Below, in pieces: positions 1-64,000 of a stretch of 64,000 nt of DNA. Origin of the DNA: Microbacterium hydrocarbonoxydans (GTDB lineage Bacteria > Actinomycetota > Actinomycetes > Actinomycetales > Microbacteriaceae); the NCBI RefSeq assembly GCF_000956475.1, contig NZ_JYJB01000009.1, forward strand, positions 372,001 to 436,000, given 5' to 3'. Position 1 is the first letter of the stretch. Each line of letters starts with the position of its first letter. The notes under the pieces are model-generated. The model worked only from the letters and a program-made list of their open reading frames with translations. It was not told where the DNA came from and did not search any database. Position numbers and translations under genes: made by a program.

Positions 1-7
1 CTTTCCG

Positions 8-1835
<1,828 letters not shown>

Positions 1836-1858
1836 AGGCGGCGTGGCAGGATGAGCGG

Positions 1859-2293
1859 ATGCTGCAGCATCCGCCGTCCTCCCGGCCTCCCGTCCTCGGG
1901 CGGGTCGTCGACCGGCAGACGCGCTGCGTCCACTACCGCACGGAGCTCGACATCGTCGCGATCCGATTCGCCTGCTGCGGCGAGTACTACCCCTGTCACC
2001 GGTGCCACTCCGAGGTCGCCGGACACGAGAGCGCCCAGTGGCCGATCGACGCCAGGAGCACCCGAGCCGTGCTGTGCGGGGCGTGCGGTACGGAGCTGGC
2101 GATCGCGGAATACCTCGAGGCCGCCGAGTGCCCGTCGTGCGCGTCGCGGTTCAACCCCGGCTGCGCACTGCACGCGCACCTCTACTTCGAGGTCGATCCA
2201 TCGTCGCGCGAAGGCGTGGACTCCGACGGAGAACCGGTCGTGACGACCGTCTCGGCCGCGAGCTCTCCCACAGTTCCGTCGTCGTCGACGTAG
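1859..2293 (+). CDS. CHY-type zinc-finger protein
   Basis: A 144-residue protein with closely spaced Cys/His pairs: CVH at 23-25, CC near 39, CHRCH near 46-50, CGAC near 73-76, CPSC near 92-95, then the family-typical end NPGCALHAHLYFE. This is the CHY zinc finger, found in small bacterial proteins and eukaryotic Hot13/RCHY1. The bacterial role is not established; metal binding is likely. The recognisable domain finishes around residue 113. The last ~30 residues (Ser/Thr/Val rich) lie antisense to the end of the converging sigma-factor gene, so they may be unconserved read-on. ATG 1859 gives a product starting MLQHPP; another frame with ATG at 1851 is a shadow. Confidence 0.8.
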   Translation: MLQHPPSSRPPVLGRVVDRQTRCVHYRTELDIVAIRFACCGEYYPCHRCHSEVAGHESAQWPIDARSTRAVLCGACGTELAIAEYLEAAECPSCASRFNPGCALHAHLYFEVDPSSREGVDSDGEPVVTTVSAASSPTVPSSST

Positions 2294-3795
2294 TACACCT
2301 CGACCTTGTGCTCTCCCTCGGGAAGCGCGAGATCGAAATCGGCAGTCTCGTCGTATGCCGTGCCGATCGTCTGATCGTCGATGACGAGCGCCACATCGGT
2401 CTCGTCGGCGCCCCAGACCGCCACGCTCATGCTCTCGTCGGCGGCGGCGACATAGACGACGATCGACGACGTCCACCAGGAAGATCCGCGCGCGGACATC
2501 ATCTCGCCCAGCTCCTGGGCGTCGATGTCATCCTTGTCGAGACCGAAGGCGTTGCCGTTGCCGTTACCGGGGCCGACATCGCCCTGTCCCTGTCCCTGGC
2601 TCTGCCCCTGACCGCGATCGGGCTTCGTGAGGATCTTGACGGCCTTGTCGACCACGGTCTCGACGACCGGCGCCACCGGAATGGCAGTCGCCGTCGCCGG
2701 TGGGGAAACCGGAACCGGGGCTGCCGGGACAGGCACCGCGACGGGGACCACGGCTGCGGGGGCCGGAGAGGGCGCGGCGGGCGCTGGTCGTGCCGGTGCC
2801 GCCTGCACGGCGGGCGTGAGGGTCCCGGTCGCGTCGGGCTCGGCGACGGGACGCACGAACAGACTGCCGCTGATCGACAGGGCGACCGCGGTCGCTGCCG
2901 CGACGGGCCAGAGCAGAGGAGCGGAGTTGGCGGCCGCGTCGACCGCGGGCTGCACGGATGCGGGGAGCCCCGCCCAGCCCGTCACGCCGCTCACTGCGGC
3001 CGCAGCCTGATCGGCGGGGAACAGGAGCGGCAGGAGCACCAGTCCGCTCCCTCCTGCGAGCAGCGGTCCGAGCGTCATCGCGCGGGCCAGATGCCTGGCT
3101 TCACCGGCTGCGGACCGGCAGGCCTCGCACTCGTCGATGTGCGTCGTGACGAAGCGCTCCGACCTCGGCGCCAGATCATCGTGCGCGTAGGCGCCGAGCA
3201 GCTCGATCACCCGCGCGTGCTCGCTGCCGGTGGGTGCCGTGCGCAGATGAGCGCGTATCCACGCCTTGCGCAGCGCGTCACGGGCGCGATACGTGAGCGC
3301 CGCTGCGGAGTTCGGCCGGATATGCAGCACCTCGGCGATCTCCCGCGGCGGGAGCTGCTCGACCTCGCTCAGCCAGAGCGCGTGCTGCCAGCGTTCCGGC
3401 AGCGACCCGAACGCCTCGATCACCGCCGCCGAGTTCACCATCGCCTCGATGTCGATCGACCCGAGCAGGGAGGGCGGATGCTCGGCATCCTCGATGGGCG
3501 TCGTCGCAGGCAGGCGCCTGGCGTGGCTCATCCAGGTGTTCTTGACGGTCGTCAGCAGGTAAGGGCGGAAGCTCCGCTGCGGACCCTTGCCGCTGCGGAG
3601 CTGGCGGAGGATGCTCAAGAACGCGTCCGAGACCACATCCTCAGGGTCGGGGGGAGACGCGCCGAGGCTCCGGGCGTAGGCGACGGCGACCGGGGAGTGC
3701 CGACGCCACAGCTCTGAGAACGCATGACGGTCACCGCTTCGGCTGCGCAGCAGCAGAGCGTTGTCGGACTCCGGGGCGTCGCGTGGTTCGTCCAT
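2182..3795 (-). CDS. ECF-type sigma factor fused to anti-sigma zinc finger, membrane segment and exported domain
   Basis: 537 residues in distinct blocks. Residues 14-95 resemble sigma region 2 (DPEDVVSDAFL) and 128-183 resemble region 4 with its helix-turn-helix. Residues 193-240 carry an anti-sigma-type zinc finger with HIDECEAC (H219, C223, C226). Hydrophobic stretches lie at about 241-260 and 293-315, followed by a Pro/Ala linker (~330-375), a Gly/Gln/Asn-rich linker and a C-terminal beta-rich domain (~430-520) that would lie outside if one segment spans the membrane. Sigma and anti-sigma are usually separate proteins; here they are one chain. The signal and targets are unknown. The 3' end overlaps the converging CHY gene by 112 bases. 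Confidence 0.82.
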   Translation of the reverse strand: MDEPRDAPESDNALLLRSRSGDRHAFSELWRRHSPVAVAYARSLGASPPDPEDVVSDAFLSILRQLRSGKGPQRSFRPYLLTTVKNTWMSHARRLPATTPIEDAEHPPSLLGSIDIEAMVNSAAVIEAFGSLPERWQHALWLSEVEQLPPREIAEVLHIRPNSAAALTYRARDALRKAWIRAHLRTAPTGSEHARVIELLGAYAHDDLAPRSERFVTTHIDECEACRSAAGEARHLARAMTLGPLLAGGSGLVLLPLLFPADQAAAAVSGVTGWAGLPASVQPAVDAAANSAPLLWPVAAATAVALSISGSLFVRPVAEPDATGTLTPAVQAAPARPAPAAPSPAPAAVVPVAVPVPAAPVPVSPPATATAIPVAPVVETVVDKAVKILTKPDRGQGQSQGQGQGDVGPGNGNGNAFGLDKDDIDAQELGEMMSARGSSWWTSSIVVYVAAADESMSVAVWGADETDVALVIDDQTIGTAYDETADFDLALPEGEHKVEVYYVDDDGTVGELAAETVVTTGSPSESTPSRDDGSTSK

Positions 3796-4133
3796 GAAAC
3801 CTCAAAGGTGAGCGACCGGCTTCGGGTGCCGGTGAGGTGAGACTACCTCAGAGTAGGTGCGGAACGCGCGCACGAACTGCCCGCCGATGGGGAGGGCGGA
3901 GAAAGAAGAAGGCGCGGGTGGGGCCAAAGGGAGGCGGCCCCACCCGCGGGCCGCGCTTGAGGGGAGAGGCGGCCCAGACGTCGATACGAAGGATTATCCC
4001 CAAGAACCGATCTTCGTCACACAAGCAAGACGCGCGTACGGACGGTTCATGACGCGGATTCCGAAAAAACTTCTGCGAGATCTTCTCTACCATCGCCCTC
4101 AGTGCTGTCGCACCCGGGGCGTAGCCTCCTGAC
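3796..4133. other. 338-base intergenic region with a strong hairpin
   Basis: Divergent spacer between the sigma-factor gene (minus) and ogt (plus), with no convincing gene. Its main feature is a perfect 12-bp inverted repeat, GCGGGTGGGGCC at 3914-3925 with its complement at 3936-3947 and a 10-base loop. Read on the minus strand the hairpin is followed by a pyrimidine-rich run (CTTCTTCTTTCTCC), so it could end or attenuate transcription toward the sigma gene. A GATAAT-like box near 3991-3996 on the minus strand is a possible -10, without a convincing -35. Confidence 0.5.
3914..3947 (-). terminator. putative attenuator or terminator hairpin upstream of the sigma gene
   Basis: Perfect 12-bp GC-rich stem, 10-base loop, followed on the minus strand by a U/C-rich run. 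It lies about 120 bases upstream of the sigma-factor start, not behind any gene, so its likely roles are attenuation in the sigma mRNA leader or the 3' end of a short transcript. This is inference from sequence only. Confidence 0.45.
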
Positions 4134-4628
4134 ATGCCTTCATTCGCAACCCTGCGCACACCCGTCGGCGTGGTCGGCGTCGTCAGTTCGGGAGATGCGA
4201 TCACCCGGGTGTCGTGGCGGTCGACGGCGCCTGTCGGAGCGGATGCCGCACCCGATGCACTGCTCGATGAGGCCCTCGCGCAGCTGCGCGCCTACTTCGA
4301 CGGCGCGCGCCGCGACTTCGACCTGCCGATCGATCTGGGTGTGCAGACCGACGCGACCCGTGCCGTGCTGATGGCGCTGTTCGAGACGGTCGCCGCGGGA
4401 GAGACCGTCACTTACGGAGAGCTGGCCGGGCGCAGCGGCACCACGATTCCGGCGCGCGGGATCGGCGCGATCATGGGCGCGAACCCGGTGCCGTTGATCG
4501 TGCCGTGCCATCGGGTGGTCGCAGGCGACGGCCTGGGCGGATACTCCGGAGGCGACGCAGGGCAAGGGCTGCAGACCAAGCGCTGGCTGCTCGAGCACGA
4601 GGGCGCGCTGCCCCCGTCGCTGTTCTGA
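4134..4628 (+). CDS. ogt: methylated-DNA--protein-cysteine methyltransferase
   Basis: Suicide DNA repair protein that moves O6-alkyl groups from guanine to its own cysteine. The 164-residue product has the signature IVPCHRVV with acceptor C125, preceded by the helix-turn-helix region around YGELAGRSGT and the RGIGAIMGANP segment that contacts DNA. Length and domain order fit the stand-alone Ogt type without an Ada regulatory half. ATG 4134 is the first reasonable start. A second alkylation-repair candidate, a HhH-GPD glycosylase, lies 8 kb downstream but is not linked in an operon. Confidence 0.95.
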   Translation: MPSFATLRTPVGVVGVVSSGDAITRVSWRSTAPVGADAAPDALLDEALAQLRAYFDGARRDFDLPIDLGVQTDATRAVLMALFETVAAGETVTYGELAGRSGTTIPARGIGAIMGANPVPLIVPCHRVVAGDGLGGYSGGDAGQGLQTKRWLLEHEGALPPSLF

Positions 4629-4722
4629 GCATCCGCCTCGAAGGCATCCGCTCGCGTGTCATCCGCTCCTGGACACCTGCGAGAATGGGAGTCCCGCGCC
4701 GATTCCGATTTGAGGAGCCCCC

Positions 4723-6126
4723 GTGCAGTACATCTCGACCCGAGGCGGCATGCAGCCGCTGCCGTACTGCGACGCCCTGCTCGAAGGCCTCGCAACCGAC
4801 GGCGGGCTGACGGTCCCCGAGGTCATGCCGACGGTCGACGGGGAGACGCTAGAGCGCTGGCGTGCGCTCACCTATCCGCAGCTCGCGACCGAGGTGCTCG
4901 GCCTGTTCGCGACCGACATCCCGCGCGAGGACCTCGCACGCATGACCGAGGCGGCCTACGCGCCCTTCCCCGACTCGGTCGTTCCGCTGCGCGAGATCGA
5001 CGGCGGCCTCACGCTCGTGGGCCTGTCCGAGGGGCCGACGCTGGCCTTCAAGGACATGGCGATGCAGTTCCTCGGTCAGGTCGTCGAGTATGCGCTCGAG
5101 CGCAAGGGCTCCGTGCTCAACGTGCTCGGAGCGACCTCGGGCGACACCGGCTCCGCCGCCGAGCATGCGCTGCGGGGCAAGGAGCGCATCTCCGTCTTCA
5201 TGCTCTCGCCGCAGGGGCGCATGAGCGCCTTCCAGCGTGCGCAGATGTTCTCGATCGACGACGAGAACGTGCACAACATCGCGGTCGCGGGAGTATTCGA
5301 CGACTGCCAGAACCTCGTCAAGCAGCTCGCCGGCGACCTCGACTTCAAGCGCACGCAGCATCTCGGCGCCGTGAACTCGATCAACCTCGCGCGCATCACC
5401 GCGCAGGTCGTCTATTACTTCTGGGCGTGGCTGCGGGCGACGGATGCCGGTGGCTGGACCGAGCTGAGCATCACGGTGCCGTCCGGCAACTTCGGCAACA
5501 TCCTCTCCGGTTTCTACGCCAAGCAGATGGGTCTGCCGATCCGCCGCCTCGTGCTCGCGGCCAACGAGAACAACGTGCTCGACGAGTTCTTCCGCACCGG
5601 CGTGTACCGCCCGCGCAGCGCGGAGCAGACCCTCGCGACGTCGAGCCCGTCGATGGACATCTCGAAGGCATCGAACCTCGAGCGCTTCATCTTCGAGCTG
5701 GTCGACCGCGATCCCGCTCGCGTCGTGGGCGCCTGGCGCGACCTCGACGAGCAGGGCTTCGTCGACTTCACCGCCGACCTCGCCCGTTTCGAAGACGAGT
5801 TCGGCATCGTCAGCGGCACGTCGACCCACGCCGACCGCCTCGCGACGATCAAGGGCGTGTACGAGGCGTCGGACGACATCATCGACCCGCACACGGCCGA
5901 CGGCGTCAAGGTCGCGCGCGAGTATGTCGAGTCGGGTGTGCCGATGCTCGTGCTCGAGACGGCCAAGCCCGAGAAGTTCGCCGAGACGATCCGCGAGGCG
6001 ATCGGTGTCGATCTCGACTATTCACCCGAGCTGCGCACCATGCTCGAGGCTCCTCAGCATGTCACCGAGCTGCCCGACGACGAGGCGGCGCTGCGCGCCT
6101 TCATCGAGCAGCACGCGCTGCGCTGA
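4723..6126 (+). CDS. thrC: threonine synthase
   Basis: PLP enzyme converting O-phosphohomoserine to threonine. 467 residues place it in the longer E. coli/yeast-like class. The N-terminus YISTRGGMQPLPYCDALLEG is typical, the PLP lysine is K110 in LAFKDMAMQF, and the phosphate-binding loop SGNFGN is near residue 253. The GTG start has GAGGAGC a few bases upstream. The usual thrB and hom partners are not adjacent, so the gene stands alone. It ends just before a large nested hairpin that probably terminates its transcript. Confidence 0.96.
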   Translation: MQYISTRGGMQPLPYCDALLEGLATDGGLTVPEVMPTVDGETLERWRALTYPQLATEVLGLFATDIPREDLARMTEAAYAPFPDSVVPLREIDGGLTLVGLSEGPTLAFKDMAMQFLGQVVEYALERKGSVLNVLGATSGDTGSAAEHALRGKERISVFMLSPQGRMSAFQRAQMFSIDDENVHNIAVAGVFDDCQNLVKQLAGDLDFKRTQHLGAVNSINLARITAQVVYYFWAWLRATDAGGWTELSITVPSGNFGNILSGFYAKQMGLPIRRLVLAANENNVLDEFFRTGVYRPRSAEQTLATSSPSMDISKASNLERFIFELVDRDPARVVGAWRDLDEQGFVDFTADLARFEDEFGIVSGTSTHADRLATIKGVYEASDDIIDPHTADGVKVAREYVESGVPMLVLETAKPEKFAETIREAIGVDLDYSPELRTMLEAPQHVTELPDDEAALRAFIEQHALR

Positions 6127-6136
6127 CCCGGCTCCC

Positions 6137-6218
6137 GCCGAGACCCCCGTTTCTCGCCGAGACCCCCACATAGTCGCGTCGCTATGTGGGGGTCTCGGCA
6201 GTATCAGGGGGTCTCGGC
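6137..6218. terminator. nested double-dyad bidirectional terminator
   Basis: Two inverted repeats nested around one centre. The inner stem is 18 bp and perfect (6156-6173 with 6182-6199, 8-base loop). The outer stem is 12 bp (6137-6148 with 6207-6218). All four arms contain GAGACCCCC or its complement. The element sits between thrC and the converging VOC gene, so it can serve both transcripts. A related hairpin with the same arm word lies at 46252-46289. Confidence 0.75.
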
Positions 6219-6232
6219 GTCGTGGATACCTG

Positions 6233-6643
6233 TCAGGCCGGGTCTCCGTTGAGCATCCAGTTCACGCCGAAGCGGTCGACGAGCATGCCGAACAGGCCGC
6301 CCCACGGTGCCACAGCGAGGGGGATGGTCACGGTCGCTCCGTCGGACAGGCCGTCCCACACCGCGCGCGTCGTCTCGGCGGACGTGCCGCTCAGCGAGAC
6401 CGAGAATCCCTGCGGCGTGACGTAGGGCATCGAGCTCGGGGTGTCCGACGCCATCAGCACCAGACCATCGGGCGTCGTCAGCTGCGCGTGCATGAGGAGA
6501 TCACCTTCGCTCGGGTCCTGCATCATGTCGGGGTATTCCGAGAACACGTTGATGTCGAGGTCGCCGCCGAGAACGCTCTGATAGAACTCCATCGCCTCGC
6601 GTGCGTTGTCGCGGAAGGAGAGGTACGGGTTGAGATTCGCCAT
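6233..6643 (-). CDS. PhnB-like VOC family protein
   Basis: 136-residue protein of the vicinal oxygen chelate superfamily, PhnB/'3-demethylubiquinone methyltransferase-like' branch. It opens NPYLSFRDNAREAMEFYQSV and ends WGGLFGMLVDRFGVNWMLN, both hallmarks of that branch. Members are usually dimeric and mostly of unknown substrate; the methyltransferase name is historical. The start is taken at ATG 6643 (MANLNPYLSF); an upstream in-frame ATG would add 27 unconserved residues. It faces thrC and stands apart from the two other VOC genes at 10.9-11.8 kb, to which it is only distantly similar. Confidence 0.85.
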   Translation of the reverse strand: MANLNPYLSFRDNAREAMEFYQSVLGGDLDINVFSEYPDMMQDPSEGDLLMHAQLTTPDGLVLMASDTPSSMPYVTPQGFSVSLSGTSAETTRAVWDGLSDGATVTIPLAVAPWGGLFGMLVDRFGVNWMLNGDPA

Positions 6644-6736
6644 CGTGGCTCCCGGGTCGAGTGGATGCGCGCACGGACTCGTGCATGCAGGCTCAGTCTG
6701 CGCCGGGCGTGTGGCTGCTCGCAAGAGGGGGCGAAC

Positions 6737-7003
6737 TCAGTCCGGCAGTGCCTTCACCGCTGCCGTGAGCACCTGCGGAACCGTCGGCACGCCCTCGGCG
6801 CGGAACACCTCGACCCCGGCGTCGTCGCGGATCACGACGGTCGGAGTGAAGCGGATGTGCAGCGCCTCCGCGGCATCCGGATCGCGCGCCACATCGAGCT
6901 CTGTCACCGTCGCTCCCGGCAGGAATCGAGCGGCGTCCGCCAGCACAGAGCGAGTCCGCGCGCAGGCGCCGCAGAAGGATGAGCTGATCAGCGTGAGCTC
7001 CAT
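6737..7003 (-). CDS. thioredoxin-like disulfide protein
   Basis: Compact 88-residue thioredoxin-fold protein with the redox pair C11-G-A-C14 close to the N-terminus (SSFCGACART) and the cis-proline segment RFTPTVVI near residue 52. It has no signal peptide, so it should act in the cytoplasm as a thioredoxin or glutaredoxin-like reductant. The length is shorter than classic thioredoxin (~105). The start is ATG 7003; the longer open frame upstream runs through the neighbouring exporter region. It is transcribed on the minus strand downstream of the FUSC gene. Its partner is unknown. Confidence 0.8.
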   Translation of the reverse strand: MELTLISSSFCGACARTRSVLADAARFLPGATVTELDVARDPDAAEALHIRFTPTVVIRDDAGVEVFRAEGVPTVPQVLTAAVKALPD

Positions 7004-7085
7004 CTGCGCCTCCTGTGCATCGGTTCCGCTGAATGCAACAGGAGCGCGGCGCGGGTGTTCCCGCGCTCCGGCGCAGGCAGGTGGA

Positions 7086-8099
7086 TCAGTCTGTGCGAAT
7101 CGGCAGTGCCCGCGGATGCAGGACTCCCGACGCCGCGCCCAGAGCGGCCCCGACCAGGGTGTCGACGACGCGCTCGAACGCGATGTCGAGCGAGCCGATC
7201 GTGCCGGTGGCTGCCCCCGCGAGCAGCAGCACCATCGGCGTGATGAAGACCAGCGCAAGCGCATAGTGGCGCACCACGATGATCTCGATGGTGAACTGCA
7301 GGGCGCCCAGCAGAAGTGCCAGAAGCAGGCCCGCAGGGTGAAGCAGCACCAGCAGCGCGTAGACGCCGGCGCCGACGACGGTCCCCAGCATCCGATGCAG
7401 CCCCCGCTCGAAGGCTGCCCTGCGCGCGGCCGCGACTCCGATCACGGCGATGCCTGATCCGACGACCCAGTACGTGCGGGTGGGGTCGATCACGACCCCC
7501 AGCAGCACACCGATCACGGCGACGAGCGCCACCCGCAGAAGCAGCATCCGCCCGTCGGCCGTGAGCGTCGGGCCGGGGAAGAGGTCGAGAAGAGGGCGGG
7601 CGGTCTTCCGCCGCACTCGCGGCAGGACGAGAGGCGTGAGGGTCAGCAGGTATGAGAACACGCAGCCGGCCGCGAACGCCGCGACATAGAGCTCGCCGCT
7701 GATCGCACCCGACCCGATCACGTGTGCGGCGAGACCGAAGGTGAGCACGAAGAACAGCGGTCCGGGAGGGCCCAGACGGAAGCCGAAGGCCAGCGCGGCG
7801 CTCGCGATCGCGACGATGACGAGGCCGGCGCTGGCCAGCCACACGGTCCCCGAGCAGAGCGCGCCGAGTGCGGCGGACACGATGAGGGTCGCCGCGACGA
7901 CCGGCAGCACGCGTGCGCGTTCGACCACTGGCAGCGCGCCGTAATGCAGGATGGTGAAAGCGCCGGATGCTGCGAGATACCCGAGCGCGGGCTGCCCGAC
8001 GAGCGTCATCACCGCGATCGGGACCGAGATGCCGAGAGCGGCCTGGAGCGCAAGCTGCCAGCGCGGACCACGTGACGGGGCGAAGGCGAACAGGCTCAC
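7086..8099 (-). CDS. FUSC-family membrane protein (putative aromatic acid exporter)
   Basis: 337 residues with two clusters of hydrophobic helices separated by a soluble stretch (RVRRKTARPLLDLFPGP) near the middle, the layout of FUSC/ArAE proteins. The second half repeats the first half's YWVVGSGIAVIG-type segment. Substrates of actinobacterial members are not known; aromatic acid or drug efflux is the family guess. The GTG start at 8099 has an excellent ribosome site (GGGAGGA) seven bases upstream; the longer frame beginning at 8366 runs into the divergent peptidase gene. Only 28 bases separate the two divergent starts. Confidence 0.75.
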   Translation of the reverse strand: MSLFAFAPSRGPRWQLALQAALGISVPIAVMTLVGQPALGYLAASGAFTILHYGALPVVERARVLPVVAATLIVSAALGALCSGTVWLASAGLVIVAIASAALAFGFRLGPPGPLFFVLTFGLAAHVIGSGAISGELYVAAFAAGCVFSYLLTLTPLVLPRVRRKTARPLLDLFPGPTLTADGRMLLLRVALVAVIGVLLGVVIDPTRTYWVVGSGIAVIGVAAARRAAFERGLHRMLGTVVGAGVYALLVLLHPAGLLLALLLGALQFTIEIIVVRHYALALVFITPMVLLLAGAATGTIGSLDIAFERVVDTLVGAALGAASGVLHPRALPIRTD

Positions 8100-8127
8100 C
8101 CATCCATCCTCCCAGGTGGGGGATACG

Positions 8128-9492
8128 ATGGCGGGCGTGACCGCACCCCGCCCCGGCATCGCCGAGCGACTCTCGGAGATGATCCGGCTGCCTACAGTGT
8201 CCGCCGAGCTCGAGGAGCGCGGCACTGCACCGTTCGAGGCATTCGTGGGGCTGATCGCCGAGCAGTACCCGCTGGTACATGAGAAACTCGCGCTCGAGCG
8301 CCACACCGCCTTCGGTCTGCTGTTCCACTGGAAGGGCGCGGCTCCAGGCGACCCGCTCGTGCTCATGGCGCACTACGACGTCGTCCCCGTGGACGAGAGC
8401 GACGATTGGACACACCCGCCGTTCGCGGGGGTGATCGCCGACGACATCGTCTACGGCCGCGGCGCGCTCGACGACAAGGGGCCGTTGATCGTCGTGCTCG
8501 AGGCGGTCGAGAATCTGCTCTCCTCAGGCTTCACGCCTGCGCGCGACGTCTATCTGAGCTTCGGCGGCAACGAGGAGACCTTCGGCGATGCGGCGCGGGA
8601 GATCGCACGGGTGTTCCGCGAGCGGGGGATCACGCCGTGGCTCGTTGTCGATGAGGGCGGGGCGGTGGTCGACGCGCCGCTGCCATTCGTGCCGGGACGA
8701 GCCGCCATGATCGGAGTCGGGGAGAAGGGCGTCATGACTCTGCGGCTGTCGGCCCGCGGCGACGGAGGCCATGCCTCGGCACCGCCTGCGCTGACGGCGG
8801 TGCGGAGGATCGCACGGGCGGTCGACCGGCTCGGCCCCCGGACCTTCAGAGCGCGGCCGTCGAAGGCGGTGGGAAGGATGCTGGCGCAGCTCGCGGCGCA
8901 GACACCGGGACCCGTCCGCCATCTGCTGCGCCTTCTCGGTGCCGTCCCTCCGCTCACCGGCGGCCTGTTCGCGGCGCTCGGCGGCGAACCTGCAGCCCTC
9001 GTGCGCACGACGGTCGCCGCGACCATGCAGTCGGGCGGCACGGCCGCGAACGTGCTGCCGTCCGCCGCATCCGCCATCGTCAACCTGCGCATCGCGCTCG
9101 GCGAGACGACCCAGCAGACGGTCATGCGGGTGCGGCGGCGGATCGCTGATCCGGATGTCACAGTCACCGTGATCGAGGCCAGCGAGCCGTCTCCGGAGTC
9201 TCCCACCGATAACGTGCAGTTCGCGCTGATCGCCGAGGCGCTGGCCGTGTCGCACCCCGGGGTCGCGCCTGTGCCGTACGTGATGATGGCGGCGACGGAT
9301 TCCCGGCACTTCCACCGCTTCTCGCCAGCCGTCTACCGGTTCGCCCCGCTCGACATGTCGAATGCGCAGCGGGCCTCGATACACGGCGTCGACGAGAACG
9401 TCGAGATCGCTGCGCTGGTGCGCGGCGAGCGGTTCCACCGGGCGCTCATCGAGAGCATCCCGCCGCACTCACCCGAACCGGAGTCGCTATGA
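8128..9492 (+). CDS. M20 family zinc metallopeptidase
   Basis: 454-residue dipeptidase/deacylase-type enzyme of the M20 clan. Metal and catalytic residues are visible: H82 and D84 in LMAHYDVVPV, D115 in GRGALDDKG, and E149-E150 in GGNEETFGD. The central dimerisation domain begins near MTLRLSARGDGGHAS. It resembles the carboxypeptidase-S/YscS-like branch, which hydrolyses peptides or N-acyl amino acids; the precise substrate cannot be read from sequence. ATG 8128 is chosen, and GTG 8137 is possible. The stop overlaps the next gene's start by 4 bases, so peptidase and transporter are translationally coupled. Confidence 0.9.
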   Translation: MAGVTAPRPGIAERLSEMIRLPTVSAELEERGTAPFEAFVGLIAEQYPLVHEKLALERHTAFGLLFHWKGAAPGDPLVLMAHYDVVPVDESDDWTHPPFAGVIADDIVYGRGALDDKGPLIVVLEAVENLLSSGFTPARDVYLSFGGNEETFGDAAREIARVFRERGITPWLVVDEGGAVVDAPLPFVPGRAAMIGVGEKGVMTLRLSARGDGGHASAPPALTAVRRIARAVDRLGPRTFRARPSKAVGRMLAQLAAQTPGPVRHLLRLLGAVPPLTGGLFAALGGEPAALVRTTVAATMQSGGTAANVLPSAASAIVNLRIALGETTQQTVMRVRRRIADPDVTVTVIEASEPSPESPTDNVQFALIAEALAVSHPGVAPVPYVMMAATDSRHFHRFSPAVYRFAPLDMSNAQRASIHGVDENVEIAALVRGERFHRALIESIPPHSPEPESL

Positions 9493-10928
9493 CGCGCACC
9501 CTCGCATTCGGCGCACTTGCGAGCGTCGTCGGCTTCCTCGCGTTCGTCGAGTTCACCAGTGGCGTGCTGCAGGGCTACTACACGCCGATGCTGACGGACA
9601 TCGCGCGCCATCTCGGAATCCATGACGCCGACGTGAACTGGCTCGAGGGCGCGCAGCTCATGCTGTCGGCGCTCGTCGTCCCCGCATTCGCGAAGCTCGG
9701 CGACATGGTCGGCCACAAGCGGATGCTGCTGATCTCCACCGCACTGACGGCGGTGGCCGCCCTGGCGCTGCCGTTCACCGACTCTTTCGGCGTTTTTCTC
9801 GTCGCGTGGGCGCTGATGGGCTTCTACGTCGTGTGGCTGCCGTTGGAGATCGCCCTCATCTGGTCGCGATCACGGAAGCTGGAGGGGCGGTCGTCGATCA
9901 CTGCGAAAGCGGCGGGACTCCTCGTCGCGGCGCTCGAGGGGGGAGCGATCGTCGGCGCGCTCGTGGGCGGAGCGCTGGTCGACGTGCTGCCGCTGACGGT
10001 CGTGCTGCTGGTGCCCGCGATCCTCATCGTCGTCTGCTTCTTCGTCGTGCTCTTCGGAGTGAAGGAGTCGCCCGAGCCGGCCGGGGGAGTGTTCGACACG
10101 GTGGGCCTCGTGCTCGTCTCGATCGCCCTGCTCTGCTTCACGGGTGGCCTGGCGATGCTGCGGCTGGAGGGAGGGCTCGCGAATCCATGGGCGTGGGCGG
10201 TCGTCGTGCTGGGCGTCGTGCTCGTGATCCCGTTCATCCTGTGGGAGCTGCGCCACCCCGACCCGCTCATCGACGTGCGCATGTTCCGCTCGCCGGCGCT
10301 CGGGCCGGTGTTCCTCACGGCGGGTCTGTTCGGCGTCAGTGTGCTGGGCGCCCAGGCGCCGCTGTCGACCTTCGCGCGCACCGACCCCGCGGTGTACGGG
10401 TATGGGCTGGGCACGACGGGGTTCGCCACTTCGCTCATCATCGGGATCTACCTGATCGCGATGATCGGCGGCGCGCTGCTCTTTCCGATCATCGCGCGGG
10501 CACTGACCCCACGGCTGGCGCTGATGGCGGCCTCGGTACTCGTCGGGGTCGGGTTCCTGTTGTTCCTCCCCTTCCACGACGCCTACGCGCAGGTGATCAC
10601 GAACATGATCGTCGTCGGCGTGGGTTCAGGGGCGCTCGTCGCTGCGCTTCCGGCGGCTGCGGCATCCGCGGCGCCTGTGACGCAGACCGGCGTCGCCACC
10701 GGTCTCACCAATTCGGTGAAGACCGTCGGCGGGGCGGTGGCCTCCTGCGTGTTCGGCATCGCGCTGCTGCACGGGGTGAGTGGCGCAGCCGCCGGGGGCA
10801 CCGCAGGGTCGTTCGCGGGCTACGTCACCGTGTGGGTCGTCTGCGGCGTGACCGCGCTCGCCGCGGCTGCCCTGCTCGTGTTCGTGCCTAAGGAGGCGTT
10901 CACCGACCGGGTGGTCGCGGCGGTCTGA
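9489..10928 (+). CDS. MFS transporter (multidrug-type)
   Basis: 479 residues, about 14 predicted membrane helices, resembling the 14-TMS drug:proton antiporter branch. The intracellular loop-2 motif is clear (KLGDMVGHKRMLL, near residue 72). It starts in ATGA overlap with the M20 peptidase gene and so probably shares its operon. A peptidase next to a transporter suggests export or import of the peptidase's substrate or product, but this is inference. The strong hydrophobicity and lack of a signal peptide place it in the cytoplasmic membrane. Confidence 0.88.
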   Translation: MTRTLAFGALASVVGFLAFVEFTSGVLQGYYTPMLTDIARHLGIHDADVNWLEGAQLMLSALVVPAFAKLGDMVGHKRMLLISTALTAVAALALPFTDSFGVFLVAWALMGFYVVWLPLEIALIWSRSRKLEGRSSITAKAAGLLVAALEGGAIVGALVGGALVDVLPLTVVLLVPAILIVVCFFVVLFGVKESPEPAGGVFDTVGLVLVSIALLCFTGGLAMLRLEGGLANPWAWAVVVLGVVLVIPFILWELRHPDPLIDVRMFRSPALGPVFLTAGLFGVSVLGAQAPLSTFARTDPAVYGYGLGTTGFATSLIIGIYLIAMIGGALLFPIIARALTPRLALMAASVLVGVGFLLFLPFHDAYAQVITNMIVVGVGSGALVAALPAAAASAAPVTQTGVATGLTNSVKTVGGAVASCVFGIALLHGVSGAAAGGTAGSFAGYVTVWVVCGVTALAAAALLVFVPKEAFTDRVVAAV

Positions 10929-11321
10929 TCAGTCGCGCGGGTTGTGCATGAACTCGATGCGGATGCCGTTGTCGTCCTCGACGAACGAGGCGTAGTAGCG
11001 CTCGCTGAAGCGCGGATACTCCTTGGGGTCGCGTACCGCTGCCCACCCGGCCGCGATCGCGATGTCATGCAGCCGGTCGACCTCTTCTCGGGAGTCGACG
11101 GCGTACGCGAGGTGCTGCCAGCCGACCTTGCCGTGCCGATGCAGGCCCTCTTCGCGGGCAGGATACAGCAGCACCTCGGGCTCATCATCCTTGCGCCAGT
11201 AGGCGAGGTCTTCGGCGTCGTGCGCGCGGACATAGCCGAGCGCTTCGAAGACGGGGTTGAACTGAGCGGATGCCGCAGGCACCGACTCGACGCTGATGCC
11301 GATGTGATCGAAGGTCGCCAT
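10929..11321 (-). CDS. VOC family (glyoxalase-like) protein, copy 1
   Basis: 130-residue single-module VOC protein starting MATFDHIGISV. It contains the paired-beta-alpha-beta signature HVG-type segment KVGWQHLAYAVDS and ends SFVEDDNGIRIEFMHNP. Glu within the last motif and the His residues are probable metal ligands. It is clearly homologous along its length to the neighbouring copy 2 (RFSERYYASFVEDDNGIR is identical in both). Function is unknown; such proteins include glyoxalases, dioxygenases and antibiotic-binding proteins. It lies immediately after the converging MFS gene, with no spacer. Confidence 0.85.
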   Translation of the reverse strand: MATFDHIGISVESVPAASAQFNPVFEALGYVRAHDAEDLAYWRKDDEPEVLLYPAREEGLHRHGKVGWQHLAYAVDSREEVDRLHDIAIAAGWAAVRDPKEYPRFSERYYASFVEDDNGIRIEFMHNPRD

Positions 11322-11393
11322 GGGTCCATGGTGGCGCATGGCGCCGACATCCGGGAGAAAACCCGCACCGGCATCCGGTGGTCCGGGCTTTCC

Positions 11394-11798
11394 TCAAGAC
11401 TCCCGCGGCGGGTTGTACATGAACTCGAAGCGGATGCCGTTGTCGTCCTCGACGAATGAGGCGTAGTAGCGCTCGCTGAATCGCGGGAAGAGTTTCGGCT
11501 CGCGCACCACCGTCCACCCCGCATCGACGGCCACGGTGTGCAGCCGGTCGACCTCCTCGGGGGAGTCGATCGCGAACGCGAGATGCTGCCAGCCCACGCG
11601 GCCGTGCACATGCGGCTCGGCGTCGTCATCGAGAGGCGCGAAGATGATGATCTCGGTGTCGTCGCCGTGGTGCCACGAGATGCCGCCCTCGTCTTCGGTG
11701 CCGAACTCGTAACCCAGAGCCGTCAGCACGGGGTGGAACTGTGCACGCCCCTTCGCGAGATCGGCGACGGTGATGCCCAGATGATCGACGAGTGCCAT
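11394..11798 (-). CDS. VOC family (glyoxalase-like) protein, copy 2
   Basis: 134 residues, MALVDHLGITVADL to NPPRES. It has the same fold and length as copy 1, with near-identical C-terminal and central motifs (GRVGWQHLAFAIDSPEEVDR). The two genes are in tandem on the minus strand, 72 bases apart, a local duplication followed by divergence mainly in residues 30-60. The start is ATG 11798; the long open frame upstream to 12164 covers a repeat-containing spacer and is not coding. Because VOC proteins dimerise, the two copies could form a heterodimer; this is inference. Confidence 0.85.
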   Translation of the reverse strand: MALVDHLGITVADLAKGRAQFHPVLTALGYEFGTEDEGGISWHHGDDTEIIIFAPLDDDAEPHVHGRVGWQHLAFAIDSPEEVDRLHTVAVDAGWTVVREPKLFPRFSERYYASFVEDDNGIRFEFMYNPPRES

Positions 11799-11840
11799 GG
11801 GTCCAGTCTTGCGGATGCTGCGGGAGAGGCAAGAACCTTC

Positions 11841-11920
11841 GCCGAGTGCACGGGGAGTTGCCGAGTGCACGGGATCCGCCCGTCGACCGGTCGCGCGCTC
11901 GACAGGACGCCGTGCACTCG
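11841..11920. repeat. direct and inverted repeats of an 11-13-base GTGCAC-centred word
   Basis: GCCGAGTGCACGG occurs at 11841-11853 and 11860-11872, and the complement CCGTGCACTCG at 11910-11920. The second direct copy and the inverted copy can form an 11-bp stem. The block lies between the SIP stop and the downstream VOC gene, both on the minus strand, so it may end or trim the SIP transcript. It has the look of a small dispersed intergenic repeat. Confidence 0.6.
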
Positions 11921-11938
11921 CCGCGCCGCGGAACGACG

Positions 11939-12688
11939 TCAGTGCGGGGCGTGGTACTCGGCCTCGCCCCGCTTCCAGTACCCCTTCACGACGGCCCGCG
12001 AGGTGTCGACGCCCCAGCGGGCCAACAGGGCACGGCCGGGCTTGACGACCGACTGCTCGGCGGCGATGAAGACGAACGGATCGGCTCCGGCATCCGCTTC
12101 GCCGAGGGCATCGAGGAACGCGATCAGGGCCGAACCCGCAGGTGCCTCGCCGCGATGCAGCCATTCGACCTCGACAGGGGCCTGGACATCGACCTCGTGG
12201 TCGGCGTCGACGGTCTCGATCACGATGCGAGCGGGAGAGCCGGCCGGAATCAGAGTGGCGAAGCGTCGGATCGCGGGAATCGCGGTCTCATCTCCCGCGA
12301 GCAACCAGGACCCGGGCGCTCCGACGAGCACGGCCGAGCCCCGAGGCCCGCCGATGCCGATCGATGAGCCCACGGGAGCGTTCGCCGCCCAGCGCGCCGC
12401 GACCCCCTCATCGCCGTGCACCGCGAACTCGACGTCGAGCCAGTCGTCGCCCCAGGCGAGTGGCGTGTACTCGCGGCTCGGCGAGGCGCGCAGCTCCTCG
12501 ACGGTCTCGGCGGGGCCGCTCGGAAAGAACAGCCGCATGTGGTCGTCAGACCCCAGCGAGGCGAAGCCCGCCAGCTCGCTTCCGCTCAGACGCACACGGA
12601 CGAAATCGGGAGTCAGCCAGTCGCGTGACGCGAGGGCGGCCGTGCGGAAGCGCAGCTCAAGGCCGCGACGCTCAAGGGAGAAGCTCAT
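11939..12688 (-). CDS. siderophore-interacting flavoprotein (SIP/ViuB family)
   Basis: 249-residue oxidoreductase that would release iron by reducing ferric siderophores with NAD(P)H through FAD. The FAD-binding motif REYTPL is near residue 73, the flavin phosphate segment GPRG near 113, the nucleotide-binding domain starts at LLAGDETAIPAI (~129), and the C-terminal segment GYWKRGEAEYH is characteristic of the family. No siderophore biosynthesis or uptake genes adjoin it here, so it is a stand-alone member. ATG 12688 gives MSFSLERRG. It is followed on the minus strand by a repeat block and two VOC genes. Confidence 0.92.
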   Translation of the reverse strand: MSFSLERRGLELRFRTAALASRDWLTPDFVRVRLSGSELAGFASLGSDDHMRLFFPSGPAETVEELRASPSREYTPLAWGDDWLDVEFAVHGDEGVAARWAANAPVGSSIGIGGPRGSAVLVGAPGSWLLAGDETAIPAIRRFATLIPAGSPARIVIETVDADHEVDVQAPVEVEWLHRGEAPAGSALIAFLDALGEADAGADPFVFIAAEQSVVKPGRALLARWGVDTSRAVVKGYWKRGEAEYHAPH

Positions 12689-12722
12689 GAGGCGAGATTA
12701 TCCCGAGCCTCCATGGGGTGGC

Positions 12723-12929
12723 TCAGAGCTCGACGCCGTTGTCCTCGTCGTTCACGCCCTCGTGGTGTCCGCGGCGCGACTCGAAGCCGAGGAACCAGCC
12801 GAACCACACGATCACGGCGAGCAGGATGCCGAGCCACACGTTCTCGAAGATCAGCCCGATGACGACGCCGAGCACGAGGAGTCCGGCGGATACGGCGACG
12901 CGGATTCCTGTGCGGGGAGCGGAGTTCAT
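12723..12929 (-). CDS. small two-helix membrane protein of unknown function
   Basis: 68 residues: a short basic N-terminus, two hydrophobic stretches (about 12-28 and 32-48) and an acidic C-terminal tail ending NDEDNGVEL. I do not recognise a named family. Similar small integral membrane proteins are common in Microbacteriaceae. It lies 34 bases upstream of the SIP gene and 17 bases downstream of the glycosylase stop, all on the minus strand, so the three may be co-transcribed. Confidence 0.65.
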   Translation of the reverse strand: MNSAPRTGIRVAVSAGLLVLGVVIGLIFENVWLGILLAVIVWFGWFLGFESRRGHHEGVNDEDNGVEL

Positions 12930-12946
12930 GCGTCCAGCCTAGAGTC

Positions 12947-13915
12947 TCATCGGCTGCGGTGATCCTCCGGCGCGAGGCGGGGCCCACGGCGAGGCTCGCG
13001 CACGCCGCTCGCGAAGATCAGCCGGATCACGCGCTGGCGGTGTCCCGTCCACGGCGCGAGAAGCTCGAGCATGCCATCGTCGTCGGTGCGTTTGCCCGTG
13101 AGGGCGTAGCCGACCTCGTGGGCGAGATGGTAATCCCCGACGCTCACGGCGTCAGGGTCGCCGAGTGCGCGGATCCGCGTCTCAGCCGAGGTCCACGGCC
13201 CGACGCCCGGAAGGCTCGTCAGAACACGATCTCGGGCCGCGCCGTCTGCGGCGCTGCGCACGGCGCGCTCGATGCTGTCGCCGCGCTCCGCAACGCGTGC
13301 GATCGTCTTCGACTGCGGCGGCTCGACTCCCGCCCGATGCCACGCCCATGAGGGGATGCTCCGCCACACCGACGAGGGAGGGACTGCGGACATCGGCCGC
13401 GGGGTGGGGCCGGGGGCGCGCTCTCCGAACCGCGAGACCAGATGCCGCCAGGCGCCGAAGGCCTGAAGGCCGGTGACCTTCTGTTCGATGATCGCGCACG
13501 CGAGCGCGTCGAAGACCTGTCCGGTCCTGGCGAGGCGCAGGGCCGGATTGCGGCGCGCGGAGTCTGCGATCAGCGGATGCAGCGACGCGTCGAATCCGGC
13601 ATCGTCGTCGCTCGCACCGCACAGGTCGGGGACGGTGTCGAGCGCGTGGCCTGCGCCTGCGCCCCATGCGGTCGCCCTGATCCCGCCATCACCGACATCG
13701 CGGAGCGCCAGGGTCGCCGCGCCCTGCGGCGTGCGCACGGCCCGCCAGATCACCGGGCCGTCGATCACGGTCGTGGGATCGTTGGGCCCGCGGCGCAGCA
13801 TGCCGACCGTGCGCAGCAGGTCGACAGGTCTCGCAGGACGATAGACGGTCTCGAGGGGAGCGGCGGATGCCGCAGCATCCGATTCCGCACCAGCCGTCAA
13901 CGTCATGCGCAACAC
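12947..13915 (-). CDS. HhH-GPD DNA glycosylase (AlkA-like)
   Basis: 322 residues resembling 3-methyladenine DNA glycosylase II and related proteins. The helix-hairpin-helix core is LPGVGPWTSAETRIRALGD (~235-255), followed by the GPD loop with catalytic Asp in VSVGDYHLAHEVG. An N-terminal variable domain of ~110 residues matches the AlkA layout. It would excise alkylated bases and leave an abasic site. The second internal Met (MTLTAG, residue 4) could be the true start. It adjoins no other repair gene, but ogt lies in the same 10 kb. Confidence 0.86.
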   Translation of the reverse strand: MLRMTLTAGAESDAAASAAPLETVYRPARPVDLLRTVGMLRRGPNDPTTVIDGPVIWRAVRTPQGAATLALRDVGDGGIRATAWGAGAGHALDTVPDLCGASDDDAGFDASLHPLIADSARRNPALRLARTGQVFDALACAIIEQKVTGLQAFGAWRHLVSRFGERAPGPTPRPMSAVPPSSVWRSIPSWAWHRAGVEPPQSKTIARVAERGDSIERAVRSAADGAARDRVLTSLPGVGPWTSAETRIRALGDPDAVSVGDYHLAHEVGYALTGKRTDDDGMLELLAPWTGHRQRVIRLIFASGVREPRRGPRLAPEDHRSR

Positions 13916-13975
13916 CCTACGCGCGGCAGCTGACAGCGAATCTGTTCGAGCCTGCGCGCCCTGCGGGTGGGCGGA

Positions 13976-14671
13976 TCAGAAGCGGTCGGGCGACGGGGTG
14001 CCGTGGCCGTAGCGGATGACGACATCGGCGTGCCGGTCGAAGCGGTAGCCGATGCCGCGCACGGTGCGCACGATGTCCTCGTAGCGACCGAGCTTGGCGC
14101 GCAGGCGCCGCACGTGCACGTCGATCGTGCGTTCGCCCGGGGTCTCGTCGTCCTGGGCCTGCCACAGTGCCGACACGAGCTCGCTGCGCTCGATCGTGCG
14201 GCCCTCGCGAAGGACGAGGTACTGCAGCAGCTCGAACTCCTTGTACGTGAACGCGGCGGACTCGCCGTCGATCAGGACGCGCTTGCGGGAGATGTCGACG
14301 ACGACGCCGCCCTCCTCGTCGGTGGTCTCCTCCTCGGCGGCGGCCTTGGTGCGGGCGATCGCCCCCGGCTCCTGCAGGGCGAGGCGGACGACGTCGAGGT
14401 CGCGGCCGCCGGAGCCGTGCGGTGCGAGGGCGACGGTCGCGTGCGTCTCGGCACCCGGTGCGAGCTCGGCGAGCGTGCGGCGGAGGGCGTCGACGAGAAG
14501 AGGGAGGCTCACTCCGGCCTCGGCTGCCTTGATCTCGTCGAGGCCGACGTAGAGGGCGAAGCCGCGCGGAGAGCGGACGGCGGGAAGATCGGCGGCCAGC
14601 GGTGCGGCGGCGGAGGCGGCCTGGCGGGCGGTGGTGGCAGCGGGACGCTCGAGAAGGGCGGTGTTCGACAT
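13976..14671 (-). CDS. winged-helix transcriptional regulator (OmpR/PhoB DNA-binding type, no receiver)
   Basis: 231 residues. The C-terminal half (about 122-215) is a clear OmpR-type winged helix: TYKEFELLQYLVLREG (142-157), recognition region RTIDVHVRRLRAKLG (181-195) and wing VRTVRGIGYRF (201-211). The first ~120 residues are Ala-rich with a conserved-looking patch FALYVGLDEIKAAEAGVSLP, and carry no phosphoacceptor receiver domain. It therefore cannot be a standard response regulator; the signal is unknown. ATG 14671 (MSNTALL) is used. A promoter and a Cys-rich mini-ORF lie 150 bases upstream on the same strand, suggesting leader-based control. Confidence 0.85.
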   Translation of the reverse strand: MSNTALLERPAATTARQAASAAAPLAADLPAVRSPRGFALYVGLDEIKAAEAGVSLPLLVDALRRTLAELAPGAETHATVALAPHGSGGRDLDVVRLALQEPGAIARTKAAAEEETTDEEGGVVVDISRKRVLIDGESAAFTYKEFELLQYLVLREGRTIERSELVSALWQAQDDETPGERTIDVHVRRLRAKLGRYEDIVRTVRGIGYRFDRHADVVIRYGHGTPSPDRF

Positions 14672-14821
14672 GATGATGAGTCCTCGGGGACGTGAGCCGA
14701 TGCGGCTCTGATGCGTTGCATGAATGACCGGGCGGAGCCGGGAGATCGAGCAAGGGTGGATGCTCGGAGACACTGCCCCCGCAGATCGCGAGGGGTCAGG
14801 TCAGGCGGGGTGGCTGTTCGT

Positions 14822-14923
14822 TCAGCGACACATTCGGCAACACATGCCAACGCGACCGGGCATCATCATCCCGGCAGTCCCGTTCGCCTCCTGGGCGGAC
14901 AAAGGGCGTGCGTTGGTGGTCAT
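14822..14923 (-). CDS. putative leaderless Cys-rich leader peptide (mini-ORF)
   Basis: A 33-codon ORF whose product ends GMCCRMCR, with three Cys in the last six residues. Its ATG begins exactly 7 bases after the -10 box CATAAT, so the mRNA probably starts at the A of the ATG (leaderless). Leaderless, Cys-rich short ORFs that act as cysteine-responsive attenuators are known in mycobacteria and other actinobacteria; this fits that pattern in form. The stop is 150 bases before the winged-helix regulator gene. No sulfur gene is adjacent, which weakens the parallel. Confidence 0.5.
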   Translation of the reverse strand: MTTNARPLSAQEANGTAGMMMPGRVGMCCRMCR

Positions 14924-14929
14924 GGGGGG

Positions 14930-14959
14930 ATTATGTCTGAAGAAGTCACCGCGTGTCAA
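14930..14959 (-). promoter_or_regulatory. consensus vegetative promoter
   Basis: On the minus strand: a perfect -35 TTGACA (14959-14954), an 18-base spacer, and -10 CATAAT (14935-14930), then six C residues and the ATG of the mini-ORF. It is the best sigma-A-like promoter I noticed in the window. Confidence 0.72.
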
Positions 14960-14999
14960 AACGACCCCCTCGGCATCCGGCAGGCGTAACGTTGCCGGA

Positions 15000-15308
15000 A
15001 TGACCACGGAGAGTGCGATAAAGGGCTTCGTCTTCAGTGACGAGAAGGATGCGTCCCGCTACACGCTGATGCACGACGGGGACCTCGTGAGCGTGCTCGA
15101 CTATCGCGACGACGGTCGCACGGTCGCGCTCACCAGGGCCTTCACCGTCCCGACTTTCCGCGGCAGGGGCTACGCCGCCGAGGTCGTCGCACGTGCCGTC
15201 GCCGCCCTCGAGGAGCGGGGTGATCGACGGGTCCTCCCGGTCTGCTGGTACGTGGCCGACTGGTTCGCCGAGCATCCGGAACACGCCTCACTTCTGCGTA
15301 CACGATGA
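15000..15308 (+). CDS. small GNAT-like acetyltransferase
   Basis: 102 residues resembling the compact YidJ/NATD1 branch of GNAT proteins. The acyl-CoA binding stretch is FTVPTFRGRGYAAEVVARAV (V/I-x-x-x-x-RGxG-x-A pattern) and the C-terminus CWYVADWFAEHPEH is typical of this branch. It lacks the N-terminal strands of full-size GNATs, as do its relatives. Substrate unknown. ATG 15000 is chosen because it precedes the conserved start region; the upstream open frame runs through the regulatory spacer. Confidence 0.8.
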   Translation: MTTESAIKGFVFSDEKDASRYTLMHDGDLVSVLDYRDDGRTVALTRAFTVPTFRGRGYAAEVVARAVAALEERGDRRVLPVCWYVADWFAEHPEHASLLRTR

Positions 15309-15420
15309 TCTGAGCTCTGTGACGCATTGTTACGGCGCCGGCTCGGGTTCCGAGGTCGGGCTGGGCCGTGGGGCGGCACGCCTCAGGGGCAATGTCCGAG
15401 GCCGTCCGTAGCGTGTGAGT

Positions 15421-16590
15421 ATGCGAATCCTGCACACCTCCGACTGGCACATCGGCCGCACCTTCCATGGCAGCTCGACCATGGATGCTCTGGCCGAGGT
15501 GCTGAGCGCGCTCACGGCGCAGGTGCGCGAGAGCGCGGTCGACGTGGTGATCATCGCGGGCGACGTCTTCGACTCCGCGACGCCGGCCGGCCCGGCGTAC
15601 ACGCTTCTCAGCGACACGCTTCTGGCCCTGGCCGAGTCCGGGGCGAAGGTCATCGTGACCAGCGGCAACCACGATTCCGCCGCACGGCTCGGGTTCCAGG
15701 CGCGACTGCTGCGCGACGGCATCCACGTTCTCACCGATCCGCTCGCGATCGGCACCCCGGTGACGGTGGCGGATGCCGACGGCCCGGTGCACTTCTTCGG
15801 CATCCCGTATCTCGAGCCCGCCATCGTGCGGCAGCACTTCCCGTCCGCAGGGGCCGATGGCGCCGAGCTGCGCACGCAGGCCCAGACCATGGCCCACGCG
15901 ATGGACCTGGTGCGGGCAGGCATGTCCGCGCACGAGGGGCGGTCGGTCGCGATCGCGCACTGCTTCGCCGCAGGTGTCGACGCGACGATCGGGCTCGAGC
16001 GCGAGGTCCGTCAGGGCGGGCTCGACATGGTGCCGCTCGAGGTCTTCGACGGACCCGACTATGTCGCGCTCGGCCACATCCACGGCCGCCAGCAGCTCAG
16101 CGATCGGGTGCGCTATGCCGGGGCGCCGCTGCACTACAGCTTCGGCGAGCAGGACAAGCCGCGCGGGTCCTGGCTGATCGATCTCGATGCCGCAGGTCTC
16201 GCGAGCGTCGAGTGGCTCGCTTTGCCGGTGCCCCGCCGGCTTGTGACTCTGACGGGAACCCTTGAGGAGATCCTGTCCGCCGAGAACATCGAGGCGCACG
16301 CCGAGCACTGGGTGTGCGCGGTCTACACCGACGCACTGCCGCAGACCGAGCCGATGCGCCGCCTGCGCGAGAGCTACGCGTACTGCGCCATGGTGCAGCA
16401 CCAGCCGACCGCCACCGAGGCCCCGTCGACGCGCACCTATTCGGATCGGCTGCGCACCGCCCTCACCGACACCGAGCGCATCGAGGCCTTCCTCGAGCAC
16501 GTGCGAGCAGGTCAGGGTGCGAGTGAGGGCGAGCGCGAGCTCATCCGTGAGGTGCTCGACGACCGGGTGCGGTCCGAGGCCCTCGTCTGA
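15421..16590 (+). CDS. sbcD: exonuclease SbcD
   Basis: Mre11-type nuclease subunit of the SbcCD complex, which opens hairpins and trims blocked DNA ends with Mn2+. Phosphoesterase motifs are in order: RILHTSDWHIGR (motif I), IIAGDVFDSATP (II), VTSGNHDSAARLGF (III), then IAHCF and the ALGHIHGRQQ metal site. 390 residues fits the family, including a C-terminal capping domain. ATG 15421 gives the canonical MRILHTSDWH start; GTG 15415 would add two residues. The stop overlaps the sbcC start by one base. Confidence 0.95.
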   Translation: MRILHTSDWHIGRTFHGSSTMDALAEVLSALTAQVRESAVDVVIIAGDVFDSATPAGPAYTLLSDTLLALAESGAKVIVTSGNHDSAARLGFQARLLRDGIHVLTDPLAIGTPVTVADADGPVHFFGIPYLEPAIVRQHFPSAGADGAELRTQAQTMAHAMDLVRAGMSAHEGRSVAIAHCFAAGVDATIGLEREVRQGGLDMVPLEVFDGPDYVALGHIHGRQQLSDRVRYAGAPLHYSFGEQDKPRGSWLIDLDAAGLASVEWLALPVPRRLVTLTGTLEEILSAENIEAHAEHWVCAVYTDALPQTEPMRRLRESYAYCAMVQHQPTATEAPSTRTYSDRLRTALTDTERIEAFLEHVRAGQGASEGERELIREVLDDRVRSEALV

Positions 16591-19500
16591 TGCGACTCCA
16601 TCGCCTCGAGGTCGAGGGCTTCGGGCCGTTCCGCTCGCGGCAGAAGGTCGACTTCGACGCCTTCGCCGACGACGGGATCTTCCTGATCGCCGGGCGAACG
16701 GGGGCGGGCAAGTCCAGCATTCTCGACGCGGTGTGCTTCGGCCTGTACGGCGGGGTGCCGCGATACGACGGCGGCGAGAAGAGGGTGCGCTCCGACCACA
16801 GCGACCCCGATGAGATCTCCGAGGTGGTCGTCGAGTTCAGCACACCCGCGGGCAGGTTCCGGGTGACCCGGTCACCGGAGTACCTGAGGCCGGCGAAGCG
16901 CGGCGGCGGCATGACGAAGCAGGTCGCGGGCGTCGCGCTCGACGAATGGACCGATGCCGGTTGGGTCGGCCGGGCGGCGCGTGCCGTCGATGTCGCGAAC
17001 GAGCTCGACGAGATCCTGCAGCTCAGCCGCGAGCAGTTCCTGCAGGTCATCCTGCTCGCGCAGAACCGGTTCTCGGAGTTCCTGCTCGCGAACAGCAAAG
17101 ACCGCCAGGCACTGTTGCGGCGGCTGTTCGGCACCGAGCGATTCGAAGACGTGCAGATTCGGTTCGATGCTCGACGCCGGGCGGCCGAGCAGGCGCTCGG
17201 TGGACGACTCGCAACGGTCGGCGCCCGGCTCGAGGAGGCCGAGCGCCTGGCCACGGATGCCGAACTGTGGGGCGACGGGAATGCGTCCGCGGCGGACGCC
17301 GACGGGTCTGCCACGACGAGCGTGCTCCTCGCGGCCCCTCGCACTGAAGCGACCACCGAAGAGCGGCTCGATGACCTCCGCCGCGCGCGATCACGCGCCG
17401 AGTACCGTGCGGAGCGGCGCGCCGCGGATCGTGACGACGCCGAGGCGCGGCTGACCGCTGCCGATGCGGCTCTCACCGCTGCGCGCGACGACCGGCGGGC
17501 GCAGGCCGAGCGCGATCGCGCACGGGGGGCGCTCGCCCGTCTCGAGGACGAGGCCGCGGACATCTCGGTCGCGGCTGGGGAGCTCCGCGACGCGCGGGCG
17601 GCCGAGTCCCTGCGCGCCACGATCACGGCCGCAGCCAAAGCCGCTGCGGCCGCCGACGCGGCGGCCGGCGTCGAGCGCGACGCGAGGGTGAGGTGGGAGT
17701 CGCTCGACGAGCGGGGCGGAACCGCCGCGGACACCGAGAACGAGCCATCGGACCTGCGGACCTGGGTGAGCGAGCGCATCAAGGCGATGGGGGCCTGGGA
17801 GCGTGCGGCCGAGCTCGAGGCAGGCGCCGCTGCTCTCGCTCGCGAGCTGGAGACGTCGCAGCAACGGGTGGCGGCGGCCTCCGCTCGCCTCGAGGAGCGC
17901 GCCGCAGAGCGGGCCGCGTTGCCTGAGCAGCTCGCCGCGACTGCACTTGCGCGTGACGAGGCTCGCCGCATCGCCGATCGGGCGGGTGACCTCGCGCTCG
18001 TCCGAGACCGTGCGTCTGTACGTCTGACGGCGGCTCGAGAGGTCGTTCGGCTCACCGCAGAGCACGACGCCGCAGAACGCGCCCTCGCCGAGGCCAGCGC
18101 GGCGCTCGCGGCAGAGCAGGGCGCTCTCGCCGAACTGCGCAGGCGCCGCCTCGACGGATTCGCGGGCGAGCTGGCCTCGGCACTCGTCGACTCGGAGCCC
18201 TGCCCCGTGTGCGGTTCGGCCGAGCATCCAGCACCCGCGATGCACAGCGATCCTGTCTCTGCAGAGGACGTCGCCGAGGCGGAGCGAATTCGCGATGCCG
18301 CGGCCGAGCGCGAGCGGGCCGCCGCCGAGGCGTCGTCGAATCTGCGCGCCGAGGCGGCCGCCGCAGCCTCGCGCGCCGAGGAGCGCACCGTCGAGGCCGC
18401 GCAGGCCGAGCAGGCCGCCGCCGATGACGCGCATGCCAAGAGCCTCGAAGCGGCAGGTGAGGTGGTCCGCCTCGAGGAGCAGCTCGCAGGCCTGCAGCTG
18501 CGCGTCGAGCAGCTCGAGGCGCAGCGCGCGTCTGACGAGGCCGAATCCGCGGCCGCTCGAGAAGAGCTGGCCCTCCTGCAGCAGCGCAGCACGGATGCGG
18601 CGGCGCAGATCGCCGAGGCCCGCGGCGAGTTCGAGACGGTCGCCGAGCGGATCGCCGACACCGAGACGCGGATCGCCGTGAGCCGCGGGCTGGCCGAGGC
18701 GATCGAGGAGCGCGCACGTCGAGTCTCTGCTGCAGCCGAGGCGCAGGCCGAGCTGGAGGCCGCGCTCGACGCCTCCGACTTCGCCGATGTCGGCGCTGCC
18801 GAACGCGCACTGCGATCACGCAGCGAGCAGGAGGCCCTGCAGAGCCGGATGGACGAGCACTCCGCGCAGCTCGGCAAGGAGAAGGCCACGCTGCTCGAGC
18901 TCGAGCTGCTCACTCTTCCCGAGGAGCCCATCGATGTGGCTCCCGCCGAGGCGGCGGCATCCAGCGCCCGCGCGGCGTGGATGGCCGCAGTCGATGTCGC
19001 GACCAAGGCCGAGAACACCGCGCAGCAGCTGGCGGGGCTCATCGAATCGGCGACGGCGGAGCACAGGGCGACCGCAGCCGACGCCGCAGAGTACGACGTG
19101 CTGCGCGGGCTGGCCGACACCATCGCGGGTCGTGGCTCCAACACGCACAAGATGACGCTGGAGACGTTCGTGCTCGCAGCCGAGCTCGAAGAGATCGTGC
19201 AGGCGGCGAACCGGCGATTGCACGACATGTCGACGGGGCGGTACCAGCTGAGGCACTCCGACGCGCTCGCGGCCAGGGGAGCGGCATCGGGCCTCGGCAT
19301 CGTCGTCTACGACGCGTTCACGGGGCAGAGCCGCCCCGCGCAGTCGCTCTCAGGAGGCGAGACGTTCCTCAGCTCTCTCGCCCTCGCCCTCGGTCTCGCG
19401 GAGGTCGTCACGTCGCGTGCAGGCGGCATCCGTCTCGACACCCTGTTCATCGACGAGGGTTTCGGCTCGCTCGACGGCGACACGCTCGAGGTCGCCATGC

Positions 19501-19637
19501 GCACGCTCGACGAGCTTCGTCAGGGTGGCCGCACGGTCGGCGTCATCAGCCACGTCGAGGCGATGCAGGAGCAGATCCCCGCTCAGCTCCTGGTCAGGGC
19601 GACGCCCGAAGGCCCCAGCGTGATCGAGACGCGCTGA
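16590..19637 (+). CDS. sbcC: exonuclease subunit SbcC (Rad50-like ATPase)
   Basis: 1015-residue SMC-like ATPase partner of SbcD. Walker A GRTGAGKSS has K41. Long Ala/Glu/Arg coiled coils flank a zinc-hook CPVC at C538-C541, near the middle. The ABC signature LSGGE (920-924) is followed by Walker B LDTLFIDEGFGSLD. The order N-ATPase, coil, hook, coil, C-ATPase is standard. The biased Ala/Glu codons make the opposite strand open for 919 codons, but that frame is a shadow. It is translationally coupled to sbcD (TGATG). Confidence 0.96.
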   Translation: MRLHRLEVEGFGPFRSRQKVDFDAFADDGIFLIAGRTGAGKSSILDAVCFGLYGGVPRYDGGEKRVRSDHSDPDEISEVVVEFSTPAGRFRVTRSPEYLRPAKRGGGMTKQVAGVALDEWTDAGWVGRAARAVDVANELDEILQLSREQFLQVILLAQNRFSEFLLANSKDRQALLRRLFGTERFEDVQIRFDARRRAAEQALGGRLATVGARLEEAERLATDAELWGDGNASAADADGSATTSVLLAAPRTEATTEERLDDLRRARSRAEYRAERRAADRDDAEARLTAADAALTAARDDRRAQAERDRARGALARLEDEAADISVAAGELRDARAAESLRATITAAAKAAAAADAAAGVERDARVRWESLDERGGTAADTENEPSDLRTWVSERIKAMGAWERAAELEAGAAALARELETSQQRVAAASARLEERAAERAALPEQLAATALARDEARRIADRAGDLALVRDRASVRLTAAREVVRLTAEHDAAERALAEASAALAAEQGALAELRRRRLDGFAGELASALVDSEPCPVCGSAEHPAPAMHSDPVSAEDVAEAERIRDAAAERERAAAEASSNLRAEAAAAASRAEERTVEAAQAEQAAADDAHAKSLEAAGEVVRLEEQLAGLQLRVEQLEAQRASDEAESAAAREELALLQQRSTDAAAQIAEARGEFETVAERIADTETRIAVSRGLAEAIEERARRVSAAAEAQAELEAALDASDFADVGAAERALRSRSEQEALQSRMDEHSAQLGKEKATLLELELLTLPEEPIDVAPAEAAASSARAAWMAAVDVATKAENTAQQLAGLIESATAEHRATAADAAEYDVLRGLADTIAGRGSNTHKMTLETFVLAAELEEIVQAANRRLHDMSTGRYQLRHSDALAARGAASGLGIVVYDAFTGQSRPAQSLSGGETFLSSLALALGLAEVVTSRAGGIRLDTLFIDEGFGSLDGDTLEVAMRTLDELRQGGRTVGVISHVEAMQEQIPAQLLVRATPEGPSVIETR

Positions 19638-19654
19638 GCTGGAGAGCCGAAGGC

Positions 19655-20212
19655 TCAGACGCCGTACGCGTCGGCGATGAAGTCGCGCAGCTGCACGCTG
19701 CAGCGTGCGACGGCATCTCGCCAGTCCGTGAGCGCTCCGTCCTCCGCGCTGTCGGACACCGCACGGAAGACCCGGATCGGCACGCCGAACTGACCGGCCA
19801 CCCAGATGTAGGCGTAGGTCTCCATGTCGACCAGTGCGGCGCCGGTCGGACGGATGACCGCCGTGACCTCCGCGTCGTCGACGAAATGGTCACCGGTGGC
19901 GATGAGCACGCCGTCGCGTCCGTTCGACACGCGGGCGGGGAGCGAGACGTGCTGGCCGGAGATGCCGTCCAGATCGGTCACGTCGTGCTGGAACGCGGCG
20001 CTCACCTCGTGAACGCCGTGGGCGAGCTCGGGGTCGATGGCTCCGGCCGTTCCTACGACGACGATCTCGTCGTAGGTGTTCGCGTCGAGGGCGCGGGTCA
20101 GGGCGTACGTCGCCTGCAGCTTCCCCGGTCCGGTGACGAGACGGTCGAATCCGGGCAGAGCGTCGGGAAAGGCGGAGAGCTCGGAGGCGAGCGCGGCGAC
20201 GAGAAGTTTCAC
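19655..20212 (-). CDS. 5'-methylthioadenosine/S-adenosylhomocysteine nucleosidase-like protein
   Basis: 185 residues of the purine nucleoside phosphorylase/nucleosidase fold. The nucleoside-binding segment VDMETYAYIWVA contains the catalytic-type Glu that contacts ribose, and SDSAED supplies the Asp that protonates the base. It is shorter than E. coli MTAN (~232), so some loops are trimmed; a hydrolase for MTA/SAH or another nucleoside is likely, but the exact substrate is uncertain. ATG 20212. It converges on sbcC with only 17 bases between stops, where a small GAGCC-GAA-GGCTC hairpin sits. Confidence 0.83.
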   Translation of the reverse strand: MKLLVAALASELSAFPDALPGFDRLVTGPGKLQATYALTRALDANTYDEIVVVGTAGAIDPELAHGVHEVSAAFQHDVTDLDGISGQHVSLPARVSNGRDGVLIATGDHFVDDAEVTAVIRPTGAALVDMETYAYIWVAGQFGVPIRVFRAVSDSAEDGALTDWRDAVARCSVQLRDFIADAYGV

Positions 20213-20308
20213 TGCCTCATCTTTTCACTTCGCACCTGGTAGAAACATGTGTCATCCCGCCGTAACAGTCTCGGGGGATACTGGTGTCACAACGAGTGAG
20301 GAGTCCCC

Positions 20309-21127
20309 GTGTCGCTGCAGCAGCAGATCTCTGAAGCCCTCGGCGTGAAGGCCGAGATCGATCCCGAAGCCGAGGCGGAGAGGCGGGTGCAGTTCCTCGT
20401 CGACTACCTGCGTGCCTCCGGAGCGCGCGGATTCGTGCTCGGCATCTCGGGCGGGCAGGACTCCACGCTCGCCGGTCGCCTCGCCCAGCTCGCAGTGGAG
20501 CGGGTCCGCGAGGAAGGCGGCGAGGCGCGGTTCCTCGCGGTGCGCCTGCCTTATCGGGTGCAGCACGATGCGGCGGATGCCGACGCGGCCCTCGCCTTCA
20601 TCCAGCCCGACTCCTCGGTCGAGGTCAACATCCAGAACGGCGTCGACGGCGTCGAGGAGGACATCGAGTTCGCCGTCACGAGCGACATCAGCGACTTCAA
20701 CCGCGGCAACATCAAGGCTCGCGTGCGCATGGTCACGCAGTACGCGCTGGCAGGACACGAGGGCATGCTCGTGATCGGCACGGATCATGCCGCCGAAGCG
20801 GTGACGGGCTTCTACACGAAGTTCGGCGACGGAGCCGCCGACCTGCTGCCTCTCTCGGGTCTCACGAAGAGGCAGGGGCGTGCTGTGCTGAAGAGCCTCG
20901 GAGCCCCCGAGCGGCTGTATCTGAAGGTGCCGACGGCTGATCTCCTCGACGGCACGCCGGGTCGCGCGGATGAGGACGAGCTCGGGCTCACGTACGAGCA
21001 GATCGACGACTTCCTCGAGGGCAAGACCGTCGACCCCGAGGTCGCGGGTCGCATCGAGGCGAAGTACCTCGCGACGCAGCACAAGCGGCACCTGCCGGCC
21101 ACGCCCGCCGACACCTGGTGGCGCTGA
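20309..21127 (+). CDS. nadE: ammonia-dependent NAD+ synthetase
   Basis: Adenylates nicotinate adenine dinucleotide and amidates it to NAD+. 272 residues without the N-terminal glutaminase domain of long NadE enzymes, so it should use ammonia directly. The PP-loop SGGQDS is at 47-52, followed by the typical [15 protein letters not shown] and [20 protein letters not shown] segments, and KRHLPATP near the C-terminus. The GTG start is preceded by GAGGAG. A GATACT box at 20277-20282 could be the -10 of its promoter, without a good -35. Confidence 0.96.
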
Positions 21128-21206
21128 TCCGCTGAGGTCGTTCATGCAGGAGGTGCGCGGGCGTTCGGCGGACGGTGGTGTCGGATGCCGCGGCTAGGGT
21201 CGAAGC

Positions 21207-24200
21207 ATGCGGATCGAACCCGACACCCAGCGCGTCATCTGGAGCGCGAGCGACCTCAAGGCTGCGGCCGAGTGCGAGTTCGCGTGGTGCCGGGCGATCG
21301 ACGCGAAGCTCGGTCGGGTACCGGCGGTCGAAGAACCCGAAGATGCCACGCTGAGGCGTGCCGCGCTCCTCGGCGATGTGCACGAGCAGAAGGTGCTGGC
21401 TCGCTACGTCGATGACCTCGGTGAAGACCGCGTGCACCGGATCGAGAAGGTGTCGTCCGTCGACGCCGAGGCCCTTGCCGCCGCGGTCACCGAGACGATC
21501 CAGGCGCTCGGCTCCGACGCGACTGTCATCTTCCAGGCGGCTTTCAAGACCGACGAGTTCGTCGGATTCGCCGACTTCCTGCGCCGCGACCCCGATGGGC
21601 GCTGGCGAGTCGAGGACTCGAAGCTCGCCCGCAGGGCGAAGGTCACCGCCCTCATGCAGCTGGCGGCATACGTCGATCAGCTCGACAGGCTGGGGGTGCC
21701 CCGCTCCGACGAGGTCGACCTCATCCTCGGCGATGGCAGCCGCAGCACGCACCGCGTCGACGACCTGCTGCCGCTCTTCCGGGTGCGCCGAGCACGTCTG
21801 CGCGCCCTGATCGCCGATCGCGACATCTCCGCCGGTGCCACGGGGGAGCCGCTCGCGTGGGGCGACGACCGCGGAGACCTCGAGGTCATGGCCTGCGGGC
21901 GCTGCGCGACCTGCGAGGAGCAGGTGCTCGCGCACCGCGACCTGCTCATGGTCGCGCGCATGCGCCCGGTGCAGCGTGCTCGACTGCGCGCCGCGGGCAT
22001 CGAGACCATCGACGCCCTAGCCGCGGCATCCGATTCCCCTTCCGGCATGAACCCCGACTCGTTCGAGACTCTGCGCGCCCAGGCTCGCCTGCAGCTGCGC
22101 GCCGATCTCGAGGGTGACGCCACGTATGAGGTGCACTACGCCGCCGCGATCCATACGCTGCCGGTGCCGAGTCACGGCGACATCTTCTTCGACTTCGAAG
22201 GGGATCCGCTGTACACCGAGCCCGCACCGGACGGCGAGGCGCACTGGGGTCTCGACTACCTCTTCGGCTGGGTCGACAACGCCGATCAGTACTCGGCGCT
22301 GTGGGCGCACGACTTCGCGGCAGAGAAGCGGGCACTGGAGGACTTCCTCGACTTCGTCGCCGCTCGTCGTGCCGCGCACCCCGGCATGCACATCTACCAC
22401 TACGCACCCTACGAGACCTCGCACCTCGTGGCGATGGCTGCGCGGCACGGCGTGCGCGAGGGCGAGGTCGACAAGCTCTTGCGCGAGGGCGTCTTCGTCG
22501 ACCTGTATCCGCTGGTCCTGCGGACCGTGCGCGTCGGCTCTCGCTCGTACTCGATCAAGAAGCTCGAGCCGCTGTACATGGGTGATGAGGTCCGCACGCA
22601 GGACGTCCAGAAGGGCGACGATTCGATCGTGCAGTACGTCGCCGCGCGCGAGCTCGCGGCAGCGGGAGAGCAGACCGAGGCGGATGCCGTCTTCGCCGAC
22701 CTCGCGGACTACAACCGCTATGACTGCGTGTCGACGCGGCGGCTGCGCAACTGGCTGATCGACATCGCCCGGGAGAAGGGCGTCCGCCCCGCACCGCCCG
22801 ATCAGGCCGATGAGGTCATCTACGAGCCCTCACCGCGGTCGGTGTCTCTGCTGGCGGATGCCGCGCACGACGTCGAAGCCGGGGGCGACGGGCTCGTGCA
22901 CCGGATCGCGGCTGCTGCGATCGACTACTTCCCGCGCGAGGCGAAGAGCTTCTGGGTCTCGCACTTCGCCCGGCTCCGCGAGCCGGTGACCATGTGGGAG
23001 AGCACGCGCGACGTCGTGCGAATCGACCGGTTCGCCTCGACCGTGGTGCGCGACTGGAGCATCGGCGAAGGGCGGCGCGTGATGTCTCGCGACATCGAGG
23101 TGCGCGGTGAAGTCGCGCCGGGAACGACCCTCGGCGCCGGTGGAGAGCCCTTCGCGCTGTACGAGATTCCTGCGCCCTTCGAGATCGATGCCCCGTCGCG
23201 GGCCGTGCATGCGGCGCGGACGGTCAAGGTCGCCGAGGTGCTCGACGACGGGTATCTCGTCACCGAGACCTCGGTGCGCGGCCAGACCTGGGACGAGCTG
23301 CCGCTCGCCCTGACTCCCGCCGCACCTCCGCGGGTGGTTTCGCTGCAGGGGGCGATCGACGAGTGGGCGGATGCCGTGCATCTCGCAGCGCCCGGCTTCC
23401 CGAACGACGCAGCCACCGACATCCTGAGGCGCATCCCGCCGCGCACGGTGTCAGGCGCGCCGCTGCCCGACGCAGGGAACGACACGATCGACGCCATCGT
23501 GCGCGGCGTTCTCGATCTCGATCACAGCTACCTCGCCGTGCAGGGTCCACCAGGCACGGGCAAGACCTTCACGGGTTCGCGCGTGATCGCGCGGCTCGTG
23601 AACGAGCACGGTTTCAAGGTCGGCGTGGTGGCGCAGTCGCATGCGATCATCGACACGCTGCTCGAGCGCGTCGTCGCCGACGGCGTACCCGCCGGCCAGG
23701 TGGGCAAGGCGCCGAAGGAGGGGGCACCCGAGCCCTCGTACACTCCGATCCCGAAGGGCGCCATGGCGGCGTTCCTGGGCGAGCACGCCGACGAGGGTGT
23801 CGTAGTCGGGGGCACGGCGTGGGACTTCAGCAACACCCAGCGCGTCGACCGGGCCGGCCTCGATCTGCTCGTTATCGACGAAGCCGGCCAGTTCTCGCTC
23901 GCGTCGACGATCGCGGTGGCCTCCGGAGCCAAGAGGCTGCTGCTGCTCGGCGACCCGCAGCAGCTGCCCCAGGTGAGTCAGGGCGCGCACCCCGAACCGG
24001 TCGACACCTCAGCACTGGGGTGGGTCATGGATGGTGACGAGGTCGTCAGGCCCGAGTACGGCTACTTCCTCGCACGGTCCTGGCGTATGCATCCGTCCGT
24101 CGCCGCTCCCGTCTCGACACTCGCCTACGCCGGAAAGCTGGCCTCAGCCCCGGTTGCCGCGACGAGGTCACTGGCCGGCGTGGAACCGGGGCTGCATGTG

Positions 24201-24671
24201 GTGCCTCTGCGGCACCGGGGAAACGCGACGGAGTCGCCCGAAGAGGCAGCTGAGATCGTGCGGATCGTGCAGGACCTCATCGGACGCCCCTTCACGGATG
24301 ACGACGGCTCGACAAGGCCGTTGGAGGAGTGCGACATCATCGTGGTGACGCCGTACAACGCGCAAAGGCAGCTCGTGCTCGACGTGCTGGCGAGGGCGGG
24401 CTTCGACGAGGTGCCGGTCGGCACGGTCGACAACTTCCAGGGCAAGGAAGCCGTGGTCTCGATCACCTCCCTCGCTGCGTCGAGCGGCCGTGACGCGCCG
24501 CGCGGACCGGAGTTCCTGCTGCTGCAGAATCGACTGAACGTCGCGATCTCGCGCGCGCAGGTGGCGGCATATCTGATCCACTCGCCGGCGCTGCTCGACG
24601 ACCTGCCCCACACGCCCGAGGGCGTTGTCAGGCTCAGCGCCTTCGCGAGGCTGGTGGGAGCGGCGACCTGA
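21207..24671 (+). CDS. TM0106-type RecB-like nuclease fused to superfamily 1 helicase
   Basis: 1154 residues in three parts. The N-terminal PD-(D/E)XK-like RecB domain (about 1-310) has a DFLRR...RVEDSKLARR core and a Cys cluster CGRCATCEEQ near 231-240. A middle RNase-H-like segment begins HGDIFFDFEGDP (~330). The C-terminal helicase has Walker A GPPGTGKT (780-787), Walker B LLVIDEAGQ (~887-895), GDPQQLPQVS and late motifs VGTVDNFQGKEA and RLNVAISRA. Families of this layout are annotated as putative nuclease/helicases; the biological role is not established, and DNA repair or nucleic-acid turnover is a guess. The next gene starts on its stop codon. Confidence 0.88.
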   Translation: MRIEPDTQRVIWSASDLKAAAECEFAWCRAIDAKLGRVPAVEEPEDATLRRAALLGDVHEQKVLARYVDDLGEDRVHRIEKVSSVDAEALAAAVTETIQALGSDATVIFQAAFKTDEFVGFADFLRRDPDGRWRVEDSKLARRAKVTALMQLAAYVDQLDRLGVPRSDEVDLILGDGSRSTHRVDDLLPLFRVRRARLRALIADRDISAGATGEPLAWGDDRGDLEVMACGRCATCEEQVLAHRDLLMVARMRPVQRARLRAAGIETIDALAAASDSPSGMNPDSFETLRAQARLQLRADLEGDATYEVHYAAAIHTLPVPSHGDIFFDFEGDPLYTEPAPDGEAHWGLDYLFGWVDNADQYSALWAHDFAAEKRALEDFLDFVAARRAAHPGMHIYHYAPYETSHLVAMAARHGVREGEVDKLLREGVFVDLYPLVLRTVRVGSRSYSIKKLEPLYMGDEVRTQDVQKGDDSIVQYVAARELAAAGEQTEADAVFADLADYNRYDCVSTRRLRNWLIDIAREKGVRPAPPDQADEVIYEPSPRSVSLLADAAHDVEAGGDGLVHRIAAAAIDYFPREAKSFWVSHFARLREPVTMWESTRDVVRIDRFASTVVRDWSIGEGRRVMSRDIEVRGEVAPGTTLGAGGEPFALYEIPAPFEIDAPSRAVHAARTVKVAEVLDDGYLVTETSVRGQTWDELPLALTPAAPPRVVSLQGAIDEWADAVHLAAPGFPNDAATDILRRIPPRTVSGAPLPDAGNDTIDAIVRGVLDLDHSYLAVQGPPGTGKTFTGSRVIARLVNEHGFKVGVVAQSHAIIDTLLERVVADGVPAGQVGKAPKEGAPEPSYTPIPKGAMAAFLGEHADEGVVVGGTAWDFSNTQRVDRAGLDLLVIDEAGQFSLASTIAVASGAKRLLLLGDPQQLPQVSQGAHPEPVDTSALGWVMDGDEVVRPEYGYFLARSWRMHPSVAAPVSTLAYAGKLASAPVAATRSLAGVEPGLHVVPLRHRGNATESPEEAAEIVRIVQDLIGRPFTDDDGSTRPLEECDIIVVTPYNAQRQLVLDVLARAGFDEVPVGTVDNFQGKEAVVSITSLAASSGRDAPRGPEFLLLQNRLNVAISRAQVAAYLIHSPALLDDLPHTPEGVVRLSAFARLVGAAT

Positions 24672-25438
24672 TGCACACGGCAGAGGAGATTCTGCGCGCC
24701 TCATCCGAGTGGGTGTGGTTCCCGCGCGACAGTGAGCACGAGAGCGGAATGCTGCAGCTCGTGCGGTATCCGGAGCGGTTCGGCGGGGGAGTGCGCGGCT
24801 CCCAGGTGGACTCGACGGCGGATGCCGCGACGGTGCTCGATCACGCGATCGAGCGCACTCGCGCGTGGGGCGAGTCGCGGCTCACTATCTGGACCAGCGC
24901 CTCGGATTCGCCTGACCTCGAACCCGAGATGCTCCGGCGAGGAGCCGAGCATGTCGACACGGTCGCGGTCTTCGCGCTGCCGATCGACGATGCATCCGTC
25001 GAGGTTCCCGCGGGCGTCACCGCCGAGGTCGTGCGGACGCTGGAGCAGGTGCGCGAGGTCGACGCGATCAACGTGCCGGTGTGGGAACAGTCGCCGCTCG
25101 ACGAGGATGGTCTGCGCATCGAGCTGTCCGAGGTCTCCGCGGCCCTCGACGCCGGATCCGGGTTCCGGGTGCTCAGCCGGATCGACGGTGAAGCCGTGAG
25201 CACGGGCGGCTGCACGATCGTCGACGGATTCACGCGGCTCTGGGGCGCGGCGACCCTCGAGCGGTCCCGCGGGCTCGGCGCCTATCGAGTCGTGCTGGCC
25301 GAACGCCTGCGCCTGAGCGCCGAACTGGGGGCGCGCACCGCGCTCGTGAAGGGCCGCGTGTCGACATCCGCGCCGATCCTGGCGCGAGCGGGATTCCGGC
25401 ACTACGGTGACGAGCGCGCGTACCGGCTGACGGTCTGA
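24671..25438 (+). CDS. GNAT family acetyltransferase
   Basis: 255 residues with two GNAT-like halves: an N-terminal degenerate part and a C-terminal part in which FTRLWGAATLERSRGLGAYR supplies the acyl-CoA loop (RxxGLG). It begins with a one-base overlap on the stop of the nuclease/helicase gene, so it is translationally coupled to it. The substrate is unknown. Coupling to a nuclease is notable, but such GNAT genes are often merely last in a transcription unit. It converges on the sugar ABC operon 20 bases away. Confidence 0.8.
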   Translation: MHTAEEILRASSEWVWFPRDSEHESGMLQLVRYPERFGGGVRGSQVDSTADAATVLDHAIERTRAWGESRLTIWTSASDSPDLEPEMLRRGAEHVDTVAVFALPIDDASVEVPAGVTAEVVRTLEQVREVDAINVPVWEQSPLDEDGLRIELSEVSAALDAGSGFRVLSRIDGEAVSTGGCTIVDGFTRLWGAATLERSRGLGAYRVVLAERLRLSAELGARTALVKGRVSTSAPILARAGFRHYGDERAYRLTV

Positions 25439-25457
25439 ATCCTCGGACGGCTCCGGC

Positions 25458-26387
25458 TCAGCCCTTGACCGCTCCGGCCATCACACCCGAGACGAGCTGC
25501 TTGCCTGCGAGCAGGAGAACCAGCAGCAGCGGAGCGGCGACGAGGAACACGCCAGCCATGACCAGGCCGGTGTCGGACGTGAACGCACCCCTCAACTGCG
25601 GCACCACGAGCGGCATGGTCAACTGGGATCGCATGACGACGGACGGCCAGAAGAAGCTGTTCCATGAGCCGATGAACGTGAACAGGGCCAGCGTCGCCGC
25701 CGCCGGCCTCGCGGAGGGCAGAGCTATCGACCAGAACGTGCGGATCATCGACGCGCCATCCACGCGGGCGGCTTCGATGAGCTCGTAGGGGAGGGCCTCC
25801 TGCAGATACTGCGTCATCCAGAAGACGCCGAACGCGCCGACGAGACCGGGAACGATGAGAGCGAGGAGAGAGTCGATCCAGCCGAATTCATTCATCATCA
25901 CGAACAGCGGGATCGTCCCGACCTGCGCCGGAATGACCATCGTGGCGATCACTGTCACGTACAGCGCCTGGCGGCCTCGGAATCGCAGCTTCGAGAAGCT
26001 GAACCCTGCCAGCGTCGAGAAGAAGACCACCGATGCGCTCACGATGACGGCGACCAGGACCGAATTCCCGAAGGCGATCCAGAAGCTGAACTGCTCGGAA
26101 CTGAAGACCTGTCCGAAGTTCTCGAGCAGTCGCATCGTGGGCAGCCAGCGGGGAAGGCTCCCGAACGCGCGGGTGATCTCGGTCGTCGTGGAGGATCCGT
26201 AAATCGCCGCCGCATACAGGGGGAACACCGAGACGACGAACACGACGACGAGGAGTGCGTACGAGACCCACCCCGGTCGACGGGACGTGGGGTTCCCCGC
26301 TCCGACAGGGCGACCGCGTGCCGCCCTTTTCTTCGCGAACTTCGCGGCCGAGCGTCCGGCAGTGTTCTCGATGAACCCTGTGCTCAC
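25458..26387 (-). CDS. carbohydrate ABC transporter permease (MalG type)
   Basis: 309-residue inner-membrane subunit with six predicted helices. The permease EAA-loop ELIEAARVDGASMIRTFWSI contacts the ATPase, and FWPSVVMRSQLTMPLVV is typical of the CUT1 family. A basic N-terminus of ~50 residues precedes helix 1. The GTG start overlaps the upstream permease stop by four bases and has AAGGAG upstream. It is the last gene of the GH39-SBP-permease-permease operon. No ATPase gene follows, so the importer probably borrows a shared MsiK-like ATPase encoded elsewhere. Confidence 0.93.
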   Translation of the reverse strand: MSTGFIENTAGRSAAKFAKKRAARGRPVGAGNPTSRRPGWVSYALLVVVFVVSVFPLYAAAIYGSSTTTEITRAFGSLPRWLPTMRLLENFGQVFSSEQFSFWIAFGNSVLVAVIVSASVVFFSTLAGFSFSKLRFRGRQALYVTVIATMVIPAQVGTIPLFVMMNEFGWIDSLLALIVPGLVGAFGVFWMTQYLQEALPYELIEAARVDGASMIRTFWSIALPSARPAAATLALFTFIGSWNSFFWPSVVMRSQLTMPLVVPQLRGAFTSDTGLVMAGVFLVAAPLLLVLLLAGKQLVSGVMAGAVKG

Positions 26388-27445
26388 CTTCGTGCTCCTT
26401 CGTGGATCGTGACGATGGTCTCTGTGGACGATGTCGACACGGGAGCCAGAGGGCGAATACGCCGACGCCCTCGCCGTGGCGCGTCCGATGACGAGATCGA
26501 ACGGGTGATGAGGAGATTCAGCAGCGAGATCGCGAGGATGATCAGCGCGAGTATCCAGCCGACAGCCGCGGCCTGGCCCAGGCGGTCCTGCCAGTCTCCG
26601 AATCCGAGGTTGTACAGGTACAGCACGACAGTCGTCCACTGCCCGTCTGCCCCGCCTTTGCCGCCGCTGGTGCCGCCGCCGTCGAACAGCCTCGCCTCGT
26701 CGAAGATCTCGAGCCCGCCGATAGTCATCGTGAGGATGACGAAGATCAGAGTGGGACGGATGCTGGGGATGGTGACCGAGAAGAACTGCCGGAGTCGTCC
26801 GGCGCCGTCGACCGTCGCCGCCTCGTAGTACTCGCGGGGCACGGCCTGCATCGCGGCGAGGAGGATGAGAGCGTTGTAGCCCGTCCAGCGGAAGACCACC
26901 ATGGATCCGATCGCGATGTGCGAGAGCATCCGCTCCTGGAAGAACGGCGATGCAGACTCGGTGAACAATCCGAGCGCGTGCAGGTTGGGAACCAGGACGC
27001 CGAACTGGCCGAAGAGCTGGCCGAAGATCAAGGACGTGGCCGCGGGCATCACGACGAACGGGATCAGGACGCTCATGCGCCAGAACGTGCGGGCGCGCAG
27101 GTTCTGATCGAGCACCGCCGCGATCAGAAGAGCGAGCGCGAGCTGAGGGAGCCCGCCCCAGAGGAAGATCGAGAAGGTGTTCTCGAGGGACCTCCAGAAC
27201 ATCGGCTGCTGCAGCACCCACACGAAGTTGTCGACGCCGACGAAGTCTCCCATCCCGGCGCGACGGTGCCAGTCGTGCAGCGCCACCACGATGTTGAACA
27301 GAAGGGGGAAGGCGCCGAAGATCGCGAAGACCACGAAGAACGGCGACACGTACAGATAAGGAGACACCTTGACGTCCCAGCGGGAGACGCGCTGACCCCA
27401 GCCCAGCCTTTTCACCGGGCGGGGTGCCACGGATTCACGAGCCAT
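26384..27445 (-). CDS. carbohydrate ABC transporter permease (MalF type)
   Basis: 353 residues, six or more predicted membrane helices, with the EAA-loop YYEAATVDGAGRLRQFFSVT of CUT1 sugar importers. The C-terminus after the last helix is an unusual Ser/Arg/Thr-rich tail of about 40 residues. The start is ATG 27445 (MARESVAPRP); upstream in-frame starts lie in the spacer behind the binding-protein gene. It forms a heterodimeric channel with the MalG-type product that follows in ATGA/GTGA overlap. Confidence 0.92.
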   Translation of the reverse strand: MARESVAPRPVKRLGWGQRVSRWDVKVSPYLYVSPFFVVFAIFGAFPLLFNIVVALHDWHRRAGMGDFVGVDNFVWVLQQPMFWRSLENTFSIFLWGGLPQLALALLIAAVLDQNLRARTFWRMSVLIPFVVMPAATSLIFGQLFGQFGVLVPNLHALGLFTESASPFFQERMLSHIAIGSMVVFRWTGYNALILLAAMQAVPREYYEAATVDGAGRLRQFFSVTIPSIRPTLIFVILTMTIGGLEIFDEARLFDGGGTSGGKGGADGQWTTVVLYLYNLGFGDWQDRLGQAAAVGWILALIILAISLLNLLITRSISSSDAPRRGRRRIRPLAPVSTSSTETIVTIHEGARR

Positions 27446-27525
27446 CGCTCGAACCTTTCGTCGGAGTTCTGAGTCGGAGACGGCCGTGACCCGTCCCGTG
27501 CTCGGACGGGTCACGGCCCGTAGCC

Positions 27526-28842
27526 TCACGGGGCGGTGTCGAAACCGAGGGCGTCGAACTCGCTGACGACCTTGTCCCATGCCTCTTCGGGTGTGGCTCC
27601 GCCCGCCTCGACGAGACTGATGCCCTCGGTGACGAGCGTCTGGATTCCTGCGAAGTTCTCACCACGGAACCCACCGGCTGCTGCGTCGCCGGCGGCTGCC
27701 GCCAGGTCGCCGTAGGTCGCTCCGACCTTCTGGCCACCGAAGAACTCGTTCTCGGTGTCGGCGATGTCAGGATTCGCGATGGCGTCGAGCTGCGAGGGGA
27801 ACTGACCGGTCGTGTGGAACCACTGCACCGCGGCCTCGGGTGAGGTGAGGTAGTCGGCGAGCTTGACCGCCCACGCGGTGTTCTTCCCCGTGGACGGTAC
27901 GGCGAAGAACGAGCCGCCCCAGTTGCCCCCGCCATCGGGGAAGGTCTCGGAGATGCGCCACCCGGGAACCCCGTCTGCATTCTCGGCGATGATCCCGGCC
28001 ATCCACGCCGGCGTCACGACGGTCGCCCACTGCTTGTTCTGGAAGCCTGCGCCCCAGTCGGAGTGTCCGATCGGAATCCCGGCCGAAATGCCGTCGGCGG
28101 CTGCCTCGGCGAACATCATGAACAGTTCCTTGACCTGCTCGTTGTCGGCCATCTCGTAGGGGTCGCCCGTCTCAGGATCTTCGAAGGCCGCCGGAAGCAG
28201 ATTGATCGCCGCTTGGAACGCACTGGAGAGGGAATCGATGTAGTAGTTGTCCGATGCGGCGACATACTGTCTGCCCGCATCGAGGAACGACTGCCACGTC
28301 GCGGCGTCGCCGCCGATGAAGCGGCTGAACGATGAATCGTCGGTCGCGACGCCCGCGGCGGTCATCATGTCCTGATTGAACGCGATGCCGAGAGGACCGA
28401 TGTCTGTGCCGTAGCCGGTGATCCGGCCGTCCACGGAGCCCTGATCGACCTTCCAATCGAGCCATCGGCCGGGGATCTCGGGCAGCTCCACCCAGTCCTC
28501 TGGGACCGCCATCATCTCGGTCCACCAGTCGAGTTCGATCAGGTGCACGTCGGAGAGGCCTGCGCCGTCGGAGGAGAGTCCGTTGCGCAGCACCGTCTGT
28601 GCCGATGCGCCGTCGGGGAACGAGTTGATGACGACCTCGATGCCGTACTCGTCTTCGAAGGAGTCCAGCAGGTCCTGCGGGAAGTCCATCCAGGCCGCGA
28701 CGGTGAGCTTGTCGGGCTTGTTCTGCTCGGTGGCTTCGCCACCGCCTCCGCCGGCTTCGGTCGACCCCGTGCAGGAGGTGAGGGTGAGGGTGGTGAGTGC
28801 GCCCGCGAGGAGGAGCGCTCCTATCCGGTTGCGTGCTCTCAT
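27526..28842 (-). CDS. extracellular sugar-binding lipoprotein of ABC importer
   Basis: 438 residues with a signal peptide and lipobox LTSC, lipid-anchored at C24, then a Gly/Glu linker and a cluster-1-type carbohydrate-binding fold (KLTVAAWMDFPQDLLDSFE, GIAFNQDMM, and the late GKNTAWAVKLADYLTSPEAA helix). It would capture an oligosaccharide outside the cell and deliver it to the two permeases. The linkage to a GH39 glycosidase points to xylo-oligosaccharides or a similar glycan; that is inference. An 80-base gap separates it from the first permease gene, often a site of differential mRNA stability. Confidence 0.92.
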   Translation of the reverse strand: MRARNRIGALLLAGALTTLTLTSCTGSTEAGGGGGEATEQNKPDKLTVAAWMDFPQDLLDSFEDEYGIEVVINSFPDGASAQTVLRNGLSSDGAGLSDVHLIELDWWTEMMAVPEDWVELPEIPGRWLDWKVDQGSVDGRITGYGTDIGPLGIAFNQDMMTAAGVATDDSSFSRFIGGDAATWQSFLDAGRQYVAASDNYYIDSLSSAFQAAINLLPAAFEDPETGDPYEMADNEQVKELFMMFAEAAADGISAGIPIGHSDWGAGFQNKQWATVVTPAWMAGIIAENADGVPGWRISETFPDGGGNWGGSFFAVPSTGKNTAWAVKLADYLTSPEAAVQWFHTTGQFPSQLDAIANPDIADTENEFFGGQKVGATYGDLAAAAGDAAAGGFRGENFAGIQTLVTEGISLVEAGGATPEEAWDKVVSEFDALGFDTAP

Positions 28843-28888
28843 GGTCTTGATGTCCTTCCGAAACGTCGTTGTCAGCGGTGATACGGGG

Positions 28889-30523
28889 TCAGGTGGTCGA
28901 AGGGGCCGCGATGGACATCACAGCCCACGGGGGGAGAGTGACATCGACCGTGAGGGTGCCGTTGTGGTCGACGACGAGCGTGCTCCGGTCGAGGTCGTCG
29001 GCGATCCTCATGAGCTCAGCCGTGTCCTCGCGCGTGGGGTTCAGAGGTTCGCCCCGACGCTGCCAGGCCCCGACCACGTTGCCGTGCTCCAGGTCGAGCG
29101 TCTCGACCTGGTAGACGTCGCCGGGCATCAGGCCCGTGATCCGATGATTGATCCGTCGCGCCGGCCCTTCCTCGGCGAGGCGATGTGCCTGCTGATGGCT
29201 GGCGGCATCGCCGACCGACCTGGAGCCCATCGAATCGGGGTAGTTGAAGAAGACCGCGGCGACGGCATCCTCTGCCGTCCGGGAGATGATCCCGTTCTCC
29301 GTCTGCAGGGCGACTCGGTCGCCGAGGCGGCCGAGCATGGCCATCGCATGGAACGTCGGCTTATGGATGCCCTGTTCGTTGATGAGCCCGAAGCCGCCAT
29401 GAAAGGGCCCTATTCCGCCGCCGCCCTCTTCGAAGATGTCGGTGAACGTCCAGTACGAGATCGAGTCCGCCACGTCGTGGCTCTGAAGCAGCGCACGCAC
29501 GATGTAGGTCGCCGCGAACACCGTGTCGTGCATGCGGTCGCGGCTCGATGGTGACGTCGACCACTCGGTGATGTGGATCGCGGCGTCTGGGTACGGCGAC
29601 TCGGCGATGAGCGCCTGCAGCAGCTCGAGATCTTTCCGCGTCGCGTCCCGGTCACGGCTGATGGAGCGTCCGACGCCCTGGGTATCGAACGCGTAATCCG
29701 TCGGGTACAGGTGCGTGGACAGGAAGTCGAGGGGGAGGTCCCGCGCGGCGCAGTAGTCCATGAGCTCGGAGATCCATACGGGCTTCCACGGGAGGTCCGA
29801 GGGGTCGAGAGCTTCGGCCGTGGGCGCTTCGACGGTCTTGTCGTGGTACTCGCCGTCGTATCGGGCGTCGGGAACGAACACGGACGACGAAGGACCGCCG
29901 ACGATGAGCGCGTCGTCGATCGCCTTCAGAGCGAGAGCCGTGGCCTCGTACAACTCGAAGTACTGTGCGCGGGTTCCCGTCCAGAAGTGCGGTACGAGGT
30001 TGGGCTCGTTCCACACCTCGAACGGCCAGGTGCGCACCTCGTCGATGCCGTAGCGATCGATCCAGTGCTGGACCGTGGCGGTGACGAGATCCGTCCACGC
30101 CTGCATGTCCTTCGGTGGACTGCAATGGGCGCCCCACCAGAAGACGGTCTCAGTCTGCGTCGCGAGCTCCCGCGGCATGAAGCCGAGCTCGACGAACGGA
30201 CGGGCTCCGCAATCGAGGATCGCGTCGAAGACCTTGTCGATGTAGGCGAAGGTGTACACCGGCTTCTCCAGCGGCGTCGCAGGTCCGAAGCCCCCGCCGT
30301 TCGACGTGCGGTACACGAACATGTCGTCGTGGAACAGGCCGTGAAAGCGCACGTGCCGAGCCCCCAGAGTCTGCACGACATCGCGGAACTGACTCTGCCA
30401 GTCGGCGCGCAGAGCTTCATTCGCGCGTCCGGCGCCGATGCATTCGCTCCAGATGTGCCTCAGTGGGGTGTCCGCCGAGGGCGATCCGTCGATGTGGAGT
30501 GCCTGAGGGGGTGCTGTCGGCAC
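28889..30523 (-). CDS. glycoside hydrolase family 39 (beta-xylosidase-like)
   Basis: 544 residues. The TIM-barrel catalytic residues are recognisable: acid/base E173 in FEVWNEPN and nucleophile E320 in IHITEWSTSP. Other GH39 marks are HVRFHGLFHDDM near residue 57 and the C-terminal beta domain. Retaining enzymes of this family release xylose or iduronate from non-reducing ends. No signal peptide is seen, so it should act inside the cell on imported oligosaccharides. The start is GTG 30523 because AAAGGAG lies seven bases upstream; ATG 30553 would add ten residues. It is first in the operon. Confidence 0.9.
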   Translation of the reverse strand: MPTAPPQALHIDGSPSADTPLRHIWSECIGAGRANEALRADWQSQFRDVVQTLGARHVRFHGLFHDDMFVYRTSNGGGFGPATPLEKPVYTFAYIDKVFDAILDCGARPFVELGFMPRELATQTETVFWWGAHCSPPKDMQAWTDLVTATVQHWIDRYGIDEVRTWPFEVWNEPNLVPHFWTGTRAQYFELYEATALALKAIDDALIVGGPSSSVFVPDARYDGEYHDKTVEAPTAEALDPSDLPWKPVWISELMDYCAARDLPLDFLSTHLYPTDYAFDTQGVGRSISRDRDATRKDLELLQALIAESPYPDAAIHITEWSTSPSSRDRMHDTVFAATYIVRALLQSHDVADSISYWTFTDIFEEGGGGIGPFHGGFGLINEQGIHKPTFHAMAMLGRLGDRVALQTENGIISRTAEDAVAAVFFNYPDSMGSRSVGDAASHQQAHRLAEEGPARRINHRITGLMPGDVYQVETLDLEHGNVVGAWQRRGEPLNPTREDTAELMRIADDLDRSTLVVDHNGTLTVDVTLPPWAVMSIAAPSTT

Positions 30524-30553
30524 GAAAGAGCTCCTTTGATCGTGAGATTCCAC

Positions 30554-30572
30554 TTGCGAAAAAGTTTCGCAA
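30554..30572. promoter_or_regulatory. putative LacI-type operator O1
   Basis: Perfect dyad TTGCGAAA-AAG-TTTCGCAA, 31 bases upstream of the GH39 GTG start. Its core CGAA-N5-TTCG recurs at O2 beside the lacI-type gene, as expected for one regulator controlling both divergent units. Confidence 0.7.
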
Positions 30573-30661
30573 CATGTATCGTGAGTTCATCGTAGGGATT
30601 CGTCTGTCCGGTGTCAACACGCGCGTGATTGCTGTGATCACCGTTGTCGAACAGGTAGGCT

Positions 30662-30681
30662 GTTACGAAACTAGTTCGAAC
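30662..30681. promoter_or_regulatory. putative LacI-type operator O2
   Basis: GTTACGAAACTAGTTCGAAC, an imperfect dyad with the same CGAA-N5-TTCG core as O1, 10 bases before the ATG of the LacI-type gene. Binding here would give autorepression. O1 and O2 centres are about 109 bases apart. Confidence 0.65.
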
Positions 30682-30691
30682 GGAGCTGTCG

Positions 30692-31783
30692 ATGGTTGAT
30701 GTACGGCGTCCACGCCGGTCGACCCTGTCCGACGTGGCCGAGGCGGTCGGCGTCTCGAAGGGCACGGTGTCGAAAGCGCTGAACGGGAGGGGGGACATCT
30801 CCGCGGAGACCCGCGAGCGCGTGCTCGCTGCCGTCTCCGAACTCGACTACCGGCCGACGACCCTGCCCGCCTCGATTTCGGCTCGCCGCTCTCTGGCCGT
30901 CGTCTTCGACCTGCCCGCCTCGCCGTACATACTCGGAGTGCTGCAGGGAGTGCTGGCCGCGGCCGCGGCCGCCGAGGTGGATCTGCTGACCTGCCTCGCT
31001 CCGGAGCGAGCCTCTCGTGGGCACCGCACGACGGCGCGGGAATGGATCGCCGATCGTCAGGTCTCCGGCGTCGCCGGGATCATCGGGCTCACCCTCTCCT
31101 ATCCGGACGGCCTGATCGAGGCCGCGCACAATGTGGATCTTCCGTTCGTCATCGTCGATCCCGTCGACACCAGCCGACGCAGCATGGTCAGCGTCGGCTC
31201 CAGCAACTGGGCCGGTGCCCGCACCGCGACCGAGCATCTGATCGCGATGGGGCATGAGCGCATCGCCTGGATCGGCGGTCCCGAGTCCTCGGGCGCCGCC
31301 CGCGATCGCCTTTATGGATACCAGGCGGCGCTGGATGCGGCTGGCCTGACGGTCGACCCCTTCCTGGTCAGGTCTGCGCAGTTCGCCGTGGAAGCCGGAC
31401 GTGAGCATGCGCGCGAACTGCTCAGTGCGCCTGAGCCGCCCACGGCGATCATGGCGGCTGATGACGAGATCGCGGTAGGTGTACTCGCCACGGCGCATGA
31501 GCTCGGCGTTCGCGTTCCTGGCCAGCTGAGTGTCACCGGATTCGACGACACCCCGCAGGCGGCGTGGACGACGCCTCCGCTCACCACGGTGCACCAGCAC
31601 CTCGAGGGTATGGGGGCGATGGCCGTTCAGACCATCCTGACCATGGCCGATGGCGGGCGTCCGTCATCCCGGCACATCGAACTCGCGACGTCGCTCACCG
31701 TGCGCGACAGCACAGCGCCGCCGCCGCCTCAGACGGTGCCGTACAGCCTGTCTCCGGCGTCGCCGAGGCCGGGAACGATGTAG
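30692..31783 (+). CDS. LacI family transcriptional repressor
   Basis: 363 residues. The N-terminal helix-turn-helix [20 protein letters not shown] (11-30) and the hinge region lead into a periplasmic-binding-protein-like sensor ([36 protein letters not shown]). It most likely represses the divergent GH39/ABC operon until its sugar ligand is present. Two matching operators lie in the intergenic region. The last ~18 codons overlap the converging upp gene by 55 bases, and the tail (Pro/Ser rich) is beyond the conserved fold. Confidence 0.92.
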
Positions 31784-32361
31784 CCCTTCTCGTTGAGGCG
31801 CTCATCGAGTGCACCAAGCACGAGGGTCACGTTCCGGTCGCCGACCAGCTGCTCGATCGCGGCCACGCCCTCCGGGGTGCCGAGGAGGCAGATCGCCGTG
31901 ACGTCTTCTGCTCCGCGGTCGAACAGGAACTGGATCGCGGCGGCGAGCGAGCCGCCGGTCGCGAGCATCGGATCGATCGCGAAGCACTGACGGTCGCTGA
32001 GGTCGTCGGGCAGACGCTCGGCGTAGGTCGTGGGCTCGAACGTCGTCTCATCGCGGACCATGCCGAGGAATCCCACCTCGGCGGTCGGCAGCAGCTTGAC
32101 GAGGCCTTCGAGCATGCCGAGACCCGCACGCAGGATCGGGACGACGATCGGGCGAGGCTCCGACAGCTTGACGCCGGTCGTCGTGGTCACCGGCGTCTTG
32201 ATCTCGATCGGGGTGACCTTGACGTTGCGGGTCGCCTCATAGGCGAGCAGGGTCACGAGCTCCTCGGTGAGCTGGCGGAACAGCGGCGACGACGTGCGCT
32301 CATCGCGCAGGACCGACAGCTTCGCTGTGATGAGGGGGTGGTCGGCCACGTGAACGCGCAT
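31729..32361 (-). CDS. upp: uracil phosphoribosyltransferase
   Basis: Salvages uracil with PRPP to give UMP. 210 residues; the PRPP loop is DPMLATGGS (130-138), with upstream [14 protein letters not shown] and the C-terminal GDRLYGT ending typical of Upp. ATG 32361. It converges with the LacI-type gene (55-base overlap) and is divergent from tadA with a 68-base gap that must hold both promoters. Confidence 0.97.
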
Positions 32362-32429
32362 GACTCCAGGCTATCCGACGCAGGAGCTTTCGCCGATGCC
32401 CGGTCATGCGGGAGCGGTACGGTGGTGGG

Positions 32430-32885
32430 GTGAGCGCAGGCGACGAACAGGGGATGCTGCGCTCCCTCGCGCTCGCCGCCGAGGCCGCTGCTGCGGATGA
32501 GATCCCCGTTGGCGCGGTCGTGCTCGATGCCGAAGGACGCATCATCGCGGAGGGGCGCAACAGCCGAGAGGTCACGAACGATCCGACGGGGCACGCCGAG
32601 GTGAACGCGCTGCGAGGCGCCGCGGCATCCCTCCACTCCTGGAATCTCGAGGGCTGCACCCTGGTGGTCACGCTTGAGCCCTGCGTGATGTGCGCCGGTG
32701 CGATCCTGCAATCGCACATCTCGCGCGTCGTGTTCGGTGCCTGGGACGACAAGGCAGGAGCGGCCGGCTCGATGTACGACCTGCTGCGCGACCGTCGGCT
32801 GCCCTACCGTGCAGAGGTCATCGGGGGAGTCGAGGCGGATGCGGCCGGGGCCCTGCTGCGGGACTTCTTCGGGTCACGTCGCTGA
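32430..32885 (+). CDS. tadA: tRNA-specific adenosine deaminase
   Basis: Deaminates A34 of tRNA-Arg(ACG) to inosine. 151 residues; the zinc site and proton shuttle are H55-A-E57 in TGHAEVN and PCVMC with C85 and C88. GAWDDKAGAAGS and the C-terminal LLRDFF helix are as in bacterial TadA. GTG 32430 is preferred because it falls just before the conserved helix; an in-frame start at 32406 is less likely. Confidence 0.95.
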   Translation: MSAGDEQGMLRSLALAAEAAAADEIPVGAVVLDAEGRIIAEGRNSREVTNDPTGHAEVNALRGAAASLHSWNLEGCTLVVTLEPCVMCAGAILQSHISRVVFGAWDDKAGAAGSMYDLLRDRRLPYRAEVIGGVEADAAGALLRDFFGSRR

Positions 32886-32900
32886 GAACGCGCGCACCGC

Positions 32901-33785
32901 TCAGCGTGTCACTGCATCCGTCAGCCGCGCGACCAGCGTGAGGTATCCCTGCGCCCGCTCGTCGAAGTAACCGGGATGCCGGATGCCCCGCTCATCGATG
33001 GCCGTCTGCGACGCGTGCCCTTCGACCGCGACGCCCATCACGAGGTCGCCGTCCACGCCCGGCGCCTCACCGCCGTCGCAGTCGTAGACGACGACACCGC
33101 GAAGGTCGCGGGGATCGATCGGATGGTGACCGAGCCGTCCGAGGGGCGCCGTGCCGTCGCCTGCGCCCTCGGTCGCGTAGACGACCACCTCTCCGTCGGC
33201 GATCGCGGACTCGATCGCCGCACCGGCGGCATGCGTGACTCCCGCCGAGGCGATCGCGAAAGCGGTGCGCACCTTGTCGGCGATGTTCAGCGCGAACATC
33301 TCGCCGAGGAGAGTCGTCGAGTACGAGTAGGTGACCACGGCGATGTGCCCGCGCGGGTTGCGGTCGGCGAGACGATCGATGTCGACAGCGAGGCGGGCAG
33401 CGCCTATCGTGGCGTGCTTGGTCGCGAGGACGCTGGTCTGCGTGCCGGAGTCCCAGCCGAACCAGACGATGGTCGCGATCGCGCGCGGTTCGCCGCGCAC
33501 GACGCACGAGCGGATCACGTCCGCGCACAGGCGCTGCGCGGCATCCGCCCATCCGGGCAATGCGGAGAGGTCGGTCTCCATGCCGTGCAGCAGGTACACG
33601 ACGAGGTCAGCAGCCAGCGGGTCTCCGAACGCGATGACCGCGTACGGACGGTCGCCGGCGATCCAGAAGGACTCGAGCCGCGCCTGCGGATCGCGATCGA
33701 GCACGCTCTGCACGATGCGCGCCTTCGCCAGCGTCTCCGCGGGCAGGTCGGCGCGTGCAAGCGCCTCGTGCAGATCGCGCAGCAC
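32901..33785 (-). CDS. putative alpha/beta hydrolase (DUF1023-like)
   Basis: 294 residues resembling actinobacterial alpha/beta-hydrolase proteins of the DUF1023 type. The region HIAVVTYSYSTTLLGEM, near residues 147-163, sits where the nucleophile elbow (usually GHSxGS) is found, but the first Gly/His are replaced by Tyr-Ser-Tyr-Ser. A downstream GVEGHASQTAID may hold the catalytic His. There is no signal peptide. Substrate unknown. It follows the cation-efflux gene by 2 bases on the minus strand and so is likely co-transcribed with it. Confidence 0.6.
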   Translation of the reverse strand: MLRDLHEALARADLPAETLAKARIVQSVLDRDPQARLESFWIAGDRPYAVIAFGDPLAADLVVYLLHGMETDLSALPGWADAAQRLCADVIRSCVVRGEPRAIATIVWFGWDSGTQTSVLATKHATIGAARLAVDIDRLADRNPRGHIAVVTYSYSTTLLGEMFALNIADKVRTAFAIASAGVTHAAGAAIESAIADGEVVVYATEGAGDGTAPLGRLGHHPIDPRDLRGVVVYDCDGGEAPGVDGDLVMGVAVEGHASQTAIDERGIRHPGYFDERAQGYLTLVARLTDAVTR

Positions 33786-33787
33786 GT

Positions 33788-34759
33788 TCAGTCGGAGGAC
33801 TTCAGAACGAACACGTCGGTCGACGGCTGCGGATCGATCGCCGGACGGTAGACGTCGGGCTCGATGTAGACGACGCGTGCGACCGGCACGGCCTCGCGGA
33901 TGCGGGCTTCGATCGCGTCGATGTCGTCGGCCACCTCACGAAGAGGCTTGTTCGAATTCATCGCGATCTTCGCAGCCACCATGAGCTCGTCAGGGCCGAG
34001 GTACAGCGTCTTCATGTGGATGATCTTCTCGATCTCGTCGCCCGCGCCGATCGCATCGACGATGCGGTCGTAGTCCGCCTGGCTGGCTCCCTCGCCGACC
34101 AGGAGGCTCTTGGTCTCGACACCGAGCACGATCGCGATCACCACGAGCAGCACGCCGATCATGATCGTCCCGAGAGCGTCGAACAGCGGATTGCCTGTCA
34201 GCACGGTGAGCCCGACTCCGAGCAGCGCGAACGCGAGGCCGATCAGCGCCCCGGTGTCCTCCAGCAGCACGACCGGCAGCTCCGGCGCCTTCGCGCGGCG
34301 CACGAACGACACCCACGACTGCCCCTTCTCGCGCACCTGGTTGCTCTCCCGCACAGCCGTGCGCAGCGAGAAGCCCTCGAGCGCGATCGAGATCACCAGC
34401 ACCACGATGGGCAGCCACCACCAGGCAGGGTCGAGCGCGTGCGGCTCGCGGATCTTCTCGATGCCCTCGTAGATCGCGAACACGCCGCCGACCGAGAACA
34501 GGATGATCGAGACCACGAAGGCCGACACGTACCGTTCGCGTCCGTAGCCGAAGGGATGCTCGCGGTCGGCATCGCGCTTGGCGCGGTTTCCGCCGAACAT
34601 CAGCAGCAGCTGGTTGCCGGAATCGGCGACCGAGTGGATGGCCTCGGCGAGCATGGATGCCGAGCCGGAGAGCGCCGCCGCGATGAACTTCGCGAGAGCG
34701 ATGCCCATGTTGGCCAGGAACGCTGCGACGATGGCCTTGCTGCCTCCGGATGCACTCAT
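33788..34759 (-). CDS. cation diffusion facilitator family transporter
   Basis: 323-residue CDF protein. Six predicted helices, with the helix 2 metal-site region SMLAEAIHSVADSGNQLLL and the conserved HPFGYGRERY after it. The last ~100 residues form a cytoplasmic domain. The usual HxxxD pair is present as H42 and D46 (HSVAD). Such proteins export Zn, Mn, Fe or Co by proton antiport; the metal cannot be named here. It is divergent from proC with a 59-base spacer. Confidence 0.88.
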   Translation of the reverse strand: MSASGGSKAIVAAFLANMGIALAKFIAAALSGSASMLAEAIHSVADSGNQLLLMFGGNRAKRDADREHPFGYGRERYVSAFVVSIILFSVGGVFAIYEGIEKIREPHALDPAWWWLPIVVLVISIALEGFSLRTAVRESNQVREKGQSWVSFVRRAKAPELPVVLLEDTGALIGLAFALLGVGLTVLTGNPLFDALGTIMIGVLLVVIAIVLGVETKSLLVGEGASQADYDRIVDAIGAGDEIEKIIHMKTLYLGPDELMVAAKIAMNSNKPLREVADDIDAIEARIREAVPVARVVYIEPDVYRPAIDPQPSTDVFVLKSSD

Positions 34760-34818
34760 GGAACGAGTCTAGATCGCCGCCCCGATCGATCAGGTGGAGC
34801 CCGCCGTAGGATGACGAC

Positions 34819-35658
34819 ATGGCTGATTCTCTTCCCGCTCTCGCTTTTCTCGGTGCTGGATCGATGGGGGGAGCGATCCTCCGCGGAGTCGTGGCCTCGG
34901 GCATCGCGATCGACGGCGGCATCACCGCCACCAACCGCTCCTCCGACAGCGCTGCGGCACTCGCGGGGCTGCCCGGTGTGACGAGCATCGCCCTAGAGGG
35001 TCAGCCCGACGGCAACCTCGACGCCGCAGCGTCCGCCGGAGTCGTCATCGTGGGAGTGAAGCCGGCGATGGTCCCCGATCTGCTGCGTGAGATCGCCCCG
35101 CAGCTGGTGCCGGAGACGATCATCGTCAGCGTGGCCGCCGGCGTGACTCTGCAGACGTTCGCCGATGCGCTGGGCGCAGATGCCCGCGTCATCCGCTCGA
35201 TGCCGAACACCCCCGCGACAGTCGGCAAGGCCGTCACGGGGCTCGCGGTCGGAGCATCCGTGACCGCCGATGACCTCGCAGTCGTCCGTCGCCTCTTCGA
35301 GACCGTCGGAGCGGTGATCGAGGTGCCCGAGTCGCAGATCGACGCGCTGTCGACGATTTCGGGATCGGGCCCTGCCTACGTCTTCCTCCTCATCGAGGAG
35401 CTCACCCGCGCCGCGATCGGCATGGGTTTCGCCGAGGCGGATGCGCGACTCATGGCGGAGCAGACCTTCATCGGCGCCACGGCGCTGCTCGACGCGTCCG
35501 GTGAGGAGCCCGCCGAGCTGCGCCGTCGCGTCACGAGCCCCAAGGGCACCACGGAGCGGGCGATCGCAGTCCTGCAGAACGCGCACCTCGATCGCACATT
35601 CGCGGATGCCGCGGCCGCCGCGCTCGTGCGCGCCAAGGAGCTCGCCGCCGGAATCTGA
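34819..35658 (+). CDS. proC: pyrroline-5-carboxylate reductase
   Basis: Last step of proline synthesis, reducing P5C with NAD(P)H. 279 residues: dinucleotide-binding LAFLGAGSMGGAIL at the N-terminus, IRSMPNTPATVGKAVTGLA in the middle, and the C-terminal signature ALSTISGSGPAYVFLLIEEL with the dimerisation helices after it. Length and motif order are standard. ATG 34819. It stands alone and converges on an ABC permease with a 5-base gap. Confidence 0.96.
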   Translation: MADSLPALAFLGAGSMGGAILRGVVASGIAIDGGITATNRSSDSAAALAGLPGVTSIALEGQPDGNLDAAASAGVVIVGVKPAMVPDLLREIAPQLVPETIIVSVAAGVTLQTFADALGADARVIRSMPNTPATVGKAVTGLAVGASVTADDLAVVRRLFETVGAVIEVPESQIDALSTISGSGPAYVFLLIEELTRAAIGMGFAEADARLMAEQTFIGATALLDASGEEPAELRRRVTSPKGTTERAIAVLQNAHLDRTFADAAAAALVRAKELAAGI

Positions 35659-35663
35659 TTCCG

Positions 35664-37256
35664 CTACGCCTCGCTCGACACCTCAGCGAGCACCTGCGGC
35701 CAGCGCCGTTCGAGCACGCGCCCGCCGAGCACGCCGCCGCCCCAGATGGCCGCCGCGCCGATCACGAGACCGCAGCCGAGGCTCACCCAGCCGAGCGAGG
35801 GAGTCCAGAACGCGGCGATCGCGAAGCCGAGCGCGGGGGCGCCAAGGATCAGCGTGATCGGAGACATCACGGCCATCGCGATGAGCGACTGCACTCCGCC
35901 GGACGACCCGCGGCCGAACGGATTCGCCTCCGGCGCGGGTGCTCGGCCGGGGAGGAAGCTTCCGGCCCAGGCGCCGGCGCCGGCCGAGACCGCGCCGAGC
36001 CCGAGCGCTGCGCCGAGGCTGCCGGGCAGCAGGTCGAGGCGACCAGCGAGAATGCAGCTCGCGACGCACAGCACGAGCAGCAGCGGCACGGCGATGATGC
36101 CGAAGCCGAGCAGGCGCCCGTATCGGTCTGCCGAACCGCGCACACCCGTGTGGATGTGCAGGGCCACAGCGTCGTTGTCGTACGCGATCGCCATCTGGAT
36201 GATCGTGCCCGCAAGCAGGGCGTCGATCGCCGGCACGAGAGTGACGACGGGGCCGAAGCCGATCGACTCCTCCTGCATCCCGTTCATGAAGATGACGCCG
36301 ATGAGGATCGCAGGCAGGAACAGCATCATGACGACGTTCACGACCTGACGCGGGTCGCGGCGGAAGTAGCGCAGCGAGCGCGCAGCGATGGCGCCGACCG
36401 CGGTGGCGGGCAGCATCCGATCGATGAAGCCGCCAGAACGCACCCGTCCGCCGCCACTGGACTGGATCGGCGCGACCAGGCGTGCAGCCAGGAGCGCCCG
36501 CGCCGCGAACCACAGCGCGGCGAGAGTCACCAGAGCGATGAGCAGCCGCAGGCCCGCGGCGCCGATGTCGCCGGCGGCCACCGAGGCGGGCACTCCGAAG
36601 GACGCGGCCAGCGGCGTCCAGCCCAGCACGTCCGCGACGCCAGCGAAGGCCGCGCCGGCATCTCCGATCTCCCGTGCGGCCGTGAGCACCAGGTTGATCA
36701 GCAGGCCCGAGGATGCGGCGAGCAGCACGCCGATCGTCATGACGAGATCGCGGCTGCGTCGGCGAGCGAGCCAGCGCGCGAGCAGCCCGCTGAGCACGCG
36801 CGCGCCGAGCACGCAGGTGGCGAGGGCCAGCGGGATGATCAGCACGCCTGCCACGAGCGCGAGCGCGCTCACAGACCAGCCGAGCAGCATGAGCAGCAGC
36901 GCGAGAGTGGTGGCGAGACCGCCGATGGTCGTCGCGCCGGCGATCACCATGCCCGGAAGAAGCTGCCGGGCGGTCACGGGCAGCAGCGAGAAGCGCTCGG
37001 CTGCGAGAGAATCGTCGGCGCTCACGAGCAGCGAGCCGATCCACCATCCGCCCGTGATGACGGCGCCGGTGATCACCAGCACGGTCACGGCGGCGTCCGG
37101 CGCGGCGAACCTCGTTGCGACCAGGCCGACGGCGAGGAGCGCGAGGAAGCCGAGCGCCATCATGCCTGTGATGATCAGGGTGACGATCATCCACGGATTC
37201 CGTGCGAGCTGGTGGCCGAGCTGCCGCCAGCGCAGACTTACGAGGAGCGCAACCAT
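35664..37256 (-). CDS. ABC transporter permease (large, exporter type)
   Basis: 530-residue very hydrophobic protein, roughly 12 predicted membrane segments in two halves joined by SSGGGRVRSGGFIDRMLP around residue 280. It has no EAA loop, which points to an exporter or ABC-2-like class, not an importer. It follows the ATPase gene with a 19-base overlap, so the two should form one system. Cargo is unknown; in actinobacteria such pairs export peptides, drugs or lipids. Confidence 0.82.
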   Translation of the reverse strand: MVALLVSLRWRQLGHQLARNPWMIVTLIITGMMALGFLALLAVGLVATRFAAPDAAVTVLVITGAVITGGWWIGSLLVSADDSLAAERFSLLPVTARQLLPGMVIAGATTIGGLATTLALLLMLLGWSVSALALVAGVLIIPLALATCVLGARVLSGLLARWLARRRSRDLVMTIGVLLAASSGLLINLVLTAAREIGDAGAAFAGVADVLGWTPLAASFGVPASVAAGDIGAAGLRLLIALVTLAALWFAARALLAARLVAPIQSSGGGRVRSGGFIDRMLPATAVGAIAARSLRYFRRDPRQVVNVVMMLFLPAILIGVIFMNGMQEESIGFGPVVTLVPAIDALLAGTIIQMAIAYDNDAVALHIHTGVRGSADRYGRLLGFGIIAVPLLLVLCVASCILAGRLDLLPGSLGAALGLGAVSAGAGAWAGSFLPGRAPAPEANPFGRGSSGGVQSLIAMAVMSPITLILGAPALGFAIAAFWTPSLGWVSLGCGLVIGAAAIWGGGVLGGRVLERRWPQVLAEVSSEA

Positions 37257-38014
37257 GCCAGCGTCTCCGTTCCGAGGTCATGAGCGCCCACCAGCGACAG
37301 GAAGCGCTGCTGCAGGCTCATGCCCGCGCGCACCTCGTCGAGCGTGCCGTTCGCGAGCAGGCGCCCTTCGGCGACGATCGCGACGCGGTCGCACATCGAC
37401 TCGACCAGTTCCATGACGTGGCTCGAGAGCACCACGGTGCCGCCGCCGTTCACGAACGCCCTCAGGATCTGCCTGATGGTCTCGCCCGAGACCGGGTCGA
37501 CCGCTTCGAGAGGCTCGTCGAGGATCAGCAGCCGTGGTGCGTGGATGAGCGCGCAGGCCAGGCCGATCTTCTTGCGCATTCCGGCCGAGTAGTCGACCAC
37601 GAGCGTGCTGCCGGCGTCGGCGAGCCCCAGCGCGTCCAGCAGCTCGCCCGAGCGCGAGACGACGTCGGTCTCGGTCATTCCGCGCAGCAGTCCGGTGTAG
37701 CGCAGCAGCTCGGCGCCGGTGAGGCGATCGAGCATGCGGATGCCGTCGGGCAGCACGCCCATGAGCGCTTTGGCCGCGGCGGGGTTCTGCCACACGTCGA
37801 CGCCGAGGATCCATGCGGTTCCGGAATCGGGCCGCAGAAGCCCGGTGGTCATCGACAGTGTGGTCGTCTTTCCCGCGCCGTTGGGGCCTAGAAGGCCCAG
37901 CATCGTGCCGGCGGGCACGTCGAGGGAGAGATCGTCGACGGCGAGCTTCTGGCCGAACTGCTTGCGAAGGCCGCGGAGGGCCAGGACGGGAGGGGCCGCT
38001 GTCTGGTCGGTCAT
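37238..38014 (-). CDS. ABC transporter ATP-binding protein (exporter type)
   Basis: 258 residues. Walker A GPNGAGKTTT near residue 43, signature degenerate as YSAGMRKKIGLA (SAGM for LSGG, common in ABC-2 systems), Walker B LLILDEPLEAVDP and switch His in VVLSSHVME. The Q-loop position reads GVLPDG, without a Gln. Its layout matches drug/lipid exporters of the DrrA type. Overlap with the permease gene implies translational coupling. A perfect GGATGCC-type palindrome lies just upstream in the spacer toward the Trk genes. Confidence 0.9.
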   Translation of the reverse strand: MTDQTAAPPVLALRGLRKQFGQKLAVDDLSLDVPAGTMLGLLGPNGAGKTTTLSMTTGLLRPDSGTAWILGVDVWQNPAAAKALMGVLPDGIRMLDRLTGAELLRYTGLLRGMTETDVVSRSGELLDALGLADAGSTLVVDYSAGMRKKIGLACALIHAPRLLILDEPLEAVDPVSGETIRQILRAFVNGGGTVVLSSHVMELVESMCDRVAIVAEGRLLANGTLDEVRAGMSLQQRFLSLVGAHDLGTETLAWLRSS

Positions 38015-38035
38015 GACTTCATCCCATCACGGTGC

Positions 38036-38053
38036 CGGATGCCGCGGCATCCG
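38036..38053. repeat. 18-bp perfect palindrome around GGATGCCGCGGCATCC
   Basis: Located in the spacer between the TrkA-like gene stop and the exporter ATPase start, both on the minus strand. As a self-complementary 18-mer it can act in DNA or as an RNA hairpin. The same half-site recurs at several other sites of the window. Confidence 0.6.
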
Positions 38054-38097
38054 CCCTGAGGGGGATATCGCCGGTCTCGTCCTGCGTGCCGGCGAGA

Positions 38098-38769
38098 TTA
38101 CCGGTCGAGGGCGGCGAACCGCTCGATGTCGCTGTTCGTGCCCGACACGATGATGAGGTCGTGGTTCGTGACGATCGTGTTCGCCTCGGCGTAGCGGAAC
38201 GGCTTGCCGGGGCTCTTCACACCGACGACCGTGACCTTGTACTTGGTGCGGACGCCGGATTCGTTCAGGCGCACGCCGCGGATGAACTTCGGCGGGTACA
38301 TCTTCGCGAGCACGAAGTCGTCGTCGAAGCGGATGAAGTCCAGCATCCGACCGGAGACCAGGTGCGCGACACGCTCGCCCGCCTCGCGCTCGGGGTAGAT
38401 GACGTGGTTCGCGCCGACGCGAGCGAGGATCTTGCCATGCGACTGCGAGACGGCCTTGGCCCAGATCTGCGGGACCTTCAGGTCGACGAGGTTGGCCGTG
38501 ATGAGTACGGATGCCTCGATCGAGGAGCCGACCGCGACGACCGCCACCTGGAAGTCCTGGGCGCCGATCTGACGCAGCGCATCGATGTTCTTCGCATCTG
38601 CCTGCACCGTGTGGGTGACCCGGTCGGACCACTTCTGCACGAGCTCGAGGTTGTCGTCGATCGCCAGCACCTCGCGGTCGAGGCGGTCGAGTTCTCCGGC
38701 GCAGGCCGCGCCGAAACGACCGAGACCGATGACGAGGACGGGAGCGTCTCCGCGGAGGACTTCAACCAA
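38098..38769 (-). CDS. TrkA-type potassium uptake regulatory protein
   Basis: 223 residues: an N-terminal RCK/Rossmann domain (VLVIGLGRFGAACAGEL, then VLAIDDN and VQADAKNIDALRQIGAQD) that binds NAD(H) or ATP/ADP, and a C-terminal RCK-C domain (from ~135). It gates the TrkH-type channel encoded immediately upstream. The start is not ATG: TTG 38769 is favoured because GAAAGG lies seven bases before it, and it overlaps the trkH stop by 8 bases; TTG 38784 is the alternative. Confidence 0.9.
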   Translation of the reverse strand: MVEVLRGDAPVLVIGLGRFGAACAGELDRLDREVLAIDDNLELVQKWSDRVTHTVQADAKNIDALRQIGAQDFQVAVVAVGSSIEASVLITANLVDLKVPQIWAKAVSQSHGKILARVGANHVIYPEREAGERVAHLVSGRMLDFIRFDDDFVLAKMYPPKFIRGVRLNESGVRTKYKVTVVGVKSPGKPFRYAEANTIVTNHDLIIVSGTNSDIERFAALDR

Positions 38770-40192
38770 CGATCGGCCTTTCAACCGGCAGCGAGTAGTA
38801 CTGCGTCGTGGATGTCGCGGCGACTGCCGCGGCGAGAGTCACTGTACCAACGCGCCCCATGAAGATGGTGGCCGCCATCACGTAGGCTCCCGAATCAGGC
38901 AGGGATTCAGTCAGTCCCGTCGAGAGGCCCACTGTGGCGAACGCGGAGATCACGTCGAACAGCACGTGACTCATGTCGTCCTTGGTGATCTGGGCGATGA
39001 CGATCGTCGACAGCGCGACGATGGTCGCGCCCCAGGCGACGACGCTGAGCGCCACGCGCTGCACGTCGCTGGGGATGCGCCGACCGAAGGCCTCGACAGA
39101 CTGGCGGCCCTTCGCCTCGGACCACACGGCGATCGCGAGCACCGCGAGGGTCGTGACCTTGATGCCGCCGGCCGTGGACGCGGAGCCGCCGCCCACGAAC
39201 ATGAGCATGGATGCTGCGAGCAGCGATGATCCGTTCAAGTCGGACATGTCGATCACGTTGAAGCCGCCGGAGCGGGTCATCGCGGACAGGAAGAATGCCT
39301 GGAACGTCGTGTCGACGGCATCCATCGATCCGAACGTCTTGGGATTGTTGTACTCGAGGATCACGAAGACCGCGGCGCCCATGAAGAACAGCAGCACCGT
39401 CGTCACGATCGTGAGCTTGCTGTGCAGCGACCACTTCTTCACGTGCCAGACGTGCTTGGCGAGGGTGTAGATGACCGGGAAGCCGATGCTGCCCAGGAAC
39501 ACGCCGGCCATGAGCAGGGTGAGTACGAGATAGTCGTGTTCGAACGCGGCGACTCCTCCGGCGTTCGGGGCGAAGCCGGTGTTCGTGAACGACATCGCCG
39601 CGTAGTAGGGCGCTTCCCACAGCGCGGCGATCGGGTCGACCTCCGCCATCACGAGCGCGGGGTAGAGCAGGACGGCGAGGACGCCTTCGATCACGAGGGT
39701 CGAGATCGCGACGGTCATCAGCAGCTGGCCGACTTCGCCGAGTCGCACGGTCTGGCTCTCGTTCACGACGCCGCCGTGCGCGCGCAGCGGGTTCGTGTCT
39801 CCCGCAGCCATCAGTTTGGCCCGAAGACCAAGGCGTTTGGAGATCAGCATGCCCATGAGCGACGCCAGGGTCAGAACGCCCAGTGCGCCGACGTTCACGC
39901 CGATGAACACCAGGACGTGCCCGAAGGGCGACCAGTGCGTCGCCATGTCGACCGTGGTGAGGCCCGTCACGCAGATCGTCGAGACCGCGGTGAACAGTGC
40001 ATCGCTGAGGTCGGTGAACTCGCCGCTCGCGGAGGAGATCGGCAGCCCGAGCAGCACGGTGAAGATCAGGATCAGCATCGCGAACACGACGATCGCGAAT
40101 CGCGACGGAGACGACGTGATGACATGCCGCGCGCGCCCTGCGAGATCCTCCAGCCGGCGACGCGGAGACGAGGAGGATGCGATGCCCGACAT
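38762..40192 (-). CDS. TrkH/KtrB-type potassium transporter
   Basis: 476-residue membrane subunit. Four MPM repeats with filter-like segments can be seen, e.g. FTAVSTICVTGLTTVDM, SFTNTGFAPN, TRSGGFNVIDMSDL and STGLTESLPDSG. It imports K+ (often with Na+) under control of the RCK subunit that follows. The start is ATG 40192 with AAAGGGGCGGG upstream; the open frame continues upstream to 41437 but only through antisense of the ArsR and cyclase genes. The first ~30 residues are basic and Ser-rich. Confidence 0.93.
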   Translation of the reverse strand: MSGIASSSSPRRRLEDLAGRARHVITSSPSRFAIVVFAMLILIFTVLLGLPISSASGEFTDLSDALFTAVSTICVTGLTTVDMATHWSPFGHVLVFIGVNVGALGVLTLASLMGMLISKRLGLRAKLMAAGDTNPLRAHGGVVNESQTVRLGEVGQLLMTVAISTLVIEGVLAVLLYPALVMAEVDPIAALWEAPYYAAMSFTNTGFAPNAGGVAAFEHDYLVLTLLMAGVFLGSIGFPVIYTLAKHVWHVKKWSLHSKLTIVTTVLLFFMGAAVFVILEYNNPKTFGSMDAVDTTFQAFFLSAMTRSGGFNVIDMSDLNGSSLLAASMLMFVGGGSASTAGGIKVTTLAVLAIAVWSEAKGRQSVEAFGRRIPSDVQRVALSVVAWGATIVALSTIVIAQITKDDMSHVLFDVISAFATVGLSTGLTESLPDSGAYVMAATIFMGRVGTVTLAAAVAATSTTQYYSLPVERPIVG

Positions 40193-40294
40193 CCCGCCCC
40201 TTTCGTCTGTTCCCTGCCGCCACTGCGGTCGCGCGGCCCGCCTCGGCGAGCCTTCGTCATGGTACTCCGTGCCAGGGGCGGCTAGCCTGATCTC

Positions 40295-40711
40295 ATGACG
40301 GACATCTTCGACGTGATCGCAGACGGTACGAGGCGCGACATCCTCCAGCTCCTTCTGCGCCGTGCCGAAGAGGGAGACGCCGGCACCAGCGTCGGCCAGA
40401 TCGTGGCCGAGCTCGGCATCAGCCAGCCGACGGTCTCGAAGCACCTCAAGGTCCTGCGCGAAGCGGAGCTCGTGAACGTCCGCGAAGACGGGCAGCGACG
40501 GTTCTACAGCCTGTCGGTCGAGCCGCTGTCGGTCGTCGACGACTGGCTGGTGCCCTTCCTCGTCGACGCGTACGGAGACGCGGCTCCCGACATCGCCTAC
40601 CTGTCGCAGCCGCTGCCCGACAGTGCTGCGCACGCTGCCGAGGTCGTCGGTCGCGCCGCGGCATCGGCCAAGCACGTCGTCGCGAACGCCTTCAAGCGCC
40701 TCGGCGGCTGA
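40295..40711 (+). CDS. ArsR/SmtB-like helix-turn-helix regulator
   Basis: 138 residues with a winged helix in the first ~75: DGTRRDILQLLL, then VGQIVAELGISQPTVSKHLKVLREAELV with recognition helix SQPTVSKHLKVL. No metal-binding Cys motif (CxC or similar) is seen, so it is not a classic metal sensor. The C-terminal ~55 residues are Ala-rich and may mediate dimerisation. It is divergent from trkH, separated by about 100 bases, and could regulate it, the downstream cyclase gene, or neither. Confidence 0.82.
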   Translation: MTDIFDVIADGTRRDILQLLLRRAEEGDAGTSVGQIVAELGISQPTVSKHLKVLREAELVNVREDGQRRFYSLSVEPLSVVDDWLVPFLVDAYGDAAPDIAYLSQPLPDSAAHAAEVVGRAAASAKHVVANAFKRLGG

Positions 40712-40750
40712 AGGCCGCGGCGGCTCAGCCGCCTTTGCCATGATGTGGTG

Positions 40751-41680
40751 ATGACGACGCCACCCCTTCAGCACCGCGCGCACTTCGACTTCTCGATCTC
40801 CTTCGCCAACGGCGGCGGGCTGCACGGCGAGGGGTTCAGGCTCGATCTTCCTCGCCCCGAGCTCGGTTCCGACGAGATCGGGATTCTTCTCGTGAAGCAC
40901 CTCGGCCTCGCCCTGGTGAGCGACATGGAGATCCGCGGTCTCCGCATCGTGCAGGAGCAGCACAGGGGGAGCAGGGGAGCGGATGCCGCGGCCCCCGTTC
41001 CCGGTCGCGTGATCGACCTGAGCCATCCGATCGAAGCCGGCCTGGTCACGTACCCCGGCCTCCCGGTGCCGATCATCACGCCGCATCTGACGCGCGAGGA
41101 CTCGCGTGCCAAGTACGCCCCCGGCACCGAGTTCGCGATGGACATCATCACGATGATCGGCAACACCGGCACCTATCTGGATGCGCCGTACCACCGCTAC
41201 GAGGAGGGTGGTGACCTCGCCTCGCTCGATCTGAGCACCCTTGTCGACGTGCCCGCCGAGGTGTTCCACCTGCGCGACTCGTGGAGCGCCGACCATCGCG
41301 GGATCGACGCGGTGGCCCTCGCCGATCGCGATCTCGCCGGCAGTGCCGTCCTGCTCGATACCGGGTGGAGCAGTCGCTTCGGCACGCCGGAGTATGCGGT
41401 CGGTGCGCCGTTTCTCACCGAGGGCGGAGCCCGGCACCTCGTGGAGGCGGGCGTGCAGATCGTCGGAATCGACTCACTGAACATCGACGACACCGAGAGT
41501 GGAGGGGAGCGGCCGGCGCACAGCATCCTGCTCGCCGCGGGTGTGCACGTGGTGGAGCATCTGACGAATCTCGAGGCCGTGCCCGCGCGCGGGGCCCGCT
41601 TCACGGCGGCACCTCCCGCCATACGAGGATTCGGTACTTTCCCCGTGCGCGCCTTCGCCACCGTGTCCACGTCCCACTGA
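40751..41680 (+). CDS. cyclase-family protein with extra N-terminal domain
   Basis: 309 residues. The C-terminal ~230 (from VIDLSHPIEAGLVTYPG) belong to the kynurenine formamidase/cyclase superfamily. The usual metal motif HxGTHxDAPxH is here NTGTYLDAPYH, so two of the His ligands are replaced by Asn and Tyr, a variant of the family whose chemistry is not established. The first ~75 residues (FDFSISFANGGGLHGEGF onward) are an extra domain I do not recognise. ATG 40751 is taken; two GTG codons lie just upstream. Catalytic activity is uncertain. Confidence 0.75.
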   Translation: MTTPPLQHRAHFDFSISFANGGGLHGEGFRLDLPRPELGSDEIGILLVKHLGLALVSDMEIRGLRIVQEQHRGSRGADAAAPVPGRVIDLSHPIEAGLVTYPGLPVPIITPHLTREDSRAKYAPGTEFAMDIITMIGNTGTYLDAPYHRYEEGGDLASLDLSTLVDVPAEVFHLRDSWSADHRGIDAVALADRDLAGSAVLLDTGWSSRFGTPEYAVGAPFLTEGGARHLVEAGVQIVGIDSLNIDDTESGGERPAHSILLAAGVHVVEHLTNLEAVPARGARFTAAPPAIRGFGTFPVRAFATVSTSH

Positions 41681-41698
41681 CCACACCGGTCACGTGGG

Positions 41699-41727
41699 TT
41701 TACACGCGTCTCAGCGACCCATAGAGT
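41699..41727 (+). promoter_or_regulatory. putative vegetative promoter
   Basis: -35 TTTACA (41699-41704), 17-base spacer, -10 TAGAGT (41722-41727), 27 bases before the ATG of the small helix-turn-helix gene. Placement and spacing fit a sigma-A promoter. Confidence 0.6.
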
Positions 41728-41754
41728 GTGCACATCGAGAAAGGGGTACGTGGG

Positions 41755-41946
41755 ATGCCCGAAGTACCTGACGTCCGGTTCCTCACGGTGGCTGAGGTCG
41801 CCGAACTCATGCGCGTGTCGAAGATGACCGTCTATCGGCTCGTGCACTCGGGGGAGCTGCCGGCGATCCGCTTCGGTCGCAGCTTCCGCGTGCCCGAATC
41901 CGCCGTGGCGGAGGCCCTGCAGAAACCGATCGCCGACGCGGGCTGA
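41755..41946 (+). CDS. small helix-turn-helix DNA-binding protein (excisionase/BldC-like)
   Basis: 63 residues, almost all of it a MerR-type helix-turn-helix: RFLTVAEVAELMRVSKMTVYRLVHSGELPAIRFGRSFRVP. Such mini-proteins include phage excisionases and the developmental regulator BldC of actinobacteria. No integrase or phage gene is nearby, so a chromosomal BldC-like regulator is more likely than an excisionase. The start is ATG 41755, with AAGGGG upstream; an earlier in-frame GTG (41728) is too close to the -10 box. Confidence 0.82.
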   Translation: MPEVPDVRFLTVAEVAELMRVSKMTVYRLVHSGELPAIRFGRSFRVPESAVAEALQKPIADAG

Positions 41947-41977
41947 TCGGCGAGCGCACAGGCGCGAAGGAGGCACC

Positions 41978-42475
41978 GTGGACGCCAGTACCTTCTATGC
42001 GCTCTTCTCCGCCACCTGTTTCACCCTCACAGGGCTCTGGTGGAACGTCGTGCGCGCCCGCACCGACTGGATGGCCGATACCGCGATTCGCCGCACCATC
42101 GGCGGTGTGTACCTGTCGTTCCTGCTGCCGGCGCTGATGGGTCTGTTCGCGCAGGTCGGCGGGACCGAGAGCCCGCTGATCTGGCGACTGTCGTTCGTCG
42201 TGATCTCCGTCGTGGGCGCGGTGTCGATGCTGCGCCTCGTCTCGCAGGCGCGCGGTGATCGCACCGCCCGCGCCATGCGGTGGACCCAGCTGGGCACGGT
42301 CGTCGTGTACGCCGCGATCGCGATCATCGGCGTCGCGCCCCAGCTCGCCGCACCGCTCGGACTCTCCGGGATCCAGGTCGGGGCACTGCTGCTGATCGTG
42401 CTGGTCGCGCTGGGTCACGCCCTCGTCTGGCGCTTCATGGTGACCGACGAAGCCGGGCGCGGCGGCGACGAGTGA
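41978..42475 (+). CDS. conserved hypothetical membrane protein
   Basis: 165 residues, about five hydrophobic segments (near 5-25, 42-62, 70-88, 103-122 and 128-150) with a short charged C-terminal tail (DEAGRGGDE). No recognised family or catalytic motif. The GTG start has GAAGGAGGC upstream. It lies 31 bases after the small helix-turn-helix gene and ends before the bS22 promoter, so it may be the second gene of a two-gene unit. Confidence 0.65.
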   Translation: MDASTFYALFSATCFTLTGLWWNVVRARTDWMADTAIRRTIGGVYLSFLLPALMGLFAQVGGTESPLIWRLSFVVISVVGAVSMLRLVSQARGDRTARAMRWTQLGTVVVYAAIAIIGVAPQLAAPLGLSGIQVGALLLIVLVALGHALVWRFMVTDEAGRGGDE

Positions 42476-42501
42476 GCGCGTACGAGAGCACCCCCGCGAT
42501 T

Positions 42502-42510
42502 TGCTAGACT
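42502..42510 (+). promoter_or_regulatory. extended -10 promoter of bS22
   Basis: TGC TAGACT, an extended -10 element, about 79 bases upstream of the bS22 GTG start. No good -35 is seen, as expected for an extended -10 promoter. Confidence 0.5.
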
Positions 42511-42588
42511 GTTCCGAGGCATTTTTCCGTGCCCGTACCCGGGTGTCCGCCACGTGCGACGCCCAGCCACTGACTTAGTGAGGTTTCC

Positions 42589-42687
42589 GTGGGTTCTGTC
42601 ATCAAGAAGCGCCGCAAGCGCATGGCGAAGAAGAAGCACCGCAAGCTGCTTCGCAAGACTCGCCACCAGCGCCGCAACAAGAAGTAA
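42589..42687 (+). CDS. 30S ribosomal protein bS22 (AURKAIP1/COX24 type)
   Basis: A 32-residue, extremely basic protein, MGSVIKKRRKRMAKKKHRKL and so on, ending RRNKK. It matches the actinobacterial small-subunit protein bS22, first seen in mycobacterial ribosome structures, related to the mitochondrial AURKAIP1/COX24 domain. The GTG start has GTGAGG upstream. It has its own promoter and a strong terminator directly behind, a compact monocistronic unit. It is easily missed by length filters. Confidence 0.92.
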   Translation: MGSVIKKRRKRMAKKKHRKLLRKTRHQRRNKK

Positions 42688-42701
42688 GCGGCCAGACACC
42701 G

Positions 42702-42731
42702 AGCGCCTGTCTCCGGACGGGCGCTTTGTGT
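42702..42731 (+). terminator. intrinsic terminator of bS22
   Basis: A 10-bp stem (42702-42711 with 42716-42725, one G-T pair), TCCG tetraloop, then TTTGTG. It lies 14 bases after the bS22 stop. This is the cleanest Rho-independent terminator in the window. Confidence 0.85.
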
Positions 42732-42768
42732 CTCTTGCCGCTGTTCGAACCCATCGCAGGAGTACGCC

Positions 42769-43071
42769 ATGAAGTCGATCACCGTCGCTGAGCTCGCCGC
42801 TCGCGAGAACACGCCGCTCATCGATGTGCGCGAGGCCCACGAGTTCGCCGCCGGGCACGTTCCTGGTGCGGTGAACATCCCGATGTCCGAGATCGGCAAC
42901 CGCCTCGAAGAGCTCCCCTCGGAGGCCTTCGACGTGATCTGCCAGATGGGCGGGCGCTCCGCCCGCGTGGTCGAAGCGCTCGAGGGGCGCGGATACGACG
43001 TCACGAACGTCGACGGCGGGACCGCGGAGTGGATCGCCGAGGGCCGCGAGGTCGAGGTTCCCTCGGCGTGA
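42769..43071 (+). CDS. single-domain rhodanese-like sulfurtransferase
   Basis: 100 residues: LIDVREAHEFAAGHVPGAVNIP (the CH2A region) and the active-site loop CQMGGRS with C58. The six-residue loop length is that of true sulfurtransferases. It would hold a persulfide and donate sulfur, or act on thiols. It is first of three tightly overlapping genes (rhodanese, glutaredoxin-like, Dabb); the next gene starts inside its stop (GTGA). This suggests a thiol or sulfane-sulfur pathway. Confidence 0.9.
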   Translation: MKSITVAELAARENTPLIDVREAHEFAAGHVPGAVNIPMSEIGNRLEELPSEAFDVICQMGGRSARVVEALEGRGYDVTNVDGGTAEWIAEGREVEVPSA

Positions 43072-43352
43072 CCACGCTGACGCTGATCGGCAAGCCCGAC
43101 TGCCACCTGTGCGACGTCGCATCCGAGATCATCGACACGGTGATCGCCGAGATGCCGGATGCCGCGGCCGAGAACATCGAGATCGTCGAGGCCTCGATCC
43201 AGGAGGACCCGGCCCTGTACGACCTGTGGTGGGAGAAGATCCCCGTCGTCCTGATCGACGGGGAGTTGCACGCGCACTGGCGCCTGTCGGCGGACCGACT
43301 GCGCTCAGCGCTCGAAGACGCCGTGGTCAGCGACATGAAGGAGACCAGATGA
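43068..43352 (+). CDS. glutaredoxin-like protein
   Basis: 94 residues. Redox pair C12-H-L-C15 in IGKPDCHLCDVA, and a cis-Pro region KIPVVLIDGE near residue 62. This is the DUF836-like/glutaredoxin 2-type short thioredoxin fold common in actinobacteria, which lack glutathione and use mycothiol. It starts at GTG 43068 in 4-base overlap with the rhodanese gene and itself overlaps the Dabb gene by 4 bases. Confidence 0.85.
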   Translation: MTTLTLIGKPDCHLCDVASEIIDTVIAEMPDAAAENIEIVEASIQEDPALYDLWWEKIPVVLIDGELHAHWRLSADRLRSALEDAVVSDMKETR

Positions 43353-43651
43353 GCATCCGTCACGTGGTGAGCTGGAAGCTCGCAGCATCCGATCCCGCCG
43401 TCCGTGCGGAGCAGGCCGCCGAGGTGGCGCGCCGGCTCAACGCGCTCGACGGGGTCGTGCCGCAGCTGCGATCCATCTCGGCCGGCGCCAACATGGCCTA
43501 CCCCGACGCCAACTGGGATGTGACCCTCGTGGCCGATTTCGACTCGATCGAGGCGCTCGAGCAGTACCAGGTGCACCCCGCGCACGAAGAGGTCGTGGCC
43601 TACGTGCGCTCGGTCGTGGGCTCACGGGTGGCCGTCGACTTCGAAGTCTGA
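43349..43651 (+). CDS. Dabb (stress-responsive alpha/beta barrel) protein
   Basis: 100 residues of the dimeric ferredoxin-like Dabb fold: IRHVVSWKL at the start, LRSISAGAN, DVTLVADFDSIEALEQYQVHP and HEEVVAYVRSVV. Members include stress proteins and a few small-molecule lyases; the function here is unknown. Translational coupling to the glutaredoxin-like gene suggests a shared task. It is last of the trio. Confidence 0.86.
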   Translation: MSIRHVVSWKLAASDPAVRAEQAAEVARRLNALDGVVPQLRSISAGANMAYPDANWDVTLVADFDSIEALEQYQVHPAHEEVVAYVRSVVGSRVAVDFEV

Positions 43652-43819
43652 GCTTCGCCGTGCAGGGCGAGGCGCGGCACGTGACCGAGACGACGGCTAC
43701 TTGCAACAAAAACGTAACCCGCAGACGCACTGTTCGGCCGTGACGGCCCCCGCGTGCGTGTCAAGATGAACACCTACCCGTTCGCGGGCGCGATCCGCCC
43801 CCGACTCCCAGGAGCTGAC

Positions 43820-44629
43820 ATGCAGCGTCGCAACATCTTCGCCGGAATCGCCCTCGCGGCGACCGCCACCCTCGCCCTCGCCGGCTGCGCCGGTGGATCG
43901 GACGCAGGTTCGGGCGGCACGGCGGACGACCCGTACGGCCTCGTCGAGGCGGGGACGCTCACCGTCTGCTCCGACATCCCCTACCCGCCCTTCGAGTTCG
44001 AGGGCGGCGACAACGGCACCGGGTACACCGGCTTCGACATCGACCTGCTCGACGCGATCGCGAAGAAGCTCGACCTGAAGCTCTCGGTGCAGGACGTGGG
44101 CTTCGAGGCGCTGCAGTCGGGCACCACGCTCGCCAATGGGACGTGCGACCTGGGCGCGTCGGCCATGACCATCACCGACGAGCGCAAGAAGAACATCGAC
44201 TTCTCCGACCCGTACTACGACTCGCTGCAGTCGCTGCTCGTGCGCACCGACTCGGGCATCAAGAGCATCGACGACCTCGACGGCAAGAACGTCGGGGTGC
44301 AGCAGGGCACCACGGGCGAGAGCTACGCGACCGAGAACGCGAAGGGCGCGCAGCTCGTGCAGTACCCGTCTGACGGAGAGCTCTGGCCCGCGATCCAGGC
44401 CGGCCAGATCGACGCCATCCTGCAGGATCAGCCGGTCAACCTCGAGCACGAGAAGGCCGACAGCGCCTACAAGATCGTCGAGACCTACGACACCGATGAG
44501 TCCTACGGCTTCGCCTTCGAGAAGGGCCAGAAGAAGGAGCTGCTCGACGCGGTGAACGGCGCACTGAAGGAGCTGCGCGACAGCGGCGACTACCAGACGA
44601 TCTACGACACCTACTTCACCGCGAACTGA
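43820..44629 (+). CDS. amino-acid ABC transporter substrate-binding lipoprotein
   Basis: 269 residues; signal peptide with lipobox LAGC, lipidated at C23, then family-3 solute-binding features: [42 protein letters not shown] motif, [18 protein letters not shown]. It binds a polar amino acid or small derivative. ATG 43820 has AGGAGCTG upstream. It is first of an SBP-permease-ATPase operon of the His/Gln type. The 168-base upstream spacer has TTGCAA as a possible -35 but no clear -10 or operator. Confidence 0.93.
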
Positions 44630-44661
44630 GCGGCGAGCAGGACACGAGAGGACCCTTGACA

Positions 44662-45459
44662 ATGGCGTTGAGGCGCACTCAAAGACAGAAGCTGTATCGG
44701 TACCTCGTCTACGCCGTGCTGATCGCCCTGGCGCTCATGGCGATCATCACGACGGACTGGAGCCGGATCGGACCGCTGTTCTTCAACCCGGAGATCGCGG
44801 CCAAGATGTTCCCCGGGATCATCACGACCGCACTCGTCAACACGCTGTGGTTCACGGCGGTAGCCTTCGCAGGCGGTCTGCTGCTCGGCATCGTCCTGGC
44901 TCTGCTCAAGATGTCGAGCATCGGCCCGTTCCGATGGATCGCGACCGCCTGGATCGAGCTGTTCCGCGGTCTTCCGGCGATCATGACGATCTTCGCGATC
45001 TCGCAGGTCCTCCCGATCGCCACCCAGGTGTCGGGTCAGAAGCTCGGTGGTCCGGTCGTTCTCGGCCTGATCGGTCTGATCCTCGTGGCCTCGGCCTACA
45101 TGGCGGAGACGATCAGGGCGGGCCTGCAGGCGGTGCCGAAGGGGCAGACCGAGGCGGCGCGCTCCCTGGGCATGTCTCCGATGAAGACGACCTTCTGGAT
45201 CGTGGTTCCGCAGGGCTTCCGCATCATCATCCCGCCGCTGACGAACGAGTTCGTGCTGCTGTTGAAGGACACGTCTCTGCTCTTCGTGGCGGGCTCGTTC
45301 ATCTGGTCGAAGGAGCTCACGAACTTCGCCAAGGACGCCACGACGCAGAACCAGAACGCGACACCATTGGTCATGGCGGCGATCCTGTACCTGATCGTCA
45401 CGATCCCTCTCACGCGGTTCACCGCGTATCTCGAGCGACGGATGGGGAATCAGCGATGA
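44662..45459 (+). CDS. amino-acid ABC transporter permease
   Basis: 265 residues, about five predicted helices, HisMQ/GlnP type. The EAA-like loop is [20 protein letters not shown], and the usual [15 protein letters not shown] segment precedes it. The C-terminus is basic (LERRMGNQR). ATG 44662 is chosen; TTG 44656 just upstream is possible. The stop overlaps the ATPase start by 4 bases. One permease gene serves as a homodimer in this family. Confidence 0.92.
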
Positions 45460-46211
45460 TCACCGACCTGATCGATGTGCACGCCCCAGCGATCGACGTG
45501 CAGGGGCTCGTGAAGACCTTCGGTGAGAACGAGGTGCTCAAGGGCATCGATCTCACGGTGACCGCCGGTGAGGTGGTCTGCGTGATCGGTCCTTCGGGAT
45601 CCGGCAAGTCGACGCTGCTGCGGTCGGTTAACCTCCTCGAGGAGCCGACGGGCGGAAAGGTGCTCATCGAGGGGATCGACATCACCGACCCCGACATCGA
45701 CATCGACGGCGTGCGCACGCGCATCGGCATGGTGTTCCAGAGCTTCAACCTGTTCCCGCACATGAGCGTGCTCGGCAACCTCACGATCGCCCAGCGACGC
45801 GTGAAGAAGCGGGGCAAGGAAGAGGCCGAGCAGGTCGCGCACGAGATGCTCGCCCGCGTGGGCATGGGGCACAAGGCGGATGCCTACCCGACGCAGCTCT
45901 CCGGCGGCCAGCAGCAGCGCGTGGCGATCGCCCGCGCGCTGTGCATGAACCCCGACATGATGCTGTTCGACGAGCCGACCTCGGCGCTCGACCCCGAACT
46001 GGTCGGCGAGGTGCTGCAGGTCATGCGCTCGCTGGCCGAGGAGGGGATGACGATGCTCGTCGTCACGCACGAGATGGGCTTCGCGAGGGAGGTCGGGTCG
46101 CGGCTGATCTTCATGGACGGCGGCCACATCGTGGAAGAGGGCGATCCTCGCGAGGTGCTCAGCAACCCGCAGCACCAGCGCACGAAGGACTTCCTCTCGC
46201 GAGTGCTGTAG
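45456..46211 (+). CDS. amino-acid ABC transporter ATP-binding protein
   Basis: 251 residues. Walker [10 protein letters not shown] (45-53), Q-loop in [15 protein letters not shown], signature [15 protein letters not shown], Walker [15 protein letters not shown] and switch His in VVTHEMGFA. These match polar amino-acid (GlnQ/HisP) ATPases. It completes the importer with the two preceding genes. A perfect 18-bp hairpin lies 41 bases behind the stop and faces a converging gene. Confidence 0.96.
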
Positions 46212-46251
46212 AGAGCGTCGTCGACCCCGTCGCGAGAACCGGCTCAATCGA

Positions 46252-46289
46252 CGAGACCCCCTGTATCGACATCGATACAGGGGGTCTCG
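46252..46289. terminator. bidirectional hairpin, sibling of the thrC element
   Basis: Perfect 18-bp inverted repeat (46252-46269 with 46272-46289) with a 2-base centre. The outer arm is CGAGACCCCC, the same word as in the nested dyad at 6137-6218. It lies between the converging ATPase gene and the DUF1508 gene and so can terminate both transcripts. Confidence 0.7.
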
Positions 46290-46311
46290 ACGTGAATCGG
46301 GGGTATCGGCG

Positions 46312-46494
46312 TCAGCCCTCGGCCTCGACGACTTCTGCGTCGGCGGCGTTGCGCCGGACCGACTCGATGCCGTTCAGGGCACTGGACTTCGACGCGTAGC
46401 CCTGACCGGTCGCGATGACCTCGCCGTTGCCTGCCTTCAGCCGGAAGCGGTAGTCTCCGCTCTTGTCCTGATACAGCTCGAACTTGCCTGCCAT
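46312..46494 (-). CDS. YegP-like DUF1508 protein
   Basis: 60 residues, one copy of the DUF1508 module: KFELYQDKSGDYRFRLKAGN, then GEVIATGQGYASKSSALNGI and ESVRRNA. The family is small, basic and of unknown function; E. coli YegP has two copies of the module. The acidic tail AEVVEAEG is not conserved. ATG 46494, not the upstream start at 46527. It is convergent to the amino-acid ABC operon. Confidence 0.88.
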   Translation of the reverse strand: MAGKFELYQDKSGDYRFRLKAGNGEVIATGQGYASKSSALNGIESVRRNAADAEVVEAEG

Positions 46495-46579
46495 GAGGCG
46501 TCCTTTCTCCACGGGTCGAGGGAACAACGCCCTCCGGGCTCAAACTAGCGGTGCGCGCACGGTGACGGAAGAGCGAGTT

Positions 46580-47659
46580 TCAGCCGCGCGGATGCGCGGC
46601 CACCTGCTCCGGTACGAGCGCGATCCGCACCCGGTCGCCGAAGACGGGGCGGATGCCGGGCGAGTGCTGCAGGCGGACGAGTTCTCCCGACTCCGTGCGG
46701 ACGAGCGTACGGCGGACGCTCCCGAGGAAGGTGCTCTCCTCGACCAGGGCGTCGGTGGCGGCATCCGCCTCTCCGGCGAAGCGCACGTTCTCGGGCCGGA
46801 TGAACACGTCGACCGGGCCGTCGGCCGGTGCCTGCAGCGGCAGGCGCTGACCCCACACCGTCACGTGGTCGCCCTCTGCGACGCCGGCGACGACGCTGGA
46901 GAGACCCACGAAGGCTGCGACATCGGCGGTCGCCGGTGTCGTGTACAGCTGCTCGGGCGAGCCGATCTGCTCGATGCGCCCCGAATTCATCACGGCGATG
47001 CGGTCGGAGACGGCCAGCGCCTCCTCCTGGTCGTGGGTGACGAACACGGTCGTGATGCCGAGGCGCAGCTGGATGCGGCGGATCTCATCGCGCAGCTGCA
47101 CGCGGACCTTCGCGTCCAGCGCGGAGAGCGGCTCGTCGAGCAGCAGGACCTTGGGCTCGGTGACCAGGGCGCGAGCGAGCGCGACCCGCTGCTGCTGGCC
47201 GCCGGAGAGCTGGTGCGGCAAACGGTCGGCGAAGTCGGCGAGGCCGACCAGCGCGAGCGCGTCGAGCGAGCGCTTCGCGGCATCCGCCTTGCTCACCCCG
47301 CGGCGGCGCAGGCCGAAGGCCGTGTTGTCGACGACCCTCAGGTGCGGGAACAGCGAGTACGACTGGAACACCATGCCGATGTCGCGCTTGTTCGTCGGCA
47401 CTCTCGAGACGTCACGGCCGCCGAGCAGCACGGCTCCGTCATCGGCGATCTCGAGCCCGGCGAGCACTCGCAGCAGTGTTGTCTTGCCGCAGCCCGAAGG
47501 CCCGAGCAGCGACACGAACTCGCCGGGCGCGATGTCGAGGTCGACGCCGTGCAGCACCGTGTTGCCGGCGTAGCTCTTCACGATTTGCTGCAGCTGCACG
47601 CGGGTGCCTTCTCCGGCTTCGGCGAGCAGCGCATTCTCGGCGGTGCGAGGGAGTGTCAT
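46580..47659 (-). CDS. ABC transporter ATP-binding protein (Pot/Fbp type)
   Basis: 359 residues. Walker A GPSGCGKTT, Q-loop VFQSYSLFPHL, signature [15 protein letters not shown], Walker B VLLLDEPLSALDAKVR, then a C-terminal TOBE-like domain (RPENVRFAGEADA to the end). This class powers spermidine/putrescine, ferric-ion, sulfate or 2-aminoethylphosphonate importers. It is last of the SBP-permease-permease-ATPase operon, with ATGA overlap to the preceding permease. Confidence 0.94.
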   Translation of the reverse strand: MTLPRTAENALLAEAGEGTRVQLQQIVKSYAGNTVLHGVDLDIAPGEFVSLLGPSGCGKTTLLRVLAGLEIADDGAVLLGGRDVSRVPTNKRDIGMVFQSYSLFPHLRVVDNTAFGLRRRGVSKADAAKRSLDALALVGLADFADRLPHQLSGGQQQRVALARALVTEPKVLLLDEPLSALDAKVRVQLRDEIRRIQLRLGITTVFVTHDQEEALAVSDRIAVMNSGRIEQIGSPEQLYTTPATADVAAFVGLSSVVAGVAEGDHVTVWGQRLPLQAPADGPVDVFIRPENVRFAGEADAATDALVEESTFLGSVRRTLVRTESGELVRLQHSPGIRPVFGDRVRIALVPEQVAAHPRG

Positions 47660-48450
47660 GAGCGAGCCTTTCGAGTGCCGCGCGCGGCGCGGCCGATGAC
47701 GAGGAGCAGGACGAAGCAGAACAGCAGCGCGAGAAGCGTGAAGATCGCCGGGAGGTAGCCGTCCTGCTTCTGGACGACCACCATGGCGGTCTGGAACACC
47801 TGGCGGTTCAGCAGCGACGCGATCGTGAACTCGCCCAGCACGACGGCGACCGAGATGAGCGACGCTGCGAGGAGTCCCTGCCGGAGGTTGGGGGCCAGGA
47901 CTTTGAGCACGACCGTGGGCCAGTCGGCGCCGAGCGATCGCGCGGCCTCGGCGAGGGTGCGCATGTCGACCGCGTCGATCGACGCCTGGATCGAGCGGTA
48001 CGCGAAGGGCAGCACGGTGATGCCGTAGGCGAACGCCAGTGTCCACGCGCCGGTGCCGAGCGTGCGTCCGATCTGCAGATAGATGGGTGCGAGGCCCACG
48101 ACGAGCACGATGGCGGGGATCGAGATCGGGAGCAGCGCCGCGAACTCGAACGCCGGACGCAGCTTCGGGAAGCGCAGATTCACCAGGATCATGGTGGGCG
48201 CGAGAATCAACAGCACGATCGCGACCGTGATGATCGCGAGCAGCAGCGAATTGCCGAGCCCCGTCCAGATGGGCTTGAGCGTGGCTGCCATCCCGGGGTC
48301 GAAGAGGCCGGCCCAGCGCGCGAGCGAGTAGGTGCCGTCGGGCATCCTGACCGTGTACAGGAGCGTGGCGAGCAGCGGAATCGCGAAGAACGCGCCCACG
48401 AGGACGCCGATCACCGAGCGGGTCACGCGGGAGGGGGCGAGCGGGTTCAT
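47656..48450 (-). CDS. ABC transporter permease 2 (Pot/Fbp type)
   Basis: 264 residues, six predicted helices, with the EAA-loop TLAEAARSLGADWPTVVLKV before the last helices. It pairs with the other permease to form the channel. It overlaps both neighbours by 4 bases (ATGA), so the four proteins should be made in step. ATG 48450 has GAACCC-rich spacing with no strong ribosome site of its own, consistent with coupling. Confidence 0.92.
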   Translation of the reverse strand: MNPLAPSRVTRSVIGVLVGAFFAIPLLATLLYTVRMPDGTYSLARWAGLFDPGMAATLKPIWTGLGNSLLLAIITVAIVLLILAPTMILVNLRFPKLRPAFEFAALLPISIPAIVLVVGLAPIYLQIGRTLGTGAWTLAFAYGITVLPFAYRSIQASIDAVDMRTLAEAARSLGADWPTVVLKVLAPNLRQGLLAASLISVAVVLGEFTIASLLNRQVFQTAMVVVQKQDGYLPAIFTLLALLFCFVLLLVIGRAARGTRKARS

Positions 48451-49379
48451 GCCTGCCACCTCGCAGCCCGGCGCTGGATGAGCGAGTACAGCGCCATCAC
48501 GATTCCGACGACGACGATCATGCCGAGGGCCAGGGCGCCGGCGAGATTCTCGCGTCCGAGCACGGTCTCGCTGGTGAGCGCGGCGCGGATCTGCAGCGGC
48601 ACGATCTGTGAGCCTTGGCTGGCGAGGGCCGCGGCGGTCGCGTACGACGAGAAGGCGTTGGCGAACAGCAGGAGGAGGCTCGCGAGGAACGAGGGGGAGA
48701 GGACCGGGATGCCGATGCGCAGCCAGAAGCTCGAGCGGGTGCCGCCGAGAGCGAGGTTCGCCTCGGACCACTGCGGCTTGAGAGCGGCGAGCGCAGGCAT
48801 GAAGGTGATGACCATGAGCGGCACCTGGAAGTAGATGTAAGGGAGGATCAGCCCCGGCAGCTCGTAGAGCCAGGTGCCGTTCGCGAAGATGTCGATACCG
48901 AAGCTCTCCTGCAGAAACACCTTCACGACGCCCTGGATGCCGATCGTCGCGATGAAGACGAAAGCGAGCATGACGCCCCCGAACTGGGCGAGCACGCCGG
49001 CCGCGGCGTCGACCGTCCGACGCACGACTCCCTCGGGATTCAGGCCGAGCATGGCGTAGCAGACCAGAGCTCCGACGAGGGCGCCGACGAACGCGGTCAG
49101 CAGCGAGACCCCTGCCGAGTTCGCGAAGGTGTTCAGGACCAGGGGGTCGCCCAGAGCGGCGACATTGGTCCAGGTGAAGGATCCGTCCTTCGCGAAGAAG
49201 CCCGAGCCGATGGACAGGATCGTCGGCACCGCGAGGAACAGCACGACGTACGCCGCGAAGGGGACGAGCCCGAGCCAGGCCCAAGAGGGTGTGGAGCGCC
49301 GGACCCGCGCACGCGGCGCGGACCCGGGGGAGAGGGCGGATGCCACGGCATCCGCCCTCTCCTGCGTGATGGTGGTCAC
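48447..49379 (-). CDS. ABC transporter permease 1 (Pot/Fbp type)
   Basis: 310 residues with six or more helices. The EAA-like loop is SEANLALGGTRSSFWLRIGI. The GTG start at 49379 overlaps the binding-protein stop (GTGA). The first 25 codons are Ala/Asp/Arg rich and contain a near-perfect RNA hairpin (see 49329-49362). A longer ATG frame at 49397 would lie inside the binding-protein gene and is less likely. Confidence 0.9.
   Translation of the reverse strand: MTTITQERADAVASALSPGSAPRARVRRSTPSWAWLGLVPFAAYVVLFLAVPTILSIGSGFFAKDGSFTWTNVAALGDPLVLNTFANSAGVSLLTAFVGALVGALVCYAMLGLNPEGVVRRTVDAAAGVLAQFGGVMLAFVFIATIGIQGVVKVFLQESFGIDIFANGTWLYELPGLILPYIYFQVPLMVITFMPALAALKPQWSEANLALGGTRSSFWLRIGIPVLSPSFLASLLLLFANAFSSYATAAALASQGSQIVPLQIRAALTSETVLGRENLAGALALGMIVVVGIVMALYSLIQRRAARWQA
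49329..49362 (-). promoter_or_regulatory. 16-bp perfect hairpin inside the first codons of permease 1
   Basis: Perfect stem 49329-49344 with 49347-49362 around an AC loop, at codons 6-17 of the permease and 14 bases after the binding-protein stop. Its centre is the recurrent GGATGCC-GGCATCC dyad. Position and strength fit an RNA element that protects the upstream binding-protein mRNA, or limits ribosome entry into the permease genes. Confidence 0.6.
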
Positions 49380-50518
49380 TGGACCGCCGCTGCCCACTTC
49401 TCGCCGAGCAGCTTTCCGGCGTTCGTCGACTGCTCTTCAGTCGGGACGACCGTGTCCTCGGGCGCCTCCGGCAGGGCTGCTGCGAGGTCGGCATCGATCG
49501 TGCCGGCATCCGTCATGGCGTCCATGCGAGCCGGACGCGCGCCTCCCTTGAGCCACAGATTCTGCACCTCGTCGCTGTACAGGAATTCCTGCCACAGGCG
49601 CGCGGCAGCCGGGTGCGGGGCGTCGACGTTGATGGCCTGGTTGTAGTAGCCCGCATAACCGGTGCCGTCGAGCACGACGACCTTCCAGTTCTCGTTGTCC
49701 TTCGTGTGCGCGGCGTTGAGGTAGTCCCAGTCGAAGACGACGGGGGTCTCACCGCTCGCGACGGTCGCCGTGGTGACATCGACCTTGAGGAGGTTGCCGG
49801 CCTTCTGCAGCTCGCCGAAGAAGTCGATGCCCGGCTGGAAGTCGTCGAGAGTTCCGTCGGACTGCACCGTCGCAAGGCCCACGGCGGCGAAGGCCGCGCC
49901 CGCCTGCGTCGGGTCGCCGTTGATCGCGACCGCGCCCTTGTAGTCGGCGCCGAGCAGGTCGTCGAGGGTCTTCGGAGCGTCGAACTTCGAGGAGTCGTAG
50001 CCGATCGACATGTACCCGCCGTAGTCGCCCACGAACAGGCCGGTGGGCTCCTTCAGCGCATCGGGGATCTCGTCCCACGTCTGCACCTGGTACGGCGCGA
50101 ACTGGTCGGTGTTCTGCAGCGCGACCGCGAGGCCGAGGTCGAAGACGTCCGGAGCCGTGTCGAGGCCCTTGTTGGTCTCAGCGGCCTGGATCTCCTCGGC
50201 GCTGGAGACATCGGGTGAGGCCTCGTTGATCGTGATCTCGGGGTACTTCTCGGCGAACAGGTCGAGGATCTCGCCGTAATTCGCCCAGTCGCGGGGGAGC
50301 GCGATGACGTTGAGCGCGCCCTCGGCCTTGGCCGCGGCCTCGAGGTCGGCGAAGGTGCCGAAGTCGGCAACCGCGGTGGCGGATGCCGCGTCTACCTTGT
50401 CGGAGTCGGCGTCTGCGGACGCGTCGGCGGTGCTCGCGCAGCCGCTCAGGGCGAGCGCGGCCGTTGCGGCGAGGGCGATGCCGGCGCCGAAGCGTGCGCG
50501 GCGGGGGAAGTGTGCCAT
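49376..50518 (-). CDS. ABC transporter substrate-binding lipoprotein (Pot/Fbp type)
   Basis: 380 residues; signal peptide and lipobox LSGC with C27, then an Ala/Asp/Ser linker and a two-lobed fold (LNVIALPRDWANYGEILDLF, DVFDLGLAVALQ, ARLWQEFLYSDEVQNLWLKGGA). The two Tyr in GYAGYYNQAINV lie where ferric or polyamine ligands sit in this class; the ligand is not assignable. It heads the four-gene operon. The 151-base upstream spacer contains a GGCCGGTGTCCGGCC-like dyad but no clear promoter. Confidence 0.9.
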   Translation of the reverse strand: MAHFPRRARFGAGIALAATAALALSGCASTADASADADSDKVDAASATAVADFGTFADLEAAAKAEGALNVIALPRDWANYGEILDLFAEKYPEITINEASPDVSSAEEIQAAETNKGLDTAPDVFDLGLAVALQNTDQFAPYQVQTWDEIPDALKEPTGLFVGDYGGYMSIGYDSSKFDAPKTLDDLLGADYKGAVAINGDPTQAGAAFAAVGLATVQSDGTLDDFQPGIDFFGELQKAGNLLKVDVTTATVASGETPVVFDWDYLNAAHTKDNENWKVVVLDGTGYAGYYNQAINVDAPHPAAARLWQEFLYSDEVQNLWLKGGARPARMDAMTDAGTIDADLAAALPEAPEDTVVPTEEQSTNAGKLLGEKWAAAVQ

Positions 50519-50669
50519 GAGGGTCCTCTCGGTGTCCGGCGCGGGTACGCCGGGTCGGGTTGCGAGTGGACGCTACGGGACGGAGGTGGCCGATGAGTCG
50601 GCGACGGGTGAATGGCCGGTGTCCGGCCGGTGGCCGGATCGGATGCGGCGGATCTGACATCCTGGACGG

Positions 50670-51494
50670 ATGGACATCGGCGCGCTCCTCGGTCTCGAAC
50701 AGCTGACCTGGGGCACCCTGATCCTCGTGATCGTCGCGGCCTTCGCCGCCGGCTGGATCGACGCCGTCGTCGGCGGTGGCGGGCTGCTTCAGCTGCCCGC
50801 CCTGCTGCTCATCCCCGGGATGGCTCCGGTACAGGCTCTCGCCACGAACAAGCTCGCCTCGGTGTTCGGCACCGCGACGAGCAGCATCACGTACTACCGG
50901 CGTGCGAAGCCCGACATCCGCACGGCGATACCGATGGCGGTGATCGCGCTGATCGGCTCGTTCGGGGGAGCGGCCGTGGCGACGGTGCTCCCCTCATCGG
51001 CCTTCAAGCCGATCATCGTCGTCGCGCTGCTGGCCGTTGCCCTGTTCACGGCTTTCAAGCCGCAGCTGGGCGCTGCGACGCAGCTGCGATTCCACGGGCA
51101 CAAGCACCACGTCGCAGCGGGCGCCGCGGGGCTCGGCATCGGCTTCTATGACGGCATGATCGGACCGGGAACGGGCACGTTCCTCGTGATCACGCTGGTC
51201 GCGCTGCTCGGCTACGACTTCCTGCAGGCGAGTGCGAAGGCGAAGATCGTGAACTTCGCGACCAACGCGGGGGCGCTGCTGCTGTTCATCCCGCACGGCT
51301 CAGTGCTGTGGCTGCTCGGCGGGATCCTCGCCGTGGCCAACGTGGCAGGCAGCTACCTCGGCTCACGCATGGCGATCTCGCGCGGGACCACGTTCATCCG
51401 CGTGGTCTTCCTCGTCGTCGTGATCGGACTGATCGCGAAGCTCGGCGTCGACGTGTGGAACGAGAACATCGCGCCGGCGCTCGCCGGCCGCTGA
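50670..51494 (+). CDS. TauE/SafE (TSUP) family membrane protein
   Basis: 274 residues, about eight predicted helices, with paired repeats GWIDAVVGGGGLLQLPALL (N half) and GFYDGMIGPGTGTFLVI (C half) typical of the family. These proteins export sulfite, sulfoacetate or related anions. It is divergent from the Pot/Fbp operon and converges on aspS, with a block of repeats and a terminator behind it. Substrate unknown. Confidence 0.92.
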   Translation: MDIGALLGLEQLTWGTLILVIVAAFAAGWIDAVVGGGGLLQLPALLLIPGMAPVQALATNKLASVFGTATSSITYYRRAKPDIRTAIPMAVIALIGSFGGAAVATVLPSSAFKPIIVVALLAVALFTAFKPQLGAATQLRFHGHKHHVAAGAAGLGIGFYDGMIGPGTGTFLVITLVALLGYDFLQASAKAKIVNFATNAGALLLFIPHGSVLWLLGGILAVANVAGSYLGSRMAISRGTTFIRVVFLVVVIGLIAKLGVDVWNENIAPALAGR

Positions 51495-51525
51495 CGGGAG
51501 TCGCGGGATCGATTCCGCGTTTCGT

Positions 51526-51690
51526 CTCGGTCGCTGGCGCTCCCTCGCTCAACGACCGGTGGGCTGGGGCCCTCGGTCGCTGGCGTTCTCTCGCTCAACG
51601 ACCGGTGGGCTGGGGCCCTCGGTCGCTGGCGTTCTCTCGCTCAACGACGGGTGGGCTGGGGCCCTCGGTCGTTGAGCGAGCGCAGCGAGA
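51526..51690. repeat. three tandem 46-base units plus an inverted copy
   Basis: A 46-base unit beginning CTCGGTCGCTGGCG starts at 51526, 51572 and 51618, with few mismatches. Each contains CTCGCTCAACGACC. The array is followed from 51664 by the same word in inverted form (GGTCGTTGAGCGAG). Similar inverted sets occur at 54382-54495. It lies between converging genes and carries no ORF. The word resembles a dispersed repeat I associate with Microbacteriaceae. Confidence 0.75.
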
Positions 51691-51728
51691 CGAAACGCCT
51701 CATGCTCCGCAGAACATGAGGCGTTTCG
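51691..51728. terminator. bidirectional terminator hairpin beside aspS
   Basis: Perfect 14-bp inverted repeat (51691-51704 with 51715-51728), 10-base loop, directly adjoining the 3' end of aspS and facing the TauE gene. Its arms include CGAAACGCC, which links it to the tandem repeat block. Confidence 0.7.
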
Positions 51729-51738
51729 AGGGGGCGTA

Positions 51739-53520
51739 TCAGGCCTCGTCGTCCTCGGGCACGAAGTCGACTCCGGCCTCCTTGCGCTGCGCGTCGCTGA
51801 TCGGCGCGGGCGCGGAGGTGAGCGGGTCGAAGCCGCCGCCGGACTTGGGGAAGGCGATCACGTCGCGGATCGACTCGCTCTTCGACAAATGCTGCAGGAC
51901 GCGGTCCATGCCGAGCGCGATGCCGCCGTGCGGCGGGGCGCCGAACTTGAACGCCTCGAGCAGGAAGCCGAACTGCTCGTCGGCCACCTCGTCGCTGATG
52001 CCCATGACCTCGAACACGCGCTTCTGCACGTCTTCGCGGTGGATGCGGATCGAGCCGCCGCCGAGCTCCGAGCCGTTGCAGACGATGTCGTAGGCGTAGG
52101 CGAGAGCCGAGCCGGGGTCGGTGTCGAACGTGTCCTCGAACTCGGGCTTGGGGCCCGTGAACGCGTGGTGCACGGCGGTCCAGGCGCCGGCGCCGACCGC
52201 GACGTCACCGGATGCCACGGCATCCGCCGCGGGCTCGAACATCGGGGCGTCGACCACCCACGTGAAGGCGAACTCGTCCGGGTTCAGGTAGCCGAGGCGG
52301 CGACCGATCTCGACGCGCGCGGCGCCGAGAAGCGCACGCGATTCCTTCGTGGAACCGGCCGCGAAGAACACGCAGTCACCCGACTCCGCGCCGACGAGCT
52401 CGGCGAGGCCGGCCTGCTCCGCCTCGGAGAGGTTCTTCGCGGCGGGGCCGCCGAGCGTGCCGTCCTCGTTGAACAGGACATAGGCGAGTCCGCGGGCGCC
52501 GCGCTGCTTGGCCCAGTCCTGCCAGGCGTCCAGCGTCTTGCGGGGCTGCGAAGCTCCGCCCGGCATCCGCACCGCTCCCACGTACTCGGCCTGGAACACG
52601 CGGAACGGCGTCTCCTTGAAGTACTCGGTCGCCTCGACGAGCTCGAGGCCGAAGCGCAGGTCGGGCTTGTCCGAGCCGTACTTGGCCATCGCCTCGGCGT
52701 AGGTCATGCGCGGCAGCGGGGTCTGCACCTCGACGCCGATCGTCTTCCACATCGCGACGATGAGCGACTCCATCAGGGTGATGACGTCTTCTTGATCGAC
52801 GAAGCTCATCTCGATGTCGAGCTGCGTGAACTCCGGCTGGCGGTCGGCGCGGAAGTCCTCGTCGCGGTAGCAGCGCGCGATCTGGAAGTACTTCTCCACG
52901 CCGCCGACCATGAGCAGCTGCTTGAACAGCTGCGGCGACTGCGGCAGGGCGTACCAGCTCCCGGGGTGCAGGCGTGCGGGCACGACGAAGTCGCGGGCGC
53001 CTTCAGGCGTGGAGCGCGTGAGGGTCGGCGTCTCGACCTCGGTGAAGTCCTCGGCGTGCAGCACGTCGCGGATCGCCTTGTAGACGTTCGAGCGCAGACG
53101 CAGAGCGGATGCCGTCGCCGGACGGCGCAGGTCGAGGTAGCGGTACTTGAGACGCGCCTCCTCACCCACGGTCTCGGTCTCGGCGAGTGCCGTCGACACC
53201 TGGAAGGGCAGCGGCGCCGACTCGTTCAGCACCACGACGTCGCTCGCGATGAGTTCGATCTCGCCGGTGGGCAGGTTCGGGTTGGCGTTGCCCGCCGGAC
53301 GCTGCGAGACCTCGCCGGTGACCTTGAGCACGAACTCGTTGCGCAGCGGGTGGGCCACCTCTTCGTCGCGGATCACGACCTGGGCGATGCCCGATGCATC
53401 CCGCAGATCGATGAACGCGACTCCTCCGTGATCACGACGACGATCGACCCAACCCGTGAGGGTGACGGTCTGACCGATGTTCTCTGCTCGCAGGGAGCCT
53501 GCGGAGTGAGTGCGAAGCAC
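51739..53520 (-). CDS. aspS: aspartyl-tRNA synthetase
   Basis: 593-residue bacterial-type class II synthetase. The N-terminal OB-fold opens with [19 protein letters not shown]; class II motif 2 lies around [18 protein letters not shown] and motif 3 in [13 protein letters not shown]. An insertion domain of bacterial type lies between about residues 280 and 420. Whether it is discriminating (Asp only) or also charges tRNA-Asn depends on residues I cannot resolve here. ATG 53520. Confidence 0.97.
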
Positions 53521-53559
53521 GGAGGATTCCTCCTGATCTGGGAAATGGTGAACCCCGCA

Positions 53560-53587
53560 AGTCTACCGGGGGCGGTTTCAGTAGACT
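53560..53587. promoter_or_regulatory. back-to-back TAGACT boxes of a divergent promoter
   Basis: AGTCTAC (53560-53566) and GTAGACT (53581-53587) form an inverted repeat; each strand reads TAGACT, a plausible -10. One would serve aspS (start 53520, leader about 33 bases), the other the mini-ORF/histidine-phosphatase unit. No clear -35 boxes are seen. Confidence 0.45.
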
Positions 53588-53626
53588 CGCCAGCGCAGCC
53601 CCGGGTTCCTCTGATGAAAGGCCGCC

Positions 53627-53719
53627 ATGCGCTTCGCCCCTGATGCCGTCCGCGACGGGGAGCCTCGCGCTCCCCTCGGCCGCGCGGTTCCCTCTGAGAC
53701 GGCGGACCGTCGGGCATGA
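53627..53719 (+). CDS. 30-codon mini-ORF coupled to the histidine phosphatase gene
   Basis: Starts ATG 53627, five bases after AAAGG, and runs 30 codons; its TGA is interleaved with the phosphatase ATG (ATGA at 53716-53719). The predicted peptide begins MRFAPDAVRDGEPRAP and is Ala/Arg/Pro rich. I do not recognise it. It may be a genuine small protein, a translational-coupling leader, or chance. Confidence 0.4.
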   Translation: MRFAPDAVRDGEPRAPLGRAVPSETADRRA

Positions 53720-54360
53720 CGGCGTCGCGGCTGCACCTGGTCAGGCACGGCGAGGTGCACAACCCCGGACGCGTGCTGTACGGGCGGCTGCCCGGTTACG
53801 GGCTGAGCGAGGCGGGGCGTCGGATGACGTGGGCCGCCGCCGAGCATGTGCGCGATCTCGATCGCCCTGTGACGTCGCTGATCGCCTCTCCGCTGCAGCG
53901 CACACAGGAATCGGCCGAGCCGTTCACCGAGATCTTCGGCCTCGTTCCCGTCCTCGACATGCGCGTGATCGAGCCGACCAACGTCTTCGAGGGCACGCAG
54001 ATGCGTCGCTCTCTCATGAACCCCGTGAACTGGTGGCACCTGCGGCGACCCTCGGTGCCGAGCTGGGGAGAGCCGTATTCGTCGATCGCGGAGCGGATGC
54101 TGTCGGCCATGGACGAAGCGTGGGATGCGTCGACGGCCTCGGCGGCCCAGGGGGAGGGCAGCGACGTCGTCATCGTGTCGCATCAAGCGCCGATCTGGAT
54201 CGCACATCTCCGCGTCGCGGGTCTCCCGCTGCGGCACGACCCCCGCACCCGCCGCTGCGCGCTGTCGAGCGTGACGTCTTTCGAACGCGTCGGCGACGTG
54301 TGGCGCGAGGTCGACTATGCCGAGCCCGCGTCCGGCGGGATCGACCTCGGCGCGGTCTGA
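53716..54360 (+). CDS. histidine phosphatase family protein
   Basis: 214 residues. The phosphohistidine site LHLVRHGEVHNPGR has the RHG core at the N-terminus, and the second His is in DVVIVSHQAPIW (VSHQAPIW). The mid Glu in IEPTNVFEGTQ fits the acid/base position. It would hydrolyse a phosphomonoester. In other actinobacteria this gene often directly precedes the resA-ccdA-resB-ccsB cluster; here a flavoprotein/MerR pair separates them. Confidence 0.9.
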   Translation: MTASRLHLVRHGEVHNPGRVLYGRLPGYGLSEAGRRMTWAAAEHVRDLDRPVTSLIASPLQRTQESAEPFTEIFGLVPVLDMRVIEPTNVFEGTQMRRSLMNPVNWWHLRRPSVPSWGEPYSSIAERMLSAMDEAWDASTASAAQGEGSDVVIVSHQAPIWIAHLRVAGLPLRHDPRTRRCALSSVTSFERVGDVWREVDYAEPASGGIDLGAV

Positions 54361-54381
54361 CATCCTCCGGCCGGAGGGGAT

Positions 54382-54495
54382 GCGTTTCGTCTCGGTCGCT
54401 GGCTCCCTCGCGGGGGCGACCCGGAAGCGGTCGCTGCGCTCCGTCGCTCAACGACCGGGAGGGGGTCGTTGAGCGAGCGGAGCGAGACGACACGC
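54382..54495. repeat. GAGCGAGCGGAGCGAGACG-type inverted repeat element
   Basis: A 13-bp stem (54444-54456 with 54464-54476, 7-base loop) is extended by imperfect arms, bounded by GCGTTTCGTCTCGG on the left and GCGAGACGACACGC on the right. It shares its words with the tandem repeats at 51526-51690. It lies between the converging phosphatase and flavoprotein genes, so it may terminate both. Confidence 0.7.
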
Positions 54496-54499
54496 TGGA

Positions 54500-55396
54500 T
54501 CACTCGATGAGCGCGCGCACGATGCCGATGGCGGCCAGTTGCCCGGCGGCCGCGGCGAGCAGGACCGCCGGCATGGGGCCGGGGAGAGCCGCGCGGTGCG
54601 CGAGATCTCCGGCCGCAAGGATGCCGGGCACGGAGGTTGCGCCGAAATCGTCGATCTCGATGGACCCCGAGGGCAGCATCCGGAGATCCAGCTGCTCGGC
54701 GAAGGGCGCGCGCTGGCGCGAGACGACCGACGCCACGAAGATCCCCGCGACGGCTGTGGATTCGGCTCCTGCCGACACACGGACGTCTGCGCCGTCGATG
54801 CTCACCTCCTCGACGGGCGTAGAGCTGACGCGGGCTCCGCGGCTCTCCAGCATCCGACGCTCGTCATCGCTGAAGACCGCGCCGACCGGGAACACGGTGA
54901 TCTCGCCGACGAAGCGCCCGAGAAGGCCGATGAGATGCTCGGCCCGATCGGCGGCGCCGAGCACGGCGATGGGCTTTCCTGTGTGCTCGTGGCCGTCGCA
55001 GAACGGGCAGCTGAAGGCGCGGGTTCCCCAGAGCGCGCCGAGTCCCGGGACATCCGGCAGCTCGTCTGCGACTCCGGTCGCGAGCACGATCCGGCGCGCT
55101 GTGACCTCGGAGCCGTCGGCGAGCTGCACCGTGAAGTCGTCCTGCCGGCCCGTGATGCGCTCGGCGGAGACGTCGCGGATCTCGACCTCTGCATAGTCTG
55201 CGAGCTGCGCGCGGGCGGTGGCGCGGAAGTCCGCAGGCGCGGTTCCGTCGTTCGCGACGACGTTGTGCATGTGCAGCACGGTGCCGTTGCGATACTCGCC
55301 CGAGTCGAGCAGCAGCGTCGAGCGGTGCATCCGCCCCAGGGTGAGCGCCGCCTGCAGTCCTGCCGGTCCTGCGCCGATCACGATCGCGTCGTACAT
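54500..55396 (-). CDS. NAD(P)/FAD-dependent oxidoreductase (thioredoxin reductase-like)
   Basis: 298 residues. FAD-binding AIVIGAGPAGLQAALTLGR at the N-terminus, a redox pair C-P-F-C in AFSCPFCDGHEH (as CATC in TrxB), an NAD-binding segment IAVLGAADRAEHLIGLLG (with AAD instead of GxG) and the C-terminal FAD contact ILAAGDLAHR. It is shorter and the spacing differs from true TrxB, so it is called TrxB-like. The electron acceptor is unknown. It is divergent from a MerR regulator, with the operator in between. Confidence 0.85.
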   Translation of the reverse strand: MYDAIVIGAGPAGLQAALTLGRMHRSTLLLDSGEYRNGTVLHMHNVVANDGTAPADFRATARAQLADYAEVEIRDVSAERITGRQDDFTVQLADGSEVTARRIVLATGVADELPDVPGLGALWGTRAFSCPFCDGHEHTGKPIAVLGAADRAEHLIGLLGRFVGEITVFPVGAVFSDDERRMLESRGARVSSTPVEEVSIDGADVRVSAGAESTAVAGIFVASVVSRQRAPFAEQLDLRMLPSGSIEIDDFGATSVPGILAAGDLAHRAALPGPMPAVLLAAAAGQLAAIGIVRALIE

Positions 55397-55430
55397 GGTG
55401 TTCCTTCCGGTCGTGCTTGCGTATGAGCTC

Positions 55431-55461
55431 AGTCTGTGACTTCATGTCAACATGAAGTCAA
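55431..55461 (-). promoter_or_regulatory. MerR-type operator within a 19-base promoter spacer
   Basis: On the minus strand: -35 TTGACT (55461-55456), 19-base spacer, -10 CAGACT (55436-55431). The spacer is filled by a perfect 10-bp dyad (TGACTTCATG, four bases, then its complement; 55437-55460). A long spacer with a dyad is the classic target of MerR activators. The dyad also covers the ATG of the merR-type gene itself. Confidence 0.72.
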
Positions 55462-55856
55462 ATGCCGAGCATCCGTGGTCCGTGGGCGACGTCGCCGCCC
55501 GCGTCGATCTGCCCACCAACGTGCTGCGGCACTGGGAGTCCGTGGGCCTGCTGCGTCCCGAGCGGGATGCCGCCGGACGACGCCGCTACGGCGAGGACGA
55601 GGTCGTCCGCATCGCGGTGATCCAGCGCAGCAAGGCGGCCGGCATGACCCTCGAGCAGATCGGCGTGATGCTCGACAACGGCGCCAGGGAGCGGCATCAG
55701 GTTCTGCAGCAGCATCTGGACGACATCGACCGTCGCATGGAAGAGATGCGGCGCTCGAAGGCGATGACCGAGCACGCGATGCGCTGCAGCGCCCACGACA
55801 TCGCCACATGCCCGAGATTCCGCGCGGGCGTCGCCGACGTCCTCGCGCGATTCTGA
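55452..55856 (+). CDS. MerR family transcriptional regulator
   Basis: 134 residues. N-terminal helix-turn-helix WSVGDVAARVDLPTNVLRHWE, then wing RRYGEDEVVRIAVIQRSKAAGM, a dimer helix (~75-110) and a C-terminal C-x8-C stretch CSAHDIATCPRFR that could sense redox or metal. It probably activates the divergent flavoprotein gene through the operator overlapping its own start. The ATG is inside the dyad, so the mRNA leader is very short. Confidence 0.9.
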   Translation: MKSNAEHPWSVGDVAARVDLPTNVLRHWESVGLLRPERDAAGRRRYGEDEVVRIAVIQRSKAAGMTLEQIGVMLDNGARERHQVLQQHLDDIDRRMEEMRRSKAMTEHAMRCSAHDIATCPRFRAGVADVLARF

Positions 55857-55907
55857 GGCCCGCCCCATCCGGCCTACGCATAGGAACCCCTGCGTACACT
55901 GGGAATC

Positions 55908-56558
55908 GTGCCTGTCGCGCCTTTGGTCAACCCGATCCGCAGCGGCCGCCGCTCCCGCATCCGCCTCGTTCGCGGTGCGATCGGAGCCGCGCTCGCCGCG
56001 GTCGTCGCCGTCGGTCTCACCGCCTGCGCTCCCGATCCGGTGAGCGACTCGTTCCTCAGCGGTGACAACAACGGCTATGTCGCGGCCGACGGTGCGATCG
56101 TCGAGATCCCCGTCGCCGAGCGAGGTGAACCTGTCGACTTCGGCGGTGTCACCGAGGCGGGCGAGAAGTTCTCCAGCGCCGACACCGCGGGTCAGGTCAC
56201 CGTCGTGAACTTCTGGTACGCGGGCTGCGCGCCGTGCCGGGTCGAGGCGGATTTCCTGGAGACCGTCTGGCAGAAGTTCGACGGCCAGGGCGTCTCGTTC
56301 ATCGGCGTGAACACGCGCGACCAGGCCGACACCGCCAAGGCGTTCTCCGACGAGTACAGCATCACGTACCCCAGCCTGATCGACGTCGACACCGCGGAGG
56401 CCAAGCTCGCCTTCGCCGAGGCTGTGCCGATCCAGGCGACCCCGACGACGCTCGTGCTCGACAAGCAGGGCCGCGTCGCCGCCCGCATCATCGGCCCGAT
56501 CGACAGCCCGTCCATCCTCTCCACGCTCGTCAAGGACGCTCTCGCGGAGAAACTGTGA
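55908..56558 (+). CDS. ResA/TlpA-like thioredoxin lipoprotein
   Basis: 216 residues; basic N-terminus, hydrophobic helix and lipobox LTAC with C40, then a thioredoxin fold outside the membrane with the redox pair C107-A-P-C110 (WYAGCAPCR) and cis-Pro IQATPTTLVL. It reduces the heme-binding Cys of apocytochrome c, taking electrons from CcdA. GTG 55908. The stop overlaps the ccdA start by 4 bases. Confidence 0.93.
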   Translation: MPVAPLVNPIRSGRRSRIRLVRGAIGAALAAVVAVGLTACAPDPVSDSFLSGDNNGYVAADGAIVEIPVAERGEPVDFGGVTEAGEKFSSADTAGQVTVVNFWYAGCAPCRVEADFLETVWQKFDGQGVSFIGVNTRDQADTAKAFSDEYSITYPSLIDVDTAEAKLAFAEAVPIQATPTTLVLDKQGRVAARIIGPIDSPSILSTLVKDALAEKL

Positions 56559-57361
56559 GCCCCCACGACATCATCGGTTCGGGTGCGCTCTGGCTCGCGA
56601 TCCCCGTCGCGATGGTCGCCGGACTCCTGTCGTTCCTGTCGCCGTGCGTGCTGCCGCTCGTGCCGGGCTACCTCGGATTCCTCGGGGGAGCGGTGGGCCC
56701 TTCGACAGGCTCAGGAACCCAGAGGGCAGGCGCAGGGACCCAGCGTGCAGGCTCAGGAAACCCGAGGGCCGCGCAGGCCCCGGGTCGTCGGCAGCTGGTG
56801 CTCGGGGTGCTGCTGTTCATCCTCGGATTCAGCGTCGTCTTCATCGGGATCACCGCGCTCAGCGGCACCGTCGGCGTCTTCCTGCTGCGCTGGGGCGACC
56901 TCATCACGCGCATTCTGGGCGCGGTGATCATCCTGATGGGGCTCGTCTTCCTCGGCTTCTTCGGCTTCGCGCAGAGAGAGCTCCGCTTCCACGTCGACGC
57001 CAAGGCCGGCATCATCGGCGCCCCGCTGCTCGGCGTCGCGCTCGGGATCGGCTGGGCACCCTGCATGGGGCCGACGCTCAGCGCGATCGTGGCGCTGTCG
57101 TTCAACGCCGGCGACCCGCTGCGTGCGAGCTTCCTCGGCCTCGCCTACTCGCTGGGACTCGGCATCCCGTTCCTGCTCGTCGCTCTCGGATTCGGCTGGG
57201 CGACCAAGACGATCGGGTTCCTCCGCCGCCACATCCGCGTCGTGAACATCATCGGCGGCGTCCTGCTCATCGTGCTCGGCATCCTGATGGTGTCCGGCCT
57301 GTGGACGGGCATCATGTCGCGGCTGACGGCGGTGATGGGCAGTGTCATCCTCCCGCTCTGA
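56555..57361 (+). CDS. ccdA: cytochrome c biogenesis protein CcdA
   Basis: 268 residues, six predicted helices; passes electrons from cytoplasmic thioredoxin to ResA. The two redox Cys are in FLSPCVLPLVPGY (helix 1) and GWAPCMGPTLSA (helix 4). The loop between helices 1 and 2 is lengthened by about 25 residues of Gly/Ser/Thr/Gln/Arg (GPSTGSGTQRAG and so on), encoded by a repeat element in frame. Family members have a short loop there. Otherwise the fold looks intact. GTG 56555 overlaps the resA stop. Confidence 0.93.
   Translation: MSPHDIIGSGALWLAIPVAMVAGLLSFLSPCVLPLVPGYLGFLGGAVGPSTGSGTQRAGAGTQRAGSGNPRAAQAPGRRQLVLGVLLFILGFSVVFIGITALSGTVGVFLLRWGDLITRILGAVIILMGLVFLGFFGFAQRELRFHVDAKAGIIGAPLLGVALGIGWAPCMGPTLSAIVALSFNAGDPLRASFLGLAYSLGLGIPFLLVALGFGWATKTIGFLRRHIRVVNIIGGVLLIVLGILMVSGLWTGIMSRLTAVMGSVILPL
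56698..56768. repeat. in-frame repeat insertion within ccdA
   Basis: Begins with CCCTTCGACAGGCTCAGG, which matches a dispersed repeat type I associate with Microbacteriaceae. It is followed by three 21-base copies (56706-56726, 56727-56747, 56748-56768) encoding GSGTQRA, GAGTQRA and GSGNPRA as read in the ccdA frame. An 18/22 match to its first 22 bases is found in the MMPL gene at 63582-63603, read in the same frame. Confidence 0.75.
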
Positions 57362-57392
57362 CCAGATCGAACAGAACGACCAGAAGGACTCC

Positions 57393-59099
57393 GTGGAAAC
57401 CGACCCTCTGCGCCCGTCAGACCACATCGACGGTGACGACACGATCACCCAGCCGAAGCTCGGACTCGTCGGCTGGCTCCGCTGGGGCTGGCGCCAGCTG
57501 ACCTCGATGCGTACCGCGCTGATCCTGCTTCTGGTGCTCGCGATCGCGGCGATCCCCGGATCGATCTTCCCGCAGCGCATGGCCGATCCGAACGGCGTCA
57601 CGCAGTGGCAGCGCGACAATCCCGATCTGTTCCCGGTGCTCGATGCGCTGAAGATGTTCGACGTGTACCTCTCGCCGTGGTTCTCCGCGATCTACCTGCT
57701 GCTGTTCACCTCGCTCGTCGGCTGCGTGATCCCGCGCATCAAGCACCATGCGAAGGCCCTGCGGGCCCGGCCCCCGCGCACCCCTGCCCGGCTGCAGAGG
57801 CTGGCCGACCACCGCGAGGTGGAGCGCCAGGCGACGGATGCCGCAGCCGACGCCGCGGCGTCGATCGACATCGCGCAGAAGCAGCTGAAGGCTCTCGGCT
57901 ACCGCGTCGAGCGGTACGACGACAAGCGCTCCTTCTCGGTGTCGGCCGAGCGCGGTTACTGGCGAGAGTCCGGCAACCTCGTCTTCCACATCGCGCTCGT
58001 CGGCGTGCTGATCACAGTGGGGGTCGGCGGCGGATTCGCGTACACCGGCCAGCGCGTCCTGGTCGAAGGCGGCACGTTCGCGAACACGCTGCTCGACTAC
58101 GACTCGATGAACAGGGGGCGCTTCGTCGGCGACGGCGCTCTCGCGCCCTACTCGATGACCCTCGATTCCTTCGACGTGACGTATCAGCCGTTCGGTGAAG
58201 CCGGATCGGGACAGGCGGGCGACTTCTCGGCCAACATGACCGTGAAGGAGAACGGCAAGGAGCGCACCGGCTCGGTCAAGGTCAACGAGCCGCTCGCGAT
58301 CGCCGACGACGAGGTCTTCCTGCTCGGCAACGGCTACGCGCCCACGATCACCGTGCGCAACGCGGCAGGCGATGTGGTGTTCACCGACAGCGTGCCGTTC
58401 CTGCCGCAGGACGCGAACATGACCTCGCTGGGCGTCGTGAAGGTCACGGACGGGATGCCGGAGCAGCTCGGTCTCCTCGGGTTCTTCTATCCGACCACCG
58501 GCGTGCTCGACACCGGCGCGTTCTTCTCGGCCTATCCGGATCTCACCAACCCCACGCTCACCCTCGACGTGTACAAGGGCGACCTCGGTATCAACAAGGG
58601 TGACCCGAAGTCGGTCTACGTCCTCGACACCACCGACCTCACCAAGCTCACAGGGCGCGACACCGACACCGAGTCGCTCGAGCTCACGCCCGGTCAGACG
58701 GCCGACCTGCCGAACGGCATGGGCACCGTGACGTTCGAGGATGAGTCGCCCGCCGGAGCGACCGATCTGTCGCACGCCGTGAAGCGCTTCGCGTCGCTGC
58801 AGATCCACCGCGACGAGTCGGGCGTGTTCGTCCTGACCTTCGCGCTTCTGGCACTCGGCGGACTCATGCTCGCGCTGTTCGTGCCCCGCCGCCGGATCTG
58901 GGTGAAGGCGACCGCCTCGGGAGATTCCGTCGCGCTCGAGTACGCAGGGCTGGCGCGCGGCGAGGACCCCACGCTCGCCGCAGCGGTGGACGACATCGTG
59001 AAGGGTCACGCCCGGCTGCTCGACGACGCCGGCGTCACCGAGAGCCCGTCCTCCGGCATCCCGTCCTCCGGCATCCCGTCTTCCGACCCCCGAAAGTAG
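57393..59099 (+). CDS. resB: cytochrome c biogenesis protein ResB
   Basis: 568 residues; with CcsB it forms the system II synthase that attaches heme to apocytochrome c outside the membrane. Three N-terminal helices (SMRTALILLLVLAIAAIPGS onward), a large extracytoplasmic domain and a last helix (FVLTFALLALGGLMLALFVP). The GTG start at 57393 has GAAGGA upstream; the earlier frame start at 57342 overlaps ccdA. The C-terminus has two repeats of SSGIP, from a 15-base tandem duplication. Confidence 0.93.
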   Translation: METDPLRPSDHIDGDDTITQPKLGLVGWLRWGWRQLTSMRTALILLLVLAIAAIPGSIFPQRMADPNGVTQWQRDNPDLFPVLDALKMFDVYLSPWFSAIYLLLFTSLVGCVIPRIKHHAKALRARPPRTPARLQRLADHREVERQATDAAADAAASIDIAQKQLKALGYRVERYDDKRSFSVSAERGYWRESGNLVFHIALVGVLITVGVGGGFAYTGQRVLVEGGTFANTLLDYDSMNRGRFVGDGALAPYSMTLDSFDVTYQPFGEAGSGQAGDFSANMTVKENGKERTGSVKVNEPLAIADDEVFLLGNGYAPTITVRNAAGDVVFTDSVPFLPQDANMTSLGVVKVTDGMPEQLGLLGFFYPTTGVLDTGAFFSAYPDLTNPTLTLDVYKGDLGINKGDPKSVYVLDTTDLTKLTGRDTDTESLELTPGQTADLPNGMGTVTFEDESPAGATDLSHAVKRFASLQIHRDESGVFVLTFALLALGGLMLALFVPRRRIWVKATASGDSVALEYAGLARGEDPTLAAAVDDIVKGHARLLDDAGVTESPSSGIPSSGIPSSDPRK

Positions 59100-59108
59100 A
59101 CTGACAGC

Positions 59109-60089
59109 ATGTTCGACCTCTCCGTGATATCGCCGGTGCTGCTGTGGACCGCGATCGCGATCTACGCGGCATCCTTCGTCGCGTTCGCCGTCGATCTCGC
59201 TCGTCGCTCGCAGGCGACCGCCGACGCTCGCACCGTGCGCGCTGCCGAGCTCGTCGGCGCGGGAGTGGGCGGCAGCACCGCATCGGTCCCGGCCACCGGC
59301 GCAGCCGGAGACCCGGCACCGCAGCGATTCATGATGGCTCGCATCGGCACGTCTCTCATGACGCTCGCCTGGGTGCTCCACCTGGCAGCCACCGTGACCC
59401 GCGGCATCGCCGCGGGACGTGTGCCCTGGGCGAACCTGTACGAGTTCGCGATGATCGGCACCCTGCTGATCGTGGCCGTGTTCCTGGCCGTGCTGACCCG
59501 GATCGACCTGCGCTATCTCGGCACCTTCATCACGGGTCTCGTGGTGATCCTGCTGGGGCTCGCCTCGACGAACTTCTACGTCGAGATCACGCCGCTGATG
59601 GATCCGCTGAAGAGCATCTGGCTGATCATCCACGTGTTCGTCGCCTCGCTCGGCACTGCGTTCTTCGCACTGTCGTTCGCGCTGTCTGTGACCCAGCTCA
59701 TGCAGTCCCGTCGCGAGCGCCTGCTCGCCGAGGGCGCGGAGAAGACCGGGCCGCGATTCCTGGCGACGTTCCCTGCGTCCGAGCGGCTCGAGAGCCTGGC
59801 CTACCGATTCGCGATCATCGGGTTCATCCTGTGGACGTTCACGCTCATCGCAGGGTCCATCTGGGCGCACTACGCGTGGAGCCGCTACTGGGGCTTCGAC
59901 GTCAAGGAGACCTGGACGTTCGTCATCTGGGTCATCTACGCCGGCTACATCCACGCGCGTGCGACGCGCGGCTGGCGAGGCAACCCCTCGGCCTGGCTCT
60001 CGATCGTCGGCTTCGCCGCCGTGATGTTCAACTTCACGATCGTGAACGTCTTCTTCAAGGGCCTGCACGCGTACTCCGGCCTGAGCTGA
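59109..60089 (+). CDS. ccsB: cytochrome c biogenesis protein CcsB (CcsA family)
   Basis: 326 residues with about eight predicted helices. The heme-handling WWD-like region is AHYAWSRYWGFDVKETWTF, followed by IWVIYAGYIHAR. A His in MRPL-like HVFVASLGTAFFALSF and the IHARATRGW segment may be heme ligands. It completes the resA-ccdA-resB-ccsB set, 9 bases behind resB. All four steps of system II are thus present. Confidence 0.93.
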   Translation: MFDLSVISPVLLWTAIAIYAASFVAFAVDLARRSQATADARTVRAAELVGAGVGGSTASVPATGAAGDPAPQRFMMARIGTSLMTLAWVLHLAATVTRGIAAGRVPWANLYEFAMIGTLLIVAVFLAVLTRIDLRYLGTFITGLVVILLGLASTNFYVEITPLMDPLKSIWLIIHVFVASLGTAFFALSFALSVTQLMQSRRERLLAEGAEKTGPRFLATFPASERLESLAYRFAIIGFILWTFTLIAGSIWAHYAWSRYWGFDVKETWTFVIWVIYAGYIHARATRGWRGNPSAWLSIVGFAAVMFNFTIVNVFFKGLHAYSGLS

Positions 60090-60110
60090 GCCGCGCACCG
60101 GCTTCCGGCA

Positions 60111-60695
60111 TCAGCCGGTGAGGGGGATCACCTCGGAGTGCTCCTCGCCGTTCTCGTACCAGACCAGCTCTACCTCGCCGATGCTCTCGGACGGCCGACC
60201 GCCGATCGAGCGGCGTGACATGTGCGAGAGCGTCGTCCATGGCGCCGGCGCGAGGGACTTCGCGTAGACGAGCGACATGTGGAAGGTCCATTCCTTGAGC
60301 GGCAGCTCTCCGAGCCGGCGGATGTCGGTGCGGTCGAGTGCTTCCGTCAGTCGCGCGTACGCGGACAGCAGGCTCGCCGTGCGCGACAGCCGGATGATGA
60401 GGATCTGCCAGGGCGAGGGGAACGCGTCGACCGCCTCGGCGACGACGTCGATCGGGGGTTGCGCGGCCGCCCATCTGCGCACGACAGCCGCGAGGTCCTC
60501 GCGCCGCTCCGGCTCGTAGAATCCCCGAAGCGTCACGTGCCCGGTGTGCGGGTGCGGGACGTCGGCCCGTGCGAGCGCCGTGCGCTGTTCTGCGCGGTAG
60601 CGGTCGGCGACCACCGACGTCGGGCGCAGCACGAGGTACTGCTGACCATCGAGTGAGGCGAGCTGCTCAGGGGTGCTCATGAACGGTCGGCGCAT
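60111..60695 (-). CDS. putative 2H phosphoesterase (2'-5' RNA ligase-like)
   Basis: 194 residues. Two H-x-T/S motifs, HVTLRGF (near residue 56) and FHMSLVYA (near 140), are spaced as in the 2H superfamily, which acts on cyclic or 2'-5' phosphodiesters. The substrate is unknown. ATG 60695 is used (MRRPFMSTPEQL); ATG 60680 is the alternative. It is convergent to ccsB. Confidence 0.75.
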   Translation of the reverse strand: MRRPFMSTPEQLASLDGQQYLVLRPTSVVADRYRAEQRTALARADVPHPHTGHVTLRGFYEPERREDLAAVVRRWAAAQPPIDVVAEAVDAFPSPWQILIIRLSRTASLLSAYARLTEALDRTDIRRLGELPLKEWTFHMSLVYAKSLAPAPWTTLSHMSRRSIGGRPSESIGEVELVWYENGEEHSEVIPLTG

Positions 60696-60742
60696 CCCCT
60701 GAGCGTACGACGTCTCACGGCATCCGTCTGCCACTCGCGGCG

Positions 60743-62731
60743 TCAGGCGGTCGCCAGCGCGGTCCTCGCGGAGGTCGTGCGGCGCAGCGTGATCACGATG
60801 GTCGTGACGACCAGAGGCAGCACACCCCACACGACGAGCGCCGCGGCGGCGCCGCCGTTCGCGGCGATGAGACCGGTGAATGCGGGTGCCGTCGGCAGCG
60901 CGGATCCGATCGAGGCTAGCCATCCGGGAACGGTCGAGATGAGGCCCGTCGCGACGGCGAGCACGCCGATCAGGGCGCCCACCCAGCGCCCGGCGCCGCC
61001 GAACACCGCGACGAGAGCCTGGTTCACGGCGGCGAACGCGATGCCCGCGAGTACGGCGGTGCCGGCGAACGCCCACCAAGTGCCCGCGTCGTAGCTCGCC
61101 ACGATCTGCACGATCAGCGCGACGAGCACGCCCTGCCCTGCCCCGATCAGTGCGGCGGGAGCGAAGCCACGCAGCGCCAGGCCCGCGGAGGAGCGTCGTG
61201 AGGTCAGTGTGCGCGCGGTGTGCGCTCGCATCACGATGAACGACGCGAGGCCGCCGAACCAGAGCACGACTGCGGTGAGAAGCGGGATCGCGGTCGGGCC
61301 GAAGATCGTCGTCGCCTCGGAGTTCGTCTTCACGGGATCCGCCATCACCGTGGCGAGGGACTTGGACTCCCCGTCGGTGAAGGACGGCAGCGAGTCGGAT
61401 GCCGTGCGCAGACCGCCGGCGAGATCGCCGGTCCCTGTGGCGAGGGTGTCGAGGCCCGTGGCGAGCTCACCCGCTCCGGCGGACAGCTGGGTCGCCCCGT
61501 CGGACAGCTGGGCGGCGCCGTCGGCGAGCTGGGCGGCACCTGAGGCGGACTTGTCGAGTCCGTCGGTCGCGAGCTGGTTCAGGCCCGCGGCGATCGAGGA
61601 CGCGCCGGTTCCGGCTGTGCGCATGTTGGTCGCGAGGGTCGTGAACGTGCCGGGAAGGGCTGCGACGCCGCCTGCGATCTGCGGGTCGTTCAGGATTCCG
61701 GATGCCGCGCCGGCAGACGTCGCGACGCCACCGGCGGACGCCGCGGCCGTCTTGATCCGGTCGCAGATCGCGGCGGGCACGCCGGAGTCGGGCTTCGCGC
61801 AGTCTGTCGCCAGCGAGCTGAGATCTCCCGCCAGCGCCGCCGAGCCGGTCGCCGCCGTGCCGGCCGCGCCCGCGGCGCTCTGGATTCCACCGACGAGCGC
61901 GGGCATTCCCGCCGTCTGCTGCTCGAGCTGGGTCGCGCCGCTGAGCAGCCCCGTCCCCAGCTGGCTCGCCCCACCGGCAAGCTGCCGCGTGCTGCCCGCC
62001 ATGGTGGTGAGTCCCGTGGACAGCTCCGACGCTCCGGTGCTGAGTCCGGTCGCACCGGTGGCGAGCTTGGCCGCACCGTCCGGGATGGCAGCCGCGCCGG
62101 TCGCGGCATCCCGGGCTCCGGATGCGAGCTGCACAGCGCCGTCCGCAGCGTCGCCGATCTGGTCACCGAGGGTCGTGAAGCCGACCAGGACGTTGCTCAT
62201 GGTCGCTTCGCTGAGCATCGAGCCCGTGCTGGCCGCCGCCACCGAGGCGATCTGTCCGGTGATCAAGTCGTCTGCGACGAGCCCGTCCGGGGGAGTGGTC
62301 ACCGTGATCGTGGCCTTCTCGGCGTCATCGGATGCGGCGCCACCGCCGTCTGCGATCGCCGTGCCCGCCGAGGTCGCGGCCTTCGAGAAGTCCTCGGGGA
62401 TCGTGATGACCGCCTGGTAGGTGCCGTCGGCGAGGCCCTCCTTCGCGTCGTCCTCGTTCGAGATGACCCACGTGAGGTTCGAGTCGAGGTCGTCCGACCC
62501 CTCGACCAGCCCCGAGGCCAGCTGGCGGCCGAGAGGCGTGAGCTGCCCGTCGATCGTGACCGGCTCGTCGAGGTTGACGATCGCCGCGGTCATGGAGTCG
62601 AGCCGCTCGGTGGGGTTCTGCAGGGCGGCGACGAGGATCCCGCCGACGGCTGCAGGGAGCAGCAGCACGCCGAGGATTGTCAGCCAGGTGATGGGTCTGC
62701 GCGTACGGGCACGCTCAATGGGGAGGGTCAT
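60743..62731 (-). CDS. YhgE/Pip domain membrane protein
   Basis: 662 residues. One N-terminal helix, then a large external region (about 30-460) with many Leu/Ala/Gly/Thr repeats such as LSTGASELSTGLTT and QLADGAAQLSDGATQL that suggest long helical or coiled structure, then about five C-terminal helices. This is the layout of YhgE/Pip proteins (phage-infection proteins and the ESX/T7SS accessory EsaA type). No T7SS genes are nearby. It starts in ATGA overlap with the MMPL gene stop, so the two are coupled. Confidence 0.88.
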   Translation of the reverse strand: MTLPIERARTRRPITWLTILGVLLLPAAVGGILVAALQNPTERLDSMTAAIVNLDEPVTIDGQLTPLGRQLASGLVEGSDDLDSNLTWVISNEDDAKEGLADGTYQAVITIPEDFSKAATSAGTAIADGGGAASDDAEKATITVTTPPDGLVADDLITGQIASVAAASTGSMLSEATMSNVLVGFTTLGDQIGDAADGAVQLASGARDAATGAAAIPDGAAKLATGATGLSTGASELSTGLTTMAGSTRQLAGGASQLGTGLLSGATQLEQQTAGMPALVGGIQSAAGAAGTAATGSAALAGDLSSLATDCAKPDSGVPAAICDRIKTAAASAGGVATSAGAASGILNDPQIAGGVAALPGTFTTLATNMRTAGTGASSIAAGLNQLATDGLDKSASGAAQLADGAAQLSDGATQLSAGAGELATGLDTLATGTGDLAGGLRTASDSLPSFTDGESKSLATVMADPVKTNSEATTIFGPTAIPLLTAVVLWFGGLASFIVMRAHTARTLTSRRSSAGLALRGFAPAALIGAGQGVLVALIVQIVASYDAGTWWAFAGTAVLAGIAFAAVNQALVAVFGGAGRWVGALIGVLAVATGLISTVPGWLASIGSALPTAPAFTGLIAANGGAAAALVVWGVLPLVVTTIVITLRRTTSARTALATA

Positions 62732-64000
62732 GCGGTCACCTCGGAGGATTCGTCGGAATGCTGAGCGGATCGGGTGGAGATGTCGATCACGTCGGGGGCC
62801 GAGCGGCCGGCCGACGCGAGGACGTCGAGTGCCGGCGCGGACGACGCGCCCGTGAGCACGACGGCCGTCGCGGCATCCGCATCTCGCAGGCGGGCCGCGA
62901 GCTGGTCGCGCTGGGCGGAGGAGAGCGCGTCGACGCCGTCGATCACGACCAGGGCGGGGCACCCCCGCAGCGCTTCGGAGAGGTCGGATGCGGTGGCGCC
63001 GGCCTGCGTCGCGAGCACAACTCCCACGTGCGCGCGCACCCAGGCCGCCCGACCAGGCAGCAGGTGACCTGCGACGCGCAGCAGTCCGGAGTCCGGGGCG
63101 ACGCGACCCGCGAGCACGAGCGCGAGCACTCGCCGCGTGCCCGCTGCGCCGCCGGTGAGCACGGCGCTGCCTCCCGGGGCGACGCGCATGTGCAGCGCCT
63201 CGATTCCGGCATCCGCCATCACGAGGTCGTCGGCGGCGACCACCGAGTCGTCACCAGGCCAGTCGGCCAGATGACGCTCTCGCTCGACCGCCTCGCCCTC
63301 GATGTCGACGCTCGGGAGGATCTTCTCGAGCCACCTCGGAATCTGCCAGGCGCGCTCGCCGAGGATCGCCATGAGCGCGGGAATCAGGGTCATGCGCACG
63401 AGGAAGGCGTCGATCGCGATGCCGGCTGCGAGACCGAGGGCGATCGGCTTGAGCGAGGAGTCGCCCTCGGGGACGAACGCCACGAACACCGCGAACATGA
63501 TCAGTCCGGCAGCCGTGACGACCTTCGCCGACCCCGCGAAGCCGCTGCGCACGGCGCGCAGCGCGGCGGCCCTCTTGATCTGGGTCGCTGAGCCCGTCGA
63601 AGCGTCGGGGCTCTTCGAGTCCTTGTCGTGCACGTAGTCCTCGCGCATGCGCGACACCAGGAACACCTGGTAGTCCATCGCGAGTCCGAACAGCACGCCC
63701 ATCAGGATGATCGGCATGAAGCTGATGATCGGGCCGACCTTCGCGACGTGCAGGGCGTCTGCGAACCAGCCCCATTCGAACACCGCGCCCACGATGCCGA
63801 AGGCGGCGATGATCGAGAGCAGGTACCCGAGGGCGGCGGTGATCGGCACCCACAGCGAGCGGAAGACGATGGTGAGGAGGATCAGCGACAGACCGATCAC
63901 GAAGATCCCGAACGGCAGCAGCGCGTTGCCGAGCTGGTCGGAGATGTCGATGCCGACCGCCGTGAAGCCGGTGACCTTGAGGTCGATGCCGAACTTCTTC
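62728..64000 (-). CDS. MMPL family transporter with ATPase-like C-terminal tail (partial)
   Basis: The C-terminal 424 residues; the 5' end lies beyond the window. The visible membrane part is a C-terminal RND/MMPL unit (GVLFGLAMDYQVFLVSRMRED, then GSAKVVTAAGLIMFAVFV). The last ~175 residues look like a decayed ABC ATPase domain: a glycine loop GGAAGTRRVL in place of Walker A, RVAPDSGLLRVAG, and ALVVIDGVDAL in place of Walker B. A short repeat-derived STGSATQ insertion is in the cytoplasmic loop. MMPL proteins export lipids or are multidrug pumps. Confidence 0.8.
   Translation of the reverse strand, partial: KKFGIDLKVTGFTAVGIDISDQLGNALLPFGIFVIGLSLILLTIVFRSLWVPITAALGYLLSIIAAFGIVGAVFEWGWFADALHVAKVGPIISFMPIILMGVLFGLAMDYQVFLVSRMREDYVHDKDSKSPDASTGSATQIKRAAALRAVRSGFAGSAKVVTAAGLIMFAVFVAFVPEGDSSLKPIALGLAAGIAIDAFLVRMTLIPALMAILGERAWQIPRWLEKILPSVDIEGEAVERERHLADWPGDDSVVAADDLVMADAGIEALHMRVAPGGSAVLTGGAAGTRRVLALVLAGRVAPDSGLLRVAGHLLPGRAAWVRAHVGVVLATQAGATASDLSEALRGCPALVVIDGVDALSSAQRDQLAARLRDADAATAVVLTGASSAPALDVLASAGRSAPDVIDISTRSAQHSDESSEVTA
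63582..63603. repeat. in-frame repeat core within the MMPL gene
   Basis: Read on the minus strand, GCTTCGACGGGCTCAGCGAC plus CC matches the ccdA element in 18 of 22 bases and encodes STGSATQ in the same phase as STGSGTQ in ccdA. It lies in the loop between DYVHDKDSKSPDA and IKRAA. Confidence 0.65.

Follow-up and report, generated by a model that had tools for sequence, protein, structure and literature searches.

An element of about 25 nt, REP-like and non-autonomous, very probably inserts widely in Microbacterium genomes, with selection keeping the copies that are in frame and compatible with protein loops. The element reaches high copy number, its outer base pairs covary, its distribution in the genus is patchy, the same site is filled in one species and empty in another, and copies in genes reside in frame in loops. 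The window (the whole stretch of DNA analysed, 64,000 nt of Microbacterium hydrocarbonoxydans; genome 3.95 Mb) contains two host genes, as well as copies of a second, unrelated repeat (Table 1).

Table 1 Host genes and repeat copies in the window
Feature	Position	Strand	Remarks
ccdA-like gene (cytochrome c biogenesis, DsbD_TM)	56555..57361	+	Pfam PF02683, E 7.4e-07; hosts first repeat copy
Full repeat copy CCCTTCGACAGGCTCAGGAACCCAG in ccdA	56698..56722	+	read P-S-T-G-S-G-T-Q; core TTCGACAGGCTCAG at 56701-56714
Three degenerate units in ccdA	56706..56769	+	second half of repeat in tandem; 7-residue units, in frame
MMPL-family transporter gene	62728..64000, continues beyond window end	-	Pfam PF03176, E 1.4e-19; second host
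Repeat copy CGCTTCGACGGGCTCAGCGACCCAG in MMPL gene	63580..63604	-	read A-S-T-G-S-A-T-Q; core TTCGACGGGCTCAG at 63588-63601 (contig 435588-435601)
Second-repeat copy (TCTCGCTYCGCTCGCTC)	54471..54487	-	intergenic; inverted partner adjoining (region 54384-54495)
Second-repeat copy, one mismatch	51674..51690	-	intergenic; bounds from gene calls

The repeat and its family

The ccdA-like gene encodes a protein of 268 aa. An exact match to CCCTTCGACAGGCTCAGG occupies 56698-56715 on the + strand, and the three degenerate 22-nt copies are spaced 21 nt apart (periods 21, 21). The repeat and the degenerate units (56698-56769) are translated in frame as GPSTGSGTQRAGAGTQRAGSGNPRA. In an AlphaFold model (mean pLDDT 71), the insert (residues 49-72) sits between helices 35-46 and 78-142 and is the sole run of at least three residues with pLDDT <50. 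The MMPL gene encodes 933 residues as read in L051, and its copy contributes the peptide DASTGSATQ. Compared by eye, the ccdA and MMPL 22-mers are identical at 18/22 positions, and codon position 3 is the first T of the core in both. The preliminary description had reported a repeat with three degenerate copies in ccdA, placed between helices, and an 18/22 match read in the same phase as STGSATQ in MMPL, and all of this is reproduced.

Exact copies of the core, TTCGACRRGCTCAG, number 75 in the M. hydrocarbonoxydans genome versus 0 for the reversed control; at ≤1 mismatch the counts are 133 versus 11. The longer pattern TTCGACAGGCTCAGG has 22 exact matches genome-wide versus 0 for its reversed pattern. 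The window itself holds 3 matches at ≤3 mismatches versus 0.13 expected; the match at 1296 is probably a chance one. In a scan of the genus, the core is present in 137/198 genomes (M. hydrocarbonoxydans included), with a range of 0 to 621 copies, and 62/198 genomes hold at least 10 cores (tallied by hand). The outlier species (G063) accounts for the 621 exact cores, many of which, in the places listed, form clusters with spacings of ~40-150 bp. The preliminary description had called for a search of the genome and its relatives and named copies at chance level as the outcome that would speak against a repeat family; the copies are far above chance relative to the reversed controls.

Alignment of the 75 copies on the core gives a 25-nt consensus, CCCTTCGACRRGCTCAGGGACCCAG. 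In size and number, the family matches dispersed REPs (20-40 nt, many copies). Positions outside the core covary. Pair -2/+14 is Watson-Crick in 64/75 copies (C-G 41, G-C 22, other 1; shuffles mean 35.4, max 49) and pair -3/+15 in 69/75 (shuffles mean 51.5, max 61). Among 68 copies from three other genomes, the two positions are paired in 61/68 (shuffle mean 30.4, max 43) and 57/68 (shuffle mean 47.2, max 55), respectively. The 54 genic copies of all four genomes, taken by themselves, are paired in 47/54 (reached by 0/5000 shuffles) and 45/54 (1/5000 shuffles). No pairing excess over shuffles is seen at -4/+16 and -5/+17. The two covarying pairs, together with T0-A12 and C-1-G13, make a stem of ~4 bp with a loop of 11 nt. 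A single repeat unit, with its 4-bp stem, folds no better than its own shuffles; therefore, it is the covariation that argues for a hairpin. The covariation could partly come from a few spreading subfamilies (CCC..GGG, CGC..GCG) and not from compensatory change. Because the DNA stem covaries and genic copies keep the -2/+14 pair, the encoded peptide switches jointly between P..G and A..A.

Convergence of low-complexity Gly/Ser/Thr loops in GC-rich genes, or plain chance, would account for the CcdA and UbiB loops, which in many relatives vary in length and are rich in G, S, T, and A. However, the 25-nt block recurs as a whole, in spacers and genes alike. The reversed-pattern controls (75 versus 0) and the covariation outside the core lead us to reject this explanation, the probability of which is negligible.

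Ten pairs of neighbouring copies lie within 150 bp of each other in the M. hydrocarbonoxydans genome, and nine of them are in opposite orientation (six +/-, three -/+). An inverted pair folds strongly, as any inverted pair would. The spacing of the tail units is divisible by 3 in 11/13 genic versus 13/29 intergenic cases, and in both genic exceptions (L020, L038) the copy is at a gene terminus. A three-copy array, with copies ~130 bp apart, lies in a ~319-bp segment of G116 (L251, G116:C6:1740700-1743000) that is missing from its close relative G066. Rfam gives no match at the gathering threshold in positions 51000-64000 of the window.

Genic copies and reading frames

We located 143 copies in four genomes (75/75 in M. 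hydrocarbonoxydans, 28/28 in G107, 17/18 in G042, and 23/23 in G116). Genes were called with a home-made caller whose model of codon usage was trained on the window. By these calls, genes contain 54 copies and spacers 86, and the remaining 3 overlap a gene end. The fetched DNA is 89-92% coding, so that genes carry ~38% of the copies on ~90% of the DNA. The majority of copies are extragenic, as expected of REPs and as the preliminary description had anticipated, though the majority (86/143) is smaller than the name implies. The same description had left open whether the repeat is tolerated in genes or selected for. Genes have fewer copies than their share of the sequence would give; the first alternative fits and the second does not, the repeat being tolerated in genes, not favoured. 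At L028 and L059, an antisense copy overlaps the end of a called gene and apparently provides its TGA stop codon.

The genic copies are unevenly distributed over the six frames (sense2 26, sense1 9, sense0 1, anti0 11, anti1 7, anti2 0; the anti2 frame contains TGA). Sense2, the frame of the ccdA and MMPL copies (STGSGTQ), accounts for 26/36 sense copies (binomial p 2e-6, with copies treated as independent). Sense2 is read PSTGSGTQ or ASTGSATQ, sense1 ALRQAQGP, and sense0 FDRLRDP, and the open antisense frames give GSLSLSKG and WVPEPVEG. By the limits set in the script, 18/54 genic copies are near a gene end (sense, 8 N-terminal and 7 C-terminal; antisense, 3 N-terminal), where a wrong start or a harmless tail is possible. 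The internal sense copies alone show the same order (sense2 16, sense1 5, sense0 0). The codon endings of sense0 suit a GC-rich genome, yet that frame is used once. We therefore infer that the frame bias follows amino acids rather than codons.

The second repeat (TCTCGCTYCGCTCGCTC, GTTTCGTCTCGCTYCGCTCGCTCAACGACC) has 88 matches at ≤1 mismatch in the M. hydrocarbonoxydans genome versus 1 for the control. Its 48 distinct exact copies divide into 37 intergenic, 1 partial, and 10 genic. Five of the six sense genic copies are in one frame, read DVSSRSARSTT, VSSRSARSTT, or near; two of these five are in one gene, and one is in a doubtful UbiB N-terminus. Since an unrelated repeat obeys the same rule, the comparison, small as its numbers are, supports a filter that is general across repeat families and not tied to one special peptide. 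Two second-repeat copies lie in the predicted UbiB N-terminus (L035, 984-1200). The true start of this UbiB may be downstream, since in most relatives the alignment begins only at about residue 20-60.

Host loops and sites in close species

The two unrelated membrane proteins of the preliminary description are confirmed as hosts, and the repeat is not confined to membrane proteins. Other hosts include UbiB/ABC1, seryl-tRNA synthetase (SerRS), a radical SAM protein, MerR regulators, GrpE, and kynureninase. Pfam matches add serine dehydratase, a TPP enzyme, RNA pseudouridine synthase, and a DEAD-box helicase in M. hydrocarbonoxydans; the scanned hosts L055 and L208 have no Pfam match. The DEAD-box helicase, which carries DUF3516 (L013, G000:C7:200500-204500), contains three exact copies, two of which form an inverted pair.

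Named relatives of the CcdA-like protein are nearly all from Microbacterium, with identity of at most 83%. We compared 64 CcdA loci by script (L064-L127, with two paralogues from some genomes), of which 62 have a readable loop. The repeat is found, at ≤2 mismatches, in the loops of 4/62 other loci (L064, L080, L116, L118), and the second repeat in those of 3/62 (L066, L067, L074). The copy in L080 is in a different frame and reads ALRQAQGP. The majority of CcdA relatives are without the repeat in the loop. In the MMPL loop, M. hydrocarbonoxydans has SPDASTGSATQIKRAA where many relatives have SPDRATRRAA, an addition of 6 residues, and 27/30 aligned loci (M. hydrocarbonoxydans being one of the 30) are without a recognisable copy. 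L181 (one mismatch) and L180 (decayed) have the repeat in this MMPL loop as well, shifted a few codons upstream and read as ALRQAQGP. The comparison of loops that the preliminary description had suggested thus shows that the loop sequence is not common to all relatives.

In the UbiB/ABC1 kinase, the repeat occupies the turn that precedes the DFG strand (HADPHPGNVFV…RLTFIDFG) in 8/30 loci, M. hydrocarbonoxydans included. A quick tree from which the loop was left out requires at least 6 changes of state. A solved UbiB homologue (5yjz) is without the segment, and the SerRS insert coincides with a gap in the alignment to the solved structure 2dq3. Changes of state by themselves do not separate gain from loss; the differing positions, frames, and tail lengths of the copies argue for repeated gain.

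Repeated use of the same loops and the dominance of a single sense frame (26/36) would also be seen if STGSGTQ were a functional protein motif, such as a linker or a modification site, spread by its benefit. We consider this very unlikely, since 86/143 copies are intergenic, copies are depleted in genes relative to the ~90% of sequence that is coding, genes use five frames over both strands, and the same MMPL and CcdA loops of other species carry the ALRQAQGP frame.

Close species allow filled and empty sites to be compared directly. We used the pairs G107/G042 and G116/G066, in which the flanks are 87 to 99.7% identical. Of 43 loci fetched, 39 have an ortholog with both flanks, and the first copy in each locus was considered. 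Alignments read by eye show that the copy, in some cases decayed, is shared at 9/39 loci (L210, L212, L213, L217, L242, L244, L255, L258, L259). The relative has a copy in opposite orientation near the same place at 2/39 (L219, L223), the second repeat or its variant instead at 5/39 (L202, L209, L218, L220, L224), and neither repeat at 23/39. This division into shared, replaced, and empty sites indicates that copy turnover is fast.

At the protein level, we compared 16/19 in-gene copies of G107 and G116, leaving out L203 and L211 (no ortholog with both flanks) and the second copy in L248. All 16/16 orthologs keep an open frame, which continues through the site or, at the C-terminal sites L223 and L246, stops nearby. 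The typical addition is 5-8 residues, and it is exactly 6 residues at 6/16 sites, among them seryl-tRNA synthetase (L257), the radical SAM protein (L206, which we read as HemW), and a MerR-type regulator (L254, named after its M. hydrocarbonoxydans counterpart L016). The gain is 7 residues in L247, a membrane protein that matches ABC-2 weakly, and 8, in the ALRQAQGP frame, in L248, an MTS-type methyltransferase. Four sites do not conform to simple gain: the segment of the relative is longer and different at L207 and L252, and the copy is common to both species at L212 and L255.

The better resolved in-gene pairs have a block of ~26-36 nt versus ~5-17 nt in the relative. The block is 32 nt versus 14 nt at the HemW site and 27 versus 10 at the SerRS site (edges uncertain by ~1 base). 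Protein-level lengths are used instead of DNA-level block length modulo 3 (15 in-gene pairs), for several of which the alignment edges yield net values of 17, 23, 5, and -86. No target duplication is seen by eye in the filled/empty pairs, whose species are several percent diverged, and the edges of the replaced blocks may be blurred by later drift since the species split.

Spread of the repeat and likeness to known elements

In the mechanism that we propose, a host process would copy the ~25-nt element, frequently lengthened by tandem copies of its own second half, to new sites in Microbacterium genomes. Insertion would hit genes and spacers alike. Purifying selection would then strip nearly all genic copies save those in frame in surface loops or linkers, where the copies kept would be read as small flexible residues (STGSGTQ, GSLSLSKG). 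The swapped blocks, the lack of a visible target duplication, and the exact 6-residue gain at 6/16 sites favour replacement over ordinary transposition. Our guess for this step is a replacement-type event, for example a short templated patch in break repair or replication.

A classical REP would be mobilised in cis or in trans by a RAYT (REP-associated tyrosine transposase, Y1_Tnp). The size of the element, its covarying stem, the short-range inverted pairs, and the mostly intergenic location are those of REPs as presented in excerpts of PMC3733652. However, Y1_Tnp has no match in M. hydrocarbonoxydans and none in 197/198 genus genomes searched (M. hydrocarbonoxydans included), and the one genome that has it (G041) contains a single core. 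Y1_Tnp is matched in 5/14 control genomes. In addition, the resolved sites resemble replacements. We therefore reject mobilisation by a RAYT as improbable.

No mobilising enzyme was found. Ku-dependent capture has no significant link to copy number: at least 10 copies are present in 3/19 Ku-less and 59/179 Ku-bearing genomes (p 0.19), and Ku, present in 179/198 genomes, is too common to discriminate. Carriage by phage was also rejected, the 20-nt pattern TTCGACRRGCTCAGGGACCC having 0 exact matches among viral contigs.

Beyond the proposed insertion and selection, we tentatively suggest, as a reading less likely than its negation, that the repeats represent continuing natural linker insertion. 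A patch templated during repair or replication, and not a transposase, would spread at least two unrelated families, and each event would turn ~10 nt into ~28 nt. The genic survivors would record loops that tolerate 5-8 additional residues, that of seryl-tRNA synthetase among them; the same loops would be hit repeatedly in different species, with the two families swapping at the same sites.

Elements of this kind are known. As excerpted from Di Nocera, De Gregorio and Rocco 2013 (PMC3733652), REPs occur inside ORFs in several phyla, the CGTC class is without a dedicated transposase, the recB genes of two Xanthomonas species are hit by a REP at about the same site, and intragenic hosts include tRNA synthetases and pseudouridine synthases. 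The Microbacterium repeat is like the GTAG and CGTC REPs of those excerpts in being short, dispersed, mostly intergenic, and sometimes within ORFs, and in having a putative stem; like the CGTC class, it has no dedicated transposase that we could find (PMC3733652). It differs from both in having no GTAG tag and no CGTC-type A-T first pairs, and its stem of ~4 bp with an 11-nt loop compares with 8-9 bp and 4-5 nt (PMC3733652). The outer pairs of the 75 copies are mainly C-G, G-C, and T-A, with no GTAG in the base counts; next to some CGC-type copies the opposite strand does spell CGTC, which is not in the consensus. It further differs in its actinobacterial genus and in the frame bias and the filled and empty sites shown here; M. 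tuberculosis is named in the excerpts solely for untagged REP-like sequences (PMC3733652).

The preliminary description likened the repeat to the in-frame palindromic elements of Rickettsia, in an actinobacterium, and the unrelated in-frame hosts support that likeness. Rickettsia palindromic elements (RPE) were reportedly described by Ogata and colleagues. Microbacterium is GC-rich and, in contrast to the RPE host, is not known to be obligately intracellular. According to the passages of PMC2229807 used here, RPE are fused in frame to conserved Rickettsia proteins and are considered neutral or slightly harmful. The Microbacterium repeat is likewise in frame in many unrelated conserved proteins and retained in the product, whereas RPE have a long stem and, at 105-146 bp, are of another size than ~25 nt (PMC2229807). 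The MITE-type repeats RU/ERIC of enterobacteria and Correia of Neisseria are also non-autonomous, with open frames fused to genes (Delihas, PMC2229807; PMC2759123). They are longer than the Microbacterium repeat, at ~100-170 bp, and have terminal inverted repeats, several with target duplications (PMC2229807).

REP-like repeats are not new in the phylum either, since the RepRanger survey of 2025 tabulates predicted REPs in Actinomycetota, for example in Arthrobacter livingstonensis (PMC12306157). By the definition used in that survey, REPs seldom overlap with protein-coding regions, and its main text contains neither "Microbacteri" nor "intragenic" (PMC12306157). Therefore, with intragenic REPs (PMC3733652), RPE (PMC2229807), and actinobacterial REPs (PMC12306157) on record in the parts of those sources drawn on, the kind is already known. 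In the open-licence papers searched, the letters of both repeats and the peptides STGSGTQ and PSTGSG have no match, and nothing on point appears for Microbacterium or actinobacteria with REPs or in-frame insertion. As far as the literature was searched, what is new is an untagged, RAYT-less actinobacterial family, its frame filter, its recurrence in the same loops of different species, and direct present/absent pairs.

A 25-nt repeat can thus seed flexible segments into enzymes, including seryl-tRNA synthetase, without a known transposase. The genus is culturable, which makes the movement of RAYT-less REP-like repeats and the origin of new protein loops and linkers testable. The copies offer a natural map of insertion-tolerant loops, useful to genome annotators and protein engineers. 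If linker insertion is indeed continuing, they would amount to a proteome-wide record of tolerant loops.
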